In this document: piece by piece, positions 1 to 64,000 of the stretch
How the letters are laid out: each line of letters starts with the position of its first letter
Position numbering within the stretch: the first letter of the stretch is position 1
NCBI GenBank assembly: GCA_009846685.1
Contig: VWVY01000004.1
Coordinates: forward strand, 62,001 to 126,000
DNA: 64,000 bases
Source of the DNA: Rhizobiales bacterium SYSU XM002
GTDB taxonomy: Bacteria; Pseudomonadota; Alphaproteobacteria; Rhizobiales; Beijerinckiaceae
Reading direction: 5' to 3'
Made by a program: the position numbers and the translations under genes
Notes under the pieces: generated by a model
What the model was told of the DNA's origin: nothing
The model's input: the letters and a program-made list of their open reading frames with translations, nothing else
Database searches by the model: none

Positions 1-325
1 GTCGGAAAAGGGCGATCTCGCCAACTGGCACACTGGCGCGCCCGACGCCATCCCCGCCGTCGGCGGCGCGATGGATCTCGCGATCGGCGCGAAGAAGACC
101 TTCGTGATGATGGAACATCTCACCAAAGACGGGCAATCGAAGCTCGTCGCCCTTTGCTCCTACCCCCTGACCGGCCGGTCCTGCGTTGCGCGCGTCTATA
201 CCGACCTCGCCGTGGTCGACATTGACGCGGAAGGGTTTTCGGTGATCGAAGTCATCCCGGAATTAGATTTCGCAGAATTGGTCAGGCTGAGCGGCGTCGC
301 CCTGCGCGATGCCCGCCCGGCCTAA
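1..325 (+). CDS. pcaJ: 3-oxoadipate CoA-transferase subunit B, C-terminal part
   Basis: The reading frame is open from the window edge and stops with TAA at 323-325, so only the last ~107 residues are present. They match the C-terminal half of the beta subunit of 3-oxoacid CoA-transferases: GAPDAIPAVGGAMDLAIGA, then a stretch resembling KTFVMMEHLTKDGQSKLV, and a closing TDLAVVDID segment. With its alpha subunit (upstream, not in the window) it would move CoA from succinyl-CoA to 3-oxoadipate in the cytoplasm. The next gene is a beta-ketoadipyl-CoA thiolase 22 bp away, which favours PcaJ over the acetoacetate-specific ScoB/AtoA relatives. The family is certain; the exact substrate is inferred from the neighbour. 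Confidence 0.85.
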   Translation, partial: SEKGDLANWHTGAPDAIPAVGGAMDLAIGAKKTFVMMEHLTKDGQSKLVALCSYPLTGRSCVARVYTDLAVVDIDAEGFSVIEVIPELDFAELVRLSGVALRDARPA

Positions 326-347
326 GACCGCAACAAGGATCATGAGC

Positions 348-1547
348 ATGGACGCTTTCATCTGTGACTACGTGCGCACTCCCATCGGCCGGTTCGGCGG
401 CGCGCTCTCCTCGGTAAGGGCCGACGATCTCGGTGCGGTGCCGATCCGCGCGTTAATGGCCCGCCATGCCAAGGTCGATTGGGCGGCGATCGACGATGTG
501 ATCTATGGCTGTGCCAACCAGGCGGGAGAGGACAACCGCAACGTCGCCCGCATGTCCTCGCTGCTCGCCGGTCTGCCGATTGACGTGCCGGGCACGACCA
601 TGAACCGGCTTTGCGGTTCGGGCATGGATGCCGTCATCACCGCCGCCCGTGCGATCAAGGCCGGCGAAGGCGAGTTGTTCCTCGCCGGCGGCGTCGAGAG
701 CATGTCGCGCGCGCCGTTCGTGCTGCCGAAAGCCGACAGCGCCTTTTCCCGCAACGCCGAGATCTACGACACCACCATCGGCTGGCGGTTCGTCAATCCG
801 CTGATGAAGGCACAATACGGCATCGATTCGATGCCCGAAACCGGCGAGAACGTCGCCGAGGAGTTCGGCGTGACGCGCGAGGCGCAGGATGCCTTCGCGC
901 TCCGCTCGCAGGCGAAGGCCGCGGCGGCGCAGAAGGCAGGCACCTTCGATCGCGAAATCGTTCCGGTGACGATCCCCCAGCGCAAGGGCGATCCGGTGGT
1001 CGTCAATCACGACGAACACCCGCGCGAAACGACGATGGAAGCTCTTGGCAAGCTCGGTACGCCGTTCCGCAAGAACGGCACGGTTACCGCCGGCAATGCC
1101 TCCGGCGTCAATGATGGCGCCGCCGCGCTGATCGTCGCATCGGAAGCGGCGGCGAAGAAGCACGGCCTTACGCCCATAGCCCGCGTCCTTGGCGGTGCGA
1201 CGGCGGGCGTTGCCCCGCGCATCATGGGCATCGGCCCCGCGCCGGCTTCAAAGAAGCTCTGCGCGCGCCTTGGCCTCAAACCGACCGATTTCGACGTCAT
1301 CGAACTCAACGAGGCTTTCGCGAGCCAGGGCATCGCGACCCTGCGCCAGCTCGGCATTCCGGAAGATGCGGCGCACGTGAACCCGAATGGCGGCGCCATC
1401 GCGCTGGGCCATCCCCTCGGCATGTCCGGCGCGCGCATCGCCGGCACCGCCGCGCTCGAACTCAGGGCGAAGGGGGGACGTTATGCACTGGCAACCATGT
1501 GCATCGGGGTGGGGCAAGGCATCGCGATCGCGCTGGAACGCGTTTAA
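348..1547 (+). CDS. pcaF: beta-ketoadipyl-CoA thiolase
   Basis: A 399-residue type II thiolase. The nucleophile is Cys89 in the NRLCGSGMDAV motif; the second active-site His lies in GGAIALGHPLGMSG and the second Cys in CIGVGQG near the C-terminus. The family reaction with this neighbour is cleavage of 3-oxoadipyl-CoA to succinyl-CoA and acetyl-CoA, the last step of the protocatechuate branch. The ATG at 348 is chosen because AAGGAT lies 7 bp upstream (335-340); ATGs at 342 and 309 are also in frame, the latter overlapping pcaJ. Tight linkage to pcaJ indicates one operon. Confusion with a generic acetyl-CoA acetyltransferase is possible but less likely in this context. Confidence 0.88.
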   Translation: MDAFICDYVRTPIGRFGGALSSVRADDLGAVPIRALMARHAKVDWAAIDDVIYGCANQAGEDNRNVARMSSLLAGLPIDVPGTTMNRLCGSGMDAVITAARAIKAGEGELFLAGGVESMSRAPFVLPKADSAFSRNAEIYDTTIGWRFVNPLMKAQYGIDSMPETGENVAEEFGVTREAQDAFALRSQAKAAAAQKAGTFDREIVPVTIPQRKGDPVVVNHDEHPRETTMEALGKLGTPFRKNGTVTAGNASGVNDGAAALIVASEAAAKKHGLTPIARVLGGATAGVAPRIMGIGPAPASKKLCARLGLKPTDFDVIELNEAFASQGIATLRQLGIPEDAAHVNPNGGAIALGHPLGMSGARIAGTAALELRAKGGRYALATMCIGVGQGIAIALERV

Positions 1548-1556
1548 GCCTACTGC

Positions 1557-2075
1557 TCAGTCTCGCGCGGCGAACGGCGTGAAGGTCGTGACGACCTGCT
1601 CGTAGACGCCGCGCTTGAAGGGGATGATGAGACCGGGCAGCTTTTCGAGCCGTTCCCAGCGCCATTCCACGAACTCTGGCTTGTGCACCCCGCCGCCCGG
1701 GGCGATGACGTTGATCTCGCTTTCCTCGCCTGTGAAGCGAAGCGCGAACCACTTCTGGGTTTGCCCGCGGTATCGCCCCTTGAGCGCCTTGCCGAGAACG
1801 GTCATCGGCAGGTCGTAGTTGAACCAGTCCGGCGCCTCGGCCAGCAGCTTGGTCGAGCGGATATTGGTTTCCTCGTAGAGTTCGCGCAGCGCGGCATTGT
1901 AAGGGTCTTCGCCGGGATCGATCCCTCCCTGCGGCATCTGCCACTCATAGACGGCATCGCGATATTCCGGCCCCTTGTCCGGCCGGCGGCGCGCGACAAA
2001 CACATGGCCATGATCGTTGAAGAGCGCAACGCCGACGCAGGGGCGATAGGGCATATCATCCAGCACGCGGGCCAT
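1557..2075 (-). CDS. rppH: RNA pyrophosphohydrolase (Nudix)
   Basis: A 172-residue Nudix hydrolase. The N-terminus [20 protein letters not shown] is followed by [20 protein letters not shown] and a clean Nudix box around residues 50-72 (GG...E...REL.EE). RppH removes pyrophosphate from the 5' triphosphate of mRNAs and so starts their decay; the related dinucleoside polyphosphate hydrolase activity is also known. The ATG at 2075 has GGAG just upstream; an in-frame ATG at 2093 would add six residues. It is the last gene of the minus-strand block and converges with pcaF, the stops being about 10 bp apart. Confidence 0.9.
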
Positions 2076-2125
2076 CGGCACTCCGTCAGTCAATCTCGTT
2101 CGAGTAAATCGCTTACTTCAGCAAA

Positions 2126-3283
2126 TCACTTGCCAATGATGGCGGAAAGCGGGGCGAGGACAAGCCCTCGCGCGGCAAGATCGCGTTGCCAGGCCGCGAT
2201 ACGATCGATATTGGCCGGCAGGGCCGGAACCGAGAGCACAGCACTGCCCTTCTTCCGGGCAATCGTCTCGATTTCGGCAAGCTGCGTTTCCAGCGATTTG
2301 CCGCCCCCGGTCTCGTGCAGGCGATCAGCGATTCGCACCGGCAGGCCGATCTTTTCAGCGAGCGCTGCAGTCCGGGCATCCCGACTCGACCCGTCGTCGA
2401 GGAAAACGAGGCCGCGCCGGTTCATTTCCTCAAGGAGCCCAGCATAGGCGGCCTCCTGCGCCATGAGCTTGCCACCCATGAAGTTCATCAGCCCGATGTA
2501 CCCGGGGAAACGCGACATCAGCCAGTGCAGGCGTTCGATATTGGCGCGGGTGTCTCCGTTTGCCCGCAGCGTGTGTGGTCCCGGATCGCTGTCCGGATAA
2601 TCGCGTGGCTCCATCGGCACCTGAAGCAGGATCTCATGTCCGTCGCGGCGCGCCCGCGCGACCTGATTCGGCAAGTCCCGGCCGTAGGGCGCGAAGGCCA
2701 ACGTCACCTCACCCGGCAGCTTGGAAATCGCGTCTGCCGTTCCTTGCGCACCGATACCGACGCCGGTGAGAACAATAGCGATCTTCGGTTCCGCACCCGC
2801 GTTAAATGCCGCTGCATAGACCGCACGCGGCGTGATACCGCCCTCGCCGATCCGCGGCAGGATGCCGCCTGCACTGCCCTCGCTCACGCGCGGATCAGCA
2901 CCGATCGCACTGCCGCGATTGCCCGCATCCGGCACCTTGATGACGACCCCGCCGGGTGCCTGCCCGCCATTCTGCCGGATGACCTTGACACCGGAATCCG
3001 CTTCCGCCGAAGCGATATCAGACCGCCCGGCCGGCGGCTCCGCACGCTCAATCGTGGCCGTACCGTCCTTGCGCGGCGTCGAAGGTGCATCGATGCGCTG
3101 GATAACAGCAACGACGCCGCGCTCACCCCCGCGCATGAACAGCGTCCAGCCGACGTAGCCAGCGGCGAGAACCGCGAGTCCTGCAAGCACGACGACGCCG
3201 CTCCGCCCCCGGAGCGGGTTCACGCTCCGCGGTGGCTTCCCGGGGTCCATCCCCAGGGGAGTGGCCAGACTGTCCAACGCCAT
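2126..3283 (-). CDS. divergent polysaccharide deacetylase family protein (YibQ-like)
   Basis: A 385-residue protein with a short cytoplasmic start, one membrane segment at about residues 30-50 (VVVLAGLAVLAAGYVGW), a low-complexity linker rich in Gly, Pro and charge, and a C-terminal domain of ~230 residues beginning KIAIVLTGVGIGAQGT. That domain matches the divergent polysaccharide deacetylase (YibQ) family, whose members usually follow envC and ctpA as here. The usual DDxG start of the domain reads TGVG, so the usual acidic pair is missing and catalysis is doubtful. An ATG at 3283 with GAGGAAA upstream is preferred over a GTG at 3301. Role inferred: cell envelope, anchored in the inner membrane and facing the periplasm. 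Confidence 0.8.
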   Translation of the reverse strand: MALDSLATPLGMDPGKPPRSVNPLRGRSGVVVLAGLAVLAAGYVGWTLFMRGGERGVVAVIQRIDAPSTPRKDGTATIERAEPPAGRSDIASAEADSGVKVIRQNGGQAPGGVVIKVPDAGNRGSAIGADPRVSEGSAGGILPRIGEGGITPRAVYAAAFNAGAEPKIAIVLTGVGIGAQGTADAISKLPGEVTLAFAPYGRDLPNQVARARRDGHEILLQVPMEPRDYPDSDPGPHTLRANGDTRANIERLHWLMSRFPGYIGLMNFMGGKLMAQEAAYAGLLEEMNRRGLVFLDDGSSRDARTAALAEKIGLPVRIADRLHETGGGKSLETQLAEIETIARKKGSAVLSVPALPANIDRIAAWQRDLAARGLVLAPLSAIIGK

Positions 3284-3396
3284 TGCCGACTGTTTCCTCA
3301 CCGGGCTTCCGCAATGCGAAAATCCATACGAAACCGTAAAGAACGCTGGTTAATGCGGGTTTAATGCCTGTGGCGAACAAGGCCGCCGGAACAAAA

Positions 3397-3424
3397 GAAA
3401 TCGCCACCCGGAGGTGGCGATTTC
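3397..3424 (-). terminator. Rho-independent terminator after ctpA
   Basis: A perfect 12-bp inverted repeat (GAAATCGCCACC / GGTGGCGATTTC) with a 4-nt loop. Read on the minus strand it is followed by TTTTGT and lies 16 bp past the ctpA stop, so it should end the envC-ctpA transcript before the yibQ-like gene. Confidence 0.85.
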
Positions 3425-3439
3425 GAAGCCTAGAATGGC

Positions 3440-4813
3440 TTATTTCTTTTCCGGCTCCGTCTTGCCGGTATTGGCCTTGGCCTCCGGTTTCGCCGGCGGC
3501 GAATAGACGACGCCCTCGCCTGGATTGTCCTTCGTCACCTTGCCGTTGAGGAAATCCACGGCCCAGATCAACTGCTTGTCTTTCGCCCGATCAGCCGGAA
3601 CGTAGCCCGAGGAGCCGGCATTCTGCTCCTCATCCTGATTGACCTTGATATGGCCACGGATCGAGGCCTCCCCCTTGATCTCGTCCTTGCCCTTGAGCTC
3701 GTCCGGAATGTCCTGCTTGACGATGAAGTCCGGGGTGATGCCCTTGCCCTGGATGGAGCGCCCCGAGGGGGTGTAGTAAAGCTGCGTCGTCAGCTTGAGC
3801 GCGTAGTTCGAGCGCAGCTGGAAGATCGACTGCACCGAGCCCTTGCCGAACGACCGCGTGCCAACCACGGTCGCGCGGGTGTGATCCTGAAGTGCGCCGG
3901 CGACAATCTCGGACGCGGAGGCCGAACCGCCGTTGATGAGGACCACGAGCGGCTTGCCGTTGGTAATATCACCCGGCCGCGCCAGCGCGCGGTTGGTCTG
4001 ATCAGCGGTCTTGCCCTTCGTCGAGACGATCTCGCCCGAATCGAGGAACGCATCGGCGACATAGATCGCCTGATCGAGAAGCCCACCCGGATTGTTGCGA
4101 AGGTCGAGCACAAAACCCTTGAGCTTGTCCTTGCCGATCTCGCCCGTCAGCTTCTCGACCTGCTTCTTGAGGCCCTCGAAGGTCTGCTCGTTGAACGAAC
4201 CGATACGCAGATAGCCGACCGTCTCGCCTTCCTTCTGCGCGCGCACCACCGGCGGACGGATCGTGTCGCGCGTGATCTCGACCTCGACCGTATCCTTCTT
4301 GTTGCGCAGGAGCTTGAGCTTGACCTTGGTGCCCTTCGGCCCCTTCATCTTGTCGACCGCCTGGCTCAGGGTGAGACCCTGCACTTGTTCGCCGTCAATC
4401 TGCGTCACGAGGTCGTTGGCCTGGACGCCGGCCTTCGCGGCGGGAGAATCGTCGAACGGTGTCACGACCTTGACGAGCCCGTCCTCCATCTGCACCTCGA
4501 TGCCGAGACCGCCGAACTCGCCGCGGGTCTGCTGTTGCATCTCCTGATTGGACTTCTGGTCGAGGAAGCTCGAATGCGGGTCGAGCGACTGGACCATGCC
4601 GTTGATGGCGGCTTCGATCAGCTTGGCTTCATCAGGCTTGTCGACATAGTCCGAGCGGATCTTGTCGAAGACATCGCCGAACAGCGTCAGTCGGCGGTAG
4701 GTATCCGAGGCCGCCGCGTTGGCGCTGGCGGAGAACTTGATCTCCTCAAGCGCCACGAGCGCGATGGCACCGATCGCCACGCCGGAAAGAAAAACAGAAA
4801 TCTTGCGCATCAT
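3440..4813 (-). CDS. ctpA: S41 carboxyl-terminal processing protease
   Basis: A 457-residue periplasmic serine protease. It has an N-terminal membrane/signal segment (VFLSGVAIGAIALVALEEI), a PDZ domain around residues 80-170 with the GLGIEVQMEDGLVKVV start, and the S41 catalytic core. The nucleophilic Ser is in NGGSASASEIVAGAL and the paired Lys in GTRSFGKGSVQ. The C-terminus is a charged Lys/Pro/Glu tail. CtpA enzymes trim the C-termini of periplasmic proteins, including peptidoglycan hydrolases. The ATG at 4813 overlaps the envC TGA by 4 bp (ATGA), implying translational coupling with that putative amidase activator; a second ATG follows at once. An in-frame ATG at 4846 is less likely because it overlaps envC more. 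Confidence 0.93.
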   Translation of the reverse strand: MMRKISVFLSGVAIGAIALVALEEIKFSASANAAASDTYRRLTLFGDVFDKIRSDYVDKPDEAKLIEAAINGMVQSLDPHSSFLDQKSNQEMQQQTRGEFGGLGIEVQMEDGLVKVVTPFDDSPAAKAGVQANDLVTQIDGEQVQGLTLSQAVDKMKGPKGTKVKLKLLRNKKDTVEVEITRDTIRPPVVRAQKEGETVGYLRIGSFNEQTFEGLKKQVEKLTGEIGKDKLKGFVLDLRNNPGGLLDQAIYVADAFLDSGEIVSTKGKTADQTNRALARPGDITNGKPLVVLINGGSASASEIVAGALQDHTRATVVGTRSFGKGSVQSIFQLRSNYALKLTTQLYYTPSGRSIQGKGITPDFIVKQDIPDELKGKDEIKGEASIRGHIKVNQDEEQNAGSSGYVPADRAKDKQLIWAVDFLNGKVTKDNPGEGVVYSPPAKPEAKANTGKTEPEKK

Positions 4814-6225
4814 CCGCGAGCCTTTTCGGCTGTTTGTTGGGACCACCAGGACGACGGATCGAAGGGTGACCCGTCTTTTCGGAATTCAACATAGAGTGCC
4901 GGCTTTGCGCCTCCAAGAGGATTTGCAATCTCCTTGCCGACATTCACGCCGGTTTGACCCGGCGCGGAAGGCCCTTCACCCTTCCCGCTGTCAGAACGGC
5001 CGGCCATCAAGCCGAGCGGCTCGCCCGCCAGCACGAACTGGCCGATCTCGACCGAAAGCCGTTCCATGCCCGCCAGCACGATGTGATAGCCGTTTCCGGC
5101 GTTGAGGATAACGAGATGACCATAACCACGATAAGGACCGGCGAAATGCACCCAAGCATCGCCCGGTGCGACGACGACAGCACTCTGGTTTGACGAAATT
5201 GTGATCCCGCGTTCGGTTCCGCCCACGCCGTCCGGCTGGCCGAACAGACGGACGACCTGCCCGGAAACCGGTAACGGGATCTGCCCGCGCCGTTCAGCAA
5301 AAGCAACGCGCGGCTGGAGGCGGGCAACGTTTCGACCTGCTTCCCCGTTGAGCGACGCGACAACCGTCCCACCCTTGCCCGGCACGGGCGCACGCCTCGC
5401 GATCTCGACCGCGCGGGCGTTGCCGACGATTTCGTTCTCGGAACGGGAAATCAGGTCGCGCAGCGACTTGGCCTCCTGCGACAGCGTGGCGACGCGCACT
5501 TTCTCGCGATCGAGTTGTTCTTTGGAGAGCGAAATCTGGTTCTGGCGCTCCGCGACGAGTGCGGCCATCCGTGTCCGTTCGCCGTCGAGTGCATTGCGCT
5601 CAGCGCGCATCTGCTCGGCGAGCGCCGCCGTCTCACGACGGAGGTCCGTCAACGTCCTGAGATCGGCAACGAGGATCATCGCCTCGTCACGCATGTCGGG
5701 CAAAACGGCCCCGAGCAGGATCGCCGCGCGCATCGCCGAGAGAACATCCTCGGGCGCGACGAGCAAAGCAGGGGGGGGCTTGCGACCGATGCGTTGCATC
5801 GCTGCCAGCACTTCTGCGAGTACACGCTCGCGCGAGCGCAGGGACTGGCGCAGCGCATCCTCGCGCTTGCCGAGGCTGGCGAGCTTTTCTTCCTGCGCGG
5901 CAAGCCGCTCCTCAGCCTCCCGGACCTTTTTTGCAACCTCGATCAGCGACTGGCGGATCTTCTGCGCCTCGCCCGACAGGTTCTCGATCTCGTAGGCAAG
6001 ACGACGCTGCTCGAAACCGCTCTTCTCGATCTGGGTTTCAATGCCGCGGAGCTTGTCCTTGCCCAGCAGATCATTCCCTTTCGCGGGTGGATCCGCACTC
6101 TGTGCGGCGGCATGAACAACGAACAAGGGCAAAGCAGCGATCGCCAGCCAGCGCCGCCCGCATCCCCCGATGTTCCGGCCTCTTCCCGGCATCCCGCCCG
6201 TTTCCTCGATCGAGCCGCCGATCAT
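4810..6225 (-). CDS. envC: EnvC-like murein hydrolase activator (degenerate M23 domain)
   Basis: A 471-residue exported protein: signal segment around residues 28-42 (LAIAALPLFVVHAAAQS), a long heptad-rich coiled coil (about 55-290) and a C-terminal LytM/M23 domain (about 340-465). The metal ligands of active M23 peptidases are replaced: the HxH position reads LYVEF, the first ligand region reads ILNAGNGYHIVL, and YAHL is LAGM. EnvC proteins with such domains do not cut peptidoglycan but switch on amidases at the division septum. The start overlaps the rlmH stop by ATGA and the end overlaps ctpA, so three genes are coupled. Activator role is inferred from the coiled coil plus the dead catalytic site. 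Confidence 0.88.
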   Translation of the reverse strand: MIGGSIEETGGMPGRGRNIGGCGRRWLAIAALPLFVVHAAAQSADPPAKGNDLLGKDKLRGIETQIEKSGFEQRRLAYEIENLSGEAQKIRQSLIEVAKKVREAEERLAAQEEKLASLGKREDALRQSLRSRERVLAEVLAAMQRIGRKPPPALLVAPEDVLSAMRAAILLGAVLPDMRDEAMILVADLRTLTDLRRETAALAEQMRAERNALDGERTRMAALVAERQNQISLSKEQLDREKVRVATLSQEAKSLRDLISRSENEIVGNARAVEIARRAPVPGKGGTVVASLNGEAGRNVARLQPRVAFAERRGQIPLPVSGQVVRLFGQPDGVGGTERGITISSNQSAVVVAPGDAWVHFAGPYRGYGHLVILNAGNGYHIVLAGMERLSVEIGQFVLAGEPLGLMAGRSDSGKGEGPSAPGQTGVNVGKEIANPLGGAKPALYVEFRKDGSPFDPSSWWSQQTAEKARG

Positions 6226-6704
6226 TCCCGGTGATAGGGATGCCCGGCCAATATCGTCGCTGCGCGATAGAGTTGCTCCAGCACCAGCGCGCGGACGATC
6301 TGATGTGGCATCGTCATCTTGCCAAAACCAAGCACTAAGGTCGCTTTCTCTCGCAGCGAAGAGTCAAGCCCGTCCGCCCCGCCGATGACGAAACTGACAC
6401 CCGCCGCACCCGAATCGCGCCACTCACCCAGTATCCGCGCGAATCCGGCACTGTCGAGGCTCGCGCCCCGCTCGTCGAAAAGAACCAGTCGATGCGTGTC
6501 AGGAATCTGCGCCGTAATCGCTTGCGCCTCTTCCGCCTTTCGGTCGAGATCGCGCCGCGCCGGGCTCTCGCTTATCTCGACGAGGCGAGGCCCATCGAAG
6601 GCGATGGAGCGCCCGAACCCCTTCAGCCGCTCCGCATAGCGCGTCACGAGTTCCCGCTCCGGTCCTGCCTTGAGCCTGCCGACGGCGATGACGTCGATCT
6701 TCAC
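6222..6704 (-). CDS. rlmH: 23S rRNA pseudouridine(1915)-N3 methyltransferase
   Basis: A 160-residue SPOUT-class methyltransferase. RlmH methylates pseudouridine 1915 in helix 69 of 23S rRNA on the assembled 70S ribosome. The N-terminus VKIDVIAVGRLKAGPERELV, the central LDERG-like LFDERGASLDS and the C-terminal knot FVIGGADGLDSSLREKA followed by MTMPHQIVRALVLEQLYRA and HPYHRE are the family hallmarks. The start is a GTG at 6704, giving the usual ~155-160 residues; the frame stays open to an ATG at 6911 but that stretch is Arg/Lys-rich and overlaps rsfS. It lies just downstream of rsfS, as in many bacteria. Confidence 0.95.
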   Translation of the reverse strand: MKIDVIAVGRLKAGPERELVTRYAERLKGFGRSIAFDGPRLVEISESPARRDLDRKAEEAQAITAQIPDTHRLVLFDERGASLDSAGFARILGEWRDSGAAGVSFVIGGADGLDSSLREKATLVLGFGKMTMPHQIVRALVLEQLYRAATILAGHPYHRE

Positions 6705-6723
6705 GCGGAATGGCCCCGCGCGC

Positions 6724-7254
6724 TCACTCTTTCGCCGTCCGCGAACGGATGGTCTTCGGTCGAGGCTTTTCCGGTCTCGCCTTGTCGGCGCCGGCTTTCG
6801 CGGATTTCGGCTTCTCCTCGCTCGCGCCCTCCTGCGGGCGACCGAGTCCCCAGAGCTTTTCGAGGTTGTAGAAACCGCGAACTTCCGGCCGGAAAAGATG
6901 GACGATGACATCGCCCGCGTCGATCAACACCCAGTCGCAAACCGGAACGCCTTCGATGCGTGGCGCCGGCAACTTCATCTCTTTCAACGCAAAGGCGATA
7001 CGATCCGCGATCGCGCCGACATGGCGATCCGAGCGACCGGTCGCGATGACCATCGCATCCGCGAGGGAGGTCTTCCCTGCAAGATCGAGCGTGATGACGT
7101 CTTCTGCTTTTGCATCATCAAGGACGGACAGGATGGTCCGAACCAAGGGCGCCGCATGAGGGGCTATCCCCTCGGGCATCTCCTGCACCGGCGCCGTGGA
7201 TGCCCTGGACGTTTCAGGCGCCTTGCTCGTTTCAGTCGTGATCAGCTTAGCCAT
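6724..7254 (-). CDS. rsfS: ribosome silencing factor (Iojap/RsfS)
   Basis: A 176-residue RsfS. The core (about residues 35-140) contains DDAKAEDVITLDLAGKTSLAD, MVIATGRSDRHVGAIAD and DWVLIDAGDVIVHLF, the family signature. RsfS binds ribosomal protein L14 and blocks subunit joining during starvation. The protein carries two extensions unlike the ~105-residue E. coli form: an N-terminal stretch rich in Thr/Ala/Pro and a C-terminal Lys/Arg/Pro tail, both probably disordered. The ATG at 7254 (MAKLITTE) is preferred over 7278. It belongs to the nadD-rsfS-rlmH cluster, here separated from nadD by a flagellar-type gene. Confidence 0.93.
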   Translation of the reverse strand: MAKLITTETSKAPETSRASTAPVQEMPEGIAPHAAPLVRTILSVLDDAKAEDVITLDLAGKTSLADAMVIATGRSDRHVGAIADRIAFALKEMKLPAPRIEGVPVCDWVLIDAGDVIVHLFRPEVRGFYNLEKLWGLGRPQEGASEEKPKSAKAGADKARPEKPRPKTIRSRTAKE

Positions 7255-7439
7255 TCCTCTCGTTGCGACTCGCCCCAACCCGACGAGACTCAGGTTAGCG
7301 AGATCGCGTGAAATTGCCAGCCACGAGTTGCAGCGCGGCAGGTTCCTTCAGGGAGCCGATATAGGGATCCGCTCGAGCAAACAACAGGGCGAAAGGCTAC
7401 AGGTGGCTGGAAAAATGCTCTTCCTGCCCGGTGCGACAC

Positions 7440-8174
7440 TCACGCGAACATGTCCAGCAGCGGCGAGCCTTGTGCAAGCTTCGCCTGCACGTCCTTGAGC
7501 ACAAGGAATTTGTTGACCACCCCGCGCACATAGGCCGTGTCGTTGACGCGCGTGAGATCGAAATCGCGCTCGATCCAGTCCTTCAGGCGTTCAACCGATC
7601 CAGTCGCGGCGGCATTGGGAATGTTCAGCGCCGTCTTGATAACCGGGAACATCACCGGATCACCGATGATCTGGTAGCCGCTGGTGACGGTCTTGATCTT
7701 GCGCTCGAAATAGAGCGCATCTGTCAGCGTCGAGTTGAGTTCGGAGAGGCTCGTCTCGTGCTGGTTGGCGACATAGTTCTCGACGAGACTGTCGATGAAC
7801 GACTGGCTCTGGAGTTTCTGGACACCGGAATTGACGAAATCGAACGCCCGGTTGAGCGACCGGTAGCGCGAATCCGACATGCGGTTGACCAGCGCCTTGT
7901 CGTCGTTGAGGTCCGACATCAGGATCTGCTTGATCCTCGCCGGATAATCCATCTGCGATTCCATGGAGAACGCCGAGAGTGCGAACTTCATGAGGCGGTA
8001 GTCCTTCATGAATTCTTCGGGCGTCGTGACCTTGGCGACTTTTTCGCGAAAATAATTGATCTCGTTCTGCACATCGCCACGCTTGGCGAAACGCTTCTGA
8101 TCCGCCGCCAGTGTGGTCGGGTTGAACCGCTGATACATGGCCAGCGCGTCAAACGAGAGCGTCGAAAGTTCCAT
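7440..8174 (-). CDS. DUF1217 family protein, flagellum-associated
   Basis: A 244-residue soluble, largely helical protein starting MELSTLSFDALAMYQRFN. The stretch resembling INYFREKVAKVTTPEEFMKD, the repeated FV.SG..KLQ-type helices and a C-terminus ending in VLKDVQAKLAQGSPLLDMF fit the DUF1217 family, usually found in or near flagellar clusters of Rhizobiales. No enzymatic motif, signal peptide or membrane span is visible and the function is unknown. Here it sits between nadD and rsfS, far from the flagellar genes that start at 45.5 kb. The ATG at 8174 gives the best-conserved start; an upstream in-frame ATG at 8210 is possible. Family assignment is from recognition of the sequence only. Confidence 0.72.
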   Translation of the reverse strand: MELSTLSFDALAMYQRFNPTTLAADQKRFAKRGDVQNEINYFREKVAKVTTPEEFMKDYRLMKFALSAFSMESQMDYPARIKQILMSDLNDDKALVNRMSDSRYRSLNRAFDFVNSGVQKLQSQSFIDSLVENYVANQHETSLSELNSTLTDALYFERKIKTVTSGYQIIGDPVMFPVIKTALNIPNAAATGSVERLKDWIERDFDLTRVNDTAYVRGVVNKFLVLKDVQAKLAQGSPLLDMFA

Positions 8175-8290
8175 AACGCGACCAATCCTTGATCGAAAAT
8201 CAGCACACATGATCGCAGAGGCGCGTTAAGGCACTCTTAGCCCCGAGCGCAAACAGGCCGTAAAAAACACGACCGGTATTTGAATCATCG

Positions 8291-8902
8291 TCAGGCCGGC
8301 TGTCGGGCCGCCCGCAGCCGCGTCGAGGACTGATCCGAGCGCCGACCATGCAGAAACACCCAGGCCGGTGCTTTATGCTCCGCCAGTGTGGAGGCCCCGC
8401 GCTCACCGATTCGGTGCGCCGACAAGGCCCGCGCAGCCGGGCTCGCAACCGCGCGCAGGGTCGTACCGGGCCGATCGATCACTGCTATCGGCACCATTCC
8501 GGCGATATCACGCCATTTCTGCCAGCGATGGAAGGAAGCGAGATTGTCCGATCCCATCAGCCAGACGAAGCGCACGAGCGGCGCGCGCTGCTTGAGAAAC
8601 GCGATCGTTTCCTGCGTGTAGCGCGTACCGATTCCCGCCTCGATACCGGTGACGATGATGCGCGGATCATGCCCGATGAGCCGCCGGCAGGCCGCCATGC
8701 GATCTTCCTGCGAAGGCAATCCGGCCGTTTCCTTCAGCGGATTGCCCGGCGTCACCAGCCACCAGACGCGATCGAGCCGCAAACGCCGCAAGGCCGTTTG
8801 CGCCACCAGCAGATGCCCTTCGTGCGGCGGATTGAACGAGCCGCCGAAGAGACCGATCCGCTGGCCGGACGCGTGGGGCGGGAGGATAACGGGGTGGGAC
8901 AA
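8291..8902 (-). CDS. nadD: nicotinate-nucleotide adenylyltransferase
   Basis: A 203-residue nucleotidyltransferase. [19 protein letters not shown] (about residues 17-35) carries the GxFxPxHxGH motif that binds ATP, and the region [12 protein letters not shown] is the family's substrate loop; the C-terminal ISSTxLR-type motif reads [13 protein letters not shown]. NadD joins nicotinate mononucleotide and ATP to deamido-NAD, an essential step of NAD synthesis. The N-terminal extension of about 12 residues ([13 protein letters not shown]) is common in alphaproteobacteria. The start lies 3 bp past the stop of the AT-rich gene above it, so the two are probably cotranscribed. Confidence 0.93.
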
Positions 8903-8905
8903 ACG

Positions 8906-9451
8906 CTACTCTCTCCAGATGACCATTTGCCCTCGTCGATGGCGCAAACGACGCCGGGCATAACGCAACAGCAGACGAATGTTGTGATTATCATGCCAAA
9001 TCATGAGATGTTCGGTGCGCACCGAAAATCGCGCCGCTCCCGGTGTGAAGGCAGCTTCCGTTACGTCATCCCACTTGATGCATTTGGTAAACCCATATCC
9101 GTTCCTAGATTCGAGCGTCTCTGTGTTGAATTTCAACTCAATTTTTTTCTCGAAGACGATCGAAACTACGACCAGAAAAAGAGAAATACCAAAAATAAGA
9201 GCTGGGAGAAAAAATACATCGAGACGCCAAACATCAAGTATATTTACAGACAACAGCATCGAAGAAACAGAAATCAAGGGAATATGAATCAAAGACAATA
9301 TTTTTCCATCAACGTTTAGAATGTAATAATTTTCCTTTTTTATTCGATTGCTATATCGACAAAAAACAACAATAATATCAAAAATATATATTGAAAAAAC
9401 AACGCCGGATAACCCGAAAATCAAAATTGCTTTTTCAAAAAGCGTATCCAT
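8906..9451 (-). CDS. AT-rich membrane protein of unknown function
   Basis: A 181-residue protein I do not recognise. The first ~110 residues hold three hydrophobic segments (about 7-30, 53-70 and 78-97), with FCRYSNRIKKEN as a basic loop. The remainder (FEKKIELKFNTETLESRN, then KCIKWDDVTEAAFTPGAARF) looks like a small soluble beta domain, reminiscent of bacterial PH-like domains, but that is a guess. Most of the gene is very AT-rich (TTTTTT and AAAA runs at 9120-9420) inside a GC-rich chromosome, while the last ~150 bp, up to nadD, regain normal composition. This suggests acquisition, or fusion of a foreign 5' part to local DNA. It splits proA from nadD, genes that are normally adjacent. Confidence 0.6.
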   Translation of the reverse strand: MDTLFEKAILIFGLSGVVFSIYIFDIIVVFCRYSNRIKKENYYILNVDGKILSLIHIPLISVSSMLLSVNILDVWRLDVFFLPALIFGISLFLVVVSIVFEKKIELKFNTETLESRNGYGFTKCIKWDDVTEAAFTPGAARFSVRTEHLMIWHDNHNIRLLLRYARRRLRHRRGQMVIWRE

Positions 9452-9472
9452 TTTCGATTGATTCCGATCACC

Positions 9473-10761
9473 TCAACCCCTCACCGTCCCGTCACCGACG
9501 ACGCGATACTTGAAGCTGGTGAGCTGCTCGACACCCACCGGCCCGCGCGCGTGCATGCGGCCCGTCGCGATGCCGATCTCGGCGCCGAAGCCAAATTCGC
9601 CGCCATCCGCGAACTGGGTCGAGGCGTTATGCATGACGATAGCGCTATCGACCTCGTTGAGGAAGCGCGCTGCCGCGGCCTCGTCCGCGCTAATGATCGC
9701 ATCGGTGTGGTGCGAGCCATAGCGCTCGATATGGTCGATGGCAGCATCGAGCCCATCGACCACCTTTGCCGCGATGATCTTGTCCAGGAACTCGGTCGCC
9801 CAGTCCTGCTCGGTGGCCGCACTTACGCGAGGATCGACGGCCTGAACTGCTTCGTCGCCCCGCACCGCGCAACCCGCATCAAGCAGTACTGCCACCAGCG
9901 GCGCGAGATGAGTCTTCGCGCAGGCGCGGTCCACCAGCAGTGTCTCCGCCGCGCCGCAGATGCCCGTACGCCGGAGTTTGGCGTTCAGCAGCACCTTCTT
10001 TGCCATGTCGAGATCGGCCTTTTCGTGCACGTAGACATGTACGTTGCCGTCCAGATGGGCGAAAACCGGCACGCGCGCCTCATTCTGCACCCGCTCGACG
10101 AGGCTGCGCCCACCACGCGGGATGATGACGTCGATCGCGCCATCGAGCCCCGAAAGCATCTGCCCCACCGCCTCGCGATCGGCATAGGGCACGAGCTGGA
10201 TCGCTGCTTCGGGCACGCCTTCGGAGACGAGGCCACGGACCATCGCGGCGTGGATCGCCATCGCCGAGCGCAATGCGCCCGAGCCCGTGCGGAGGATCAC
10301 CGCGTTGCCGGCCTTGAGGCAGAGCGCGCCGGCATCCGCCGTGACGTTCGGGCGGCTCTCGAAGATGACGCCCACGACACCGAGCGGCGTGCGCACCCGC
10401 GCGATTCTGAGCCCGTTCGGCTGTGTCCATTCCGCCGTGACAGCGCCAACCGGATCCGGCAGCGCGGCGATATCCTCGACACTTTTCGCGATACTCTCAA
10501 CGCGCGCCCCATCGAGTTTCAACCGGTCGAGAAAAGCGGCATTCTGGCCCTCGGCAGCAGCTTCTGCGCAATCCTTGTCGTTGGCATCGAGAATGACCGC
10601 AAGGTCGGCGCGGATCGCCGCAGCCGCAGCACGAAGGGCCCGCGCCTTCTGTTCCGCGCTCATCAGCCCCAGCACGCGCACCGCACCCCGCGCCGCGCGA
10701 CCCATCGCCCGCATCTCGGCGACGAGCTTGGCCTTTTCGGCGGGATTGGGAACATGCCGGT

Positions 10762-10765
<4 letters not shown>
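9473..10765 (-). CDS. proA: gamma-glutamyl phosphate reductase
   Basis: A 430-residue aldehyde-dehydrogenase-fold enzyme that reduces gamma-glutamyl phosphate with NADPH to glutamate semialdehyde, the second step of proline synthesis. Recognisable segments are [37 protein letters not shown] and the catalytic Cys in [16 protein letters not shown]; the C-terminus [19 protein letters not shown] is the family end motif. Length is typical (about 417-430). The ATG at 10765 overlaps the proB stop by 4 bp (ATGA), so proB and proA are coupled and the labile acyl phosphate can be channelled. Confidence 0.96.
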
Positions 10766-13052
<2,287 letters not shown>

Positions 13053-13673
13053 TTACATTCCCCCGACCGCGACCTCGCGTCCGTGCGGTACAGGCGCGCG
13101 CCAGCCCTTGAGTGAACCCCAGAGCGAACGCGTGATCCGGTAAGTGTCGGAAGGCGTGGAATCGCCCCAGGCCGGACGATGGCACATGCTCCCACCCTCG
13201 TACTGGAAGCCGCAGTGCTCCAGCACCCGACGCGAGCCCGTGTTCATGACGCGGATCGCGGCCGTGACCGAGCGCTCCTCGGTGTAGAGGAACACCGCGT
13301 CGAGCAGCGCCTGCACCGCCTCGGTCATATAGCCCTGCCCCCAATAGGGAACGCCGAGCCAATAGCCGATCTCGGCGGGCGAGTTGCAGCCCTTCTCGAT
13401 GCCGATCATCCCGATCGCCTGATCGGGCTTCTCGCGCCGGGCGATCACCAGGCCAAGCTGCTCGCCGTTCGCGTTCGCTGCTCGGGTGCGCAGGATGAAA
13501 TCAACCGCCAGCTTCGCAGGATAGGGATGGGGAATGCGCGCGGTCATCTCCGCGACGCGCTTGTCGCCCGCGAGTTCGGCGATCGCCTTGGCGTCCGACG
13601 CCTTCGGCCAGCGCAGGAATAGTCTCGGCGTTTCGAGAGTGAACACGTCATCGAGGAAAAGATCGGGAAACAT
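13053..13673 (-). CDS. GNAT family N-acetyltransferase (RimJ/RimL type)
   Basis: About 206 residues. LETPRLFLRWPKASDAKAIA is the usual RimJ/RimL-like start; AIGMIGIEKGCNSPAEIGYWL and PYWGQGYMTEAVQALLD form the acetyl-CoA-binding motif A, and AIRVMNTGSRRVLEHCGFQYEG the C-terminal part. Members acetylate ribosomal-protein N-termini or small molecules; the substrate here is unknown. The last ~25 residues (WRAPVPHGREVAVGGM) are an unusual tail. The ATG at 13673 is chosen, with 13682 also possible. It lies between rpmA and obgE on the same strand, a common position in alphaproteobacteria. Confidence 0.85.
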   Translation of the reverse strand: MFPDLFLDDVFTLETPRLFLRWPKASDAKAIAELAGDKRVAEMTARIPHPYPAKLAVDFILRTRAANANGEQLGLVIARREKPDQAIGMIGIEKGCNSPAEIGYWLGVPYWGQGYMTEAVQALLDAVFLYTEERSVTAAIRVMNTGSRRVLEHCGFQYEGGSMCHRPAWGDSTPSDTYRITRSLWGSLKGWRAPVPHGREVAVGGM

Positions 13674-13713
13674 GGCGCTCATCCGAAATATGGGCCGCAG
13701 CCCGGGGAAAAAC

Positions 13714-13746
13714 GAAGGGGAGGCTCGGTTCCCCGGCCTCCCCTTC
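13714..13746 (-). terminator. Hairpin between rpmA and the acetyltransferase gene
   Basis: An 11-bp perfect inverted repeat (GAAGGGGAGGC / GCCTCCCCTTC) with an 11-nt loop. A second, larger GC-rich hairpin (arms CCCGCCGG at 13793 and CCGGCGGG ending at 13825, with an inner GTTCCC/GGGAAC stem) lies closer to rpmA. Neither has a strong U tract, so they may act as attenuators or mRNA stabilisers rather than full terminators. Confidence 0.55.
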
Positions 13747-13849
13747 GGATTTCGCTTCGGATCGGGTGCTACACACCCATTTTCCCCGCTTGCCCGCCGG
13801 TTCGGTTCCCTGGGAACCCGGCGGGGGAGAATTTCATCCTCGCTCGCCG

Positions 13850-14119
13850 TTATTCTGCTGCTTCGGCCGTAGCCGGAATGACGTTGACGTATTGACGCGG
13901 GCCTTTCTGTTTGAAGGCCACAACACCATCGACTTTCGCGAAGAGCGTATGATCGACGCCCATCCCGACGTTGGTGCCCGGATGCCACTTGGTGCCGCGC
14001 TGACGCACGATGATGTTGCCGGCGAGGACAGCCTCGTTGCCGAACTTCTTCACGCCAAGACGCTTCGAATGCGAGTCGCGACCGTTGCGCGACGAACCGC
14101 CAGCTTTTTTATGAGCCAT
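13850..14119 (-). CDS. rpmA: 50S ribosomal protein L27
   Basis: An 89-residue L27. The N-terminus [20 protein letters not shown], which reaches the peptidyl-transferase centre, and the core [20 protein letters not shown] with [19 protein letters not shown] are unmistakable. The start is supported by GAAGGAGC just upstream. No N-terminal prosequence of the Firmicute type is present. It follows rplU on the same strand with a 134-bp gap that contains two hairpins. Confidence 0.98.
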
Positions 14120-14149
14120 TTGAGTGCTCCTTCGATCCCTTACGGGGCC

Positions 14150-14234
14150 GGATGAATCTCGATAGATTCATCCTACCCGACAATTCTGAAAAATTCACGC
14201 GAAAAATGTCAGCCTTGCTGACGGGATTTTCGCG
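14150..14234 (-). promoter_or_regulatory. Two hairpins in the rplU-rpmA intergenic region
   Basis: Hairpin 1 (14150-14173) has a perfect 10-bp stem GGATGAATCT / AGATTCATCC with a CGAT loop. Hairpin 2 (14198-14234) has nested stems: CGCGAAAA with TTTTCGCG outside and GTCAGC with GCTGAC inside. Both lie in the 134 bp between rplU and rpmA. They could be attenuation, RNase processing or protein-binding sites; no ribosomal-protein binding motif was identified. Confidence 0.6.
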
Positions 14235-14253
14235 CCCGATGACGTGCGGTCTC

Positions 14254-14913
14254 TTACTTGTCCTCGCCCGAGGCAAGCTCGGCCTGATCGACCTTCGCGC
14301 GCGGCGGCTTGCCAGCGAGAAGTTCCTTGGCCTGAACAACCCATTCCTCGCGCGTCGCGCGGCCGCGCAGGGCGAGTTCCTCGTCCCACTTGGCGATGGC
14401 GGCCTCGTCCCAAGCCGCGATTTGCGACCAGGTGGTGATGCCCGCAGCGCGCAGCTTCTTCTCGATGGTCGGGCCCACGCCCGAGATCAGCGAGAGATTG
14501 CTCTCGTCACGCCCGCCGGCCGGCATCGCGGCCGCGGCAACCGGCGCGGCGGCAGCCGCAACCTTCGCCGGCTTGGCAGCCTTGGCGCCCGAGGGCTTCT
14601 TGCCGTCGGTCAGGATCTCGGTGATGCGCACCAGCGAGAGGTGCTGGCGATGGCCCTTCTTACGCTTCGAGTTCTGGCGGCGGCGCTTCTTGAAGGAAAT
14701 GACCTTCGGGCCGCGCGCCTGCTCGACCAACTCGCCCGCGACGGTCGCACCGGCGACGAGCGGCGAGCCGACGACGACCTTGTCGCCACCCAGCATCAGA
14801 ACTTCGGTGAAGGAAATCACGTCACCCGCTTCGCCTTCGAGGCGCTCGATCGTGATGACGTCGTTGGCTGCAACAGTGTACTGCTTGCCGCCGGTCTTGA
14901 TGACTGCGAACAT
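14254..14913 (-). CDS. rplU: 50S ribosomal protein L21 with C-terminal helix-hairpin-helix extension
   Basis: A 219-residue protein whose first ~105 residues are a normal L21 ([46 protein letters not shown]). It binds 23S rRNA. Instead of stopping near residue 105 it continues with an Ala/Lys/Pro linker and a domain with a helix-hairpin-helix signature, [20 protein letters not shown], then [18 protein letters not shown]. The extension doubles the length of the usual protein. AAGGA sits 8 bp before the ATG at 14913; another ATG is two codons upstream. Function of the extension is unknown; extra rRNA or DNA contact is a reasonable guess. Confidence 0.93.
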
Positions 14914-15163
14914 ATCCATAGTCCTTGTTTCTCACCGCCTTCGCAACCGGAGCCACGGGCAGCCTTTTTGGGTTTCACGCGCCGTTGGGCAAACCTCGCC
15001 GTCAGCGCAAAACGAAAAGCGCGGTTCTTCCGCCGCGCTGGATCGGCGGTCAATACGGGTTCGTCCCAAGCCTGTCAACCGGGACTTGCTCTCATCCCTC
15101 CCGCTGCGGCAGCGGTCGCCACGACGCACCTCTCATCGGTCGGATACATAAACCGCACCCGGT

Positions 15164-15192
15164 TTGACATCACTGAAGTACCTATGTATAAA
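15164..15192 (+). promoter_or_regulatory. Near-consensus sigma-70-type promoter
   Basis: TTGACA at 15164-15169 and TATAAA at 15187-15192 are separated by exactly 17 bp. Transcription should start about 7 bp after the -10 box, at or next to the A of the ATG at 15199. Confidence 0.75.
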
Positions 15193-15198
15193 AATACC

Positions 15199-15444
15199 AT
15201 GCAAATCGAACGCATTCAGACCGGGATCCGCATCGAGCGACGCCTCGTGAAGGTGCTCAAAGCGCTGGCCGAACTGAAGGACATCGGCCTTGGGGATCTC
15301 GTCGAGGGCATCGCCCTTCATGCGTTGGAAGGCAAAGCGCCGTTCTCCGACGAAACGCTGAAACAGATCGCTCGGTTGAAGGAAATCTACGGGCTAGACC
15401 TCACCGCCAACGACGCCCATCGACTGCAAGAGCGCGAACAATGA
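15199..15444 (+). CDS. small protein, putative ribbon-helix-helix-like regulator
   Basis: An 81-residue protein I cannot name. The start MQIERIQTGIRIERRLVKVL could form the beta ribbon and first helix of a ribbon-helix-helix fold, followed by LKDIGLGDLVEGIALHALEG as a second helix and a charged helical tail (TLKQIARLKEIYGLDLTAND). The promoter just upstream predicts a transcript beginning at this ATG, so translation is probably leaderless; an in-frame ATG at 15184 would lie upstream of the predicted transcript start. The stop overlaps the next gene by ATGA, so the two are coupled. DNA binding is an inference from the pattern only. Confidence 0.6.
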   Translation: MQIERIQTGIRIERRLVKVLKALAELKDIGLGDLVEGIALHALEGKAPFSDETLKQIARLKEIYGLDLTANDAHRLQEREQ

Positions 15445-15977
15445 TCGGCCATATCGAACATCGCCATGCCATAACGGTGCCGTTGCCGCCGGAAAATGCC
15501 TTTCCGCTGTTCACCCCCGCCGGCGAGAAACTCTGGCTGCCGGAATGGGTGCCGGAGTTCATCCACCCGATCGACGGGCGGACGGAGGTCGGCATGGTCT
15601 TCCGCACCAGCCACGGCGGCGAAGAAACCCTCTGGTCCTGTATCGAGTTCCTGCCCGAGCAACGACGGATCCGCTATGTCCGAGTATCGCCCGACACGCG
15701 CTTCGTCACGCTCGCCATCCGCTGCACGCACGCTGCGGGCAACGGGACGATCGTCGACATCCGCTACGATATCACCGCGCTGACCCCCGCAGGCACGCGG
15801 ATGCTGGAAACGCTGACGCCGGGGGAATTCGCCACCAGCATCGACACATGGCAGGAAAAGATCGTCCGCTACACCAAGACTCTACAGGCGGGGATGCCCG
15901 TTCTTGACAAATATAGCCATGTGCAGGTGGACACCCCTTGCAATGGCGGCGCGGCTTCTGTATCTCCCGGCGCCTGA
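15441..15977 (+). CDS. SRPBCC (START-like) family protein
   Basis: A 178-residue protein. The alternating strands HRHAITVPLPPENAFPLFTP, RTEVGMVFRTSHGGEETLW, RIRYVRVSPDTRFVTLAI and GTIVDIRYDITALTP followed by a long C-terminal helix (TWQEKIVRYTKTLQAG) fit the SRPBCC hydrophobic-ligand-binding fold. No catalytic residues are evident; members bind lipids, polyketides or aromatic ligands. It is translationally coupled to the small protein upstream, which may regulate it. A tRNA gene follows after 23 bp. Fold assignment is moderately secure, function unknown. Confidence 0.65.
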   Translation: MIGHIEHRHAITVPLPPENAFPLFTPAGEKLWLPEWVPEFIHPIDGRTEVGMVFRTSHGGEETLWSCIEFLPEQRRIRYVRVSPDTRFVTLAIRCTHAAGNGTIVDIRYDITALTPAGTRMLETLTPGEFATSIDTWQEKIVRYTKTLQAGMPVLDKYSHVQVDTPCNGGAASVSPGA

Positions 15978-16000
15978 CCACGCGTGCAAACGCGCCCCGC

Positions 16001-16090
16001 GGAGAGGTGGCAGAGTGGTCGATCGCGCCGCACTCGAAATGCGGAGTACGTGCAAGCGTACCGGGGGTTCGAATCCCTCCCTCTCCGCCA
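16001..16090 (+). tRNA. tRNA-Ser (anticodon CGA)
   Basis: A 90-nt class II tRNA. The acceptor stem is GGAGAGG paired with CCTCTCC at 16080-16086, then discriminator G and an encoded CCA. The anticodon stem CCGCA/TGCGG encloses loop CTCGAAA, so the anticodon is CGA and reads UCG. The long variable arm (AGTACGTGCAAGCGTACC) and the GGTTCGAATCC T-arm are typical of tRNA-Ser. Confidence 0.97.
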
Positions 16091-16144
16091 GTTCTTCATT
16101 GCGTACAGAATCTCATTCAACGCTGTGAGCGAAAGCGCGCGGGC

Positions 16145-16726
16145 CTAAATCATCTCGTCCGCCAAGCCTGGCACTTTCTCCAGCAATTGCAGCAGGGTTT
16201 CACGTCCGCCGGGGCCCAACCGGGCGCCGATTTGCTCATCCTGCGCCGAAACAAGTTTGATCGCCTCATCCAGCAACGCCTTGCCTTTGGGTGTGAGGTG
16301 CAGGGCATGGGAGCGGCGATCCGATTGCGAGCGCGACCGCCGGGCAAGCCCCCGCTTTTCGAGTCCGTCGAGCAGCGCGCCGAAATTCGGTGGCTGGATG
16401 CCAATCGCCGCAGCGATCTCCGCCTGCGTCCGGCCCGGATTGCCGTCGATCACCAGCAACGTCGAGAACTGTGCAGGCCGGAGATCGAGCGGTGTCAACG
16501 TCCGGATGAAGTTCTCGAAAACCCAGACCTGCGCACGCCTCAGGCGATAGCCGATGAATTCACCCAGCCGACCGACCTCGATCGCGCCGGATGTGGAGAT
16601 AGCGCCGGCTTCGCTGCCCCGCCGACTGCGGCCTCTTCCGCCGCCGCGTTGCGCTGCCCTGTTGCTGCCGCTCCCCTCCACGATCCGCATCCTCCGGTAG
16701 ACTTTTTGCGAACATCCTCGTGGCAC
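16145..16726 (-). CDS. MarR family transcriptional regulator
   Basis: A 193-residue protein; from about residue 50 it is a standard MarR repressor: dimerisation helix GEFIGYRLRRAQVWVFENFI, winged helix with RPAQFSTLLVIDGNPGRTQ, AEIAAAIGIQPPNFGALLDG and the wing SDRRSHALHLTPKGKALLDE. The first ~45 residues are Gly/Arg/Ser-rich and may not be translated; in-frame starts exist downstream (for example 16690). It faces the ABC-transporter operon, and an AT-rich palindromic region lies between them. MarR proteins controlling hydroxycinnamate genes (CouR/HcaR type) release DNA on binding the aryl-CoA; the context suggests the same role here. Confidence 0.88.
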   Translation of the reverse strand: MPRGCSQKVYRRMRIVEGSGSNRAAQRGGGRGRSRRGSEAGAISTSGAIEVGRLGEFIGYRLRRAQVWVFENFIRTLTPLDLRPAQFSTLLVIDGNPGRTQAEIAAAIGIQPPNFGALLDGLEKRGLARRSRSQSDRRSHALHLTPKGKALLDEAIKLVSAQDEQIGARLGPGGRETLLQLLEKVPGLADEMI

Positions 16727-16742
16727 CGATCCGCGATGGTTG

Positions 16743-16781
16743 CAATTATATAGAATAATTGTTATGATTTATATCAATTAT
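16743..16781. promoter_or_regulatory. Putative MarR operator, three half-sites
   Basis: CAATTAT at 16743-16749 and ATAATTG at 16755-16761 form a 19-bp palindrome (CAATTATATAGAATAATTG); a third half-site, CAATTAT, follows at 16775-16781. The block is strikingly AT-rich and lies between the marR gene and the transporter operon, where a repressor of both would bind. Confidence 0.72.
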
Positions 16782-16879
16782 AAGCGCAGGAGGATGCAGC
16801 ACCGCGCCAGCGGCTGCCCAGCACCATCCTGTCACCGGGAATGCCGTCGAGGCGCCTGATCGTGGGAGGATCAACGGCC

Positions 16880-17920
16880 TTGGACCTCACAATTCTGCTG
16901 TTCCTGTTGCAGGACGGCATGACCAGCGGTGCGATCTACGCCCTACTCGGCGTCGCGCTGGTGCTGGTTTTTGCCGTGACCAGAGTCATCTTCATTCCGC
17001 AGGGCGAATTCGTCACCTACGGCGCGCTGACCTTCGCCGTTCTTGAAGCCGGGCAGATTCCAGGCACCATGTGGCTGCTGGCCGGTGCTGGCGCCCTCGC
17101 CTTCTTGTTCGAACTCTGGACCCATCGCAGAGAACTGACCGCACGGCTTCTTGTGCATGAGGCCACGCTCAAACTCGCGCTCCCCGCCGTTGTGGCCGGA
17201 TTGACCCATGTTCTCGTGCCTATGAAGGCGGGTCCGTTTGTCAACCTCCTTCTGACCATCGCGATTATTGGTCCGCTCGGCCCCTATCTCTATCGCATCG
17301 CTTTCCAGCCAAACGCCGATGCCTCGGTGCTGACCCTGCTCATCACCGCCGTGGGCGTTCATCTCGCGATGATGGGGATGGGGCTGATCCTGTTCGGCGC
17401 CGAGGGCCTGCGCGCACCGCCGATCTCCAATGCGTCTTTCACACTCGGTCCGCTGCCTGTCAGTGGTCAGAGCATCGGCGTCTATCTCGTGACCCTCGGG
17501 CTGATTCTCGCCCTATGGCTGTTCTTTGACCGGACCCTGATGGGCAAGGCCCTGCGCGCAACGGCGGTGAACCGGATCGGCGCGCGGCTCGTCGGTATCC
17601 GTACGTCGCTCTCCGGCCGGATCGCCTTCGCCTTGGCCGCGACCATCGGCGCGATCTCCGGCATCCTCATCGTCCCGGTGACGACGATCTATTACGACAC
17701 CGGCTTCATCGTCGGCCTGAAAGGGTTCGTGGCCGCGATCATCGGCGGATTGGCGAGCTATCCGCTGACGGCTGCCGCCGCGATCGTCGTCGGCATCGTC
17801 GAGGCACTGGCGTCGTTCTTCGCCTCGGATCTCAAGGAAATCATCGTTTTCATGCTGATCATCCCGGTGCTGGTCTGGCGTTCGATCGCCTCCGGCCATC
17901 ACGACGAGGAGGAGGAATGA
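16880..17920 (+). CDS. branched-chain amino acid-type ABC transporter permease (LivH family)
   Basis: About 346 residues with eight or nine hydrophobic segments. DLTILLFLLQDGMTSGAIYA and LLGVALVLVFAVTRVIFIPQ are the LivH-type start, and GRIAFALAATIGAISGILIV plus the final GGLASYPLTAAAAIVVGIVE are the family end. Such permeases form half of the inner-membrane channel with LivM. A TTG at 16880, with GGGAGGA 9 bp upstream, gives the usual N-terminus; an ATG at 16841 would add 13 residues. Its stop overlaps the following permease-ATPase gene by ATGA. Cargo is more likely an aromatic acid than an amino acid, given the enzymes around it. Confidence 0.88.
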   Translation: MDLTILLFLLQDGMTSGAIYALLGVALVLVFAVTRVIFIPQGEFVTYGALTFAVLEAGQIPGTMWLLAGAGALAFLFELWTHRRELTARLLVHEATLKLALPAVVAGLTHVLVPMKAGPFVNLLLTIAIIGPLGPYLYRIAFQPNADASVLTLLITAVGVHLAMMGMGLILFGAEGLRAPPISNASFTLGPLPVSGQSIGVYLVTLGLILALWLFFDRTLMGKALRATAVNRIGARLVGIRTSLSGRIAFALAATIGAISGILIVPVTTIYYDTGFIVGLKGFVAAIIGGLASYPLTAAAAIVVGIVEALASFFASDLKEIIVFMLIIPVLVWRSIASGHHDEEEE

Positions 17921-19686
17921 TGTCCCGCCGCCCTCTCCTCGTCTTCACGCTCGTTCTGGCACTCATTCCGAATATTCCCGGCATGCCGCCGTTCTGGATC
18001 ACGCTGCTCGACAACATTGGTCTTGCCGCGCTGGTGGCCATGGGCCTGGTGCTGCTGACAGGCGTCGGCGGTCTCACCTCGTTCGGTCAGGCGGCATTCT
18101 GTGGTTTCGGCGCCTACACCACCGCCTACCTGACGACAGTCTACCAGATATCGCCCTGGCTGACCCTGCCGATCGCGCTCGGTCTTGCCGGCATTGCCGC
18201 GGTGGTACTCGGGATCGTAACTGTCAGACTATCCGGACATTTTCTGCCACTGGGCACCATCGCCTGGGGCATCAGCCTCTACTATGCCTTCGGCAAAATC
18301 GACGCCCTGGGCCGGCACGACGGCATTTCCTCAGTGCCCCCGCTCGCGATCGGCGGCTGGTCGCTGCGCGATCCAGCAGCCATGTATTACGTGATCTGGG
18401 CCTTCGTGCTGCTCGCCGGAATCGCGACTCTCAACCTGCTCGATTCCCGCGTCGGCCGCGCGATCCGCGCGCTGCGGGGCGGCCGTGTCGCCGCCGAGGC
18501 TTTCGGTATCGATTCCGCGCGCATCAAGCTGATCGTCTTCGTCTATGCCGCGCTGCTCGCCGCCCTTTCCGGTTGGCTCTACGCCCATCTCCAACGCGCC
18601 GTGAACCCGACGCCATTCGGCCTCAACGCCGGCATCGAATATCTGTTCATGGCCGTGCTCGGCGGGTCGGGGCAGATCTGGGGCGCCGTCGCCGGCTCGG
18701 CGCTGGTGACGCTCCTGAAGGATGTTCTCCAGCGCGTGCTCCCGTGGATGACCGGCAGCACCGCGCAGCTCGAAACCATCGTTTTCGGCATCCTGCTGGT
18801 GGTGATCCTTCAGGTCGCTCGCGACGGCATTTGGCCGCTGATCCTCTCCCGGCTTCCGGGAGCGCCACCGCGCCGGATCGATGACAAGGCGCCGGCCCTC
18901 GCCGCACGCCAGCGCGAAACCCGGTCGGATGGCCCGATGCTCGAACTCGCCGGCGCCACCAAGGCGTTCGGCGGGCTTGTCGCGGTCAACGAGGTGAGTT
19001 TCGCGCTCAAGCCGGGCGAAATCGTCGCGCTGATCGGCCCGAACGGCGCCGGCAAGAGCACGACATTCAACCTCATCACCGGCGTGCTGGGCCTCTCGCG
19101 CGGCTCCGTGCGCTTCGCCGGGCACGACATTTCCGGCGTCGGTCAACGCGCGATTGCGGCACACGGCATCGCCCGCACTTTCCAGCACGTCAAGCTGCTT
19201 CCGGAGATGAGCGTCCTCGAGAACGTCGCGCTCGGTGCGCATATGCGCGGGCGGGCCGGCGTTCTCTCCTCCATCCTGCGGCTCGACCGCGACGAGGAAG
19301 TGCGACTCTTCGCGGAAGCCAGCCGCCAAATCGCACGCGTCGGCCTCGCCGAGCACATGCACAAACCTGCCGGCTCCTTGGCGCTCGGGCAGCAACGCAT
19401 CGTCGAGATCGCCCGCGCGCTCTGCCTTGATCCGACGCTTCTCCTCCTCGATGAGCCTGCCGCCGGGCTTCGCCATTTCGAAAAGGAAGCGTTGGCCGAC
19501 CTGCTGCGCCAGCTCCGCGCGGAAGGCATGAGCGTGCTGCTCGTGGAACACGATATGGGCTTCGTGATGGGGCTGACGGACCATATCGTCGTTCTCGATT
19601 TTGGCTCGAAGATCGCGGAAGGCAAGCCCGAAGAGATCCGGGTCCACCCCGCCGTGCTCGCCGCCTATCTTGGAGGCACTGCATGA
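17917..19686 (+). CDS. fused ABC transporter permease and ATPase (LivM-LivG)
   Basis: A single 589-residue protein. Residues 1 to ~320 are a LivM-type permease (NIGLAALVAMGLVLLTGVGG, then LTSFGQAAFCGFGAYTTAYL). After a short charged linker, residues ~340-589 are a LivG-type ATPase: Walker A GPNGAGKST near residue 373, signature region LALGQQRIVEIARAL near 487 (a variant of LSGGQ), Walker B LLLLDEPAAGL and the switch His in VEHDMGFVMG. Separate livM and livG genes are more usual; here the frame is uninterrupted. The start overlaps the LivH-type gene and the stop overlaps the LivF-type gene by 4 bp each, so the whole transporter is coupled. Confidence 0.92.
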   Translation: MMSRRPLLVFTLVLALIPNIPGMPPFWITLLDNIGLAALVAMGLVLLTGVGGLTSFGQAAFCGFGAYTTAYLTTVYQISPWLTLPIALGLAGIAAVVLGIVTVRLSGHFLPLGTIAWGISLYYAFGKIDALGRHDGISSVPPLAIGGWSLRDPAAMYYVIWAFVLLAGIATLNLLDSRVGRAIRALRGGRVAAEAFGIDSARIKLIVFVYAALLAALSGWLYAHLQRAVNPTPFGLNAGIEYLFMAVLGGSGQIWGAVAGSALVTLLKDVLQRVLPWMTGSTAQLETIVFGILLVVILQVARDGIWPLILSRLPGAPPRRIDDKAPALAARQRETRSDGPMLELAGATKAFGGLVAVNEVSFALKPGEIVALIGPNGAGKSTTFNLITGVLGLSRGSVRFAGHDISGVGQRAIAAHGIARTFQHVKLLPEMSVLENVALGAHMRGRAGVLSSILRLDRDEEVRLFAEASRQIARVGLAEHMHKPAGSLALGQQRIVEIARALCLDPTLLLLDEPAAGLRHFEKEALADLLRQLRAEGMSVLLVEHDMGFVMGLTDHIVVLDFGSKIAEGKPEEIRVHPAVLAAYLGGTA

Positions 19687-20399
19687 CCGCGCTTTTCTCG
19701 CTCGACAATTTCACCGTCTCCTACGGCAAGGTTCAGGCGGTCAGCGACGTATCGCTCAATGTCGCCAAGGGCGAGATCGTCACTGTGATCGGCGCGAACG
19801 GTGCAGGGAAATCGACGCTCCTCAACGCGGCGATGGGACTTCTTCCCGCGCGCGGTCGAATGACCTTCGAGGGCCAAGAGCTTGCCGAAACCGATGATGT
19901 CGAGGCCCGCGTCGGGCTCGGTCTCTGCCTCGTCGCGGAAAAGCGCCATCTGTTCGGCTCGATGAGCGTGGAGGACAACCTTGTTCTCGGCGCCTTCCGC
20001 GCCGATCGCTCGGCATTCGAGGGCACGCTTTCCGATGTCTACGCCCGTTTTCCGCGCCTTCTCGAACGGCGACAGCAACTGGCGGGAACGCTTTCGGGCG
20101 GCGAACGGCAGATGCTTGCAATGGGCAGGGCGCTGATGAGCCGTCCGCGCCTCCTGATGCTGGATGAGCCAAGCCTCGGTCTCGCTCCGCGCATCGTCGC
20201 GGATATCTTCACGATTATCGCGGATCTGCGCGCGGCTGGTGTCTCGATCCTGCTGGTCGAGCAGAACGCCAAGGCGGCGCTCGATATCGCCGATCGCGCC
20301 TATGTCATGGAACTGGGTGAGATCACGCGCTCCGGTGCGGCGGCCACACTCGCCGCGGACCCCTCGATTGCAGCAAGCTACCTCGGATTGGGGCATTGA
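19683..20399 (+). CDS. ABC transporter ATP-binding protein (LivF family)
   Basis: A 238-residue ATPase. Walker A is GANGAGKST, the signature LSGGERQMLAMGRAL, Walker B LLMLDEPSLGL, and the switch region LVEQNAK, as in LivF. The C-terminal helix VMELGEITRSGAAATLAADP is typical. It pairs with the ATPase half of the fused protein upstream to drive import across the inner membrane. It starts inside the end of the fused gene (ATGA) and ends 1 bp before the acyl-CoA dehydrogenase. Confidence 0.95.
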   Translation: MTALFSLDNFTVSYGKVQAVSDVSLNVAKGEIVTVIGANGAGKSTLLNAAMGLLPARGRMTFEGQELAETDDVEARVGLGLCLVAEKRHLFGSMSVEDNLVLGAFRADRSAFEGTLSDVYARFPRLLERRQQLAGTLSGGERQMLAMGRALMSRPRLLMLDEPSLGLAPRIVADIFTIIADLRAAGVSILLVEQNAKAALDIADRAYVMELGEITRSGAAATLAADPSIAASYLGLGH

Positions 20400-20400
20400 G

Positions 20401-22083
20401 ATGAGCTATTCCGCACCGGTGGACGACATCCTCTTCACGCTCCGCCATATCGCTCGCGCTCGCCCGGCGATGGCAGATGGCTCGCCGCTCGAATGGGATG
20501 AGGTCGCCGCTATTCTCGACGAGTCCGGCCGCTTCACCAGCGAGATCATCGCGCCGCTTGACGTGATCGGCGACCGGATTGGTGCGAGGTTCGAAAACGG
20601 ATCGGTCTTCATGCCGCCGGGGTTCGATGCTGGCTATCGCGCTTGGCGCGACGCCGGCTGGAACGCCATCGCCCTCCCCCCGTCACACGGCGGATCGGGG
20701 CTGCCAACCACCATCGGCACCGCGACGATGGAAATGCTGACCAGCGCCTGCATGGCGCTTTCCACTCTGCCGGTTCTCTCGCAGGGCGGAGCCGATGCCA
20801 TCGAAGCGCACGGCAGTGCGGAACTCAAGAGTCGTTACTTGCCGAAGCTGACTTCCGGCGAGTGGACCGCCACCATGAACTTGACCGAGCCACAGGCCGG
20901 TTCGGATCTCGGCTTGCTGCGGAGCCGCGCGGAGCCGGTCGGAGACGGCACCTATCGGCTGTTCGGCCAGAAGATCTTCATTACCTTCGGTGAACACGAT
21001 CTGGTGCAGAACATCGTCCACCTCGTCCTTGCGCGCCTGCCGGACGCGCCAGCAGGGACGAGGGGCATCTCGCTGTTCCTCGTCCCGAAATTCCTGCCGG
21101 ATGGCGCGCGCAACGACCTTCGCTGCACGGGGATCGAGCACAAGCTCGGCATCAAGGCGAGCCCCACCTGCTCGATGAGCTTCGGTGAAGCCGGAGGCGC
21201 CATCGGCTGGCTGATCGGCGAGGCGAACAACGGCCTCGCCTGCATGTTCACGATGATGAACAAGGCCCGCCTCGCGACCGGGCTGCAAGGTGTCGCGATG
21301 GCGGAACGCGCCTATCAGCGTGCACTCGCTTTCGCGCAGGAGCGCAGGCAGGGGCGTGCTGCCGGCGTCGACGGCCCTGCCCCGATCATCACCCACCCCG
21401 ACATCCGCCGCACGCTGGTAAGAATGAGGGCTCTGACTGCTGCCTCCCGTGCATTGGCGTATCTCGCCGCGACCGCCATTGACGAGGGCGATGAGACGCT
21501 TGCCGGTCTGCTGACCCCGGTCGTCAAGGCATTCTCGACCGATATCGGCGTCGAGGTCGCCTCGCACGGCATCCAAGTGCATGGCGGCATGGGTTACGTC
21601 GAGGAAACGGGCGCCGCCCAGCACCTGCGCGATATTCGTATCGCACCGATCTACGAAGGCACAAACGCCATTCAGGCGATCGACCTCGTCATGCGCAAAC
21701 TCCCACGCGGCAATCCCGCGTTGGAGCGCCTCGTCGCCGCCGCCCGTGCCGATCTCGCCGCAGCGACCGTGCTCGGCCCGGCAGGCGCCATCCTCGCGGA
21801 AGCGGTGGACGGGCTTGAGGCCGCGATCCGCCATCTCGCGGGACGGGAAATCACCGACGAGGCGCGGCTCTATGTCGCGCCCGCCTTCCTGAGGCTGTTT
21901 GCCGTCGCGGTTTCCGGCACGCTGCTGGCGCGTGGGGCGGCTGCGGCATCGAACGAGAGCTGCTGGCCCGCCCTCGCCCGCCTGTATGCCGAGGATATCG
22001 CAATCGAAGCCCCGGCGCTGCTGCGAACGATCCTCTCCACAAGCCGCGACCCGACGGATTACGCCCGCGCGCTCGGCCTCTGA
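20401..22083 (+). CDS. acyl-CoA dehydrogenase, large (FadE/DmdC-like) subfamily
   Basis: A 560-residue flavoprotein. The N-terminal helical domain runs from MSYSAPVDDILFTLRHIAR; MNLTEPQAGSDLGLL and the FITFGEHDL stretch form the FAD/substrate-binding middle domain; GIQVHGGMGYVEETGAAQHL and RIAPIYEGTNAIQAIDLV are the C-terminal hallmarks with the catalytic Glu in YEGTNAIQ. It is longer than ordinary ~380-residue dehydrogenases, like the DmdC group. In this locus it could oxidise arylpropanoyl-CoA (from dihydro-hydroxycinnamates) to the 2-enoyl-CoA. That role is inferred from the neighbours. A terminator follows at 22119. Confidence 0.9.
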   Translation: MSYSAPVDDILFTLRHIARARPAMADGSPLEWDEVAAILDESGRFTSEIIAPLDVIGDRIGARFENGSVFMPPGFDAGYRAWRDAGWNAIALPPSHGGSGLPTTIGTATMEMLTSACMALSTLPVLSQGGADAIEAHGSAELKSRYLPKLTSGEWTATMNLTEPQAGSDLGLLRSRAEPVGDGTYRLFGQKIFITFGEHDLVQNIVHLVLARLPDAPAGTRGISLFLVPKFLPDGARNDLRCTGIEHKLGIKASPTCSMSFGEAGGAIGWLIGEANNGLACMFTMMNKARLATGLQGVAMAERAYQRALAFAQERRQGRAAGVDGPAPIITHPDIRRTLVRMRALTAASRALAYLAATAIDEGDETLAGLLTPVVKAFSTDIGVEVASHGIQVHGGMGYVEETGAAQHLRDIRIAPIYEGTNAIQAIDLVMRKLPRGNPALERLVAAARADLAAATVLGPAGAILAEAVDGLEAAIRHLAGREITDEARLYVAPAFLRLFAVAVSGTLLARGAAAASNESCWPALARLYAEDIAIEAPALLRTILSTSRDPTDYARALGL

Positions 22084-22112
22084 GCCCCGCTGCCCCGCAA
22101 GCAGTCCGAATT

Positions 22113-22140
22113 AAAAAAGGCCGCCCGCAGGCGGCCTTTC
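22113..22140. terminator. Bidirectional terminator between convergent operons
   Basis: Stem GGCCGCC (22119-22125) and GGCGGCC (22130-22136) with a CGCA loop, AAAAAA on the left and TTTC on the right. It lies between the acyl-CoA dehydrogenase (+) and the solute-binding protein (-), and works best for the minus strand, where the A tract becomes a U tract. Confidence 0.88.
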
Positions 22141-22163
22141 CGTCTCGCTCACCTGTCGAACCG

Positions 22164-23324
22164 TTACTTCACAAGCGCCCAAGCCCCGTTCTTCACCGTG
22201 ATGAGGACGCGCGCGCGGTTGTCGACGCCATAACGATCCTTCTCGGTGAAGTTGTAGACGCCCTGACTGGCGGCGATGTCCTTCTCGGCCATGAACGCCT
22301 GCCGGATCGCCTCACGGAATTCCTGCGTGCCCGGCTTGGCGGCCTTGGCGGCAGCCGGTACGACGCGCTTCATCACCTCGAACGCGTCGTACATATGCGC
22401 GCCGAACTGCGTGCGGGAATCCTTCCCGAACTTGGCTTCGTAGGCCGAAACATAGGCAACGCCGGGCTTCTTCGTCAGCGCCGCATCGTCCTGAAGCTCC
22501 GCGACGATTACCGGGCCGGAGGCGAAGACCGCGCCTTCCGCCGCCTTGCCGGCGATGCGGATGAAGGCCTGCGTCACGGCGCCATGCGTCTGGTAGATCG
22601 GGCCGGTGAAGCCGCGTTCGCGCAGCGCCATCTGCGGCAGGGCCGCTGCCGTTCCGGACGCTGCGACGAGCACGGCATCGGGTTTGGCCGCGACAATCTT
22701 GAGCGCCTGACCGGCCACCGACGTATCGGCGCGGGCGTAGCGCTCATCGGCGACGAGCTTGATGCCCTTGGGCTCGCCGCGCTCCTTGAACTCCTTCAGC
22801 CACAGGTCGCCCCAGGAATCGGAAAAGCCGATCATCGCGACGTTCTTCACCTTGCCGGCGAGCATATGCTCGAACAGCACGTTGCCCATCAGCGGCACCG
22901 GCTGCGGCATCACCACAGTCCATTTCTCGCGGCCCGGCTGGAAAGGCATCGGCGCGAGCGAGATATGCGGCACGTTGTTTTCGAAGGCGACATTGGCGAG
23001 CGCCAGCGCGGTCGGCGTGATCGACGAGCCGATCAGGATATCGACCTTGTCCTCGGTGACGAGGCGGCGCGCATTGGTGGTGGCCGCAGTCGGGTCGCCG
23101 CCGTCGTCCAGCATGATGACCTTGACCGGAACGCCGCCGATCTCGGTCGGTACGACATCGAGCGAGTTCTTCTCGGGAATGCCGAGCGCGGCTGCCGGGC
23201 CGGTGGTCGAGAGCACCACCCCAACCTTGATCTCGTTCGTCTGCGCCAACACCGGCGCGGTCATCAGGCCGAACACGGCGACAGCGCCGAGCAGGCCGGC
23301 CCTACGGGACAGTTTCCGGGTCAT
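22164..23324 (-). CDS. ABC transporter substrate-binding protein (LivJ/LivK-like)
   Basis: A 386-residue periplasmic binding protein with a signal peptide (RRAGLLGAVAVFGLMTAPVLAQ, cut near residue 28). NEIKVGVVLSTTGPAAALGI and KVIMLDDGGDPTAATTNARR are the type I binding fold start, and the repeated ASGTAAALPQMALRERGF, PIYQTHGAVTQAFIRIAGKA are typical of the aromatic/branched-chain subfamily. It is the last gene of the minus-strand enzyme operon, while its permease and ATPases are in the convergent operon, so the two operons supply one transporter. The ligand is probably a hydroxycinnamate or related aromatic acid (inferred). Confidence 0.88.
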   Translation of the reverse strand: MTRKLSRRAGLLGAVAVFGLMTAPVLAQTNEIKVGVVLSTTGPAAALGIPEKNSLDVVPTEIGGVPVKVIMLDDGGDPTAATTNARRLVTEDKVDILIGSSITPTALALANVAFENNVPHISLAPMPFQPGREKWTVVMPQPVPLMGNVLFEHMLAGKVKNVAMIGFSDSWGDLWLKEFKERGEPKGIKLVADERYARADTSVAGQALKIVAAKPDAVLVAASGTAAALPQMALRERGFTGPIYQTHGAVTQAFIRIAGKAAEGAVFASGPVIVAELQDDAALTKKPGVAYVSAYEAKFGKDSRTQFGAHMYDAFEVMKRVVPAAAKAAKPGTQEFREAIRQAFMAEKDIAASQGVYNFTEKDRYGVDNRARVLITVKNGAWALVK

Positions 23325-23356
23325 GTTTTTCCTCCTGTTGTCCTGACCTTCGTGGC

Positions 23357-23776
23357 TCAGGGTTTTTCAAAACGGGCGATGATTTCCTGCGGGATCGGGA
23401 ACGAGCTGATCTTCCCGGTAGCCGGGTCCTTCTTGGTGAAGACGCGCTTGTCGAAGGCCTCGATCGCGAGCTTGCCGTCATCGCGGAAAAGCTTGTGCTC
23501 GACATCGAAGCTGGATGTGCCCCAGCGGGAGACGGCGGTGTGGATCTCCACCGTGTCGCCATAGGCGGAAGGGATCATGAACCGAGCCCGCGTGTCGACC
23601 ATCGGAAAGCCGAGAATGCCCCAGCGCCGGATGATCTCCGGCTTGGGAATGCCGGCCGCACCGAACATCAGGTGGGTCGAGGTATCGAACATCGCAAAGT
23701 AGCGCGGAAAGAACACGATCCCGGCCGGGTCGCAGTCGCCCCATTCGATCGTGACCTGACGTTTCGCAACGAACAT
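23357..23776 (-). CDS. acyl-CoA thioesterase, 4-hydroxybenzoyl-CoA type
   Basis: A 139-residue hotdog-fold thioesterase. The motif EWGDCDPAGIVFFPRYFAMF (residues 11-30) is the signature of 4-hydroxybenzoyl-CoA thioesterases, with the catalytic Asp at position 16. Such enzymes hydrolyse 4-hydroxybenzoyl-CoA to 4-hydroxybenzoate and CoA. It stands at the right place in the operon to release the aromatic acid after beta-oxidative removal of acetyl-CoA. It is 14 bp from the SDR gene and 32 bp from the binding-protein gene. Confidence 0.87.
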   Translation of the reverse strand: MFVAKRQVTIEWGDCDPAGIVFFPRYFAMFDTSTHLMFGAAGIPKPEIIRRWGILGFPMVDTRARFMIPSAYGDTVEIHTAVSRWGTSSFDVEHKLFRDDGKLAIEAFDKRVFTKKDPATGKISSFPIPQEIIARFEKP

Positions 23777-23790
23777 GAAAAGCCTCCGGC

Positions 23791-24552
23791 TCAGCGTGGC
23801 GGCAGGCGAAGCGCACCATCCAGCCGGATGACCTCGCCGTTGAGATATGGATTGCGGATCAGGCTCACGACCGTTTCGGCATACTCCGCCGGTTGCCCGA
23901 GACGGCGCGGAAACGGCACGGAGGCACCGAGACTGTCCTGAATGTCTTGCGGAAGGCTCGCCATCATCGGCGTATGAAAAAGCCCCGGCGCAATCGCCAG
24001 CACGCGGATGCCAAACTGCGCAAGTTCGCGTGCCACCGGCAGGGTCATGCCGACGATACCGGCCTTCGAGGCCGAATACGCCGCCTGCCCGACCTGTCCC
24101 TCATAGGCTGCAACGGACGCTGTCGAGAGGATAAAGCCGCGCTCGCCACCCGGTAGTTCGGGGAGGCCGCTCATGTCGGCGGCAGCGAGGCGCAGCATGT
24201 TGAACGAACCGACGAGATTGACGCGGATCACCTTGTCGAAGTCGGCGAGCGGCATCGGACCGTCGCGCCCGAGCACGCGCTTTGCGACGCCTATTCCGGC
24301 ACAGTTGACGAGGATACGAGCGGGGCCAAGGGCCTCACGCGCTCGCCGCACGCTCGCTTCCGCCTCCCCCGCGTCGGCGACGTCACAAGCGACGGCAAGG
24401 CCTCCGATCCGGCCGGCGACAGCCGCCGCCGCTTCGGGATTGCGGTCGATCACCGCGACGCGGGCGCCTTCCGCAGCAAGCCGCTCGGCGGTCGCGGCGC
24501 CAAGCCCCGAGCCGCCCCCCGTCACCAGCGCTACCTGTCCCCCAATCTCCAT
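23791..24552 (-). CDS. SDR 3-hydroxyacyl-CoA dehydrogenase (type II-like)
   Basis: A 253-residue short-chain dehydrogenase. TGGGSGLG (11-18) binds the dinucleotide and the Asp in VIDRNPEAA favours NAD; NCAGIG follows, and the catalytic set is Ser in STASVAAYEGQ and YSASK. The stretch VIRVNLVGSFNMLRLAAADM and the end PYLNGEVIRLDGALRLPPR match the HSD17B10-type 3-hydroxyacyl-CoA dehydrogenases. In this operon it would oxidise the 3-hydroxy-3-aryl-propanoyl-CoA made by the hydratase to the 3-keto form. The gene begins 3 bp after the thiolase stop. Confidence 0.88.
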   Translation of the reverse strand: MEIGGQVALVTGGGSGLGAATAERLAAEGARVAVIDRNPEAAAAVAGRIGGLAVACDVADAGEAEASVRRAREALGPARILVNCAGIGVAKRVLGRDGPMPLADFDKVIRVNLVGSFNMLRLAAADMSGLPELPGGERGFILSTASVAAYEGQVGQAAYSASKAGIVGMTLPVARELAQFGIRVLAIAPGLFHTPMMASLPQDIQDSLGASVPFPRRLGQPAEYAETVVSLIRNPYLNGEVIRLDGALRLPPR

Positions 24553-24555
24553 CGC

Positions 24556-25800
24556 TCAGCGTGCCTCCGGGTTTTCCACCAGCATGGCGATGCCCTGCCC
24601 GCCGCCAATGCAGGCCGAGGCGATGCCATAGCGCAGGCCGGACCGGCGCAGTTCGCGCGAGACGGTGAGCGCGAGCCGCACGCCCGTCGCACCGAGCGGA
24701 TGACCGATCGCGATCGCGCCGCCGTTGACGTTCACCTTGGTTTCGTCGAGCCTGAGTTCGCGGGCACAAGCCATGATCTGCGCGCCGAACGCCTCGTTGA
24801 TCTCGATGCGGTCGACCGCGCCGATGTCGATCCCGGCCTTGGCAAGAAGCGCCCGGATCGCCGGCACCGGACCGATCCCCATGTAGGCGGGTTCGACGCC
24901 AACCGCCGTCGCGCCGAGAATGCGAGCGAGCGGCTTGAGCCCCTTGCGGGCAGTATAGGCGCCGTTCGTCACCACCGCACCGGCGGCGCCATCGACAACC
25001 GCCGAGGAGTTCCCGCCCGTCTGCACACCGCCGAAGGCCGGTCTGATCTTGGCCAGAGCGTCGAGCGGCGATGGGCACACATGACTGTCCACGCTAACGG
25101 TCTCACCTTTGCGCAGGCGGATACCGCGCGGCTTGTGGCCATCGAGCTCGAAGACTTCGTCGGCGACCGGCACGATCTCACCCGGCAGGAAACCGTCGGC
25201 CTGCGCCCGCAAGGCCCGCTCGAACGACCGCGCCGCAAAGACATCGACCGCCGCCCGATCGATGCCGTAGCGCTTCGCCAAGTTCTCCGCCGTGCCGCCC
25301 ATCGTCGTGTCGCACGAGGTATCCATCAGGGCTTCCCAGAGGAAATCTCTGAACTCGATCTGCCCCATGCGAAAACCGCCGCGGTGCGTATAGGCCGCGA
25401 CGGGATTGCGGCTCATCGATTCCGTACCGACGCAGAGCGCCGCATCCGCCTTCCCGGAGGTCACGGCATCGGCCGCCTGCGCGATGACCTCGACCCCGGT
25501 GCCGCAGATCCGTTGCACGAGATGCGCCGGCACACCCATTGGCACGCCGCAGTAGAGGCCGATATGGCGCGGTGTGAAATAGGCGTCGAAGCTCGCCTGC
25601 GCCATCGAACCGGCAATGACTGTGCCGATATCTGCCGCTGGCACACCGGATTTCTCAAGCGCGGCCCTGCCGGCCTTGATGCCGAGATCGATCGGCGAGA
25701 CCAGCGCGAACGCACCGTTGTAGTCGACGAAGGGCGTCCGCATCCCGTCGATGAGAAAGGCATCGCTCCACAGCGAGGTGACGGCGTGAGAAACGGTCAT
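24556..25800 (-). CDS. thiolase family acyltransferase (3-ketoacyl-CoA thiolase)
   Basis: A 414-residue thiolase. The nucleophilic Cys is in QRICGTGVEVIAQAADAV, the second His in NVNGGAIAIGHPLGATGVR and the last Cys in ASACIGGGQGIAMLV. The N-terminus SDAFLIDGMRTPFVDYNG is standard. By position it should split 3-keto-3-aryl-propanoyl-CoA into aroyl-CoA and acetyl-CoA. The start overlaps the CoA-ligase stop by ATGA. It is distinct from pcaF at 348. Confidence 0.9.
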   Translation of the reverse strand: MTVSHAVTSLWSDAFLIDGMRTPFVDYNGAFALVSPIDLGIKAGRAALEKSGVPAADIGTVIAGSMAQASFDAYFTPRHIGLYCGVPMGVPAHLVQRICGTGVEVIAQAADAVTSGKADAALCVGTESMSRNPVAAYTHRGGFRMGQIEFRDFLWEALMDTSCDTTMGGTAENLAKRYGIDRAAVDVFAARSFERALRAQADGFLPGEIVPVADEVFELDGHKPRGIRLRKGETVSVDSHVCPSPLDALAKIRPAFGGVQTGGNSSAVVDGAAGAVVTNGAYTARKGLKPLARILGATAVGVEPAYMGIGPVPAIRALLAKAGIDIGAVDRIEINEAFGAQIMACARELRLDETKVNVNGGAIAIGHPLGATGVRLALTVSRELRRSGLRYGIASACIGGGQGIAMLVENPEAR

Positions 25801-27653
25801 GAAGGCTTCCTGCTGGCGTAGATGATGCGCCCCGATGGGGCGTCGGCGTAGAGTTCCTCAACGAGCGCCGCGCGGTGCGTGAGCACGGCCCGCTGGTTAA
25901 GCGATCCCTTGTCCGTGATCTCCCCGAGATCAATCGCCGGGGGCTGCGCGACCAGCATCACCGCGACGACGCGGCTTGATGAACCGGTCGCTTCGGCGGC
26001 CTGGAGATCGAGCTTTTCCTGCACGATCCGGCGCACGTCCGGATGCGCGAGCACCTCGGTGAGCGGCGCTTCAGCTGAGGCCCCGGCGATCTTCCGGCAG
26101 GTCGCGGGATCGGGGAAGGCGAGCACACGGATATCGTCGCGGTCGTGCCCTGCAACAACCACATCCGAAACGAGTGGCGCGCAGCAGGCGAGAATATGGC
26201 CACGCAGCGGGCCGACTGAAACCCAGGTGCCGGTCGCGAGCTTGAAATCCTCGGAAACGCGCCCGTCGAAGACCAGTCCTTCGGCCCAATCGTCCGCATT
26301 GAAAGGCTTCAGGGCATCGCCGAGCTTGTAGTAGCCTTCCTCGTCGAACGCCTCCTGCGTCAGGTCCGCGCGGCCAAAATAGCCCGGCGTGATATTGGCC
26401 CCGCGCACGCGTGCTTCGAGCTTGCCGTTATTGGGCACGAGCTTCATCTCGACGCCCGGCATCGGCAGGCCGACAATCCCTGGCCGGTCGACCTCGCGCG
26501 TGCCGAGAATGGCGGCGGGCGCAGTTTCGGTCGACCCGAGTGACGTGATGATCCGCACCGGCTCACCGGTCGTCCTGACGGAGAGCGCCTTCAACTCGTC
26601 CCAGACCGGCTTCGAGAGCCCCGCACCGGCATAGAACAGGAACTTCATCCGCCCGAAGAATTTCTGTCGAAGATCCTCGTCGGCTTCGAGATAGGGCAGC
26701 AGCGCCTCGTATCCCTTGGGCACGTTGAAATAGATCGTCGGCGAGACGTCGCGGATATTGCGCACGGTTGCCTCGACCGCGCCCGGCATCGGCTTGCCCT
26801 CGTCGATGTAGAGCGTGCCGCCGTTGTAGAGCGCGATGCCGAAATTGTGGTTCGAGCCGAAGGTATGCGCCCAGGGGAGCCAATCGAGCATGATCGGTGG
26901 CTCATCCTTCAGAAAAACCATGCATTCGCGGATCATCACCTGATTGGCGGTGAGCATCCGCTGGGTATTCGTGACGGCCTTGGGGAACCCGGTCGAGCCG
27001 GATGTGAGCAGGAATTTGGCAATGGTATCGGCGTCGATCAGCCGGTGGGCCGCCTCCACCGCCGGTGTCACCGGCGTCTTCAGCAGGTCATGGAACGGTG
27101 TCGCCCCAAGTTCAGGTGCGGTTCCATCGCCGATCACGACCTCGACGCCGGGCGGTGTGCAGGCTTGGATCGCCTTGGCATAAGCCGCGCCCTGCGTCGC
27201 GTAGACGAGCCCCGGCCGCAGCAACTCGAAAGCAAAGCGCAGCTTGCCGTAGTCCTGTGAGATCAGCGAATAGGCGGTCGAGATCGGGCAATAGGGAATG
27301 CCGACTTCCATGCAGCCGAGCGCGATCAGCGCATGCTCGATGTCATTGCCCGAGAGGACCAGCACCGGCCGCTCGACCGAGAGCCCGCGCGCCAGCATCG
27401 CCGCGCCGATCCGCCGCATCTGGTCGCGAACCTCGGCGTAGGACAGTTGGCGCCAACCGCCCTCGCGGGTGCGCTGCGCGAGCGCCATCCGGTCCGGCGC
27501 GGCGGCGGCCCAATAATGGATGCGGTCGGTAATACAGCGCGCGTATTCCGGCAGCGGATTGCGGGAACGCAGCAGAATGGAGCCATCGTCGCGCCTCTGC
27601 ACGATCGGCTCCAGAACCGAGAAGATCGGTCCTTGCATGGTCGTCGACATCAT
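25797..27653 (-). CDS. feruloyl-CoA synthase-like acyl-CoA ligase
   Basis: A 618-residue adenylate-forming enzyme. The P-loop-like motif TSGSTGFPKAVTNT is near residue 215, SLGSTETAPAAI holds the STE motif and the region PGVEMKLVPNNGKLEARVRG with YKLGDALKPF is the hinge. The pattern of the N-terminus (QRRDDGSILLRSRNPLPEYA) and the late segment resembling LVFDGRVSEDFKLATGTWVS are typical of feruloyl-CoA synthases. It activates ferulate, p-coumarate or caffeate with ATP and CoA in the cytoplasm. The gene is 51 bp downstream of the hydratase and coupled to the thiolase. Confidence 0.88.
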   Translation of the reverse strand: MMSTTMQGPIFSVLEPIVQRRDDGSILLRSRNPLPEYARCITDRIHYWAAAAPDRMALAQRTREGGWRQLSYAEVRDQMRRIGAAMLARGLSVERPVLVLSGNDIEHALIALGCMEVGIPYCPISTAYSLISQDYGKLRFAFELLRPGLVYATQGAAYAKAIQACTPPGVEVVIGDGTAPELGATPFHDLLKTPVTPAVEAAHRLIDADTIAKFLLTSGSTGFPKAVTNTQRMLTANQVMIRECMVFLKDEPPIMLDWLPWAHTFGSNHNFGIALYNGGTLYIDEGKPMPGAVEATVRNIRDVSPTIYFNVPKGYEALLPYLEADEDLRQKFFGRMKFLFYAGAGLSKPVWDELKALSVRTTGEPVRIITSLGSTETAPAAILGTREVDRPGIVGLPMPGVEMKLVPNNGKLEARVRGANITPGYFGRADLTQEAFDEEGYYKLGDALKPFNADDWAEGLVFDGRVSEDFKLATGTWVSVGPLRGHILACCAPLVSDVVVAGHDRDDIRVLAFPDPATCRKIAGASAEAPLTEVLAHPDVRRIVQEKLDLQAAEATGSSSRVVAVMLVAQPPAIDLGEITDKGSLNQRAVLTHRAALVEELYADAPSGRIIYASRKPS

Positions 27654-27704
27654 TCCCTCCCGGATCGCCGTTCGTCTGCCGCGAACTTGGCGATCAAATT
27701 CAGA

Positions 27705-28514
27705 TCATTCCGGCGCCTTCACCTTGGCCGCCCGTTTTTCGAGAAATGCCCGCACGCGCCCCTTTGCCTCGCGGTCGGCCTGCGCGATCGAACTCATCAG
27801 CGCCTCGGTGACGAAACCGGTGCGCGGATCCGCCTCTGCGATACGCGGCAGGGCATGGATGACGGCGAAGTTGGTCAGGGGCGCATTGGCCGCCACTTTC
27901 CGTGCCAGTTCCATCGCCTTGTCGAGCGCGGCTCCGGCGCCAACGACATATTGCGAGAAGCCGAGCGCCATGCCCTCGGCCGCGCCATAGACACGCCCTG
28001 TCAGCATCATGTCGGCCATGCGATGCACGCCGATTAGCCGCGGCAAACGAACCGAGCCGCCGCCACCAACGAAGATGCCCCGTTGCCCCTCGGGAAGCGC
28101 GTAAAAGGCCCCCTCCTCGGCAACCCGGATGTGGCAGGCGCTCGCGAGTTCGAGGCCGCCACCGATCACCGCCCCCTTGAGCGCGGCGATCACGGGAATG
28201 CGCCCGAATTCGATTTTCTCGAAGCAGCGATGCCACATCACCGAATGCTGGACGCCCTCGGTCGCATCGCGCTCAGAGAGTTCGGAAAGGTCGAGCCCCG
28301 CAGAGAAATTGTCGCCGATGCCGTGGATCACCGCTGCGCCGACATCAGCGCCGATCCGGCTGAAAACCTCGTCGAGAGCGCGAATCGTCGCGTCGTTGAG
28401 GGCGTTCCGCTTCTCCGCCCGATCGAGCCCGATCTTGAGCACGGCGCCATCCTGTTCGACGACCAGCGGCCTGGCGCTGCTCTTGGCGGCGATTGCAGCT
28501 CGAACGCTCCTCAT
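27705..28514 (-). CDS. crotonase family enoyl-CoA hydratase
   Basis: A 269-residue crotonase. HGIGDNFSAGLDLSEL and the region FGRIPVIAALKGAVIGGGLE form the two oxyanion-hole segments, and PEGQRGIFVGGGGSVRLPRL is the substrate-side Glu region. In a hydroxycinnamate operon the enzyme may hydrate feruloyl-CoA; some relatives also split the product to vanillin (retro-aldol). No aldehyde dehydrogenase is present but an SDR and thiolase are, favouring plain hydration followed by beta-oxidation. It is the first gene of the operon, next to an AT-rich promoter region at 28536-28560. GGAAGG precedes the ATG. Confidence 0.85.
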   Translation of the reverse strand: MRSVRAAIAAKSSARPLVVEQDGAVLKIGLDRAEKRNALNDATIRALDEVFSRIGADVGAAVIHGIGDNFSAGLDLSELSERDATEGVQHSVMWHRCFEKIEFGRIPVIAALKGAVIGGGLELASACHIRVAEEGAFYALPEGQRGIFVGGGGSVRLPRLIGVHRMADMMLTGRVYGAAEGMALGFSQYVVGAGAALDKAMELARKVAANAPLTNFAVIHALPRIAEADPRTGFVTEALMSSIAQADREAKGRVRAFLEKRAAKVKAPE

Positions 28515-28535
28515 GGCACCTTCCTATTAGCTCCC

Positions 28536-28560
28536 ATAATTATTATTGAACATAACTATT
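28536..28560. promoter_or_regulatory. AT-rich palindromic region upstream of the hydratase operon
   Basis: The stretch starting ATAATTATTATTG and continuing into ACATAACTATT is AT-rich in a GC-rich region and contains the palindrome ATAATTAT. Its half-site resembles those at 16743-16781. It sits about 22 bp before the hydratase ATG and about 150 bp before the divergent Rieske gene. A second MarR site is plausible but the match is weaker. Confidence 0.5.
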
Positions 28561-28709
28561 TAGATGCGTCAAGCCGGATCGCGGGAACTTCCAGAACCTT
28601 TTCGCCACCGGCACCAGCAGGCTCGCCCGCGACGGATCCCGGCTTTACGCCCGGCGTTTTGGGGCCCATACTGCACTGCAAGATAATCGGACTTGCGCCG
28701 CCCCTCACC

Positions 28710-29852
28710 ATGCCACGCCACGAAGAACGACCCGCCTGGGTCCGCGCCATGACCAACGCTGCTGACTTCGAAGCGGAGCAGAACGCGCTTGGTCGGGTAT
28801 GGACTTTTCTCTGCTTCACTTCCGACATCCCGAAGACCAACGACTGGCTCCGGACCACACTCGGTGGCAAGTCGATCTTTGTGCAGCGCTTCGAAAGCGG
28901 AATCAGGGCATTCGAAAACCGCTGCGCCCACCGCTTTTTCCCGCTTCGGAAAGAAGAGAAGGGCAACGGCCCGGTCGTCTGCGGTTTCCATCACTGGCGC
29001 TACAACGCCGAAGGGCTCGCGCTCGGCATTCCGAAGTGCGAGGAGATGTTCGGCAAGACGCCGCGCGAACTGAACGCGCGCCTGCCGGCGGTCGAGATCG
29101 ATATCTGCGGCACCATGGTCTTCGGGCGATTCCCCGGCGGCAACCCCGTCTCCTTGCGCGAGTGGCTCGGACCGGGCTGGGATATCCTTGGCGCGATGGT
29201 CGGCGAGCCGCCGCCCCGCAACCGGATCGCACGTACGGTCGGGGCGCACTGGAAACTGCTGATGGAAATCTCGCTTGACGATTACCACATCGTCGCGGTC
29301 CATCCCTCCACCTTCGGCAAAGACGGTTATCTATCGGACAAGACGATCTATTATGCCCGTTTCGGCGCACACAGCGCCTATCTGCCCGGCGGCGATGCGG
29401 CGACCTTGGAGCAGATTCGGGCGGCCTGCGCGGAAAACGGCTTCGTGCCGACGCGCTACCGCATCTTTCAGTTCTTCCCGAACCTGATCGTCGCTTTCAT
29501 CCGTGCAACCACCTATCTCGGCGAAACCTATTGGTTCGCGCTGGTGCAGCAACTCGTTCCGGAAGCCCATGACCGCACACGGTCGGTTACACGGTTCATT
29601 CCCGTGCCTTTCAAGGGCGACGCGCCCGCATGGCGCCGGATTGCCCGCCGCCACGCCCTGCCCTGGATTTCAGCCGGCTTCGGCTTCTATGCGCGCAAAA
29701 TCCACCTTGAGGACAACGAGGCCTGCGAGGAATTACAGAAGGCGGTCGGGCTCGTCGATAGCGACCCGCATCTTGCTGCGCAGGAGCTGCGCGTCCGCTG
29801 GTTCGAAGAAGAATATGCCCGGTTCTCCGGCGCCGGGAGGGCGACGGACTAG
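28710..29852 (+). CDS. Rieske (2Fe-2S) aromatic oxygenase, alpha-subunit type
   Basis: A 380-residue oxygenase component. The Rieske cluster ligands are in RCAHRFFPLRKEEKGNGP and VVCGFHHW (CxH near residue 71, CxxH near residue 90). The mononuclear iron site is DDYHIVAVH near 190-197, with the HxxxxH spacing. The N-terminal region (MPRHEERPAWVRAMTNAADF) and long C-terminal domain are typical of stand-alone ring-hydroxylating or O-demethylating enzymes. No ferredoxin reductase lies nearby, so the electron donor must be elsewhere. It diverges from the hydroxycinnamate operon, so O-demethylation or hydroxylation of a related aromatic acid is plausible. The start at 28710 is chosen by length; other starts are possible. 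Confidence 0.83.
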   Translation: MPRHEERPAWVRAMTNAADFEAEQNALGRVWTFLCFTSDIPKTNDWLRTTLGGKSIFVQRFESGIRAFENRCAHRFFPLRKEEKGNGPVVCGFHHWRYNAEGLALGIPKCEEMFGKTPRELNARLPAVEIDICGTMVFGRFPGGNPVSLREWLGPGWDILGAMVGEPPPRNRIARTVGAHWKLLMEISLDDYHIVAVHPSTFGKDGYLSDKTIYYARFGAHSAYLPGGDAATLEQIRAACAENGFVPTRYRIFQFFPNLIVAFIRATTYLGETYWFALVQQLVPEAHDRTRSVTRFIPVPFKGDAPAWRRIARRHALPWISAGFGFYARKIHLEDNEACEELQKAVGLVDSDPHLAAQELRVRWFEEEYARFSGAGRATD

Positions 29853-29858
29853 AGAACT

Positions 29859-30653
29859 TCAGCGGGTGGAAACGCGGACTTCAAGGCTCGATTTCGCGAT
29901 CTGATGCGCGAGCAACTCGCCGGTGCAGAGATGGCCAAGCCGGCTCATATGCAGGCCGTCCTTGAGGACAAGGTCGTCCATCGTCGAATCGCCCGTCTCG
30001 ATCATCCGTCGCATCAGGGCCTGCCGATGGAAATGCAGCACACCAGCGCGCGCGCCCTCTTTCTCGATCGCGGCCTGCATGACCGGCGTATCCTTGTCGC
30101 GATCGACCATCGGCGCGACCTGCAGGTCGACCAGCACCACGGGGAGACCATGCGCACGCAGCGTGTCGATCGCTGCCTTCATCTGGCTGATCGCTCCCTC
30201 GACGCCTTCCATCTGAAGCACATCGTTGACTCCAAGCTGCCAGACGACAAGATCAGGCTTCTGGGCAATGACATCGCTCTCCATCCGCGCGATCATCTTG
30301 GAAATGGTATCTCCGCCCTTGCCCTTGTTGATCACCTCGACCGGCGTGAGCAGCTCCTTCGACAGTTCACGCCCCAGAACGGAGGCGAAAATCTCGCTTT
30401 TGGGGAGAAAGCCGGTCCCTTCGGTCGACGACGAGCCGAAGGCGACAACACGGATGCTCTCCCCTTCCGCAATTTTTGCATGGATATTGGGAAGCGATTT
30501 CGTCTCGCCCGCGACACTGGCAGCCTTGGCGCAGCGCTTCTCCATCGCCGAAGCCTCGAGGTTCATCGCCAGCAGGAAACAGCCAAGGAGCGGAGCAAAT
30601 TTTGCGCACAAAAACAGTCGACCCGGATTCGACCGAAGCTTTTCAATCGCCAT
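29859..30653 (-). CDS. SGNH/GDSL family hydrolase
   Basis: A 264-residue exported hydrolase. An N-terminal hydrophobic stretch (LFLCAKFAPLLGCFLLAMNL) acts as signal. Block I is VVAFGSSSTEGTGF with the nucleophilic Ser; block II Gly is in NKGKGGDTISKMI; block III is WQLGVND; and the catalytic Asp/His are in DGLHMSRLGH. Such enzymes deacylate esters of polysaccharides or lipids; the substrate is unknown. The ATG at 30653 is preferred over an in-frame ATG at 30686. It lies tail-to-tail with the Rieske gene, 6 bp apart. Confidence 0.85.
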   Translation of the reverse strand: MAIEKLRSNPGRLFLCAKFAPLLGCFLLAMNLEASAMEKRCAKAASVAGETKSLPNIHAKIAEGESIRVVAFGSSSTEGTGFLPKSEIFASVLGRELSKELLTPVEVINKGKGGDTISKMIARMESDVIAQKPDLVVWQLGVNDVLQMEGVEGAISQMKAAIDTLRAHGLPVVLVDLQVAPMVDRDKDTPVMQAAIEKEGARAGVLHFHRQALMRRMIETGDSTMDDLVLKDGLHMSRLGHLCTGELLAHQIAKSSLEVRVSTR

Positions 30654-30752
30654 CGAGGCCCCGCGCGCTGGTGGACCCTCTCCCAAACCGGGAGTAAGGC
30701 CCGGAAACTATTTGTTTATATTTAGCACGAAACGGAAACGCTTGATAGGGGG

Positions 30753-31583
30753 TCATTGCGCAGGTGCGCTGTTCCCCACCGGGTGCTTAAGAAATCGCAG
30801 GCCGAGACCGAGCCAATCGGGGTCGAAGTCGTGGCCGCCGGTATGAAGGCAAAAGGCGACCTCGCCGCCCGGGCCACAATCCGCCATGCGTTCGCAGGTC
30901 AGCGCCCCCTCGGGGATCGCCCGGATGCCTGCTGCCCGGCATTGCCCGGCCTCGCGCAACATGCCGACCGCCCGGAAGACATCGCCCTGATGGAAGGCGC
31001 CACCCCGGATCGCCCGCCCGGCGAGCGGCACGGTGCGGTCGGAGAGGCCGTGAATCTGCATCAACGGACGAAGCGGTCCATCACAGCGATCCGGCTGCGG
31101 CAGCCAGAAGGTCCCAGCGATAGCGAGAAACGCGGCGAACCGCTCCGACTGGTGGCAGCGGAGATTCCAGACCATCGCCGCGCCCTGGCTGAAACCGGCG
31201 ACGAGCACGCGCTTCGGATCGATCGGAAAACGCCCGAGTGCATCGCGCATCACCGCTTCGCTGAACGCAAACTCGTCACGCAGGCGCGCGGGCGAGCCAG
31301 GATGCGACCAGGTTTTTCCCTCGCCCTGCGGCACGACAAGAATGGCACGCTCCCGTGCGGCAATGGCGCGGATATCATCCCGCGCGAGGATATCGGCCGC
31401 GCTCTCGCGATAGCCGTGGAAATAGAGGATCGCCGGGCGCCGCTCGCCCTCCTTCAACCCCGTGGGAACAAAGACTCGGTAAAAGCCGCCGGCAACGGCG
31501 CAATCCGCTTCACCGGAGCAAGCTACGGCGCTCCCGGCCAGCAAGCCCAGGGCGAAGGTAAGGATGAGACGAAGAAGAACCAT
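30753..31583 (-). CDS. secreted alpha/beta hydrolase, PHB depolymerase / LpqC-type esterase
   Basis: A 276-residue secreted enzyme. Signal peptide LRLILTFALGLLAGSAVACS, then YRVFVPTGLKEGERRPAILY and the oxyanion motif LYFHGYRES. The nucleophile is Ser in LVAGFSQGAAMVW; the Asp is probably in QIHGLSDRTVPL and the His in HTGGHDFDPD. It resembles polyhydroxybutyrate depolymerase/feruloyl esterase-type (CE1) proteins. A feruloyl-esterase role would suit the nearby hydroxycinnamate genes but is only a possibility. It has six or more Cys, probably forming disulfides. The ATG at 31583 fits the signal peptide best. Confidence 0.78.
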   Translation of the reverse strand: MVLLRLILTFALGLLAGSAVACSGEADCAVAGGFYRVFVPTGLKEGERRPAILYFHGYRESAADILARDDIRAIAARERAILVVPQGEGKTWSHPGSPARLRDEFAFSEAVMRDALGRFPIDPKRVLVAGFSQGAAMVWNLRCHQSERFAAFLAIAGTFWLPQPDRCDGPLRPLMQIHGLSDRTVPLAGRAIRGGAFHQGDVFRAVGMLREAGQCRAAGIRAIPEGALTCERMADCGPGGEVAFCLHTGGHDFDPDWLGLGLRFLKHPVGNSAPAQ

Positions 31584-31640
31584 GTCATGACAGGATGGCA
31601 TGGTTCCCGAAGATGTCTCTTCACAAGATGATGAACGGCG

Positions 31641-33137
31641 TCAGTTCATCGTCGGGATGACGAAGCTCGCGCCGTCCTTGATGCCCGACGGCCAACGCGA
31701 CGTGACGGTCTTCGTCTTGGTGTAGAAGCGGAAAGCATCCGGCCCGTGCTGGTTGAGATCGCCGAAGGCCGAACGCTTCCAGCCGCCGAAGGTGTAATAG
31801 GCAAGCGGCACGGGGATCGGCACGTTGACACCGACCATGCCGACATTGACCTTCGAGGCGAAATCGCGCGCGGCATCGCCGTCGCGGGTGAAAATCGCGG
31901 TGCCGTTGCCGTATTCGTGGTCGTTCACGAGCTTGAGGGCTTCCGCATATTCCTTGGTGCGCACCACAGAGAGCACCGGACCGAAGATCTCTTCCTTGTA
32001 AATGCGCATGTCCGCCGTCACGTTATCGAACAGGCAGCCGCCCATGTAGAAACCGTTCTCGTAGCCCTGCATCTTGAAGCCGCGGCCATCGACAACAAGC
32101 TTGGCGCCCTCCGTGACACCGAGATCGACGTAGCCCTTGACCTTCTCCAGATGAGCCTTGGTGACGAGCGGACCGAAATCCGCCGTGCCATCGGTCGAGG
32201 GGCCGACCTTTAGCGATTCAACGCGCGGGATAAGGCGCTTGACGAGTTCGTTCGCGGTCTTCTCGCCGACCGGAACCGCGACCGAGATCGCCATGCAGCG
32301 CTCGCCCGCCGCGCCGTAACCGGCACCGATGAGGGCGTCGACCGCCTGATCCATGTCTGCATCCGGCATGATGATCATGTGGTTCTTGGCACCGCCGAAG
32401 CACTGCACGCGCTTGCCGTTCGCACAGCCCCGCGAATAGATGTACTCCGCGATCGGGGTCGAGCCGACGAAGCCAACCGCCTGGATGTCGTGGTTGTCGA
32501 GGATCGCATCGACGCTTTCCTTGTCGCCGTTGACGACATTGAGGATGCCTGCCGGCAAGCCTGCTTCGAGCGCGAGCTCGGCGAGCATCATCGGCACGCC
32601 GGGGTCACGCTCGGACGGCTTGAGGATGAAGGCGTTGCCGCACGCGATCGCAGGGGCGAGCTTCCACAGCGGGATCATCGCCGGGAAGTTGAAGGGCGTG
32701 ATGCCGGCGGCAACGCCGAGCGGCTGACGCATCGAGTAAATGTCGATACCGGGGCCGGCGGCATCGGTATATTCGCCCTTGAGCATGTGGGGGGCGCCGA
32801 GGCAAACCTCGACGACCTCGACACCGCGCTGGATGTCACCCTTGGCATCGGGGATCGTCTTGCCGTGCTCGCGGGCGAGGATATCGGCGAGCTTGTCGAC
32901 ATCGCGGGCGATGAGGTCGAGGAATTTCTGCAGGATGCGCGCGCGGCGCTGTGGGTTGACCGCCGCCCAGGCCGGCTGCGCTGCCTTGGCATTCTCGACC
33001 GCTGCGTCGAGTTCCGCCTTCGACGCGAGCGCGACCTTGCCCCGGATCGAGCCGTCCATCGGCTGGAAGACATCGGCGAAGCGGCCCGATGTACCCGCGA
33101 CATGCTTGCCGCCGATGAAATGTCCGTAGGTGATCAT
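31641..33137 (-). CDS. mmsA: CoA-acylating methylmalonate-semialdehyde dehydrogenase
   Basis: A 498-residue aldehyde dehydrogenase. GHFIGGKHVAGTSGRFADVF is the MmsA start; ITPFNFPAMIPLWKLAPAIA, the nucleotide-binding GFVGSTPIAEYIYSRG and the active Cys in GYGAAGERCMAISVAV are clear. Unlike other family members MmsA needs CoA and makes propionyl-CoA from methylmalonate semialdehyde, or acetyl-CoA from malonate semialdehyde, in valine or inositol breakdown. It is transcribed away from a LysR gene across 119 bp; inverted repeats lie between them. No other valine genes are in view. Confidence 0.95.
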   Translation of the reverse strand: MITYGHFIGGKHVAGTSGRFADVFQPMDGSIRGKVALASKAELDAAVENAKAAQPAWAAVNPQRRARILQKFLDLIARDVDKLADILAREHGKTIPDAKGDIQRGVEVVEVCLGAPHMLKGEYTDAAGPGIDIYSMRQPLGVAAGITPFNFPAMIPLWKLAPAIACGNAFILKPSERDPGVPMMLAELALEAGLPAGILNVVNGDKESVDAILDNHDIQAVGFVGSTPIAEYIYSRGCANGKRVQCFGGAKNHMIIMPDADMDQAVDALIGAGYGAAGERCMAISVAVPVGEKTANELVKRLIPRVESLKVGPSTDGTADFGPLVTKAHLEKVKGYVDLGVTEGAKLVVDGRGFKMQGYENGFYMGGCLFDNVTADMRIYKEEIFGPVLSVVRTKEYAEALKLVNDHEYGNGTAIFTRDGDAARDFASKVNVGMVGVNVPIPVPLAYYTFGGWKRSAFGDLNQHGPDAFRFYTKTKTVTSRWPSGIKDGASFVIPTMN

Positions 33138-33155
33138 GCCAGCATCCTCCAGTTT

Positions 33156-33232
33156 GCGCGATATTGACGCATTTCGCGTCTTTCCCGGCTCTTCCCATAT
33201 TAAAAAACGCGACTCAATCCTTGATATCGCGC
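33156..33232. promoter_or_regulatory. Paired inverted half-sites between mmsA and the LysR gene
   Basis: GCGCGATAT at 33156-33164 and its exact complement ATATCGCGC at 33224-33232 lie 59 bp apart in the divergent promoter. The arrangement fits two LysR-type contacts on one face, with the LysR gene starting at 33257 and mmsA at 33137. Confidence 0.55.
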
Positions 33233-33256
33233 CCCCGTTCTGCGAATTTCGTAATT

Positions 33257-34147
33257 ATGGATTGGGACAATATCCGCGCCTTCCTCGCTGTCGCCCGCCA
33301 GGGGCAGTTTCTCGGTGCTTCGCGCAGCTTGCGCGTCAATCAGGCGACGGTTGCGCGGCGCATCACAGCGCTTGAGGCCTCGTTCCAGACAACGCTGTTC
33401 GAGCGCTCGACCACAGGGGTCAACCTCACGGAGGCAGGCAGGCAGTTGCTTGCTCATGCCGAGCGCATGGAAAGCGAGATGCTCCAGGCCGAAGCCGATT
33501 TGCGCCAGCAGGACGTCCAACTCGCGGGCCCGGTGCGTATCGGCGCGCCGGACGGGCTCACGACATATTTTCTTGTGCCGGCAATGCGCGCTCTCATCGA
33601 ACGCTATCCCGGCATCGATATCCAGCTCGTGCCGATGCCACTGACGGTGAGCCTCGCCCGCCGGGAAGTCGACATGGCGATCACGCTCGATGAACCGGAG
33701 GCCGGCCGGGTCGTCTCCCGCAAGTTGACGGACTACACCCTCGGCATCTTCGGCGCGAAATCCTACCTTGATCGCGCCGGTCGGCCGAACAGCACCGCTG
33801 ACCTCGCCCGGCATCGCCTCATCGGCTATGTCGACACCTACGCGTTTTCTTCCGCGCTCAACTACATCGAGGATCTTTTCGACGGCAACTCGACCAGCTT
33901 CGAATGCGCAAGTGCGGTCGGGCAATGCGAGGCCGTGCGCTCCGGCGTCGGGCTCGGCGTACTGCATCATTTCATCGCCGCCGGCATGCCCGAAGTGGAG
34001 GCCGTGCTGCCCGAACGGCGCGCGCATCGCACCTACTGGCTGGTGATCCACGAGGACGTCCGCGCGCTCGGTCGCATTCGTGCGGTCGTGGATTTTATCG
34101 CCCGCGAAGCACAGGCGCGTCGCCACGAATTCCTCGCGAGCAGTTGA
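33257..34147 (+). CDS. LysR family transcriptional regulator
   Basis: A 296-residue LysR regulator. The winged-helix domain (1-60) is MDWDNIRAFLAVARQGQF, LGASRSLRVNQATVARRITA and FQTTLFERSTTGVNLTEAGR. The effector domain follows (LAGPVRIGAPDGLTTYFLVP). It is divergent from mmsA, suggesting control of that gene and itself. The start at 33257 is the ATG that aligns with the canonical MDWDNLR beginning. The effector is unknown; methylmalonate semialdehyde or inositol-derived compounds are possible. Confidence 0.9.
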   Translation: MDWDNIRAFLAVARQGQFLGASRSLRVNQATVARRITALEASFQTTLFERSTTGVNLTEAGRQLLAHAERMESEMLQAEADLRQQDVQLAGPVRIGAPDGLTTYFLVPAMRALIERYPGIDIQLVPMPLTVSLARREVDMAITLDEPEAGRVVSRKLTDYTLGIFGAKSYLDRAGRPNSTADLARHRLIGYVDTYAFSSALNYIEDLFDGNSTSFECASAVGQCEAVRSGVGLGVLHHFIAAGMPEVEAVLPERRAHRTYWLVIHEDVRALGRIRAVVDFIAREAQARRHEFLASS

Positions 34148-34185
34148 GCGCGGGTTGCTTCCGCGTTCACTTCCCGCCATGCTGG

Positions 34186-34202
34186 AATTGGTAAGACCAA
34201 TT
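34186..34202. promoter_or_regulatory. GntR/FadR-family operator before altronate dehydratase
   Basis: AATTGGTAAGACCAATT is a palindrome with 7-bp arms and a 3-bp centre, matching the TGGT-N3-ACCA pattern of FadR-type GntR regulators. It lies 28 bp before the altronate dehydratase ATG. An equivalent site is at 41186-41200 next to the GntR gene. Confidence 0.82.
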
Positions 34203-34230
34203 TTTGGAACCCGCCGTTTCGGAGCCCTCG

Positions 34231-35745
34231 ATGTCTCTCGCCCGCACCCTTCGCCTTCACAGCAACGACAATCTTCTGGTCGCGCTGGAGACAATCGAAC
34301 CGGGCAGTGAGATGGCGGAAGGCGTTGTGGCAGCCGCCCGCGTGCCGCGCGGGCACAAGATCGCGGCGCGGTCCATTGCCGCGGGAGAGCCGATCCTGAA
34401 ATTCGGCCAGATCATCGGCTTCGCAACGACGGACATCGCACCCGGGAACTGGCTACATGAGCACAACGTGGTGATGAAGGATTTCACCCGTGATTACGCC
34501 TTCGGGCAGGATTACCGGCCAACCGAGATGGCGCTGGTTCCGGCGACGTTTCAGGGTTACAGGCGGGCGAACGGCAAGGTTGGCACTCGCAACTACATCG
34601 GCATTCTGACGAGCGTGAACTGCTCCGCCTCGGTCGCGACCTTCATCGCCAAGGAAATCGAACGGTCCGGCATCCTCTCGCAATACCCCAACGTGGACGG
34701 TGTCATCCCGCTCGTGCATGGCGGCGGCTGCGCGCTCGACATCAAGGGCGAGGGCTACGAGGTGCTCAAGCGCACCCAATGGGGCTATGCCACCAACCCG
34801 AACATGGCCGCCGTGCTGATGGTGGGCCTCGGCTGCGAAGGATTCCAGATCGGCCGTTGGAAGGAGGCCTACAACATCGCCGAAAGCGACACCTTCCGCT
34901 CGATGACGATTCAGGAGGTCGGCGGCACGAAGAAAACTGTGATGAAGGGCGTCGAGGCGATCCGCGAGATGCTCCCCGTCGCCAACAAGGCGACCCGCTC
35001 CACCCAGCCCGCCTCGGAACTGATGCTCGCGCTCCAGTGCGGCGGCTCGGACGGTTACTCCGGCATCACCGCCAACCCCGCGCTCGGCGCGGCAGCGGAT
35101 CTGCTGGTGGCGCATGGCGGCACGGCGATCCTCTCCGAGACGCCGGAAATCTACGGCGCCGAACACCTCCTCACCCGCCGCGCGGCGAGCCGCGCCGTCG
35201 GCGAGAAGCTCGTCGAACGGATCAAGTGGTGGGAGGATTACACCGCGCGCAACCGCATGGAGATGAACAACAATCCCTCCCCCGGCAACAAGCTCGGCGG
35301 GCTCACGACCATTCTGGAAAAATCGCTCGGCGCGGCGGCGAAGGGCGGCACGACCGCGCTCACCGCCGTTTATGAATACGCCGAGCCGGTCACCGAGAAG
35401 GGCTTCGTCTTTATGGATACGCCGGGTTACGACCCCGTCGGTGTCACCGGACAGGTCGCCGGAGGTGCGAATGTGCTCTGCTTCACCACCGGGCGCGGCT
35501 CGGCCTATGGCTGCAAGCCGACGCCCTCGATCAAGCTTGCCACCAACAGCTACATCTACACCCAGATGATCGACGACATGGACATCAACTGCGGCGATAT
35601 CATCGACGGTGTTTCCATTGCGGACAAGGGCAAGGAAATCTTCGAGCACGTGCTGCGCGTGGCCTCCGGCGAGCACTCGAAGTCCGAAACGCTCGGCTAT
35701 GGCGACGCGGAATTCGTGCCGTGGACGATCGGCGCGACGATGTAG
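34231..35745 (+). CDS. uxaA: altronate dehydratase (UxaA family)
   Basis: A 504-residue lyase. The N-terminal SAF-type domain (LRLHSNDNLLVALETIEPGS to VMKDFTRDYAFGQDYRP) is joined to a long C-terminal domain with GTRNYIGILTSVNCSASVAT, HGGGCALDIKGEGYEVLKRT and the metal-binding-looking LQCGGSDGYSGITANPALGA. UxaA removes water from D-altronate to give 2-keto-3-deoxygluconate. The gene is monocistronic here with the operator just upstream; the GntR regulator, TRAP transporter and reductase that complete a hexuronate unit lie 2-8 kb away. The ATG at 34231 follows GGAG-like GGAGCC. Confidence 0.9.
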   Translation: MSLARTLRLHSNDNLLVALETIEPGSEMAEGVVAAARVPRGHKIAARSIAAGEPILKFGQIIGFATTDIAPGNWLHEHNVVMKDFTRDYAFGQDYRPTEMALVPATFQGYRRANGKVGTRNYIGILTSVNCSASVATFIAKEIERSGILSQYPNVDGVIPLVHGGGCALDIKGEGYEVLKRTQWGYATNPNMAAVLMVGLGCEGFQIGRWKEAYNIAESDTFRSMTIQEVGGTKKTVMKGVEAIREMLPVANKATRSTQPASELMLALQCGGSDGYSGITANPALGAAADLLVAHGGTAILSETPEIYGAEHLLTRRAASRAVGEKLVERIKWWEDYTARNRMEMNNNPSPGNKLGGLTTILEKSLGAAAKGGTTALTAVYEYAEPVTEKGFVFMDTPGYDPVGVTGQVAGGANVLCFTTGRGSAYGCKPTPSIKLATNSYIYTQMIDDMDINCGDIIDGVSIADKGKEIFEHVLRVASGEHSKSETLGYGDAEFVPWTIGATM

Positions 35746-35777
35746 CGCCAATCACCACGCAGTCGAAGTAAGTGCCC

Positions 35778-36497
35778 TCACCCGAACTTCAGGAACATCT
35801 GCGAATACGGCTTCTTGAGGCCCGTTAGGGCCGCCTTGGCGGCGGCAGCCTCTCCCGCGCGCGCCGCAGCAAGCACGTTTTCCACAGATGCTTTGAGCGC
35901 CTTGAAGGCCGCATCATAGTCCGCATTGCCGCCCGAACCGGCTAATGGATTTTCGGCGATCTCATGAACGAGATGGGCAAGCACTGCCGCGTCCTCCCGG
36001 AGTTCCCCAAGGCCGGACGGTGAAAATCCGTCGTATTTCTTGTCGAGCATGACTTCCATCTTCTCGTGATAGGAATTCATACGGTCTGAAAAGGTGACAA
36101 TGCCGTTGCGGTGCCTGAGGCCCGAAAGTAGATCGCGGATTTTCTCAAGCGTTTGATGAGCTTCAGCGAGCTTGCCTGTGCCGGCTTCAACCGAGGCCGC
36201 CTTGGTGATGCTCGCCACCTCGGCCAACACTCTCTCGAAGCTCACATCATCTGCATACTGCGGCGGCGGTGACTTGGCCCATTGCCCGACAATCACGCCC
36301 CATTTCTGGATAAAAGTTGCCAGCGCGGCTTCGGTCGCCTGTTGGTTCTTCTGGTTTGTCTGGAAAAGCGCCCCGCGATAACTCGCGTAGGCCTCCCTTA
36401 ACTGGCCCTCGAATTCCGCAATCGGCCCGGCGCTGGCAGGCAGCGCTGCCCCCAGAACAGCCAGCGCGAAGCTGACTGCCGCGAGAATACGTTTCAT
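35778..36497 (-). CDS. periplasmic helical-bundle protein, cytochrome c-prime-like without heme motif
   Basis: A 239-residue exported protein: signal peptide KRILAAVSFALAVLGAALPA, cut near residue 22, then a nearly all-helical region from GPIAEFEGQLREAYASYRG to LTGLKKPYSQMFLKFG. The pattern of helices resembles c-prime/c556-type cytochromes but there is no CXXCH and, indeed, no Cys in the mature part, so no covalent heme. Function unknown; a metal or ligand sensor is possible. The ATG at 36497 follows AGGAGAAATTCC. It converges with altronate dehydratase and probably is unrelated to it. Confidence 0.6.
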   Translation of the reverse strand: MKRILAAVSFALAVLGAALPASAGPIAEFEGQLREAYASYRGALFQTNQKNQQATEAALATFIQKWGVIVGQWAKSPPPQYADDVSFERVLAEVASITKAASVEAGTGKLAEAHQTLEKIRDLLSGLRHRNGIVTFSDRMNSYHEKMEVMLDKKYDGFSPSGLGELREDAAVLAHLVHEIAENPLAGSGGNADYDAAFKALKASVENVLAAARAGEAAAAKAALTGLKKPYSQMFLKFG

Positions 36498-36607
36498 GGA
36501 ATTTCTCCTGAGAATGACGTCGCCCGAGATCGAATATTCGAATTTTCTGATGAATAACATTGATCTGGCGCACTAAGGTTTTTGACTTTGTCGGTTGATG
36601 AACGATC

Positions 36608-37267
36608 ATGCTGAAGCAACCGGATTCCGCCATGCCCCACCTCGACCTCCCCACCCTCCTCTCCTTCACCCTGCTCTGGCTCGCCATCGTCCCCACGCCC
36701 GGCGCGAATGCGCTGATGGTGACGCATGTGGCGATGACGCGCACGGGGCGGCATGTCGCGCTGGCGCTGCTCGGCAACCTGATCGGCATCGCGTTGCTGG
36801 CCTCGCTCGCGCTGCTCGGCTGGGCGGCGATCCTCGAAGCCTTCCCCTGGCTGCGCCTCGCCGTGACGATCTTCGGCGGGCTTTATCTGATGTGGTTCGG
36901 CTGGAAGTTACTCGACCGGGCGCGCAAGCCGACGCCGCCTCTTGCGACCGGCTCCACCCCGTCCGATTACCGCAAGACCATTATGCTCGGCTTCGTCACC
37001 GCGCTCTCGAACGCGCAGGCGATCCTGTTCATCACCTCGATCTATGCGGTGACGGGCATTCTCCACGCCAATCTCGCAACCGGCCTTGCCTCGATCGTCA
37101 TCATGATCACCTGCAACGCGACCTATCTCGGCGCGCTGGGATGGCTGTTCCAGCGCCCGGCGATCCGCAACGGCTACCAGCGCTTCCGCCGCTCTCTCGA
37201 AGGGGTGATGGGCGGGCTGTTCGTGTTCTTCGGCGCGCGCCTGCTCTGGCGCGCGCTCGGGCGTTGA
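36608..37267 (+). CDS. LysE family exporter
   Basis: A 219-residue inner-membrane protein with about six hydrophobic segments. LLWLAIVPTPGANALMVTHV is the LysE/RhtB signature near the N-terminus; FGGLYLMWFGWKLLDRARKP and FVTALSNAQAILFITSIYAV follow, and the protein ends FVFFGARLLWRALGR. Members export amino acids (lysine, homoserine, threonine) or related compounds; the substrate here is unknown. The start may be 36608 or the ATG at 36632. Confidence 0.85.
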   Translation: MLKQPDSAMPHLDLPTLLSFTLLWLAIVPTPGANALMVTHVAMTRTGRHVALALLGNLIGIALLASLALLGWAAILEAFPWLRLAVTIFGGLYLMWFGWKLLDRARKPTPPLATGSTPSDYRKTIMLGFVTALSNAQAILFITSIYAVTGILHANLATGLASIVIMITCNATYLGALGWLFQRPAIRNGYQRFRRSLEGVMGGLFVFFGARLLWRALGR

Positions 37268-37277
37268 AACCCTTTAT

Positions 37278-38684
37278 TTACTTCATCACACCGACATACC
37301 GCGGGAGCCACAGTGTGATTTCCGGAATGAAGGTGATCGCCATCAGTGCGAGGAACAGCGGCACCAGCCACGGCAGGATCGCCATCGTCGTGCGTTCGAC
37401 CGAAAGTTTCGCGACGCGGCTGAGCACGAACAGCACCATGCCGAGCGGCGGGTGCAGCAAGCCGATCATCAGGTTCAGCGTCATGATCAGCCCGAAGTGA
37501 ACCGGATCGATGCCAAGCTTGAGCACGATCGGCAGCAGGATCGGCACGAGAATGGTGATTGCGGCGATGGTGTCGAGGAAACAGCCGACGAACAGCATCA
37601 GCAGGTTCACGAGGATCAGGAATACCCACTTGTTCTGCGTGATGCCGAGGATCGCATCCGAGAGCAACTGCGCGGCCTGAGAGACCGTCAGCAGCCAGGC
37701 GAAGATCGACGCCGCCGTGACGATGAACAGCACCGAAGCTGTCGTTTCAACCGTGTCGAAGGTCGCTTTCGCGAGCGCCTTCATGGTCATCGAGCGGTAG
37801 CGCACCAGCCCGAGGAACAGCGACCACATCACTGCCGCCACCGCCGCCTCCGTCGGCGTGAACCAGCCGAGCGTCATGCCGCCGATCAGGATCACCGGCG
37901 TCATCAGCGCCATCACGGCCGAGAACTTGAAGACATAGTCGAGCACCAGCACCGCGCCGAGCGCGAGGAAGATCGCCGCGTTCTGCGCAACGCCGATCTG
38001 CTCCATGATCCACACCGCCGCAGGGAACGCGAAGACGACGATGATTTCCAGCAACGCCTTTCCGATCTCCCGGAGGTTGAACGGCGCATCCGATCCCCAG
38101 CCGCGCAGCCGCGCGAACACCATCACCGTCACCATCATGAAGATGGTCATAAGCACGCCGGGGATGACGCCGCCAAGGAACAGCGAGCCGATCGAGACAT
38201 TCGCCATCATCCCGTAGATGACGAAAGGCAGTGAGGGTGGAATGATCGGCCCCAGCGTCGCCGAAGCGGCGGTCACACCCACCGCGACCTCGGTCGGGTA
38301 GCCGTGATCCTGCATCGCCTTGATCTCGATGGTGCCGATACCGGCGGCATCCGCGATCGCGGTGCCGGACATGCCGGAGAAGATCACTGAACCGATGATA
38401 TTCACCTGCGCGAGACCGCCACGCATCCAGCCAACGAGCGCGACGGCGAAGGAATAGATGCGGCCAGTCACGCCCGCGATGTTCATCAGGTTGCCGGCAA
38501 GGATGAAGAACGGCACCGCGAGCAGCGGGAAGCTCTCGACGCCGGCGATCATGCGCTGGGCGACGATTACATCCGGTGCGCCACCGTGGATCGCGAGATA
38601 GGCGAGCGACGCCGATACCATCGATACGGCGACCGGCACGCCGATCACCATAAGAACAAGGAAAACCCCGATCAGGACGAGCAT
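37278..38684 (-). CDS. TRAP transporter large membrane subunit (DctM family)
   Basis: A 468-residue protein with about 12 membrane segments. VLIGVFLVLMVIGVPVAVSM and LLAVPFFILAGNLMNIAGVT are the start; GGLAQVNIIGSVIFSGMSGT and AIADAAGIGTIEIKAM are the central DctM motifs. It forms the proton- or sodium-driven channel with the small subunit, which it follows by 4 bp. In the regulon with altronate dehydratase and the reductase, the transported substrate is most likely a hexuronate or sugar acid (inferred). Confidence 0.94.
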   Translation of the reverse strand: MLVLIGVFLVLMVIGVPVAVSMVSASLAYLAIHGGAPDVIVAQRMIAGVESFPLLAVPFFILAGNLMNIAGVTGRIYSFAVALVGWMRGGLAQVNIIGSVIFSGMSGTAIADAAGIGTIEIKAMQDHGYPTEVAVGVTAASATLGPIIPPSLPFVIYGMMANVSIGSLFLGGVIPGVLMTIFMMVTVMVFARLRGWGSDAPFNLREIGKALLEIIVVFAFPAAVWIMEQIGVAQNAAIFLALGAVLVLDYVFKFSAVMALMTPVILIGGMTLGWFTPTEAAVAAVMWSLFLGLVRYRSMTMKALAKATFDTVETTASVLFIVTAASIFAWLLTVSQAAQLLSDAILGITQNKWVFLILVNLLMLFVGCFLDTIAAITILVPILLPIVLKLGIDPVHFGLIMTLNLMIGLLHPPLGMVLFVLSRVAKLSVERTTMAILPWLVPLFLALMAITFIPEITLWLPRYVGVMK

Positions 38685-38688
38685 GATG

Positions 38689-39315
38689 TCAGCCCTCCTT
38701 CACGGCTTCGGCCGAACCGTCGAAGGCACCGGGGCGTTCAAGAACGGAGTAGCCTCGCCGAAGGTTCTGCCACGCGACGATCGCCGCCCGCAGCGCCATC
38801 AGCACGAAAGCGCCGAACACGATCAGGAATACCGGCCGCTTCGGGAACTGGATCGTCGTCATCGTCTCCTCGGAAATGATGTCGGCATATTTCCAGACGA
38901 GCCATGCGAGATAGGCAAACACGCCGATCCGGACGACGTCGACAAAGGTTGCGGCGAAACGTCCGGCAGCCGGCGAAAGATAGCGGTAGATGAAATCGAC
39001 CTGGATGTGCCGCGAGAGGCGTACACACATCGCGGAGCCGAGAAACACCACCGCGACAAGGCAATAAATCGCGATCTCCTCGGTCCAGGCGAGACTGTCG
39101 TTGAGCACATAGCGCGTGAAGAACTGAAGGAAGACGCAGAGGCACATCAGCCAGAACAGGACCAGTGTCACCCAATCCTCCACCCCGTGCCCTGAGAGGT
39201 CCACAGGCGCTACCTCTTCATCAAAGGTCTTGGCGATTTCGTCAGATGAGATCGGCGTATGGATCTCGGAAGATTGTGCTTGTTTCACAGCAGCCTCGGC
39301 ACAGTCCGCCCGCAA
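38689..39315 (-). CDS. TRAP transporter small membrane subunit (DctQ family)
   Basis: A 208-residue protein with four hydrophobic segments after a charged N-terminus of ~45 residues. WVTLVLFWLMCLCVFLQFFT, then RYVLNDSLAWTEEIAIYCLV, the ARLSRHIQVDF-like stretch (CVRLSRHIQVDFIYR) and MALRAAIVAWQNLRRGYS are typical. It lies between the binding-protein gene and the large subunit. The long N-terminal part (EIHTPISSDEIAKTFDEEVA) is unusual; the true start could be further in. Confidence 0.88.
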   Translation of the reverse strand: MRADCAEAAVKQAQSSEIHTPISSDEIAKTFDEEVAPVDLSGHGVEDWVTLVLFWLMCLCVFLQFFTRYVLNDSLAWTEEIAIYCLVAVVFLGSAMCVRLSRHIQVDFIYRYLSPAAGRFAATFVDVVRIGVFAYLAWLVWKYADIISEETMTTIQFPKRPVFLIVFGAFVLMALRAAIVAWQNLRRGYSVLERPGAFDGSAEAVKEG

Positions 39316-39343
39316 CGCGGACGAGAACGGAAAAGACGAAAAC

Positions 39344-39373
39344 GGCGCGCTCCGGGGAGAGACGGAGCGCGCC
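39344..39373 (-). terminator. Hairpin between the TRAP binding-protein and permease genes
   Basis: A perfect 10-bp stem (GGCGCGCTCC / GGAGCGCGCC) with a 10-nt loop, starting 20 bp beyond the binding-protein stop; on the minus strand it is followed by GTTTTCGTCTTTTCC. It could partly terminate or protect the upstream mRNA so that the binding protein is made in excess of the permease. Confidence 0.7.
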
Positions 39374-39393
39374 CTTCCAGAACGGCGGGACGA

Positions 39394-40368
39394 TTACTTC
39401 ACCGCCTGGATCTTCTCCCAATCGGCCTGTTCGTAGCCGAACTGGGCGAACGTGGTGTTCTTCTTCACATTTTCGAGGAACTCGTTCCGATCAATCGCAG
39501 TCACGGTCAGGCCCTTGTCCTTGAAAAACTGGACGAGTTCAGCCTCACGCGCCTTGATCTTGTCGGTCGCGCGTTTGGCGGCTTCCTGGCTCACCTCGGT
39601 CCAGATTTTCTTGTCCTCGTCCGAGAATTTCGCCCAGGTACCCTTGGCGACCACGGTGTTGATGTGATCGACGATGTGGCCCGTGAGCACGATGTGCTTC
39701 TGCACCTCGTAGAACTTCTTCGCCTCGATGGTGGTGAGCGGGTTCTCCTGCGCCTCGACCGTGCCGTTCTGCAACGCGAGATAGACTTCGGCGAAGGCGA
39801 TCGGCGTCGTGTTCGCGCCGCAGGAGCGCGGCATGGCGAGATAGGCCGGCACGTCCGGAACACGAATCTTGAGGCCCTTCATCTCGGCGCAGGACTTGAA
39901 CGCCCGGTTCGTCGAGGTGTGGCGCACACCGTAATAGGTCGTGGCGGTGATGACGTGGCCGGTCTTATCCTCGTAACCCTTGTTGAGCGTCTTGTAGATG
40001 TCGCTCTTGGTGTAGGCGAGAAGATGATCGGCATCGCGGAAGGTGAACGGGTAATAGGTCACGCCAAGCCGCGGGAACGAACGTGCAGCGAAGGACGAGC
40101 CGGAGATGATGATATCGACCGACCCGAGGCTGAGACCCTGATTGATGTCCGTTTCCTTGCCGAGCTGTGAGGCCGGGAACACCTCGACCTGATACTTGTT
40201 GTTGGTGCGCTTGGCGAACTCCTGCGCCGCCCACACGCTCTCGGTGTGGAAGGGTTCGGAGGTCTCGTAGACATGGCCCCACTTGAGCTTGATCTGCGCG
40301 CTTGCCGCGCCGGCGGCAAAGGCCAATCCGACACCGGCCAGCAAGACGGATTTCACGAAGGTCTTCAT
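39394..40368 (-). CDS. TRAP transporter substrate-binding protein (DctP family)
   Basis: A 324-residue periplasmic protein. Signal peptide KSVLLAGVGLAFAAGAASAQ (cut after ASA). IKLKWGHVYETSEPFHTESV and VEVFPASQLGKETDINQGLS are the DctP motifs, and MKGLKIRVPDVPAYLAMPR, FAEVYLALQNGTVEAQENP carry the conserved Arg that holds the carboxylate of the ligand. It binds an organic acid, probably a uronate or aldonate by context. It starts 48 bp after the GntR gene on the same strand, so the regulator and transporter are probably one transcript from the promoter at 41186. Confidence 0.93.
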   Translation of the reverse strand: MKTFVKSVLLAGVGLAFAAGAASAQIKLKWGHVYETSEPFHTESVWAAQEFAKRTNNKYQVEVFPASQLGKETDINQGLSLGSVDIIISGSSFAARSFPRLGVTYYPFTFRDADHLLAYTKSDIYKTLNKGYEDKTGHVITATTYYGVRHTSTNRAFKSCAEMKGLKIRVPDVPAYLAMPRSCGANTTPIAFAEVYLALQNGTVEAQENPLTTIEAKKFYEVQKHIVLTGHIVDHINTVVAKGTWAKFSDEDKKIWTEVSQEAAKRATDKIKAREAELVQFFKDKGLTVTAIDRNEFLENVKKNTTFAQFGYEQADWEKIQAVK

Positions 40369-40416
40369 AATACTCTCCTTTTTTGTTTCCTCGGACCGTT
40401 GCAGATCCTCTTTGGT

Positions 40417-41166
40417 TCAGCGGCGTCCCGCGATTTTTCTCGTTTCGTGCGGGAGCCTGTCGTCAAAGTCGTGGTCGTGATCGCCGAAGCTGCGCGAAAA
40501 ACGTTCCTGCGACAACTGCAAGTGCCGGCGCAACGCATCGCGCGCCAGGATCGGGTCACGCGCCGCCAGTGCATTGCGGATGGCCCGGTGCTCGACGAGC
40601 GCCTCCTTCCAGCTTTCGGCGGTCTCGAAATAGGCGGCGAGGCGGCCGAAATAGGGGCTCATGCGCTTGTCGAACAACTCGCGCACCGTCCGTTCGATGA
40701 CCGCATTGCCGAGGACCGATGCAATCGCGACATGGAACTCGCGATCGATCGCCACCGCCTCGTCGCCTGGATGGATAGCAGCTGCCATACGCTCGAGGAT
40801 CGCATCGAGGGTCGCGATATGGTCGGGCGTGATGCGAACGGCCGCCTCTGCGGCAATTGCTCCCTCGATAAAGGAGCGTGCGCTCAGGAGCTCAAACGGC
40901 CCTTCCTCTTCCGCCACAGCTTGCGGAAAAGGCGGCGGTTCGCAAACGTAGATCCCGGACCCGACACGAATGCGCACGCGCCCCTCCACCTCCAGCGCGA
41001 TCAGTGCTTCGCGAATGGTCGGGCGGGAGACACTGAGCTGTTCGGCAAGTTCGCGCTCGGTCGGCAACCGCGCACCAACAGGCAGGGCGCCGGAATCCAG
41101 ATAATTCCGGATCTGGTCAGCCACCTGACGGTAGAGCCTGCGCGGTTCGATCGCCTCCAGAACCAA
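40417..41166 (-). CDS. GntR family regulator, FadR subfamily (FCD domain)
   Basis: A 249-residue regulator. The winged helix (12-75) is LYRQVADQIRNYLDSGALPV, LPTERELAEQLSVSRPTIRE and LEVEGRVRIRVGSGIYVCEP. The C-terminal FCD domain is helical with metal-ligand candidates Asp/His in DREFHVAIASVLGNAVIERT and EHRAIRNALAARD. FadR-type regulators of hexuronate genes (UxuR/ExuR) bind TTGGT-N-ACCAA palindromes, and exactly such a site lies 20 bp upstream of the gene. It probably represses itself, the TRAP genes, the divergent reductase and altronate dehydratase, lifting on a sugar acid. Confidence 0.93.
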   Translation of the reverse strand: MVLEAIEPRRLYRQVADQIRNYLDSGALPVGARLPTERELAEQLSVSRPTIREALIALEVEGRVRIRVGSGIYVCEPPPFPQAVAEEEGPFELLSARSFIEGAIAAEAAVRITPDHIATLDAILERMAAAIHPGDEAVAIDREFHVAIASVLGNAVIERTVRELFDKRMSPYFGRLAAYFETAESWKEALVEHRAIRNALAARDPILARDALRRHLQLSQERFSRSFGDHDHDFDDRLPHETRKIAGRR

Positions 41167-41185
41167 GGTTGCCCCCTCGGAGAAA

Positions 41186-41200
41186 ATTGGTCAGACCAAT
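41186..41200. promoter_or_regulatory. GntR/FadR-family operator in the divergent promoter
   Basis: ATTGGTCAGACCAAT is a palindrome with 6-bp arms and a CAG centre, nearly identical to the site at 34186-34202. It sits between the GntR gene (-) and the reductase gene (+), placed to repress both directions. Confidence 0.85.
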
Positions 41201-41296
41201 AGACCGATACTTTGCGACTTCGGGCTTGCTGTCAACCCGGACACTACCATACAAGTATATCCCGTCTGTCTATTCCCTCGGATTCCGGAGTTCTCG

Positions 41297-42769
41297 ATGC
41301 GTCTTTCCCGCGCCCAGCTCGGTCTTCTCCCGCCACGTATCGGCCGACCGGCCTACGACCTCGATAAAACGCGGATCGGCATCGTCCACCTCGGCATCGG
41401 CGCTTTCCACCGCGCGCACCAGGCGATGATGATCGAGGACTGCCTCGCCCGCGGCGAAACCGGATGGGCCATCGCCGGCGCAAGCCTGCGTTCCCCGGAC
41501 ACGCGCGATGCGCTTGAGCCGCAGGACAATCTCTATACCCTCTCGGTGCGCAGCGCTGCGGGCGAAGATCTGCGCGTGATCGGTGCTGTCCGCGAGAGCC
41601 ACGTCGCGCGCGAGAATCCGGCGGCGCTCCTTGCACGCATGGCCGCGCCGGACACGAAAATCGTCTCCCTGACCGTGACGGAGAAGGGCTATTGCCACGA
41701 TCCGGCAACGGGCACGCTAAATGAAGCGCACCCGGATATCCTCCACGATCTCGCCCACCCCGATGCGCCACGCTCCGCGATCGGATATCTCGCTCGCGCG
41801 CTCCGCCTGCGCCGCGTGGCTGGCCTTGCGCCGTTTACCGTGCTCTGCTGCGACAATCTGCCGTCGAACGGCCGCACGGTGAAGCGCGTGATCGACCGCT
41901 TCGCCGCCCTGATCGACAAGGACTTCGGCGCCTGGGTCGCGGGCGAAGTCGCTTGTCCGTCCAGTATGGTCGATCGTATCGTTCCGGCGACAACCGACGA
42001 GGATCGCGCGCGCATCTCGGCCCTGCTCGGCATGGAGGATCGCTGGCCGGTTGTCACCGAACCCTTCCTCCAATGGGTCATCGAGGACCGGTTTCCGCAA
42101 GGCCGCCCCGATCTGGCGGCCTCAGGCGCGGAAATGGCGGCAGATGTCACGCCGTTCGAGCATATGAAATTGCGCCTCCTCAACGGTTCGCACTCCACCA
42201 TTGCCTATCTCGGCTACCTCGCCGGATACGAGACCGTTTCCGATACCGTTGCCGATCCGGATTTCGCACGCCTGATCCGCGCGATGATGGACGATGAGAT
42301 CACCCCAACGCTGCACATGCCGGCCGGCGCGAACCTCGCCGGCTATAAGGACGCCCTGATGGCGCGCTTCGCCAATCCGGCGCTCCGCCACCGCACGTGG
42401 CAGATCGCGATGGACGGCTCGCAGAAACTGCCGCAGCGCCTGCTCGGCACGATCCGCGACCGCCTTGCGAAGGGTGCGCCGATCGACAGGCTCGCGCTCG
42501 GGATCGCCGGCTGGATGCGCTACGTCTCCGGGACGGACGAAAAGGGCGCAGCCATCGATATCCGCGATCCACTGGCGGAAAAGCTCGCCACCGTCGCTGC
42601 GAACGCCGGGCCAGCGGCCGAACGCCTCGCGCCCGCGCTGATGGACATCGCCGAGATCTTCGGCACCGACCTGCCGGCCGATCCGCGCTTCACGAATCCT
42701 GTACTCGCAGGGCTCGAATCCCTTTTTGCGAAGGGCGCGAAGCAGACTGTCGCCGCCCGTGCGCGCTAG
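41297..42769 (+). CDS. mannitol dehydrogenase family oxidoreductase (fructuronate or tagaturonate reductase)
   Basis: A 490-residue NAD(H)-dependent enzyme. GIVHLGIGAFHRAHQAMMIE is the nucleotide-binding start; VTEKGYCHDPATG and LPSNGRTVKRVIDRFA are typical, and KLRLLNGSHSTIAYLGYLAG carries the conserved Lys/Asn/His of polyol-specific long-chain dehydrogenases. UxuB makes mannonate from fructuronate and UxaB altronate from tagaturonate. With altronate dehydratase in the same regulon, tagaturonate reduction is the more coherent guess, although the sequence is in the mannitol/UxuB-like group. The stop overlaps the end of the cyclase gene by 4 bp (convergent). Confidence 0.87.
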   Translation: MRLSRAQLGLLPPRIGRPAYDLDKTRIGIVHLGIGAFHRAHQAMMIEDCLARGETGWAIAGASLRSPDTRDALEPQDNLYTLSVRSAAGEDLRVIGAVRESHVARENPAALLARMAAPDTKIVSLTVTEKGYCHDPATGTLNEAHPDILHDLAHPDAPRSAIGYLARALRLRRVAGLAPFTVLCCDNLPSNGRTVKRVIDRFAALIDKDFGAWVAGEVACPSSMVDRIVPATTDEDRARISALLGMEDRWPVVTEPFLQWVIEDRFPQGRPDLAASGAEMAADVTPFEHMKLRLLNGSHSTIAYLGYLAGYETVSDTVADPDFARLIRAMMDDEITPTLHMPAGANLAGYKDALMARFANPALRHRTWQIAMDGSQKLPQRLLGTIRDRLAKGAPIDRLALGIAGWMRYVSGTDEKGAAIDIRDPLAEKLATVAANAGPAAERLAPALMDIAEIFGTDLPADPRFTNPVLAGLESLFAKGAKQTVAARAR

Positions 42770-44784
42770 TTCCGGGCCTCTTGCACCGATATTCCGCCGA
42801 GAAGCGCGAAAATGCGCGTCGCCTCCGCCTTGCCCTTGACCTGAACCGTGCCGATCTCGCGCAAGTCAAAGCGCCCGGCAAGCGCTTCGGCCGTCGCTTC
42901 GCCGATCAGGATGGGCTCGCCGTAGTGCGCTGTTAGCCCCTCGAGCCGCGAAGCGAGGTTCACGGCATCGCCGAGCGCGGAATAATCGAAGCGGAAATCA
43001 GAGCCCATGTTACCGACAACGCAGGGCCCGGTGTTGACCCCGATGCCGATCTCAAGCGGCGCCGGAACAGGCAATCCCTGCGCTTCGGCTTCGCGCTGCC
43101 GCGCAGCGTTCAGGGCCGCAAGGCGCTCGCGCATCGCCAGCGCCGCCCGTGCCGCATGGGCGGCATGATCCGGCACGTCAAGCGGCGCGTTCCAGAAGGC
43201 CATCACCGCATCACCCATGTATTTGTCGATGGTGCCGCCTTCACGCGTGATCGCATCCGAGAGCGGGGTCAGGAGACGGTTCATCAGCCCGGTCAAAGCC
43301 TGCGGATCGCCCTTCAGGCCCTCCGCGATGCGGGTAAAATCGCGCATATCGGAAAACAGTACGGTCAATTCGCGCGTCTCACCGCCGAGCCGGAGCAGTG
43401 AGGGTTGATCGGCCAGCTTCTCAACCAAGGCCGGAGCGAGGTAATGCTGGAACGCGGCGCGGATTTCATGCCGCTGCCGCTCCTCGCGCCAATAGTTGAG
43501 GAACACGAGCGTCAAAAACACGCCGAATCCCGCGAGAAGTGGATAAACCGTATCGATCAACAGGCGATAGCGTTCGAAGAGCAACCATCCGGCCCACCAG
43601 GTCACTGCCGCCGTCAAAAGCCCGAGCGCCAGCACCGGCAAGGTGCCGAGCCGGGGCACAAGAATGATCATCATGAGCCCGAGCACCAGCCCGGCGATGA
43701 CCTCTATCCCGAGCGCCAGGTGCGGTCGTGTGAGCTGCTGGCCGGCGACGATTGTCTCCAGCAACTGCGCGTGAACCTCGACGCCCGGCGTCGCGGCGCT
43801 GACCGGCGTCGCGCGGATATCCTGCAATCCGATGGCGGATGAGCCGATCAGCACGAGCTTGCCCTTGAGCGCAGCGTCCGTGATCCGCCCGTCAAGCAGA
43901 TCAACCGCCGAGACATAGTTCTTCGCGACGTCCGAACGATAATAGACCCAGAATCGACCGTCGCGCTCGGTCGGAACCATCGTTCCGCCGACGATCACGC
44001 CCACTACCCCGGCGGAATCGCGTTTGATCGCCAGCGCATCGCCGCCGGTCGCGACCCGCAGCAACTCGATCGCAAGCGCGGGCACGACTTTCCCATCGAC
44101 CCTGAATGCCAGTGGCACACGACGGATCAGCCCATCAGGTTCCGAGAGGATAGAAAACATGCCGACGCCGGACGCCGCGTCCTCGAAGGCTGGCAGATTG
44201 CGCAGCATGCCGGGATAGGCGGGCAGCAGTTCAGATGAATCGCCGCCGATCATCGCGAGCGGAAGGTGCGGTTCGCCGGTTTCGGTGGCATTCGCTTGCG
44301 GCAGTCCGGAACGACCGAGCACGACGCGGTGTCGGGCAATCGTCTCGGCGAAAACCGTGTCGGTATCCTTCTCACCTTTCAGGCCGGCGCGCATGTCCGG
44401 CGTAAGCCCTGAAAGCGAATCAGCGAGGCGTGGTGGGGAAAGGCGGTCCGGTTCCGGAAACACGATATCGAAGCCGATTGCGGCGGCACCGGTCTCACCG
44501 ATCTTGTCGACAAGGCGCGCCAGCACCGCGCGTGACCAAGGCCACTGCCCGATCCGCGCGAGCGACTTCTCGTCGATATCGACAACGACAACCGGCGAAG
44601 CCCCGGCCTCGCGTGGTTTGCCGGTCAGGTATTGGTCGAACACCCAGAGGCGGAACCGTTCAAGCGGAGCGGGATCGGAGTATTTGACCAGAGTCAGCGC
44701 CAGCAAAACGACAAGACCAACAAGGCGCGGCAGGCCGAGCCTGCCGAAACCATGTCGAACTGCTGATTTACCCGCGCGCCTCAT
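42766..44784 (-). CDS. adenylate cyclase, CHASE2 sensor type
   Basis: A 672-residue signalling enzyme. After one N-terminal membrane segment (LPRLVGLVVLLALTLVKYSD) comes a periplasmic CHASE2 domain (about 40-345; VVVVDIDEKSLARIGQWPW, GAAAIGFDIVFPEPDR, VLIGSSAIGLQDIRATPVSA), then three membrane spans (about 355-430) and a cytoplasmic class III cyclase (about 470-665). Metal-binding Asp are in VLFSDMRDFTRI and KYMGDAVMAFW; substrate residues Lys (DKYMGD) and Asp (FDYSALGDAVNLASRLE) favour ATP. It should make cAMP in response to an unknown periplasmic signal. No obvious partner is adjacent. Confidence 0.92.
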   Translation of the reverse strand: MRRAGKSAVRHGFGRLGLPRLVGLVVLLALTLVKYSDPAPLERFRLWVFDQYLTGKPREAGASPVVVVDIDEKSLARIGQWPWSRAVLARLVDKIGETGAAAIGFDIVFPEPDRLSPPRLADSLSGLTPDMRAGLKGEKDTDTVFAETIARHRVVLGRSGLPQANATETGEPHLPLAMIGGDSSELLPAYPGMLRNLPAFEDAASGVGMFSILSEPDGLIRRVPLAFRVDGKVVPALAIELLRVATGGDALAIKRDSAGVVGVIVGGTMVPTERDGRFWVYYRSDVAKNYVSAVDLLDGRITDAALKGKLVLIGSSAIGLQDIRATPVSAATPGVEVHAQLLETIVAGQQLTRPHLALGIEVIAGLVLGLMMIILVPRLGTLPVLALGLLTAAVTWWAGWLLFERYRLLIDTVYPLLAGFGVFLTLVFLNYWREERQRHEIRAAFQHYLAPALVEKLADQPSLLRLGGETRELTVLFSDMRDFTRIAEGLKGDPQALTGLMNRLLTPLSDAITREGGTIDKYMGDAVMAFWNAPLDVPDHAAHAARAALAMRERLAALNAARQREAEAQGLPVPAPLEIGIGVNTGPCVVGNMGSDFRFDYSALGDAVNLASRLEGLTAHYGEPILIGEATAEALAGRFDLREIGTVQVKGKAEATRIFALLGGISVQEARN

Positions 44785-44875
44785 GGCATCACGCTAGCGG
44801 CTTTCGGTGCGCCGCGGCAGCTCCCCGCCTGCAAATTTCCCCCGAAATACCACGGGGCGGAAGAGAGGCGGCAGC

Positions 44876-44896
44876 AAAAAGGGGGCTCGCACCCCC
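44876..44896 (-). terminator. Rho-independent terminator after dksA
   Basis: GGGGG (44881-44885) and CCCCC (44892-44896) with a CTCGCA loop; the AAAAA at 44876-44880 becomes a U tract on the minus strand. It is 38 bp past the dksA stop. Confidence 0.8.
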
Positions 44897-44933
44897 TGAT
44901 TTCTTCTTGCCGGAACCATTCTGTCACCGGAGA

Positions 44934-45374
44934 TCAATCGTCGCGATAGATCTTCTCGCGACGCTCATGCCGCTCCTGCGCCTCGATCGACAGCGTGGCG
45001 ATCGGTCGTGCGTCGAGGCGGGCAAGGCTGATCGGGTCACCGGTTTCCTCACAATAGCCGTAGGAGCCATCGTCGATGCGCGAAAGCGCCGCGTCGATCT
45101 TGGCGATCAGCTTGCGCTGACGGTCGCGCGCCCGCAATTCGATGGCGCGGTCCCCCTCCGAGGAAGCGCGGTCAACCAGATCGGGGTGCGAATCCGAATC
45201 GCTCTGCATCGCCGTCAGCGTCAGTTCGGAATCGCGGATGATCTCTTCTTTCCAGTCGACAAGCTTGCGCCGAAAATACTCGCGCTGGCGGTCGTTCATG
45301 AACGGCTCGTCGTCGCGCGGGCGATAGCCGCGATCAAGCGAGATCGTTCCCTTTTCCTTCACATCATTCGACAT
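44934..45374 (-). CDS. dksA: DksA/TraR family RNA polymerase-binding protein
   Basis: A 146-residue DksA. NDRQREYFRRKLVDWKEEII starts the coiled coil, whose tip carries the two Asp (DPDLVDRASSEGDRAIEL) that reach into the RNA polymerase secondary channel. The C-terminal zinc finger is degenerate: only the first Cys remains (YGYCEETGDPISLARLDARP, then ATLSIEAQERHERREK), where the E. coli protein has four. Single-Cys DksA proteins are known in alphaproteobacteria and are still active. It works with ppGpp on rRNA and amino-acid promoters. A second regulator role in flagellar genes next door is only a thought. Confidence 0.92.
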   Translation of the reverse strand: MSNDVKEKGTISLDRGYRPRDDEPFMNDRQREYFRRKLVDWKEEIIRDSELTLTAMQSDSDSHPDLVDRASSEGDRAIELRARDRQRKLIAKIDAALSRIDDGSYGYCEETGDPISLARLDARPIATLSIEAQERHERREKIYRDD

Positions 45375-45546
45375 CGGCAGACCTACTCACAAAGTCGAAA
45401 ACTTGGGCCTGCCCTATAGCGCCGCGCGCATGACGAAACAATGATGCAATTTGAAATTGGCAGAAATCCGCGATATTTCGCAGTGCAATATAAGCCCGAT
45501 CGCAACTAGAGCCTGTTTTTAAGGCATTCCGACCGGATCTGCCGGT

Positions 45547-45981
45547 TCAGCGGCCGGCTTTCTGCGCCTGCTTGAGTTTGGCGAGCTCCACTTCGGCCCG
45601 GAGTTCAATCGCGTCGATGATTCCGTCAAGTCGCGGATCGCCGCTCGGATCGGCGCCATGCAGCGAGGCGCTGAGCCGTGCCTGGAGTTCCGGCGTCAGA
45701 CGTCCGGAGAGGAGCGCGAGCTTCAACTCGTCGAGGACGTCGAGCATCACCTGCCCGCGCTTGGCCGAGCGGCGTCGGCGTTCGCGGGTATTGTCCTCGG
45801 CCTTGATCGCGATCAGTGCCTCGAGGCCGCCGAGGATGGAAATCGGTGCCTGTGCAGTCGCCTTGGCCGCCGCGCCGCCGGCATCAAGCGTAAAGCGCGC
45901 GCCCGAGGCACCCCCCGAACCGCGCGCCGAGCGGGTTCCACCAACCGAACTCACGGATTTCTGGTCGTTGACGCGAATCAT
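45547..45981 (-). CDS. fliX: flagellar assembly regulator FliX
   Basis: A 144-residue protein. The start MIRVNDQKSVSSVGGTRSAR is the Caulobacter FliX-like N-terminus, then a disordered Ala/Gly part, and the helical core LGGLEALIAIKAEDNTRERR, RRSAKRGQVMLDVLDELKLA and LHGADPSGDPRLDGIIDAIE. FliX links assembly of the early flagellar structure to the activator FlbD. It is divergent from flgI, as in Caulobacter. The ATG at 45981 is chosen because it aligns with the family start; a longer frame to 46038 exists. Confidence 0.9.
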   Translation of the reverse strand: MIRVNDQKSVSSVGGTRSARGSGGASGARFTLDAGGAAAKATAQAPISILGGLEALIAIKAEDNTRERRRRSAKRGQVMLDVLDELKLALLSGRLTPELQARLSASLHGADPSGDPRLDGIIDAIELRAEVELAKLKQAQKAGR

Positions 45982-46085
45982 GAGAACCAAAGTGACTTTC
46001 AATTGCGCCGGCAAGGCGGCTGCCGCATGCGTCGGCATCGCCGACTCCTTGATCCTCGCTCAAGGAAGTTAAGCGCTGGTAACCA

Positions 46086-46108
46086 TACCCGGCGATTTTT
46101 GCCGGGTA
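46086..46108. promoter_or_regulatory. ftr-like inverted repeat (putative FlbD site)
   Basis: TACCCGGC at 46086-46093 and GCCGGGTA at 46101-46108 flank a GATTTTT spacer: perfect 8-bp arms. The CCGGC-AT-rich-GCCGG form resembles the Caulobacter ftr enhancer bound by FlbD. Confidence 0.6.
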
Positions 46109-46198
46109 GGCAGGAAAGTCCCGGCGCATTTCGCCCGCATTCGCTGAGATATATCAAAAAAGTCCAGTCATTTCAGAAGCATGAATGAAGTCATTGCT

Positions 46199-46213
46199 TG
46201 GCATGATCTTCGC
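46199..46213 (+). promoter_or_regulatory. Putative sigma-54 promoter for flgI
   Basis: TGGCATGATCTTCGC has the GG and GC separated by exactly 10 bp, close to the TGGCAC-N5-TTGC consensus. It is about 90 bp before the flgI ATG and downstream of the ftr-like repeat, the order usual for enhancer and promoter. Confidence 0.55.
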
Positions 46214-46304
46214 TTGGCATAGGGCTGAACGGCTCCTGTCTCGCGTACGTTCACTCTTTTTCGATCCGACGAATGCCGGAAACGGCCCCAGGAGCACCAA
46301 GAAC

Positions 46305-47459
46305 ATGATGACAAAGGCCGGCTTTCATTCCCTGAGGAGCAGCCTGCGGGATATCGCGCTGGCGCTCGGTCTCGCCACGGCGGCGGTCGCAGTCGTCGGC
46401 AGCGTCGAGGCCCTGGCGATGTCGCGGATCAAGGATCTCGCGGCGGTCGAAGGCGTCCGCGAAAACCAGCTTGTCGGATATGGTCTCGTTACCGGCCTCA
46501 ACGGGACGGGCGATACGCTCAACAACTGCCCGATGACCCGCCAGTCGCTTCAGGCGATGATGGAACGCCTCGGCGTCAACACGCGCGGCGCCAACATGCG
46601 CACTGCGAACATGGCGGCCGTGATGGTGACAGCGAACCTCCAGGCCTTCGCGACGCAGGGCACCCGCCTCGATGTGACGGTCTCCGCCATGTGCGACGCG
46701 AAATCGCTCCAGGGCGCAACCCTGCTCGCGACCCCGCTCCTCGGTGCTGATGGTGAGGTCTACGCGGTGGCGCAGGGTTCGCTCGCAATTTCCGGTTTTG
46801 CGGCAGAGGGCGAGGCCGCCAAGGTTACCCGCGGCGTGCCGACCGTCGGTCGCATCGCCAACGGCGCGCTGATCGAGCGCGAGGTCGAGTTCAAGCTCAA
46901 CCATCTCTCGAACCTGCGCCTTTCGCTGCGCAACCCCGATCTGACCACCGCCCGGCGCATCGCGGCGGCGATCAACGATTTCCTCGGTGCCGATTCGGCG
47001 GAGCCGACCGACCCCTCCACCGTCGCGGTGCAGGTGCCGAAAGCCTATAAGGGCAACATGATCCGCCTGCTGACCGAGGTCGAGCAGCTCTCGATCCAGC
47101 CCGACCAGCGCGCCCGCGTCATCGTCGATGAGCGCTCCGGCATCATCGTGATGGGCAAGGACGTCCGCGTCAGCCAAGTGGCGGTGGCGCAAGGCAACCT
47201 GACCGTCACGATCACCGAGCAGCCAGAAGTCAGCCAGCCTGAACCCTTCTCCCGCGGACAGACCGTGGTGGTGCCGCGCACTGGCGTCCGGGTCGACACC
47301 GACGAGAAGAAGAAGCTCGCAATCGTCAAGGACTCGGTCTCACTGCGGGAACTGGTTGATGGCCTCAACGCCCTCGGGGTCGGCCCGCGTGACCTGATCT
47401 CGATCCTGCAGGCGATCAAGGCCTCCGGCGCCCTCCAGGCAGATATCGAGGTGATGTGA
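46305..47459 (+). CDS. flgI: flagellar P-ring protein FlgI
   Basis: A 384-residue periplasmic protein. The signal segment DIALALGLATAAVAVVGSVE ends near residue 38 and is followed by SRIKDLAAVEGVRENQLVGY, GLVTGLNGTGD and AAVMVTANLQAFATQGTRLD, all FlgI hallmarks; the C-terminus VDGLNALGVGPRDLISILQA is also typical. FlgI forms the P ring around the rod in the peptidoglycan layer. The ATG at 46305 has AGGAGC 9 bp upstream; earlier in-frame starts lack a signal. The next gene starts on the stop (TGATG overlap). Confidence 0.96.
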   Translation: MMTKAGFHSLRSSLRDIALALGLATAAVAVVGSVEALAMSRIKDLAAVEGVRENQLVGYGLVTGLNGTGDTLNNCPMTRQSLQAMMERLGVNTRGANMRTANMAAVMVTANLQAFATQGTRLDVTVSAMCDAKSLQGATLLATPLLGADGEVYAVAQGSLAISGFAAEGEAAKVTRGVPTVGRIANGALIEREVEFKLNHLSNLRLSLRNPDLTTARRIAAAINDFLGADSAEPTDPSTVAVQVPKAYKGNMIRLLTEVEQLSIQPDQRARVIVDERSGIIVMGKDVRVSQVAVAQGNLTVTITEQPEVSQPEPFSRGQTVVVPRTGVRVDTDEKKKLAIVKDSVSLRELVDGLNALGVGPRDLISILQAIKASGALQADIEVM

Positions 47460-47809
47460 TGAACGGCATCGCCTCCAACCCCAACTTTGCACTCGATATC
47501 CGTCAGGCGCAGGCCGCCGGCAAGCTCTCGAAAAATGCACCGTTGAACCAGAAGGCCTGGGAAACGGCGCAGGGCCTCGAAGCCTCCTTCCTTCAGACCA
47601 TGCTCGGCACGATGTTCGAGGGCGTCAAGGGCGAGGGCATGATGGGCGCCGAGGCAACCGGCCAGGATGCCTGGCGCGGGATGATGATCGAACAATACGG
47701 CAAGTCTCTTGCGGCTAAGGGCGGTATCGGCCTCGCTCCGCAAATCTATCGTGAAATGTTGCGTTACCAGGAGTCCGCGCCCAATGTCGCCCAAAGGCCC
47801 CAGTCCTGA
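47459..47809 (+). CDS. flgJ: rod-binding protein (FlgJ N-terminal/CheL type)
   Basis: A 116-residue protein of the FlgJ N-terminal family, without the muramidase domain of enteric FlgJ. KAWETAQGLEASFLQTMLGT and GVKGEGMMGAEATGQDAWRG, then MIEQYGKSLAAKGGIGLAPQ with YREMLRYQ, match the rod-binding domain. Caulobacter CheL, next to flgI, is the closest analogue by context. It probably helps rod assembly and recruits a separate lytic enzyme. The ATG begins on the A of the flgI TGA. It overlaps the next gene by 26 bp. Confidence 0.88.
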   Translation: MNGIASNPNFALDIRQAQAAGKLSKNAPLNQKAWETAQGLEASFLQTMLGTMFEGVKGEGMMGAEATGQDAWRGMMIEQYGKSLAAKGGIGLAPQIYREMLRYQESAPNVAQRPQS

Positions 47810-48266
47810 GCGTCCCGATAACCGGCTGAAAGTCTCGCGTCCTGAAGAAGCCGAAGCGCTGGTGGCCTCCGCCCTCGCGGCTCTGGACCGGCTTGAGCCG
47901 ATGATCGAGGACGAAACCAGCCTTTTCCGCGCCGGCAAGGTCCGCGAGGCGCTGAAAATGGCGATGGACAAGAACGAAGCGGCGCAGGCCTATACGCTCT
48001 GCCTCGAAGCGCTCAAGAACAACGCCATCGCCATCGGCCGTTTCCAGCCAGCGGATCTCGACAAGCTCCGCGACCGCCACGAATCCTTCTCGTCCAAGAT
48101 GGCTCTCAACATGGCAGTCGTTGCGACGGCAAGGACGGTATCGGAGGGGTTGCTGCGCGATCTCGCCGATACGGTGGGCCGAAATGCGAGCCCGCAAACG
48201 TATCATCGTGGCGGCGTCACGCGGAAACCGGGCACGGCTCCACTCGCCGTCTCCAAGGCGATCTGA
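47784..48266 (+). CDS. FlbY/FlgN-like flagellar protein
   Basis: A 160-residue helical protein starting MSPKGPSPERPDNRLKVSRP. The central part EAEALVASALAALDRLEPMI, EDETSLFRAGKVREALKMAM and NEAAQAYTLCLEALKNNAIA forms long helices like FlgN-type chaperones. In Caulobacter the equivalent gene after flgI and cheL is flbY. It probably serves hook-associated proteins or is a basal-body factor; no motif proves it. AGGAG lies 11 bp upstream. Confidence 0.7.
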   Translation: MSPKGPSPERPDNRLKVSRPEEAEALVASALAALDRLEPMIEDETSLFRAGKVREALKMAMDKNEAAQAYTLCLEALKNNAIAIGRFQPADLDKLRDRHESFSSKMALNMAVVATARTVSEGLLRDLADTVGRNASPQTYHRGGVTRKPGTAPLAVSKAI

Positions 48267-48272
48267 ACCCGA

Positions 48273-48620
48273 TCAGATCGCCAGCGCCGCGAGCGCCAGC
48301 GCAGCCGGGAGCGCCTGAACGAAGAGGATGCGTCGGCTCGCCGTCGCCGCCCCAAACAAGCCGGCAATCACCACGCAAACGAGAAAGAACACCTTGACGG
48401 GCGTTCCTTGCGCGCCCTGCGTCAGGCCCCAAACAAGGCCGGCGGCAAGAAAGCCATTATACAGCCCCTGATTGGCAGCAAGGACGCGCGTCGCTGCCGA
48501 AAATTCCGGTGTCAGCCCGAATATCCTGCGCCCTCGCGGGTGATCCCAGAAGAACATCTCAAGGACAAGAATATAGATGTGGATCAGCGCAACGAGTGCG
48601 ACGAGCAATGTGGCGAGCAT
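48273..48620 (-). CDS. DUF1304 family membrane protein
   Basis: A 115-residue protein with four hydrophobic segments: LATLLVALVALIHIYILVLE, then a soluble loop with FFWDHPRGRRIFGLTPEF, NQGLYNGFLAAGLVWGLTQG and VKVFFLVCVVIAGLFGAATA. The HIYILVLEMFFW and NQGLYNGFLAAG motifs are those of DUF1304 inner-membrane proteins of unknown function. It converges with the FlbY-like gene, 6 bp apart, and is not obviously flagellar. The ATG at 48620 gives the standard start. Confidence 0.82.
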   Translation of the reverse strand: MLATLLVALVALIHIYILVLEMFFWDHPRGRRIFGLTPEFSAATRVLAANQGLYNGFLAAGLVWGLTQGAQGTPVKVFFLVCVVIAGLFGAATASRRILFVQALPAALALAALAI

Positions 48621-48844
48621 GGTCCCTCCGGAACGCGCTGCCGCGCGCACTGTTTGACGAGCAGCAGTTTCGACGACAGTAAGCGATTTCGCGGCGCGGC
48701 TGCACCGGAAACTGTTAATTTTACGCTTATTCCGGGTAGGTGATTCAGCCCGCCTCAACCATCTTTCTGAACGAAACCTAAAGATCGGCGGCTCTAGACT
48801 TGCTACTGGCGGGACATGGATGCCTGCCAGAAACGAGAAGTGCC

Positions 48845-49189
48845 ATGGATACCCGTCTTTCACAGGGGGCTCCGCCGATCTCGCAGGCCCCAGTTCGCGT
48901 CGAGGCAGCTCAGGTTCGAGCAGCCGTGCAGACGGAACTTGCCCCACCCGTCGCCGTTTCCGCCCAGGTAGGCGCCGAACAGGCCCGCTGGTCGCGCGAC
49001 CAGCGCCGCGTCGAAGCACAGGCGTCACAACGCCGCAACGAAAGCTCGATCGAGACCGACCGCGAAACCGGCGACCTCATCTACAAGGTGGTCGATCCGG
49101 AAACCCGCGCGACGGTGACGCAATACCCCTACGAGTCGATCCTCAAGCTGCGTGCCTATATCCGCGCGGTGAACGACACGGCGGGTTGA
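48845..49189 (+). CDS. FlaG-like flagellar protein
   Basis: A 114-residue protein. The N-terminal 60 residues are Ala/Gln/Val-rich and probably disordered. The C-terminal part, SSIETDRETGDLIYKVVDPE followed by TRATVTQYPYESILKLRAYI, is the FlaG-type domain (I..KV.D..T.....Q.P.E..L..). FlaG proteins affect filament length. It lies upstream of the first flagellin, is followed by a terminator, and has its own promoter region. Confidence 0.78.
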   Translation: MDTRLSQGAPPISQAPVRVEAAQVRAAVQTELAPPVAVSAQVGAEQARWSRDQRRVEAQASQRRNESSIETDRETGDLIYKVVDPETRATVTQYPYESILKLRAYIRAVNDTAG

Positions 49190-49202
49190 TCGCGCATAAC
49201 AG

Positions 49203-49226
49203 GCCCGACCCCGGCGTCGGGCTTTT
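49203..49226 (+). terminator. Terminator after the FlaG-like gene
   Basis: GCCCGAC (49203-49209) and GTCGGGC (49216-49222) enclose CCCGGC and are followed by TTTT. Confidence 0.82.
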
Positions 49227-49241
49227 CGCGTTCAACTTGCG

Positions 49242-49259
49242 TTAACCATGTTCTTTAAC
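49242..49259. promoter_or_regulatory. CtrA-like motif upstream of flagellin 1
   Basis: TTAACCAT at 49242-49249 is the alphaproteobacterial CtrA half-site octamer, followed by TTAAC at 49255-49259. Spacing is 9 rather than 7 bp. Related octamers precede the other flagellins and flgI (CTAACCAT 51455, ATAACCAT 54253, TTAACCAT 56295, GTAACCAT 46079). Confidence 0.45.
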
Positions 49260-49439
49260 GCTTCATTATCCCTAACACTTCGTTTTTCATTAAGGTTACC
49301 AAATTTAACCAAGCCTTAGCGCCTCGCGTGCATTCTGGCCCGAGATAACGCCGATTGCCCCAGAATCGCCCTCCCCTCTGCGTGACAGAACCGTCACCGG
49401 GAGAAGCGAAAAGGGCCGAAGCCGGACAGAAGGTGCCGC

Positions 49440-51011
49440 ATGACCATTCTGATGAATGACGCGACCAACGCGAATATCTCGATCCTTCAACGGACAAACG
49501 AGTTGTTCGGCCTGACGCAGAAGCGCGTCGCGACGGGCCTCAAGGTCTTCGGCGCGGCGGACGACACCACCCGCTACAAAATGAGCGAGACGATGCTCGG
49601 CCGCTCGCGCCAGCTTTCGGACATCAACAACAACATCAGCCTCGCGCTCGGCACGCTCGAAGCGACCGACAAGACGCTGAAGAACATGATCGGCCTGATC
49701 GAATCGGCGCAGACGCTCATCCGCCGCGCGCAGTCGGAAGGCGGCGCCGGGCTCCGTTCTGCCGCCCCGACGGCTAATATCGACAGTTCGACCGTCGTCT
49801 CCGGCGTCTCCGTTGGCTCGAAGTTCTCCATCACCTCGGATATCGGCAAGAACTTCACCTACACCTTCAACTCCACGACCGTTACATGGGGCCAGGTTGT
49901 TGACGCGCTGAACTCGGCCAACATCGGGGTGATGGCGGAATTCGTCCCCTCGACCACGGCCGGCCAATCCAACCTGCGCTTCGTCTCGATCAACGAGAAG
50001 GACTTCACCTTCGACGGCGTGACCGACCAGAACGTCATGGACGATCTCGTTGGCCTCACCTCGCCGACCGGGCAGACCTTCAACGCCAACAACCTTTTCG
50101 CGAACGGCCTCGCCGCCCCGACCGCCAACGAAACCGGGTTCACCGTCGCTTACGGTGGCCAGATTACTGGCACCGCCGGCGCCGGCGTGACCGGAGCGAC
50201 CGCGGTCGCGGCGGGTTCCACACTGGTCTTCGAGGACGCCTCCGGCAACGCGCGCACGCTCTCCTACGGCGCAGCGACCACCGTGGCGCAGGTCATCACC
50301 GACATCACCGCGATGGGCGCCGGCGTCAAGGCCGAGCTTGTCAACCAGACCGGCGGCGGTGCCGGCCCGCTACAACTGCGCCTGCGCAACATGAACGGCG
50401 GGGATATGAAGATCCTCTCCGCCACGGGCGCCTTCGCTCCGGCCGGCACTGTAGCCTTCCCTGGCAACATCGTCGGCTACGCCGCACCGCTCTCGTCGAA
50501 CCACGCGCTGCGCCTCGCCTACGGCCGGCAATACGATGCGATCATCGTCAACCTCGATCTTCTCGTGACGAACAACCCGGTTCAGAACGGCCGCAACCTG
50601 CTTCAGGGCCAGAACATGAACGTGGTGATGGACGAGTTCGCCGGCAATCCGCTGACGATCTCCGGCATCAACATCAGCGCCGCCGGCACGTTGACGATGG
50701 CACAGGCCGGCTCGAGCTGGACCAACGACGCCAATATCCAGACCTCGGCCACGCAAGCCAACCAAGCCTTGATCAATCTGCGCAACTTTCAGGCCCAGTT
50801 CGCGACCTTCAACAGCTACATCAAGTCGCGCTACGACCTGAACAAAGCCTATCAGGGCGACCTCAAGACACAGGGCGACGATCTCGTCGCCGCCGACGCC
50901 TCCGAGGAAAGCGCCCGCCTCGTCGCCCTGCAGACGCGTCAACAATTTGCCGTCCAGGCTCTCACCATCGGTAACCAGAACGAGCAATCTCTGCTTCGTC
51001 TGCTCGGCTGA
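49440..51011 (+). CDS. flagellin, divergent copy
   Basis: A 523-residue flagellin, starting TILMNDATNANISILQRTNE after the initiator Met. The N-terminal D0/D1 helix (TQKRVATGLKVFGAADDTTR) and the C-terminal one (QAQFATFNSYIKSRYDLNKA to NQNEQSLLRLLG) flank a central region with two beta modules: one around ALNSANIGVMAEFVPSTTAG and one around ITAMGAGVKAELVNQTGGG, both of the flagellin hook IN type. It is clearly less similar to the other three copies than they are to each other. Exported unfolded through the flagellar system, without signal peptide. The sequence ACAGAAGGTGC precedes its start, as in the other copies. Confidence 0.93.
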   Translation: MTILMNDATNANISILQRTNELFGLTQKRVATGLKVFGAADDTTRYKMSETMLGRSRQLSDINNNISLALGTLEATDKTLKNMIGLIESAQTLIRRAQSEGGAGLRSAAPTANIDSSTVVSGVSVGSKFSITSDIGKNFTYTFNSTTVTWGQVVDALNSANIGVMAEFVPSTTAGQSNLRFVSINEKDFTFDGVTDQNVMDDLVGLTSPTGQTFNANNLFANGLAAPTANETGFTVAYGGQITGTAGAGVTGATAVAAGSTLVFEDASGNARTLSYGAATTVAQVITDITAMGAGVKAELVNQTGGGAGPLQLRLRNMNGGDMKILSATGAFAPAGTVAFPGNIVGYAAPLSSNHALRLAYGRQYDAIIVNLDLLVTNNPVQNGRNLLQGQNMNVVMDEFAGNPLTISGINISAAGTLTMAQAGSSWTNDANIQTSATQANQALINLRNFQAQFATFNSYIKSRYDLNKAYQGDLKTQGDDLVAADASEESARLVALQTRQQFAVQALTIGNQNEQSLLRLLG

Positions 51012-51035
51012 GCGCGTTTCCCCACCCTCGCACGA

Positions 51036-51069
51036 AGAGCGGTCGGCTTCTCCGGAAGCCGGCCGCTCT
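51036..51069 (+). terminator. Terminator after flagellin 1
   Basis: A 15-bp stem (AGAGCGGTCGGCTTC / GAAGCCGGCCGCTCT with one G-U pair) and TCCG loop, followed by GCATTTTC. Confidence 0.82.
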
Positions 51070-51712
51070 GCATTTTCGGCATCGCTTTTACATGCCAGCC
51101 CCCTTACGGGGTGCTCCGAACACGCCGAAAATCGCAGAAAAAGTTGTCTTCGGACTCAGAAATATCTCGATAACGACCATACCGAGCTATCGATTACCTG
51201 TCTTTGGCGTAAATTACTTTCCATCACGAAGAACGACACCATTGTAACTGATTTTATCGCTCGTTCACGCGAGCCAAAACTGTCACGAAAACAAGAATTT
51301 CCGAAACAAGCGGCCCAATAAAGCACGCTAACATCCAGGATGGCAGGATTTTAAAGCCACATTGCCCGAATACCACGATATCAATTTAGTTGGAATTGTG
51401 ACAACGGACAAAAAATCGCAACTTAGACCGAATAGATTAAAATATAATAATTAGCTAACCATATATAATCCAATTAATACGAGATAAATACTATAGTTGC
51501 CTCAAATTAAGATATTTTAATCTCGTTTTTTTTGTCAACCCCCAGCCCATATCGAATGCATAGATAATCGATTTACCATGCACGTCCTCAAACGAAACGG
51601 GCAGGGTTTTGGTAATTTTTTGAAAGCCGGCCATCGCCAACATGCACCTCAACGCCGCCCCGAAAAGGCAGCGCCACTCCTCCGGGCCCGCAGCGGCGCT
51701 GGAGGTTCTTTT

Positions 51713-51754
51713 CAGGCCAGGACGGCCGACCAATGCAACAGAAGGTGCAAGATT
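51713..51754 (+). promoter_or_regulatory. Conserved flagellin mRNA leader (copy 2)
   Basis: The 42 bp before the ATG are identical but for one base to those before flagellin 3 (54383-54424) and closely similar to those before flagellin 4 (56551-56590). GGCC-AGGAC-GGCC can form a small stem and TGCA-ACAGAAGG-TGCA places the ribosome-binding AGAAGG in a loop. A plausible target for FlbT, which in Caulobacter binds flagellin mRNA leaders. Confidence 0.6.
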
Positions 51755-53335
51755 ATGGCAGTTGTTTTCAATGCCGCCACGGCAACCAACGTTTCCATCC
51801 TCCAGCAGACGAATTCGCTGTTCCAGACCTCGCAGAAGCGGGTCTCCACGGGTAAATGGGTGTTCGGCGCCGCCGATGACGCCACCCGCTACAAGATGTC
51901 CGAGACCATGCTGGGCCGCGCGCGCCAGCTCGATGCGCTCAACAACAACGTCTCGCTCGGCCTCAAGACCCTCGAAGCCACCGACAATACCCTCAAGCAG
52001 ATGATCGGCCTCGTCGAATCGGCTCAGGAACTGGCCCGCAAGGCCCAGGCCGAAGGCGCCGCCGGTATCCGCGGCATCGCGTCCGGCGCCAACATCGCCT
52101 CGACGACCGCCGTCGCGGGTTATGCTGTCGGCGCGACGCTCTCGATCACCTCGGATGGTGGCGCGAACTTCAACTTCACCTTCACCAAGACCGGCATCAC
52201 TTGGGGTGAAGTCGCGGATGCGCTCAACTCGGCCAACATCGGCGTGATGGCGGAATTCATTCCGGGCACGGCGGCGAACCAGACGAACATCCGCTTCTTC
52301 TCGACCAGCGGCAAGGATTTCCGTTTCGACGGCTCCTCGACCCAGACCGTCATGGACGACCTCGCCAACGCCTCGATGGTGGCACCGACCGGCAGCCAGA
52401 CCATGACGTCGGCCGCGCAGGCCAACAACCTGTTCGCCAACGCCGGTGCCGCCGCGACCGCTTCGGAAACGGGCTTCACCGTCTCCTTCGGTGGCGCGAT
52501 CCTCGGTGCGAAGACCGCTGTGACGACCGCGACCGCCGTGGCCGCCAACTCCACCCTCGTCTTCGAGGATGGCAACGGCCAGACCCGCACCCTCACCTAC
52601 GCGGCTGCGACGACGGTTGCCACGGTGATGGCCGACATCAACAACATGAACGCCGGCGTGAAGGCCGAAATCGTCAACACCGGTGCCGGTGCGACGACCC
52701 AGCTTCGCCTGCGCAACACCAACGGTGGCAACATCGTCATCTCGGCCGCGACGGGTGACTTCGCCGCTGCCGGTACGATGGGCTTCACCCCGGCGACGGC
52801 CTATGCGGCGCCGCTCTCGACCAACAATGCTCTCCGCCTGCAGTATGGCCGTCAGTATGATGCGATCATCACCAACCTGAACCTGCTGGCGCAGAACAAC
52901 CCGGTGCAGGCCGGCCGTAACCTCCTCCAGGGCGAAAACCTCTCGGTTGTCATGGACGAGTTCGGCGGCAACCCGATCACCGTCGCCGGCATCAAGATCA
53001 CGGCGAACGGCACCCTGACGATGGCCCAGGCCGGCACGACCTGGACCACGGACGCGAACATCCAGACCTCGGCCACGCAGTCCAACCAGGCTCTCCTGAA
53101 CCTGCGCAACTTCCAGGCCCAGTTCGCGACCTTCAACTCCTACATGCAGGACCGCTACGACCTCAACAAGTCGTACCAGACGGACCTCAAGACCCAGGGT
53201 GACGACCTCGTCGCCGCTGACGTCGCCGAGGAATCCGCCAAGCTGACGGCACTCCAGACCCAGCAGCAGTTCGCGGTTCAGGCTTTCTCGATGGGCACCC
53301 AGAACGCCCAGTCGCTCCTCCGCCTCCTCGGCTGA
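51755..53335 (+). CDS. flagellin 2
   Basis: A 526-residue flagellin, start AVVFNAATATNVSILQQTNS after Met. D0/D1 regions are SQKRVSTGKWVFGAADDATR at the N-terminus and DVAEESAKLTALQTQQQFAV to LLRLLG at the C-terminus. Two central beta modules (ALNSANIGVMAEFIPGTA and INNMNAGVKAEIVNTGAG) resemble the flagellin hook IN motif. No Cys. Near-identical to flagellin 3 and close to flagellin 4, with the same length. A longer frame upstream to 51578 is open but starts before the conserved leader; the ATG at 51755 matches the paralogues. A strong terminator follows and the cysteine-cluster gene converges on it. Confidence 0.95.
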   Translation: MAVVFNAATATNVSILQQTNSLFQTSQKRVSTGKWVFGAADDATRYKMSETMLGRARQLDALNNNVSLGLKTLEATDNTLKQMIGLVESAQELARKAQAEGAAGIRGIASGANIASTTAVAGYAVGATLSITSDGGANFNFTFTKTGITWGEVADALNSANIGVMAEFIPGTAANQTNIRFFSTSGKDFRFDGSSTQTVMDDLANASMVAPTGSQTMTSAAQANNLFANAGAAATASETGFTVSFGGAILGAKTAVTTATAVAANSTLVFEDGNGQTRTLTYAAATTVATVMADINNMNAGVKAEIVNTGAGATTQLRLRNTNGGNIVISAATGDFAAAGTMGFTPATAYAAPLSTNNALRLQYGRQYDAIITNLNLLAQNNPVQAGRNLLQGENLSVVMDEFGGNPITVAGIKITANGTLTMAQAGTTWTTDANIQTSATQSNQALLNLRNFQAQFATFNSYMQDRYDLNKSYQTDLKTQGDDLVAADVAEESAKLTALQTQQQFAVQAFSMGTQNAQSLLRLLG

Positions 53336-53373
53336 TCGGCGACACGAACGAGCAGTTTGCTCCGGAAGAACGG

Positions 53374-53402
53374 AAAGCGGCGGGGAAACCCGCCGCTTTT
53401 TT
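53374..53402 (+). terminator. Terminator after flagellin 2
   Basis: GCGGCGGG and CCCGCCGC with a GAAA tetraloop, flanked by AAA and TTTTTT. The same stem and loop follow flagellins 3 and 4, so the terminator was duplicated with the gene. Confidence 0.92.
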
Positions 53403-53407
53403 CTATG

Positions 53408-53947
53408 TCACGAGCCCGGAATAAACTCGATCTGCCACGGCTGCCCCGGCGCGGCGATATCGCGGAATATCCGCAGTCCACTGGCCAGATGTTCAGATGA
53501 GATAACGACTTCGCGATCGGGCAGCAAAACCCAGCGGCGAGATCCTGCCGCGACAACCACAGGAAATCCGTGTTCGGCTACGATCGCCGCGACACGCCGC
53601 AATCCGGAATAATACGGCTCTTTCCGCCAGGCATCTGGTTTTGCCGGCTCGACCAGCACCTCGTAGGGCGAGGTTTCGCTGGTTCGCGTCAGCAGGAAAC
53701 CGCATCGGTCCGGCCGCCATTCGTCGCCAAGCCGGGCGTTCTTGCGCCAGTCGCAGTTGAAGCGGATGCAGCCGTCCGGCCGACTTGACCAGATGTCGCA
53801 CCCCCGCCCCGGTCGACAATGCCGGCACCACTGACCCGGTGGTTTTGGTGGATCGAGATAGGGAATTCCGGGCAACTTGCAACACATCGAACAGGTACCG
53901 CATTCACGCCCGGCGACAATCGTTTCCCCCTCTGATTGCTGCCCCAT
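53408..53947 (-). CDS. CxxCxxCC cysteine-cluster protein (YkgJ-like), copy 1
   Basis: A 179-residue cytoplasmic protein. The cluster starts ECGTCSMCCK at residue ~16 and continues with GQWCRHCRPGRGCDIW and DGCIRFNCDWRKNARLG, nine Cys or so within the first 70 residues; then EWRPDRCGFLL and PYEVLVEPAKPDAWRKEPYY. The CxxCxxCC pattern is that of the putative zinc- or iron-chelating domain (YkgJ, YcgN and the N-terminal part of the flagellin lysine N-methylase FliB). Convergent with flagellin 2 and sharing its terminator region. Two paralogues lie near flagellin 4. A role in flagellin modification is an inference. Confidence 0.75.
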   Translation of the reverse strand: MGQQSEGETIVAGRECGTCSMCCKLPGIPYLDPPKPPGQWCRHCRPGRGCDIWSSRPDGCIRFNCDWRKNARLGDEWRPDRCGFLLTRTSETSPYEVLVEPAKPDAWRKEPYYSGLRRVAAIVAEHGFPVVVAAGSRRWVLLPDREVVISSEHLASGLRIFRDIAAPGQPWQIEFIPGS

Positions 53948-54424
53948 CGCCCCCTCGAAACCGCCTGGAATCCCGTCGCTTAATCAATCCTGAAGGAAGA
54001 GGGTTAACGGGCCGGTAATGCCGGCGAAAGGCCAGGGCGGCCAAATTTGGAACAGTATCTTAATGTCTATCAGAACGATCCTGCGACAGCTGTTGCGAAT
54101 ACATGATTGCCTAAATAAACATATCTCCAGATCATCGAATTCCGTTATCTCGAAATTACGCTGAGTCGAATTCCGTTAAAGACTATTCATATTCCAAGAA
54201 ATAGATGATTTTCAACTGCTATTCTCTTGGATTTTTACATAATAATAATTTGATAACCATGATAAATTGGCATTTTTTCTTGAATTTCACAAGTAATAAA
54301 TTGGGAAGGAATCCGGGCTGAGTATCCCCCCGTCACGGCTCTCTCCGCGAGGGCAAAGCGCCAATCGGATGCCGTGCGAAGTCAGGCCAGGACGGCCGCC
54401 CAATGCAACAGAAGGTGCAAGATT
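53948..54424. other. Intergenic region before flagellin 3
   Basis: 477 bp without a gene. Positions about 54060-54320 are AT-rich and include ATAACCAT at 54253-54260. The last 42 bp (54383-54424) are the conserved flagellin leader. The 18-bp element found before flagellins 2 and 4 is missing here. Confidence 0.65.
54383..54424 (+). promoter_or_regulatory. Conserved flagellin mRNA leader (copy 3)
   Basis: Same 42-bp leader as before flagellin 2 with a single base change (GACCAA to GCCCAA), including the TGCA-ACAGAAGG-TGCA loop around the ribosome-binding site. Confidence 0.6.
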
Positions 54425-56005
54425 ATGGCAGTTGTTTTTAACGCCGCGACGGCGATGAACGTCTCGATTCTCCAGCAGACGAACTCGCTGTTCCAGACCT
54501 CGCAGAAGCGGGTCTCCACGGGTAAATGGGTGTTCGGCGCCGCCGACGACGCGACCCGCTACAAGATGTCCGAGACCATGCTGGGCCGTGCGCGCCAGCT
54601 CGATGCGCTCAACAACAACGTCTCGCTCGGCCTCAAGACCCTCGAAGCCACCGACAAGACCCTCAAGCAGATGATCGGCCTCGTCGAGTCCGCTCAGGAA
54701 CTCGCCCGCAAGGCCCAGGCCGAAGGCGCCGCCGGCATCCGCGGCATCGCCTCGACAAACAACATTGCTTCGACGACCGCCGTCGCTGGTTATGCTGTCG
54801 GTGCCGTGCTCTCGATCACCTCGGATGGTGGCGCGACCTTCAACTACACCTTCACCAAGACCGGCACGACCTGGGGTGAAGTGGCGGATGCGCTCAACTC
54901 GGCCAACATCGGCGTCATGGCGGAATTCATCCCGTCGTCGACTGCCGGCCAGACGAACATCCGCTTCTTCTCGACCAACGGCAAGGACTTCCGCTTCGAC
55001 GGCTCCTCGACCCAGACCGTCATGGACGACCTCGCCGCGGCGACGTTCATTGCGCCGACCGGCAGCACCACGATGACTTCGGCTGCGCAGGCCAACAACC
55101 TGTTCGCCAACGCCGGCGCCGCCGCGACCGCTTCGGAAACGGGCTTCACCGTCTCCTTCGGTGGCGCGATCCTTGGTGCGAAGACCGCCGTGACGACCGC
55201 GACTGCTGTCGCGATCAACTCCACCCTCGTCTTCGAGGATGGCAACGGCCAGACCCGCACCCTCTCGTATGCCGCCGCCACCACGGTTGCCACGGTGATC
55301 TCGGACATCAACAACCTCAACGCCGGCGTGAAGGCCGAAATCGTCAACACCGGTGCCGGTGCGACGACCCAGCTGCGCCTGCGCAACACCAACGGTGGCA
55401 ACATCGTCATCTCGGCCGCGACGGGCGACTTCGCCGCCGCCGGTACGATCGGCTTCACGCCGGGTTCGGCCTATGCCGCGCCGCTCTCCACCAACAACGC
55501 TCTCCGCCTGCAGTATGGCCAGCAGTATGACGCGGTCATCACCAACCTGAACCTGCTGGCGCAGAACAACCCGGTGCAGGCCGGCCGCAACCTCCTCCAG
55601 GGCGAGAACCTCTCGGTCGTCATGGACGAGTTCGGCGGCAACCCGATCACCGTTGCCGGCATCAAGATCACGGCGAACGGCACCCTGACGATGGCCCAGG
55701 CCGGTGCGACCTGGACCACGGACGCGAACATCCAGACCTCGGCGACGCAGGCCAACCAGGCCCTGATCAACCTGCGCAACTTCCAGTCTCAGTTCGCGAC
55801 CTTCAACTCCTACATGCAGGACCGCTACGACCTCAACAAGTCGTACCAGACGGACCTCAAGACCGACGGTGACGACCTCGTCGCCGCTGACGTCGCCGAG
55901 GAATCCGCCAAGCTGACGGCGCTCCAGACCCAGCAGCAGTTCGCGGTGCAGGCCTTCTCGATGGGCACCCAGAACGCCCAGTCGCTCCTCCGCCTCCTCG
56001 GCTGA
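54425..56005 (+). CDS. flagellin 3
   Basis: A 526-residue flagellin, start AVVFNAATAMNVSILQQTNS after Met. It is nearly identical to flagellin 2 over the D0/D1 regions and only mildly changed in the middle (TNNIASTTAVAGYAVGAVLS; FTKTGTTWGEVADALNSANI). The same two hook-IN-like modules and the terminal LLRLLG are present. One visible difference near the C-terminus is KTDGDDL for KTQGDDL. The even spread of silent changes and identical blocks suggests recent duplication with gene conversion. A terminator follows at 56031. Confidence 0.95.
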   Translation: MAVVFNAATAMNVSILQQTNSLFQTSQKRVSTGKWVFGAADDATRYKMSETMLGRARQLDALNNNVSLGLKTLEATDKTLKQMIGLVESAQELARKAQAEGAAGIRGIASTNNIASTTAVAGYAVGAVLSITSDGGATFNYTFTKTGTTWGEVADALNSANIGVMAEFIPSSTAGQTNIRFFSTNGKDFRFDGSSTQTVMDDLAAATFIAPTGSTTMTSAAQANNLFANAGAAATASETGFTVSFGGAILGAKTAVTTATAVAINSTLVFEDGNGQTRTLSYAAATTVATVISDINNLNAGVKAEIVNTGAGATTQLRLRNTNGGNIVISAATGDFAAAGTIGFTPGSAYAAPLSTNNALRLQYGQQYDAVITNLNLLAQNNPVQAGRNLLQGENLSVVMDEFGGNPITVAGIKITANGTLTMAQAGATWTTDANIQTSATQANQALINLRNFQSQFATFNSYMQDRYDLNKSYQTDLKTDGDDLVAADVAEESAKLTALQTQQQFAVQAFSMGTQNAQSLLRLLG

Positions 56006-56030
56006 TCTGCGATCCTTCGATCAAAAAAAC

Positions 56031-56059
56031 GAAAGCGGCGGGGAAACCCGCCGCTTTTT
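56031..56059 (+). terminator. Terminator after flagellin 3
   Basis: GCGGCGGG (56035-56042), GAAA loop, CCCGCCGC (56047-56054) and TTTTT; same stem as after flagellins 2 and 4. Confidence 0.92.
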
Positions 56060-56550
56060 CGTTTGAACGTGAGGCTACCAGCACCTCTTCCGATAAACTT
56101 TTCGGTGGATTCCAGCGCCTGCTACCCCCGCCAGAATGGGTGAAGCTGTATCGAGCGCCAGCGAGCCCTCTCGCGGACCTACGCCGACAGCGACTCGAAT
56201 ACTTGTCTTCAGACGGAAATTCTCGAAATATTTTTTGTCAAGAAATTAGAAATATCTGTAAAAAATATTCATATATTTCTTATTCAATAAATCGTTAACC
56301 ATAACTATGGCCTTGAAAGAATAGATCTTCATCATATAGATCACGATTAACCCATTTTAATTCTGCAATACACTCGCCAGAATCCTCCACTTCGTATGCA
56401 TATATAGCCTGTTAGTCATGCACGTCCTCAAACGGGACGAGCCGGTTTCTGGTAAGTTTTTGACAGCCCCCTGCCCCGAGTATGCCCGCATCGCAGCCCG
56501 AACGGTTGTGTATTCGAGCGGCAGGGCGGGCATTCGCCTTCCGCATTGTC

Positions 56551-56590
56551 CGGCCAGGATGGCCGATCCATTGCAGCAGAAGGTGCAATT
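56551..56590 (+). promoter_or_regulatory. Conserved flagellin mRNA leader (copy 4)
   Basis: Diverged copy of the flagellin leader: GGCCAGGATGGCC, then TTGCAGCAGAAGGTGCAA, which keeps the TTGCA/TGCAA pairing around CAGAAGG. Confidence 0.58.
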
Positions 56591-58171
56591 ATGTCCGTTG
56601 TTTTCAATGCCGCCACGGCAACCAATGTTTCCATCCTCCAGCAGACGAATTCGCTGTTCCAGACCTCGCAGAAGCGGGTCTCCACGGGCAAATGGGTTTT
56701 CGGCGCCGCCGACGACGCCACCCGCTACAAGATGTCCGAGACCATGCTGGGCCGCGCGCGCCAACTCGATGCGCTCAACAACAACGTCTCGCTCGGCCTC
56801 AAGACCCTCGAAGCCACCGACAAGACCCTCAAGCAGATGATCGGCCTCGTTGAGTCCGCTCAGGAACTCGCCCGCAAGGCCCAGGCCGAAGGCGCAGGCG
56901 GCATCCGCGGCATTACCTCGGGTGTGAACATCGCCTCGACGACCGCCGTCGCGGGTTATGCTGTTGGCGCGACGCTCTCGATCACCTCGGATGGTGGCGC
57001 GAACTTCAACTTCACCTTCACCAAGACCGGCATCACTTGGGGTGAAGTCGCGGATGCGCTCAACTCGGCCAACATCGGCGTGATGGCGGAATTCATTCCG
57101 GGCACGGCGGCGAACCAGACGAACATCCGCTTCTTCTCGACCAACGGCAAGGACTTCAAGTTCGACGGCTCCTCGACGCAGACCGTCATGGACGATCTCG
57201 ACCATGCGTTGTGGGTTGCGCCGTCCGGCGGCCAGGTCATGACCGCGGCGACCCATCCGAACAACCTGTTCGCCAACCCCGGCGCTGCTGCAACCGCGAC
57301 AGAGACCGGCTTTGTGGTCTCATACGGCGGCGTCGCGACCGGATCGAAAACCGGCATCACGACCGCAACGGCGATCGCCGCCAACTCGCTCCTCGTCTTC
57401 GAGGATGCGAACGGCCAGACCCGCACGCTGAACTATACCGCCGCCACGACGGTCGCCACGGTGATCGCGGATATCAACAACATGAACGCCGGCGTGAAGG
57501 CCGAAATCATGAACCTCGGTACAGGCACGACGGCCCAACTGCGCCTTCGCAACACGGATGGCGGAAACATCACGATCTCGGCCGCAACGGGCGCATTCGC
57601 CTCGACCGGCACGATCGGGTTCTCGGTCGGCACCTCCTATGCGGCGCCGCTCTCGACCAACAATGCCCTGCGCCTGCAGTATGGCCGTCAGTATGACGCG
57701 ATCAAGACCAATCTCGATCTTCTGGCGCAGAACAACCCGGTCCAGGCCGGCCGTAACCTCCTACAGGGCGAAAACCTCTCGGTCGTCATGGACGAGTTCG
57801 GCGGCAACCCGATCACCGTCGCCGGCATCAAGATCACCGCCGCCGGCACCCTGACGATGGCGTCGAACGGTTCGACCTGGACCTCGGATACGGCGATCCA
57901 GACCTCGGCGACGCAGGCCAACCAGGCCCTAATCAACCTGCGCAACTTCCAGGCCCAGTTCGCGACCTTCAACTCCTACATGCAGGACCGCTACGACCTG
58001 AACGCTTCGTACCAGACGGACCTCAAGACCCAAGGTGACGACCTCGTCGCCGCTGACGTCGCCGAGGAATCCGCCAAGCTGACGGCGCTCCAGACCCAGC
58101 AGCAGTTCGCGGTGCAGGCCTTCTCGATGGGCACCCAGAACGCCCAGTCGCTCCTCCGCCTCCTCGGCTGA
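56591..58171 (+). CDS. flagellin 4
   Basis: A 526-residue flagellin, start SVVFNAATATNVSILQQTNS after Met. The N-terminal ~190 residues match flagellins 2 and 3 almost exactly, while the segment from about 195 to 380 (LDHALWVAPSGGQVMTAATH; VATGSKTGITTATAIAANSL) has diverged, and the last 130 match again. This mosaic is typical of conserved polymerisation domains and a variable surface region. Two hook-IN-like modules are present. The ATG at 56591 is aligned with the paralogues; an upstream in-frame ATG at 56546 is rejected. Confidence 0.95.
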   Translation: MSVVFNAATATNVSILQQTNSLFQTSQKRVSTGKWVFGAADDATRYKMSETMLGRARQLDALNNNVSLGLKTLEATDKTLKQMIGLVESAQELARKAQAEGAGGIRGITSGVNIASTTAVAGYAVGATLSITSDGGANFNFTFTKTGITWGEVADALNSANIGVMAEFIPGTAANQTNIRFFSTNGKDFKFDGSSTQTVMDDLDHALWVAPSGGQVMTAATHPNNLFANPGAAATATETGFVVSYGGVATGSKTGITTATAIAANSLLVFEDANGQTRTLNYTAATTVATVIADINNMNAGVKAEIMNLGTGTTAQLRLRNTDGGNITISAATGAFASTGTIGFSVGTSYAAPLSTNNALRLQYGRQYDAIKTNLDLLAQNNPVQAGRNLLQGENLSVVMDEFGGNPITVAGIKITAAGTLTMASNGSTWTSDTAIQTSATQANQALINLRNFQAQFATFNSYMQDRYDLNASYQTDLKTQGDDLVAADVAEESAKLTALQTQQQFAVQAFSMGTQNAQSLLRLLG

Positions 58172-58194
58172 TCGGCGATCCTTCGATCAAAAAA

Positions 58195-58225
58195 GAAAGC
58201 GGCGGGGAAACCCGCCGCTTTTTTT
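58195..58225 (+). terminator. Terminator after flagellin 4
   Basis: GCGGCGGG (58199-58206), GAAA, CCCGCCGC (58211-58218) and seven T; same hairpin as after flagellins 2 and 3. Confidence 0.92.
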
Positions 58226-58242
58226 CACGACGTATTGTCGTT

Positions 58243-58791
58243 TCACGAAGCCTTCGCCGGCGCCGTAAACTCGACCTGCCACTCACCACCCTGCAAGGCC
58301 GCCGCACGGAATATCCTGTAGTCCGATCCATAGTGTTCGGCAGGAATGGCAACGTCCTTGTCGGGCAGCATCAGCCAGCGGCGATGGCCGACGAGCACCA
58401 TCATCGCCGTGCGGTTCCGCGCGGCAATCAGACACGCGCTCTTGAGTACGGAATAATAGGGCTCCTTGCGCCAAGCGTCCGGCCTACCCGGATCGACGAT
58501 GATCTCATAGGGCAAATGCGCCGCTGCCTGATTGATAACGAAACCGGCACGATCGGGACGCCAGTCGTCGTTGAGCTGCGCATTCTTGCGCCAGTCGCAA
58601 TTGAAATCAGCGCAGCCCTGAGGACGATTCTGCCAGATCGCGCAGCCTTTGCCCGGCGAGCAATGTTGGCACCATTTTCCGCCGGGTTTCGGTGGATCCA
58701 TGTAGGTGATGGTCATGACCTTGCAGCACATCGTGCAGGTTCCGCACTCGCGCCCCGCAACGAGCGTGGGGGCTGCACTCTCCGTCGACAT
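58243..58791 (-). CDS. CxxCxxCC cysteine-cluster protein (YkgJ-like), copy 2
   Basis: A 182-residue paralogue of the protein at 53408. Cluster residues: ECGTCTMCCKVMTITYMDPP, KWCQHCSPGKGCAIWQNRP and GCADFNCDWRKNAQLNDDWR; then PDRAGFVINQAAAHLPYEII and DPGRPDAWRKEPYYSVLKSA. Cys positions are conserved with the other two copies. It converges with flagellin 4, sharing its terminator, exactly as copy 1 does with flagellin 2, and it is preceded on the same strand by copy 3. No catalytic motif beyond the metal-cluster-like cysteines is visible. Confidence 0.75.
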   Translation of the reverse strand: MSTESAAPTLVAGRECGTCTMCCKVMTITYMDPPKPGGKWCQHCSPGKGCAIWQNRPQGCADFNCDWRKNAQLNDDWRPDRAGFVINQAAAHLPYEIIVDPGRPDAWRKEPYYSVLKSACLIAARNRTAMMVLVGHRRWLMLPDKDVAIPAEHYGSDYRIFRAAALQGGEWQVEFTAPAKAS

Positions 58792-58847
58792 TCCTTGTCT
58801 CCCTGACCGCGACCGTCACCGCATTAAGGGAGCGTAAACCAAGATGG

Positions 58848-59381
58848 TTAATGGTTTGGAAAGGCGGGAGCCCAGGTGACTTGCCCTGCCCGCTCCCGTC
58901 TCTCGATGCAAATCTCGGCGAGATCGACGCCGCGCGGAACCGGGACCTCCCGATCCGGAAACAGGAGTGCCCGTTCTTGGCCGCGAAAGATCACGATTGT
59001 CGATCCCCGACCTTCGAGAATATCCCGCGCGGTCCGGGCCAGTTGGCTGTGGTAAGGCTCGCGGCGATGGGCGTCCGGCTGCGCGGGGTCAACCAGAACG
59101 GCCAGCGGCGCATCCTGATGCGCATGGGTGAGAATGAAGCGCGCACGATCGGGGCGCCACTCCGGCCCGAGGGCAGGATCGAGCCGCCAGACACAGAAAT
59201 AAGTCGCGCACCCCGCTGGCAACGCGTTCCAGATGGCGCAGCCTTGCCCAGGGCGGCAATGGTGACACCATTTTCCTGCCGCCTTCGGTCGGTCGAGCCA
59301 GTCGATGTCGAACAGCTTGCAGCACAGCGCACAAGGTCCGCACGCCTTGTCCGCGACCGGAACTGCCTCAACCCATTTCAT
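58848..59381 (-). CDS. CxxCxxCC cysteine-cluster protein (YkgJ-like), copy 3
   Basis: About 177 residues from the ATG at 59381 (MKWVEAVPVADKACGPCALC). The cluster is ACGPCALCCKLFDIDWLDRP, GKWCHHCRPGQGCAIWNALP and GCATYFCVWRLDPALGPEWR, then PDRARFILTHAHQDAPLAVL and DPAQPDAHRREPYHSQLART. It is more diverged than copies 1 and 2 are from each other. It lies between copy 2 and flbT, upstream on the same strand as copy 2, 57 bp away, so they may be cotranscribed. In-frame starts at 59435 would add 18 residues. Confidence 0.72.
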   Translation of the reverse strand: MKWVEAVPVADKACGPCALCCKLFDIDWLDRPKAAGKWCHHCRPGQGCAIWNALPAGCATYFCVWRLDPALGPEWRPDRARFILTHAHQDAPLAVLVDPAQPDAHRREPYHSQLARTARDILEGRGSTIVIFRGQERALLFPDREVPVPRGVDLAEICIERRERAGQVTWAPAFPNH

Positions 59382-59556
59382 GCTGCTTCTCCACCTCGGG
59401 GCTTTGGCAGATTTAGCGTGCATTATGGTAAACACCTTGTTAATTTTTCTACCTCAGATTGTATTTCAGGCCTGATTCGTCGTGCCTGCAACCTGGGTGG
59501 AAAACGGGATGTTTACGCTCCTGTGATGAACTCGAATGCAAGGAAGGAGGCCAACC

Positions 59557-59991
59557 GTGGCCCTGAAAGTTGAGCTGAAGCCCAACGAACGCATCATCAT
59601 TGGCACCGCTGTGGTGCGCAATGGCGAGCAGCGTACGAGCCTCATCATCGAAGGACACGCTCCGATCCTACGCGAAAAGGATATCCTGAGCCCTCGCACG
59701 GCAGATACGCCCGCAAAGCTGATCTACCTTGCGATCCAGTTGATGTATATCGACGGGCGAGTTGCTGAGAATATTGGGACATATAATAAACTTGTCACGG
59801 ACTTTCAAAATGCTGTGCCAAGTTCAACCAATATTTTGATGGCAATTCACAACCATATCTTAAACGCGGAGTTCTATAAGGCCCTCAAGGAAGCGAAACA
59901 GCTTCTGGCGTACGAGAGGAAGTTATTCGAGCATGCAGCCCGGAATTCAGGCTTACGCGAAGACCCAGTCCCTGGCGCTCAGTCAGCGTGA
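59557..59991 (+). CDS. flbT: flagellin mRNA regulator FlbT
   Basis: A 144-residue protein starting from GTG (VALKVELKPNERIIIGTAVV). RNGEQRTSLIIEGHAPILRE, KDILSPRTADTPAKLIYLAI and QLMYIDGRVAENIGTYNKLV are FlbT signatures. In Caulobacter FlbT represses flagellin translation by binding the fljK leader until the hook is complete. AAGGAGG at 59544-59550 fits the GTG at 59557 (spacing 6). It overlaps flaF by 59 bp. The conserved flagellin leaders 0.5-8 kb upstream are its likely targets. Confidence 0.94.
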   Translation: MALKVELKPNERIIIGTAVVRNGEQRTSLIIEGHAPILREKDILSPRTADTPAKLIYLAIQLMYIDGRVAENIGTYNKLVTDFQNAVPSSTNILMAIHNHILNAEFYKALKEAKQLLAYERKLFEHAARNSGLREDPVPGAQSA

Positions 59992-60340
59992 ACTCGAAGC
60001 ACGCGCACTTCTCAAGGCAGCCGCGAAACTGCAGGCGCTCAAGGAAAACTGGGATCCCAGCATCTCGGCGATCGAAGATGCGCTCTCCCACAACCGAAAG
60101 GTGTGGACGCTGTTTCTCGCTGCCGCGACCGACGAGGAATGCACCCTCCCTCCGGAGGCGCGGCAGAACATCATCGGTCTCGCCCGCTTCGTGGTGAACC
60201 AGTGCATGCGCGTGCTGTTCAATCCTGAACCGGAAAAGCTCGGCCTGCTGATCGAAATCAACCAGCACATCGCCGCAGGCCTCCGCGGCAGCGCGACACC
60301 CGAAAGCGACGCTCAGGCGCTCGCCGCCGCGGCATCCTGA
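59933..60340 (+). CDS. flaF: flagellar regulator FlaF
   Basis: A 135-residue helical protein (QAYAKTQSLALSQRELEARA; LLKAAAKLQALKENWDPSIS; HNRKVWTLFLAAATDEECTL; FVVNQCMRVLFNPEPEKLGL). FlaF is needed for flagellin synthesis or secretion and works against FlbT in alphaproteobacteria. It starts inside flbT, a common arrangement implying coupling. The C-terminal tail (GSATPESDAQALAAAAS) is Ala-rich. Confidence 0.92.
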   Translation: MQPGIQAYAKTQSLALSQRELEARALLKAAAKLQALKENWDPSISAIEDALSHNRKVWTLFLAAATDEECTLPPEARQNIIGLARFVVNQCMRVLFNPEPEKLGLLIEINQHIAAGLRGSATPESDAQALAAAAS

Positions 60341-60380
60341 CCGTTCTCACCTAAGGCGGAACTGCCGGAGCGATTCTTCA

Positions 60381-60407
60381 CAGCGCCGCAAGGCGCTGTT
60401 TTCGTTT
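60381..60407 (+). terminator. Terminator after flaF
   Basis: CAGCGCC (60381-60387), GCAA loop, GGCGCTG (60392-60398), then TTTTCGTTT. Confidence 0.85.
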
Positions 60408-60440
60408 GTAGCGCATGACCAGATCTTCATCAGCACAAGA

Positions 60441-60464
60441 AAAAGGCGCCCGGAAGGGCGCCTT
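60441..60464 (-). terminator. Terminator after flgL
   Basis: AAGGCGCCC (60443-60451) and GGGCGCCTT (60456-60464) with a GGAA loop; the AAAAA on its left is a U tract for the minus strand. Confidence 0.82.
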
Positions 60465-60499
60465 CTACTCAGTCTCCGGGGGAAGCGGAGGACCGAAAC

Positions 60500-62023
60500 T
60501 CAGATGTAGTTGACGAGCGAGAGTTGCGACAGGCGCGCCGTCGTCTGGTAGCTCGCCTCAAGCTGCGTCTGGAGTGAGGTCAACTGAACTGCCACCTCCT
60601 CGCGTGACGTGCTTTCGATCTCCGAGAGCAACCCGCTCAGGAATTCCTTGCGGTCCGAATGGCGGGTCTTGGCGGTCGCGACCTGCGAGGTCGCGAGACC
60701 AAACTCGCCATTGATCTCAAGGATCGCGTTCGGCCCGCCGGTCGAATTGAAAACCTGGATCGCGCGCGCAGAGGCAGCATCGAACCGATCCTGCGTGGAG
60801 GTAATGCCCGGCGGATAATCGTCCGCCAGGAACATGCCAAGCGCGACGAGGGAGTCACGGAGCGCGACCTCGTTGGCGCGGGCCCCGAGACTGATCTGCA
60901 ACCCGGTATCGACTTCGGAGGTCTGGGTGTCGCGCGCCGCAACAGTGGTGTCGTCATCGCCCTGATACCAGATCACGGTCGGGCGGGAGCCCGGCGCGGC
61001 ATAGCTGGTCGAGGTGGCAAACGGCGGCTGCACGCGGGGCGGTTGCACAGTATTGGAACCGGAGAAGAACTCCCGCGACGCGACAAGGCCGGATGCCGCG
61101 CGGAGTTCGCCTTGTGCGATAGAATTGAGCCGCGAATCGATCGCCGTCTGCAGGTTCGCCGCAGTCGCGGCAGGCGTCGCGCCGACCGTGAAGACCGTGT
61201 CGTCAGCGGTGCCGGCTGTATCGACCGCGAAGCCGAGATTCATCGTCTTCCCATCCGGCAGGGTGACGGTGAACGACAGTCGTTCGCCGGTCAGCGGTTG
61301 GCCCGTGAAGTTGAAGCTGATTGCCGAGGGGGCGCCAGCCGGGCCGGCAACGGTGACGTTCGACATGCCGCCACCGGCCGTGCCAGCGACAAGCTTGATG
61401 CCGAACGGATTGCCTGCCGCATCTTCCGACAGCGTGGTCAGGGCGCCAACGTTCGAGGTGACCATCCGGCCGTTGCCGGTGCCAAGATCGGCAAGCCGGC
61501 GCTCGTCAACCACCTGCCGCAGGCCGGCATTGGTGCCGTCGCCAAGCATCAGCGTGTTGGCATCGACGACCGGCTTCACATCGCGCATCCGGCCCGAATA
61601 AAGATAGAGGCCCTCGTGCTGGTTATTGAGCGAGGAGATCACCTGCTCGAACTGCGCCTGCACCTGCTTCACGGCGGCCGTGATTTCCGGATAGCCGCCC
61701 GTGCCACGCGTATTCAGCATCACGCTGCGTGCCTTTTCGACCAAGGTCCGCAGTTCGTTGGTGCTCTGGTCCATCACCTTGAGACGGATCGTCGTCAGGT
61801 CGATGACGCTGTTGTAACCTTCGGCGATGCCGACCTGATTGCGGAAGGTAAGCGAGCTCACGCGCTGGTCGCCGAGGCCGCCGTAGGTCTCGGAACGCTG
61901 CCCGCTGGCGAGCTGCCGCTGCAGATCCTGCAACTGGTAGCGCATCGAGATCAGCGTGCGGGTGTTGTTCTGCGAGCGAACCGTGCCGCCGGCGAAGGGA
62001 TAGAGACTACTGATCAGGGTCAT
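60500..62023 (-). CDS. flgL: hook-filament junction protein FlgL
   Basis: A 507-residue hook-associated protein. MTLISSLYPFAGGTVRSQNN is followed by RYQLQDLQRQLASGQRSETY, the D0 region; the C-terminus holds FLSGLLSEIESTSREEVAVQ and LTSLQTQLEASYQTTARLSQ, ending LVNYI. The central region (NFTGQPLTGERLSFTVTLPD) looks like an added beta domain, making it longer than the ~300-residue enteric FlgL. It joins the filament to FlgK. It starts 3 bp after the flgK stop. Confidence 0.93.
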   Translation of the reverse strand: MTLISSLYPFAGGTVRSQNNTRTLISMRYQLQDLQRQLASGQRSETYGGLGDQRVSSLTFRNQVGIAEGYNSVIDLTTIRLKVMDQSTNELRTLVEKARSVMLNTRGTGGYPEITAAVKQVQAQFEQVISSLNNQHEGLYLYSGRMRDVKPVVDANTLMLGDGTNAGLRQVVDERRLADLGTGNGRMVTSNVGALTTLSEDAAGNPFGIKLVAGTAGGGMSNVTVAGPAGAPSAISFNFTGQPLTGERLSFTVTLPDGKTMNLGFAVDTAGTADDTVFTVGATPAATAANLQTAIDSRLNSIAQGELRAASGLVASREFFSGSNTVQPPRVQPPFATSTSYAAPGSRPTVIWYQGDDDTTVAARDTQTSEVDTGLQISLGARANEVALRDSLVALGMFLADDYPPGITSTQDRFDAASARAIQVFNSTGGPNAILEINGEFGLATSQVATAKTRHSDRKEFLSGLLSEIESTSREEVAVQLTSLQTQLEASYQTTARLSQLSLVNYI

Positions 62024-62026
62024 GGC

Positions 62027-63922
62027 TCAGATCCTCAGAAGGGCATCGAACATGTCACGGACGGCCGCGACGATACGGGCATTGGCGGCGTAGATATTCT
62101 GGACCTCGACGAGATCGGCGAGTTCCTGATCGGTATTGACCCCGGAGACATCGGCCGCCCGTTCGCGCAGGGTAGAGAGAACCACTTCCTGTCCCTCCGC
62201 CAGGGCCTTCGAGTTGCTGGCAGCCTGGCTTTGCGTCGCGATCACGCGGTCGAGAAACTGGCCCGAAGTACCGTGATAGACGGCGGTCGATCCCGTCAGC
62301 GAGATTGCTGGCGTGAAATCGGTCTCCCATGACTGAATCTGGTCGCGCAGGAAGCTCGGGCGGGTAGGATCGCCTGTGGAGGTCGTGGTCGGGGCAGTCT
62401 GGTAGACGACGAGACGGCTCGGGTCGGACAGCAGTGCCGGATTGACGCGGATGCCGGTAGAGAAACCGCGCTTCTGTGAGCCGGTGTCGAACGAGCCGGT
62501 GTAGATCTGCGAGCCGGCGTTGCCATCCACGAAGAACGGCAGAGCGGTACCCTGATCGGTCAGCGCCGTCACGGTGGCGCGAGCCGAGAGGTTGTTGACG
62601 TCGAGCGTATTGCCGGCACCGTCGTCGAGGACCTGGACGACACCCGCGCCAAGATTGTTGACGGTGAAGCCGGCGCCACCCGGCGCTGTGGCGAGTGCGG
62701 CGCCGATGGCCGCGATCGCAGCGGCCATGCCGCCGGAGAAGTCGATGCCGAATTCGATGTCGTTCGGATCGGCAGTCGCGCCTGCAGCGAGCGGCAATGC
62801 CGTCGGATCATTGACGGCGATCAGCGAGACCTTCTGCTTCGTCCCCGCAGGTTGCTGCGTATATTCCAGCGTGACGACGTTGCCGCTCTGGAGCGCATTG
62901 AGATCGAGGTCGAAGCCGGTCTGGACGCCGACAGTCGCGGCCGTACCTGAAACCGTGCGGTCGCCGAGCGAGGTCGCGAGTGCGGCGGCGAACTCGTCGA
63001 GGTGCCCTTGCGTCTCCACCAGAATGCTGTCGCGCAGCTCGAACAACGCCGCGAACGAGCCGGACTTGATGAGACCGTTGCGGTTGAGGTCCACCGCCCC
63101 GCCGATCGGATCGGTGATCATCAGGTGGCCAAGGCCGCTCTGGGCGGCATTCTGGTTGTAGAGGCTATCGGCCGACACCGCAAAGCGCTCGTCGAACTGG
63201 AGCTTGAGATTGCGTCCCTCGATGAAGAGCGGGCCGCCAGCCGAGGTATAGATGTTGAAGTTGCCGGTCCCGTTGTCGAAGACACGTAGATCGAAATAGG
63301 TGGAGAGCTTGTCGATGTACTTGTCGCGTTCGTCGAGCAGCCCCTGCCGCGTCGCGCTGTCGGATATCTCGTTGAGCTTCTTTGTGGTCTGGCCGATACC
63401 CTCGAGGAGGGTGTTCACCTCCTCGGCCTGATCGGCGATGCGCGCCTCAATCTCGCCGCGCATGAGCTGGACGTTCTCGGACAGCGTGTTCAGCGTCGAG
63501 GCGAGGCTCTGGGCGTTGACGAGTGCGTTCTGGCGCGCGGTCGACGATGCCGGGTCGGCAGCAAGCGTCTGGATCGCGGTCGAGAACTTCGAAAAGATCG
63601 TGTTGATGCCCGCATCGCTCCCCGGCTGCCCGAACAGCGAGTCAACGCGCTGGAGGTAATCGGAGAGCATCGCCGAGTAGGAGGCTCCGCCCGATTCCGT
63701 CCGCATCTGCTTCTGCAGAAGCTGGTCGAGTACCCGGTTCACGCTGACATCGCGAACCGCGCCGGCGGTGATGCCGAGCGCACTCGTTTCCTGCGTATTG
63801 AGGACCCGGCGGGTGTAGCCGACGGTGCCGGCATTCGCGACGTTGCGCGAAATCAGGCTCATCTGCGCCTGATTGACCGTCAAGCCGGATACGGCGTTCT
63901 GCAGGCTCGAAAGCAGTCCCAT
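62027..63922 (-). CDS. flgK: hook-filament junction protein FlgK
   Basis: A 631-residue protein. GLLSSLQNAVSGLTVNQAQM, SLISRNVANAGTVGYTRRVL are the FlgK N-terminus; LVEVQNIYAANARIVAAVRD with MFDALLRI is the C-terminus. The middle region has a duplicated beta part (GFTVNNLGAGVVQVLDDGAG; AAAIAAIGAALATAPGGA). Length is near the usual 550-650. It is exported through the flagellar rod channel and caps the hook. It is preceded by the end of the probable hook gene. Confidence 0.94.
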   Translation of the reverse strand: MGLLSSLQNAVSGLTVNQAQMSLISRNVANAGTVGYTRRVLNTQETSALGITAGAVRDVSVNRVLDQLLQKQMRTESGGASYSAMLSDYLQRVDSLFGQPGSDAGINTIFSKFSTAIQTLAADPASSTARQNALVNAQSLASTLNTLSENVQLMRGEIEARIADQAEEVNTLLEGIGQTTKKLNEISDSATRQGLLDERDKYIDKLSTYFDLRVFDNGTGNFNIYTSAGGPLFIEGRNLKLQFDERFAVSADSLYNQNAAQSGLGHLMITDPIGGAVDLNRNGLIKSGSFAALFELRDSILVETQGHLDEFAAALATSLGDRTVSGTAATVGVQTGFDLDLNALQSGNVVTLEYTQQPAGTKQKVSLIAVNDPTALPLAAGATADPNDIEFGIDFSGGMAAAIAAIGAALATAPGGAGFTVNNLGAGVVQVLDDGAGNTLDVNNLSARATVTALTDQGTALPFFVDGNAGSQIYTGSFDTGSQKRGFSTGIRVNPALLSDPSRLVVYQTAPTTTSTGDPTRPSFLRDQIQSWETDFTPAISLTGSTAVYHGTSGQFLDRVIATQSQAASNSKALAEGQEVVLSTLRERAADVSGVNTDQELADLVEVQNIYAANARIVAAVRDMFDALLRI

Positions 63923-63940
63923 CCTTACCTCCTTCCGTCT

Positions 63941-63954
63941 CCGGCCTAGGCCGG
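63941..63954. repeat. 14-bp perfect palindrome between flgE and flgK
   Basis: CCGGCCTAGGCCGG, in the 43 bp between the probable flgE stop and flgK start. A short hairpin could reduce expression of flgK-flgL relative to the hook gene. Confidence 0.5.
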
Positions 63955-63965
63955 GGACGACAAAC

Positions 63966-64000
63966 TCACCGGACGATGTTCATCACGTCCTGAAGCATCT
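63966..64000 (-). CDS. flgE: flagellar hook protein FlgE, C-terminal end (partial)
   Basis: Only the last ~11 codons are in the window: MLQDVMNIVR then TGA. That ending is typical of FlgE and other hook/rod proteins, and flgE is commonly just upstream of flgK in alphaproteobacteria. The gene runs off the right edge. Confidence 0.65.
   Translation of the reverse strand, partial: MLQDVMNIVR

Follow-up and report, generated by a model that had tools for sequence, protein, structure and literature searches.

Genes for cysteine-cluster proteins are interleaved with flagellin genes in a 64,000-nucleotide stretch of contig VWVY01000004.1 from Rhizobiales bacterium SYSU XM002 (here, the window), which raises the question of whether these proteins serve the flagellum and, if so, in what capacity. 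All three genes are on the minus strand and encode proteins of 179 (Cys1, 53408..53947), 182 (Cys2, 58243..58791) and 177 amino acids (Cys3, 58848..59381). Cys1 stands alone, Cys2 lies 56 bp after Cys3, and Cys3 is divergent from flbT. A sequence-only reading had called the three genes paralogous, and pairwise comparison bore this out, with 56% identity between Cys1 and Cys2 (E 2e-81), 51% over 140 residues between Cys1 and Cys3 (E 1e-49), and 45% over 141 residues between Cys2 and Cys3 (E 2e-47). The motifs said to be common to them were only approximately so, as Cys1 has QWC instead of KWC, Cys2 has DWRPDR instead of EWRPDR, and Cys3 has GC..YFC instead of GC..F.C. Nine cysteines are nonetheless common to all three in the alignment. 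In a family alignment of 34 relatives, 10 of 195 columns were invariant, six of which are cysteines, and C16, C19, and C44 were kept at 90% or more. Moreover, dN/dS was 0.09 to 0.32 in 15 of 15 pairs of six Cys3 orthologs, at dS values (0.81 to 2.47) that are near saturation. An AF2 model of Cys2 had a pLDDT of 91.3, and no relative of solved structure stood out in the PDB. We conclude that the genes are real coding sequences conserved by purifying selection, as shown on the Cys3 orthologs.

To place the proteins in a family, they were compared to YkgJ and PF03692 profiles, and the outcome was split: similarity was found but it was remote, and none of the three exceeded the PF03692 cutoff of 23 bits (P0002 scored 11.2 bits; P0001 and P0003 gave no hit). 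PF03692 matched 20 of the 34 relatives at E<=1, the best at 0.0015. Profile-profile comparison with six YkgJ-like members, including Escherichia coli YkgJ, gave a probability of 92.8% (E 3.9e-7) confined to the second cysteine block, and comparison with the L001-type group gave 22.6% (E 9.3e-4). The likeness consists of a CxxCxxCC start followed by C-x-I-Y-x2-RP-x2-C-R-x-F, but the Cys proteins differ in having WCxHCxPGxGC and VDPxxPDAWRKEPY as additional blocks and in their C-terminal half, which is rich in strands. We conclude that, as judged by profile similarity, the Cys proteins belong, remotely, to the YkgJ/PF03692 superfamily.

One candidate for a flagellar activity is that of FliB, such that the Cys proteins would methylate flagellin lysines as FliB does, or would form part of such an enzyme. 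As had been claimed, the FliB N terminus has the same domain type, with PF03692 over its cutoff in two of three FliB proteins tested; FliB acts on flagellin, and its cysteine motif, CX4CX3CC, is described as binding a [4Fe-4S] cluster (PMC8598068). The spacing of that motif is different, however, and the Cys proteins are about half the length of FliB. Moreover, the FliB profile NF038110 (373 positions) gave no match to the three proteins at E<=1, and hhalign comparison of FliB with the Cys family gave a probability of 0.14%. Lysines, the residues that would be methylated, are few in the flagellin middle region: within the middle 250 residues there are 3 to 5 in the flagellins of the window genome (G000) versus 2 to 5 in genomes of the genus that lack flagellar-locus Cys genes, and 5 and 8 in G014, which carries one, and the composition of these 24 flagellins indicated no lysine enrichment in the window genome. 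In a survey of 299 genomes of the phylum, 13 genomes matched FliB (11 over the cutoff), none of them closer to the window than the phylum. FliB-type methylation was dropped as the leading idea on these grounds, and we consider it highly improbable. We conclude from the profile comparisons that the Cys proteins are not FliB.

The flagellin genes, all on the plus strand, comprise a more distant type of 523 amino acids (49440..51011) and three of 526 amino acids (51755..53335, 54425..56005, and 56591..58171), which are near-identical as stated earlier, with identities of 94% and 88% between the first and the other two. Cys1 is convergent with the first and Cys2 with the third of the near-identical genes, and both end 71 to 72 bp from the flagellin stop codon, with the flagellin terminator in between (gaps 53336-53407 and 58172-58242). 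The two gaps contain the same stem, AAAGCGGCGGG-GAAA-CCCGCCGCTTT. The claim that Cys genes converge exactly on a flagellin terminator is firm as regards the flagellins and Cys2, where the terminator (58196..58221) is usable on both strands, and less firm on the Cys1 side. There, the plus-strand stem and T run that face Cys1 (53374..53402) were not listed in a minus-strand terminator scan, and the T run is poor on that strand. Because the flagellin gene ending at 56005 has the same terminator and no convergent Cys gene, the terminator belongs to the flagellins. That a flagellin gene and a Cys gene were recently duplicated together as one unit was also considered and is unlikely, as the identity between Cys1 and Cys2 (56%) is lower than that of the flagellins (88 to 94%).

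Members of the wider Cys family occurred in 197 of the 298 genomes surveyed for the bacterial family, at loci with varied neighbors. This distribution would be expected if the Cys gene were a dispersing, generally useful accessory that landed at several loci (CoxD/CoxE, flagellins, and elsewhere) and had no flagellin-specific job, an explanation we regard as somewhat unlikely; that the flagellin array beside the Cys genes itself duplicates belongs to the same explanation and is given the same modest weight. One Cys clade has CoxD- and CoxE-like genes on either side, and a 12-row clade of the tree (SH-aLRT 99) is entirely cox linked. Consistent with a mobile accessory, the Cox-linked copy is optional too, in that all 17 genomes of the genus have CoxE but only nine have an adjoining Cys gene, plus a 52-residue match there in G006. 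Outside the genus, the examined Cys loci were not beside flagellins, with one exception. In G030, whose family-survey score is inflated because its row was part of profile A2, the end of a Cys gene is separated by 77 bp from a flagellin of 303 residues, but this Cys gene lies outside the flagellar clade. Chance is plausible for such a neighbor among dozens of loci, and we do not count it as support for a flagellar role; it rather fits dispersal.

Within the genus, nine flagellar-locus Cys copies were found in 6 of 17 genomes (carriers), and all 17 have the flagellin type; some of the assemblies stop within a flagellin array. Co-occurrence is therefore split, as 11 genomes have the same flagellins and do without flagellar-locus Cys genes, and strict co-occurrence fails. 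Two properties argue against undirected dispersal. First, the nine copies group as a single clade in a tree of 83 rows (quick search, SH-aLRT 95, one change). Second, the place beside flbT is fixed, as a Cys gene lies there in 6 of 6 carriers, the Cys3 orthologs of G002, G005, G008, G014, and G016 included. Cys2 has a counterpart in G008 (58% identity), and Cys1 has none at the same place in the other five carriers.

The interval between Cys3 and flbT indicated a further connection. flbT (59557..59991, plus strand; NCBIfam flagellar biosynthesis repressor FlbT, NF009432 over cutoff) likely starts at a GTG after AAGGAGG in a frame open from 59536, and is followed by flaF (59933..60340, plus strand; flagellar biosynthesis regulator FlaF, NF009435 over cutoff). 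A promoter-type element with the pattern AAC-N6-TTTAC is common to both upstream regions. Toward Cys3 it reads AACAAGGTGTTTAC (59428..59441, minus strand) and ends 46 nucleotides before the start codon; toward flbT it reads AACGGGATGTTTAC (59503..59516, plus strand) and is present in every one of the 17 genomes of the genus. The element faced Cys3 in 6 of 6 carriers (four exact, two with one mismatch), which, the carriers being related, are not six separate events, whereas that side had no exact match in the 11 noncarriers and a one-mismatch match in one. Across the window there were four exact matches versus 0.29 expected, a number reached by none of 100 shuffles, and two of the four fall within the Cys3-flbT interval; local shuffles gave an exact match in 0 to 0.5% per genome. 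The pattern was noticed in an alignment and counted afterwards, and a longer version matched 10 times when up to two mismatches were allowed, versus 2.06 expected, with several of the matches within genes. No such element was seen before Cys1. A blind 16-mer comparison of upstream regions (up to two mismatches; the three Cys genes against four flagellins and flbT, and Cys1 against Cys3) found nothing shared, as dispersal would predict, but that comparison thereby missed the Cys3/flbT element as well. The element in all carriers and the purifying selection on Cys3 both speak against a gene without a flagellar job. We conclude that, at the sequence level, Cys3 and the flagellin-control gene flbT share a promoter-type element.

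One way in which a gene divergent from flbT under a common element could act is as a regulator. FlbT has a role in flagellin translation. For FlaF, a chaperone function in flagellin secretion is described (PMC7591256). The Cys proteins, with their conserved cysteines, could be metal- or redox-sensing proteins that tune flagellin synthesis with FlbT and FlaF and take no part in flagellin chemistry, which we think is unlikely. The reading we prefer, although we put it at rather less than an even chance, is that the flagellar-locus copies are a flagellum-dedicated branch of a widespread family and a metal-cluster accessory in the maturation or modification of flagellin. The proteins would be cytoplasmic, and their conserved cysteines would bind a metal, which would most likely be an iron-sulfur cluster. 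Production of Cys3 and Cys2 would coincide with that of FlbT and FlaF during flagellin translation, and the proteins would act on flagellin before export. Of the earlier proposal of a metal-dependent system that modifies or senses flagellin, the flagellar role gains from the element shared by Cys3 and flbT, and a FliB-like reaction is disfavored by profiles, length, and lysines.

Noncarriers offer a comparison for what such an accessory might do. A six-gene FlmG-like glycosylation island (GT41, NTPt, CDPgd, CMT, Epim, and CmcI) precedes flbT in full, in the same interval, in 11 of 11 noncarriers, and it was incomplete or absent at the locus in four of six carriers: none in G000, none on the cut contig of G005, where a contig end interrupts the locus, GT41 only in G008, and three of six genes in G002. 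Cys genes do not strictly accompany island loss, as G014 retains the complete island alongside Cys3, and so, probably, does G016, on split contigs. The pattern is confounded by ancestry, as 10 noncarriers are one clade and only one or two pairs are independent. In a genome-wide search covering GT41, CmcI, and CMT, a GT41/FlmG-like match at E 1e-10 was found in 16 of 17 genomes (those of G005 just 37 to 38% identical) and was missing only in G000, where Cys genes are most numerous and which is the one genome of the genus that yielded no flagellin-sugar enzyme. In this lineage the Cys proteins may partly replace the island. FlmG, which combines a tetratricopeptide repeat (TPR) part with GT41, and the Cys proteins have no shared Pfam family. 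In Caulobacter, the TPR and GT-B parts of FlmG are both described as required for filament and motility (PMC7591256), and the Cys genes might explain how a relative that gave no FlmG-like match assembles its filament. For the flagellar accessory we count the single clade, flbT adjacency, the shared element, the island pattern, the missing FlmG-like match in G000, and the conserved cysteines; against it we count the 11 of 17 flagellin genomes without the genes, the mostly nonflagellar family members examined, the confounding by ancestry, the carriers that keep the island, the unshifted flagellin composition in G000, and the fact that the element was counted only after it had been noticed and was missed by the blind comparison. 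We conclude that the three proteins are candidate flagellin-handling factors. A common, unstudied family thereby gains a concrete setting, with flagellin as candidate client and motility as visible output, and genomes in which the flagellin sugar island is intact, eroding, or missing allow a natural comparison.

Literature searches found no description linking a YkgJ family cysteine cluster with flagellin, and no match combining all terms for flagellin methylation or glycosylation in Beijerinckiaceae. Among titles and abstract openings, none on YkgJ and CxxCxxCC or iron-chelating domains, and none of the matches listed for FlaF and FlbT, concerned such a system. A broader proposal, which we offer as speculation and think improbable, is that one alphaproteobacterial genus is replacing FlmG-type glycosylation with a glycan-free, metal-cluster-dependent system of flagellin maturation or modification, drawn from a phage-carried family that also serves maturation of CoxD/CoxE-type molybdenum enzymes. 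The HMM of PHROG_9155, an uncharacterized phage protein family, matched the three Cys proteins at E 6.1e-10, 1.7e-12, and 2.2e-9, in the cysteine half only and with no curated cutoff to set these values against. In four phage stretches, genes of this type differ from the Cys genes in lying among DNA-metabolism and hypothetical genes with no adjoining flagellins. The best phage model matched at E 2e-8, and a relative in Rhizobium phage RHph_Y1_11 matched at E 8e-18.

The 3.46-Mb genome (G000) carries the window on contig C10, where the segment from 49.4 to 60.3 kb begins with the gene for a 523-aa flagellin, followed by those for three near-identical ones of 526 aa, the first of which has Cys1 (53408-53947) behind it, and then by Cys2 (58243-58791), Cys3 (58848-59381), flbT and flaF. 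The Cys proteins, remote relatives of YkgJ by homology, are 177 to 182 aa long and 45 to 56% identical to one another, which bears out the sequence-only reading of three cysteine-cluster paralogs amid near-identical flagellins. Searching their own genome with them returned the three themselves and one chance-level match (E 0.2), and one PF03692 protein is encoded elsewhere, on contig C8. Cys2 begins 56 bp after Cys3 and is probably in the Cys3 operon. The longest flbT ORF begins at 59536, and the true start looks like a GTG at 59557, judged by its ribosome-binding sequence and the same arrangement in relatives.

The sequence AAC-N6-TTTAC occurs on each strand of the Cys3-flbT interval, one copy facing Cys3 (59428-59441, minus strand) and one facing flbT (59503-59516, plus strand); the other two exact matches in the window are at 37268 and 44758. 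The element was first spotted in an alignment and counted afterwards; a blind comparison of 16-mers missed it. It precedes flbT in all 17 genomes of the genus. The copy toward Cys3 was present in 6/6 genomes carrying flagellar-locus Cys genes (four exact, two with one mismatch), and among the 11 noncarriers the same element was exact in none and had one mismatch in one. Dinucleotide shuffles of each carrier stretch gave an exact match in 0 to 0.5% and a one-mismatch match in 1.9 to 13%, and thus the two one-mismatch carriers are weak cases when taken alone. For Cys1, only a weak site was seen, 54 bp upstream, that fits a longer pattern with two mismatches. Cys3 is under purifying selection and shares the element with flbT.

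In a quick tree, nine Cys sequences from six genomes (three from G000, two from G008 and one each from G002, G005, G014 and G016) formed one group (SH-aLRT 95). The Cys genes had been expected to co-occur with the flagellin type of the window, but all 17 genus genomes have both flbT and that flagellin type, and only six have flagellar-clade Cys genes. We conclude that genomes with these flagellins do not always have the Cys genes. The Cys genes may be passengers, a reading that we consider rather unlikely and place a close second. Our first choice, held tentatively, is that the Cys proteins have an accessory part in maturing or modifying flagellin. In that role, they would bind metal and work alongside FlbT and FlaF in the cytoplasm, with flagellin as the putative client. 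Lysine methylation of the FliB type fits poorly, because the G000 flagellins have just 3 to 5 lysines in their middle 250 residues. In a FlbT-FlaF-FlgL-FlgK tree, ten noncarriers formed one clade and G009 was the only noncarrier outside it. We note that several sister contigs stop inside or at a flagellin (L067, L070, L076-L079), and therefore flagellins (and Cys genes) may be undercounted there. In G008, the flagellin adjoining Cys2 (L065, 8230-9794) is interrupted by a reading-frame change near its 3′ part, which may be genuine or an artifact of assembly.

In 11/11 noncarriers, the stretch before flbT matched all six genes of an FlmG-like glycosylation island, encoding a GT41-type transferase, a nucleotidyltransferase, a CDP-glucose-dehydratase-like protein (our reading of GDP_Man_Dehyd/Epimerase matches), a C-methyltransferase, an epimerase and a CmcI-like O-methyltransferase. 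The transferase has the same TPR-plus-GT layout as FlmG, the flagellin glycosyltransferase of Caulobacter. The G001 contig starts at the GT41 gene, and thus its flagellins are on another contig. Among carriers, the G014 locus had all six genes plus Cys3, that of G002 had GT41, nucleotidyltransferase and CmcI, that of G008 had GT41 only, and that of G000 (window 51012-59535) had no match to any island gene. In G016, CmcI adjoins Cys3, and a separate contig has GT41, C-methyltransferase and flagellins; in G005, whose contig is cut, the end of a flagellin immediately precedes Cys3. Genome-wide searches covered GT41, CmcI and C-methyltransferase, the other three genes being sought at the locus only. 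GT41 matched in 16/17 genus genomes (at 37 to 38% identity in G005), and G000 alone had no match to the FlmG-like protein. CmcI likewise had no genome-wide match in G000 and just 46 to 49% homologs, elsewhere in the genome, in G005 and G008. C-methyltransferase matches elsewhere in the genome were 54 to 56% identical in G002, G005 and G008 and 29% in G000.

A three-row profile of the Cys proteins (E up to 0.001) matched in 30/61 genomes, and a ten-row profile at 1e-20 in 197/298 genomes of the bacterial family. Neighborhoods were surveyed at 29, 53 and 27 loci, sets that overlap one another and are counted separately here. The 29-locus survey found flbT at 5 loci, all from the genus, with flagellin at 4/5 of those and at none of the remaining 24; L063 had a weak FlgK match ~2.4 kb off. 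The 53-locus survey found flbT at five genus loci, with flagellin in view at two, and flagellin also at L011 and L089, both from G030, a genome of another genus. The 27-locus survey found flbT at three genus loci, with flagellin at one, flagellin also at L107, again from G030, and none at the other 23 loci. At L089, the family member (9360-9902) lies tail to tail with a short flagellin (9980-10966), 77 bp apart. The G030 copy falls outside the flagellar clade, and the adjacency at L089 is either independent recruitment or chance.

A second, separate clade of the family (L080-L088, L092, L119, L127) is flanked by genes for a CoxD/MoxR-like AAA ATPase and a VWA_CoxE protein, next to molybdenum hydroxylase subunit genes; at L127, in G076, two Cys copies stand in tandem. 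Oligotropha CoxD is described as involved in [CuSMoO2] cluster assembly (PMC3471820). CoxE is present in 17/17 genus genomes but has an adjoining Cys gene in 9/17, and G006 has a 52-residue Cys match at the CoxE-adjacent place. We conclude that the Cox-linked copy is optional too. Phage relatives resembling family PHROG_9155 were found at L192 (3423-4007), L193 (3501-3785), L194 (2504-3016) and L191 (3492-3992). In cyanophages S-ShM2 and S-CAM1, genes for the sliding clamp and the clamp loader flank the relative, and cobS is a few genes away; the S-ShM2 relative also adjoins a gene annotated as ferrochelatase. In S-8S29 it comes after a DNA adenine methylase, and a relative is likewise present in a Rhizobium phage.
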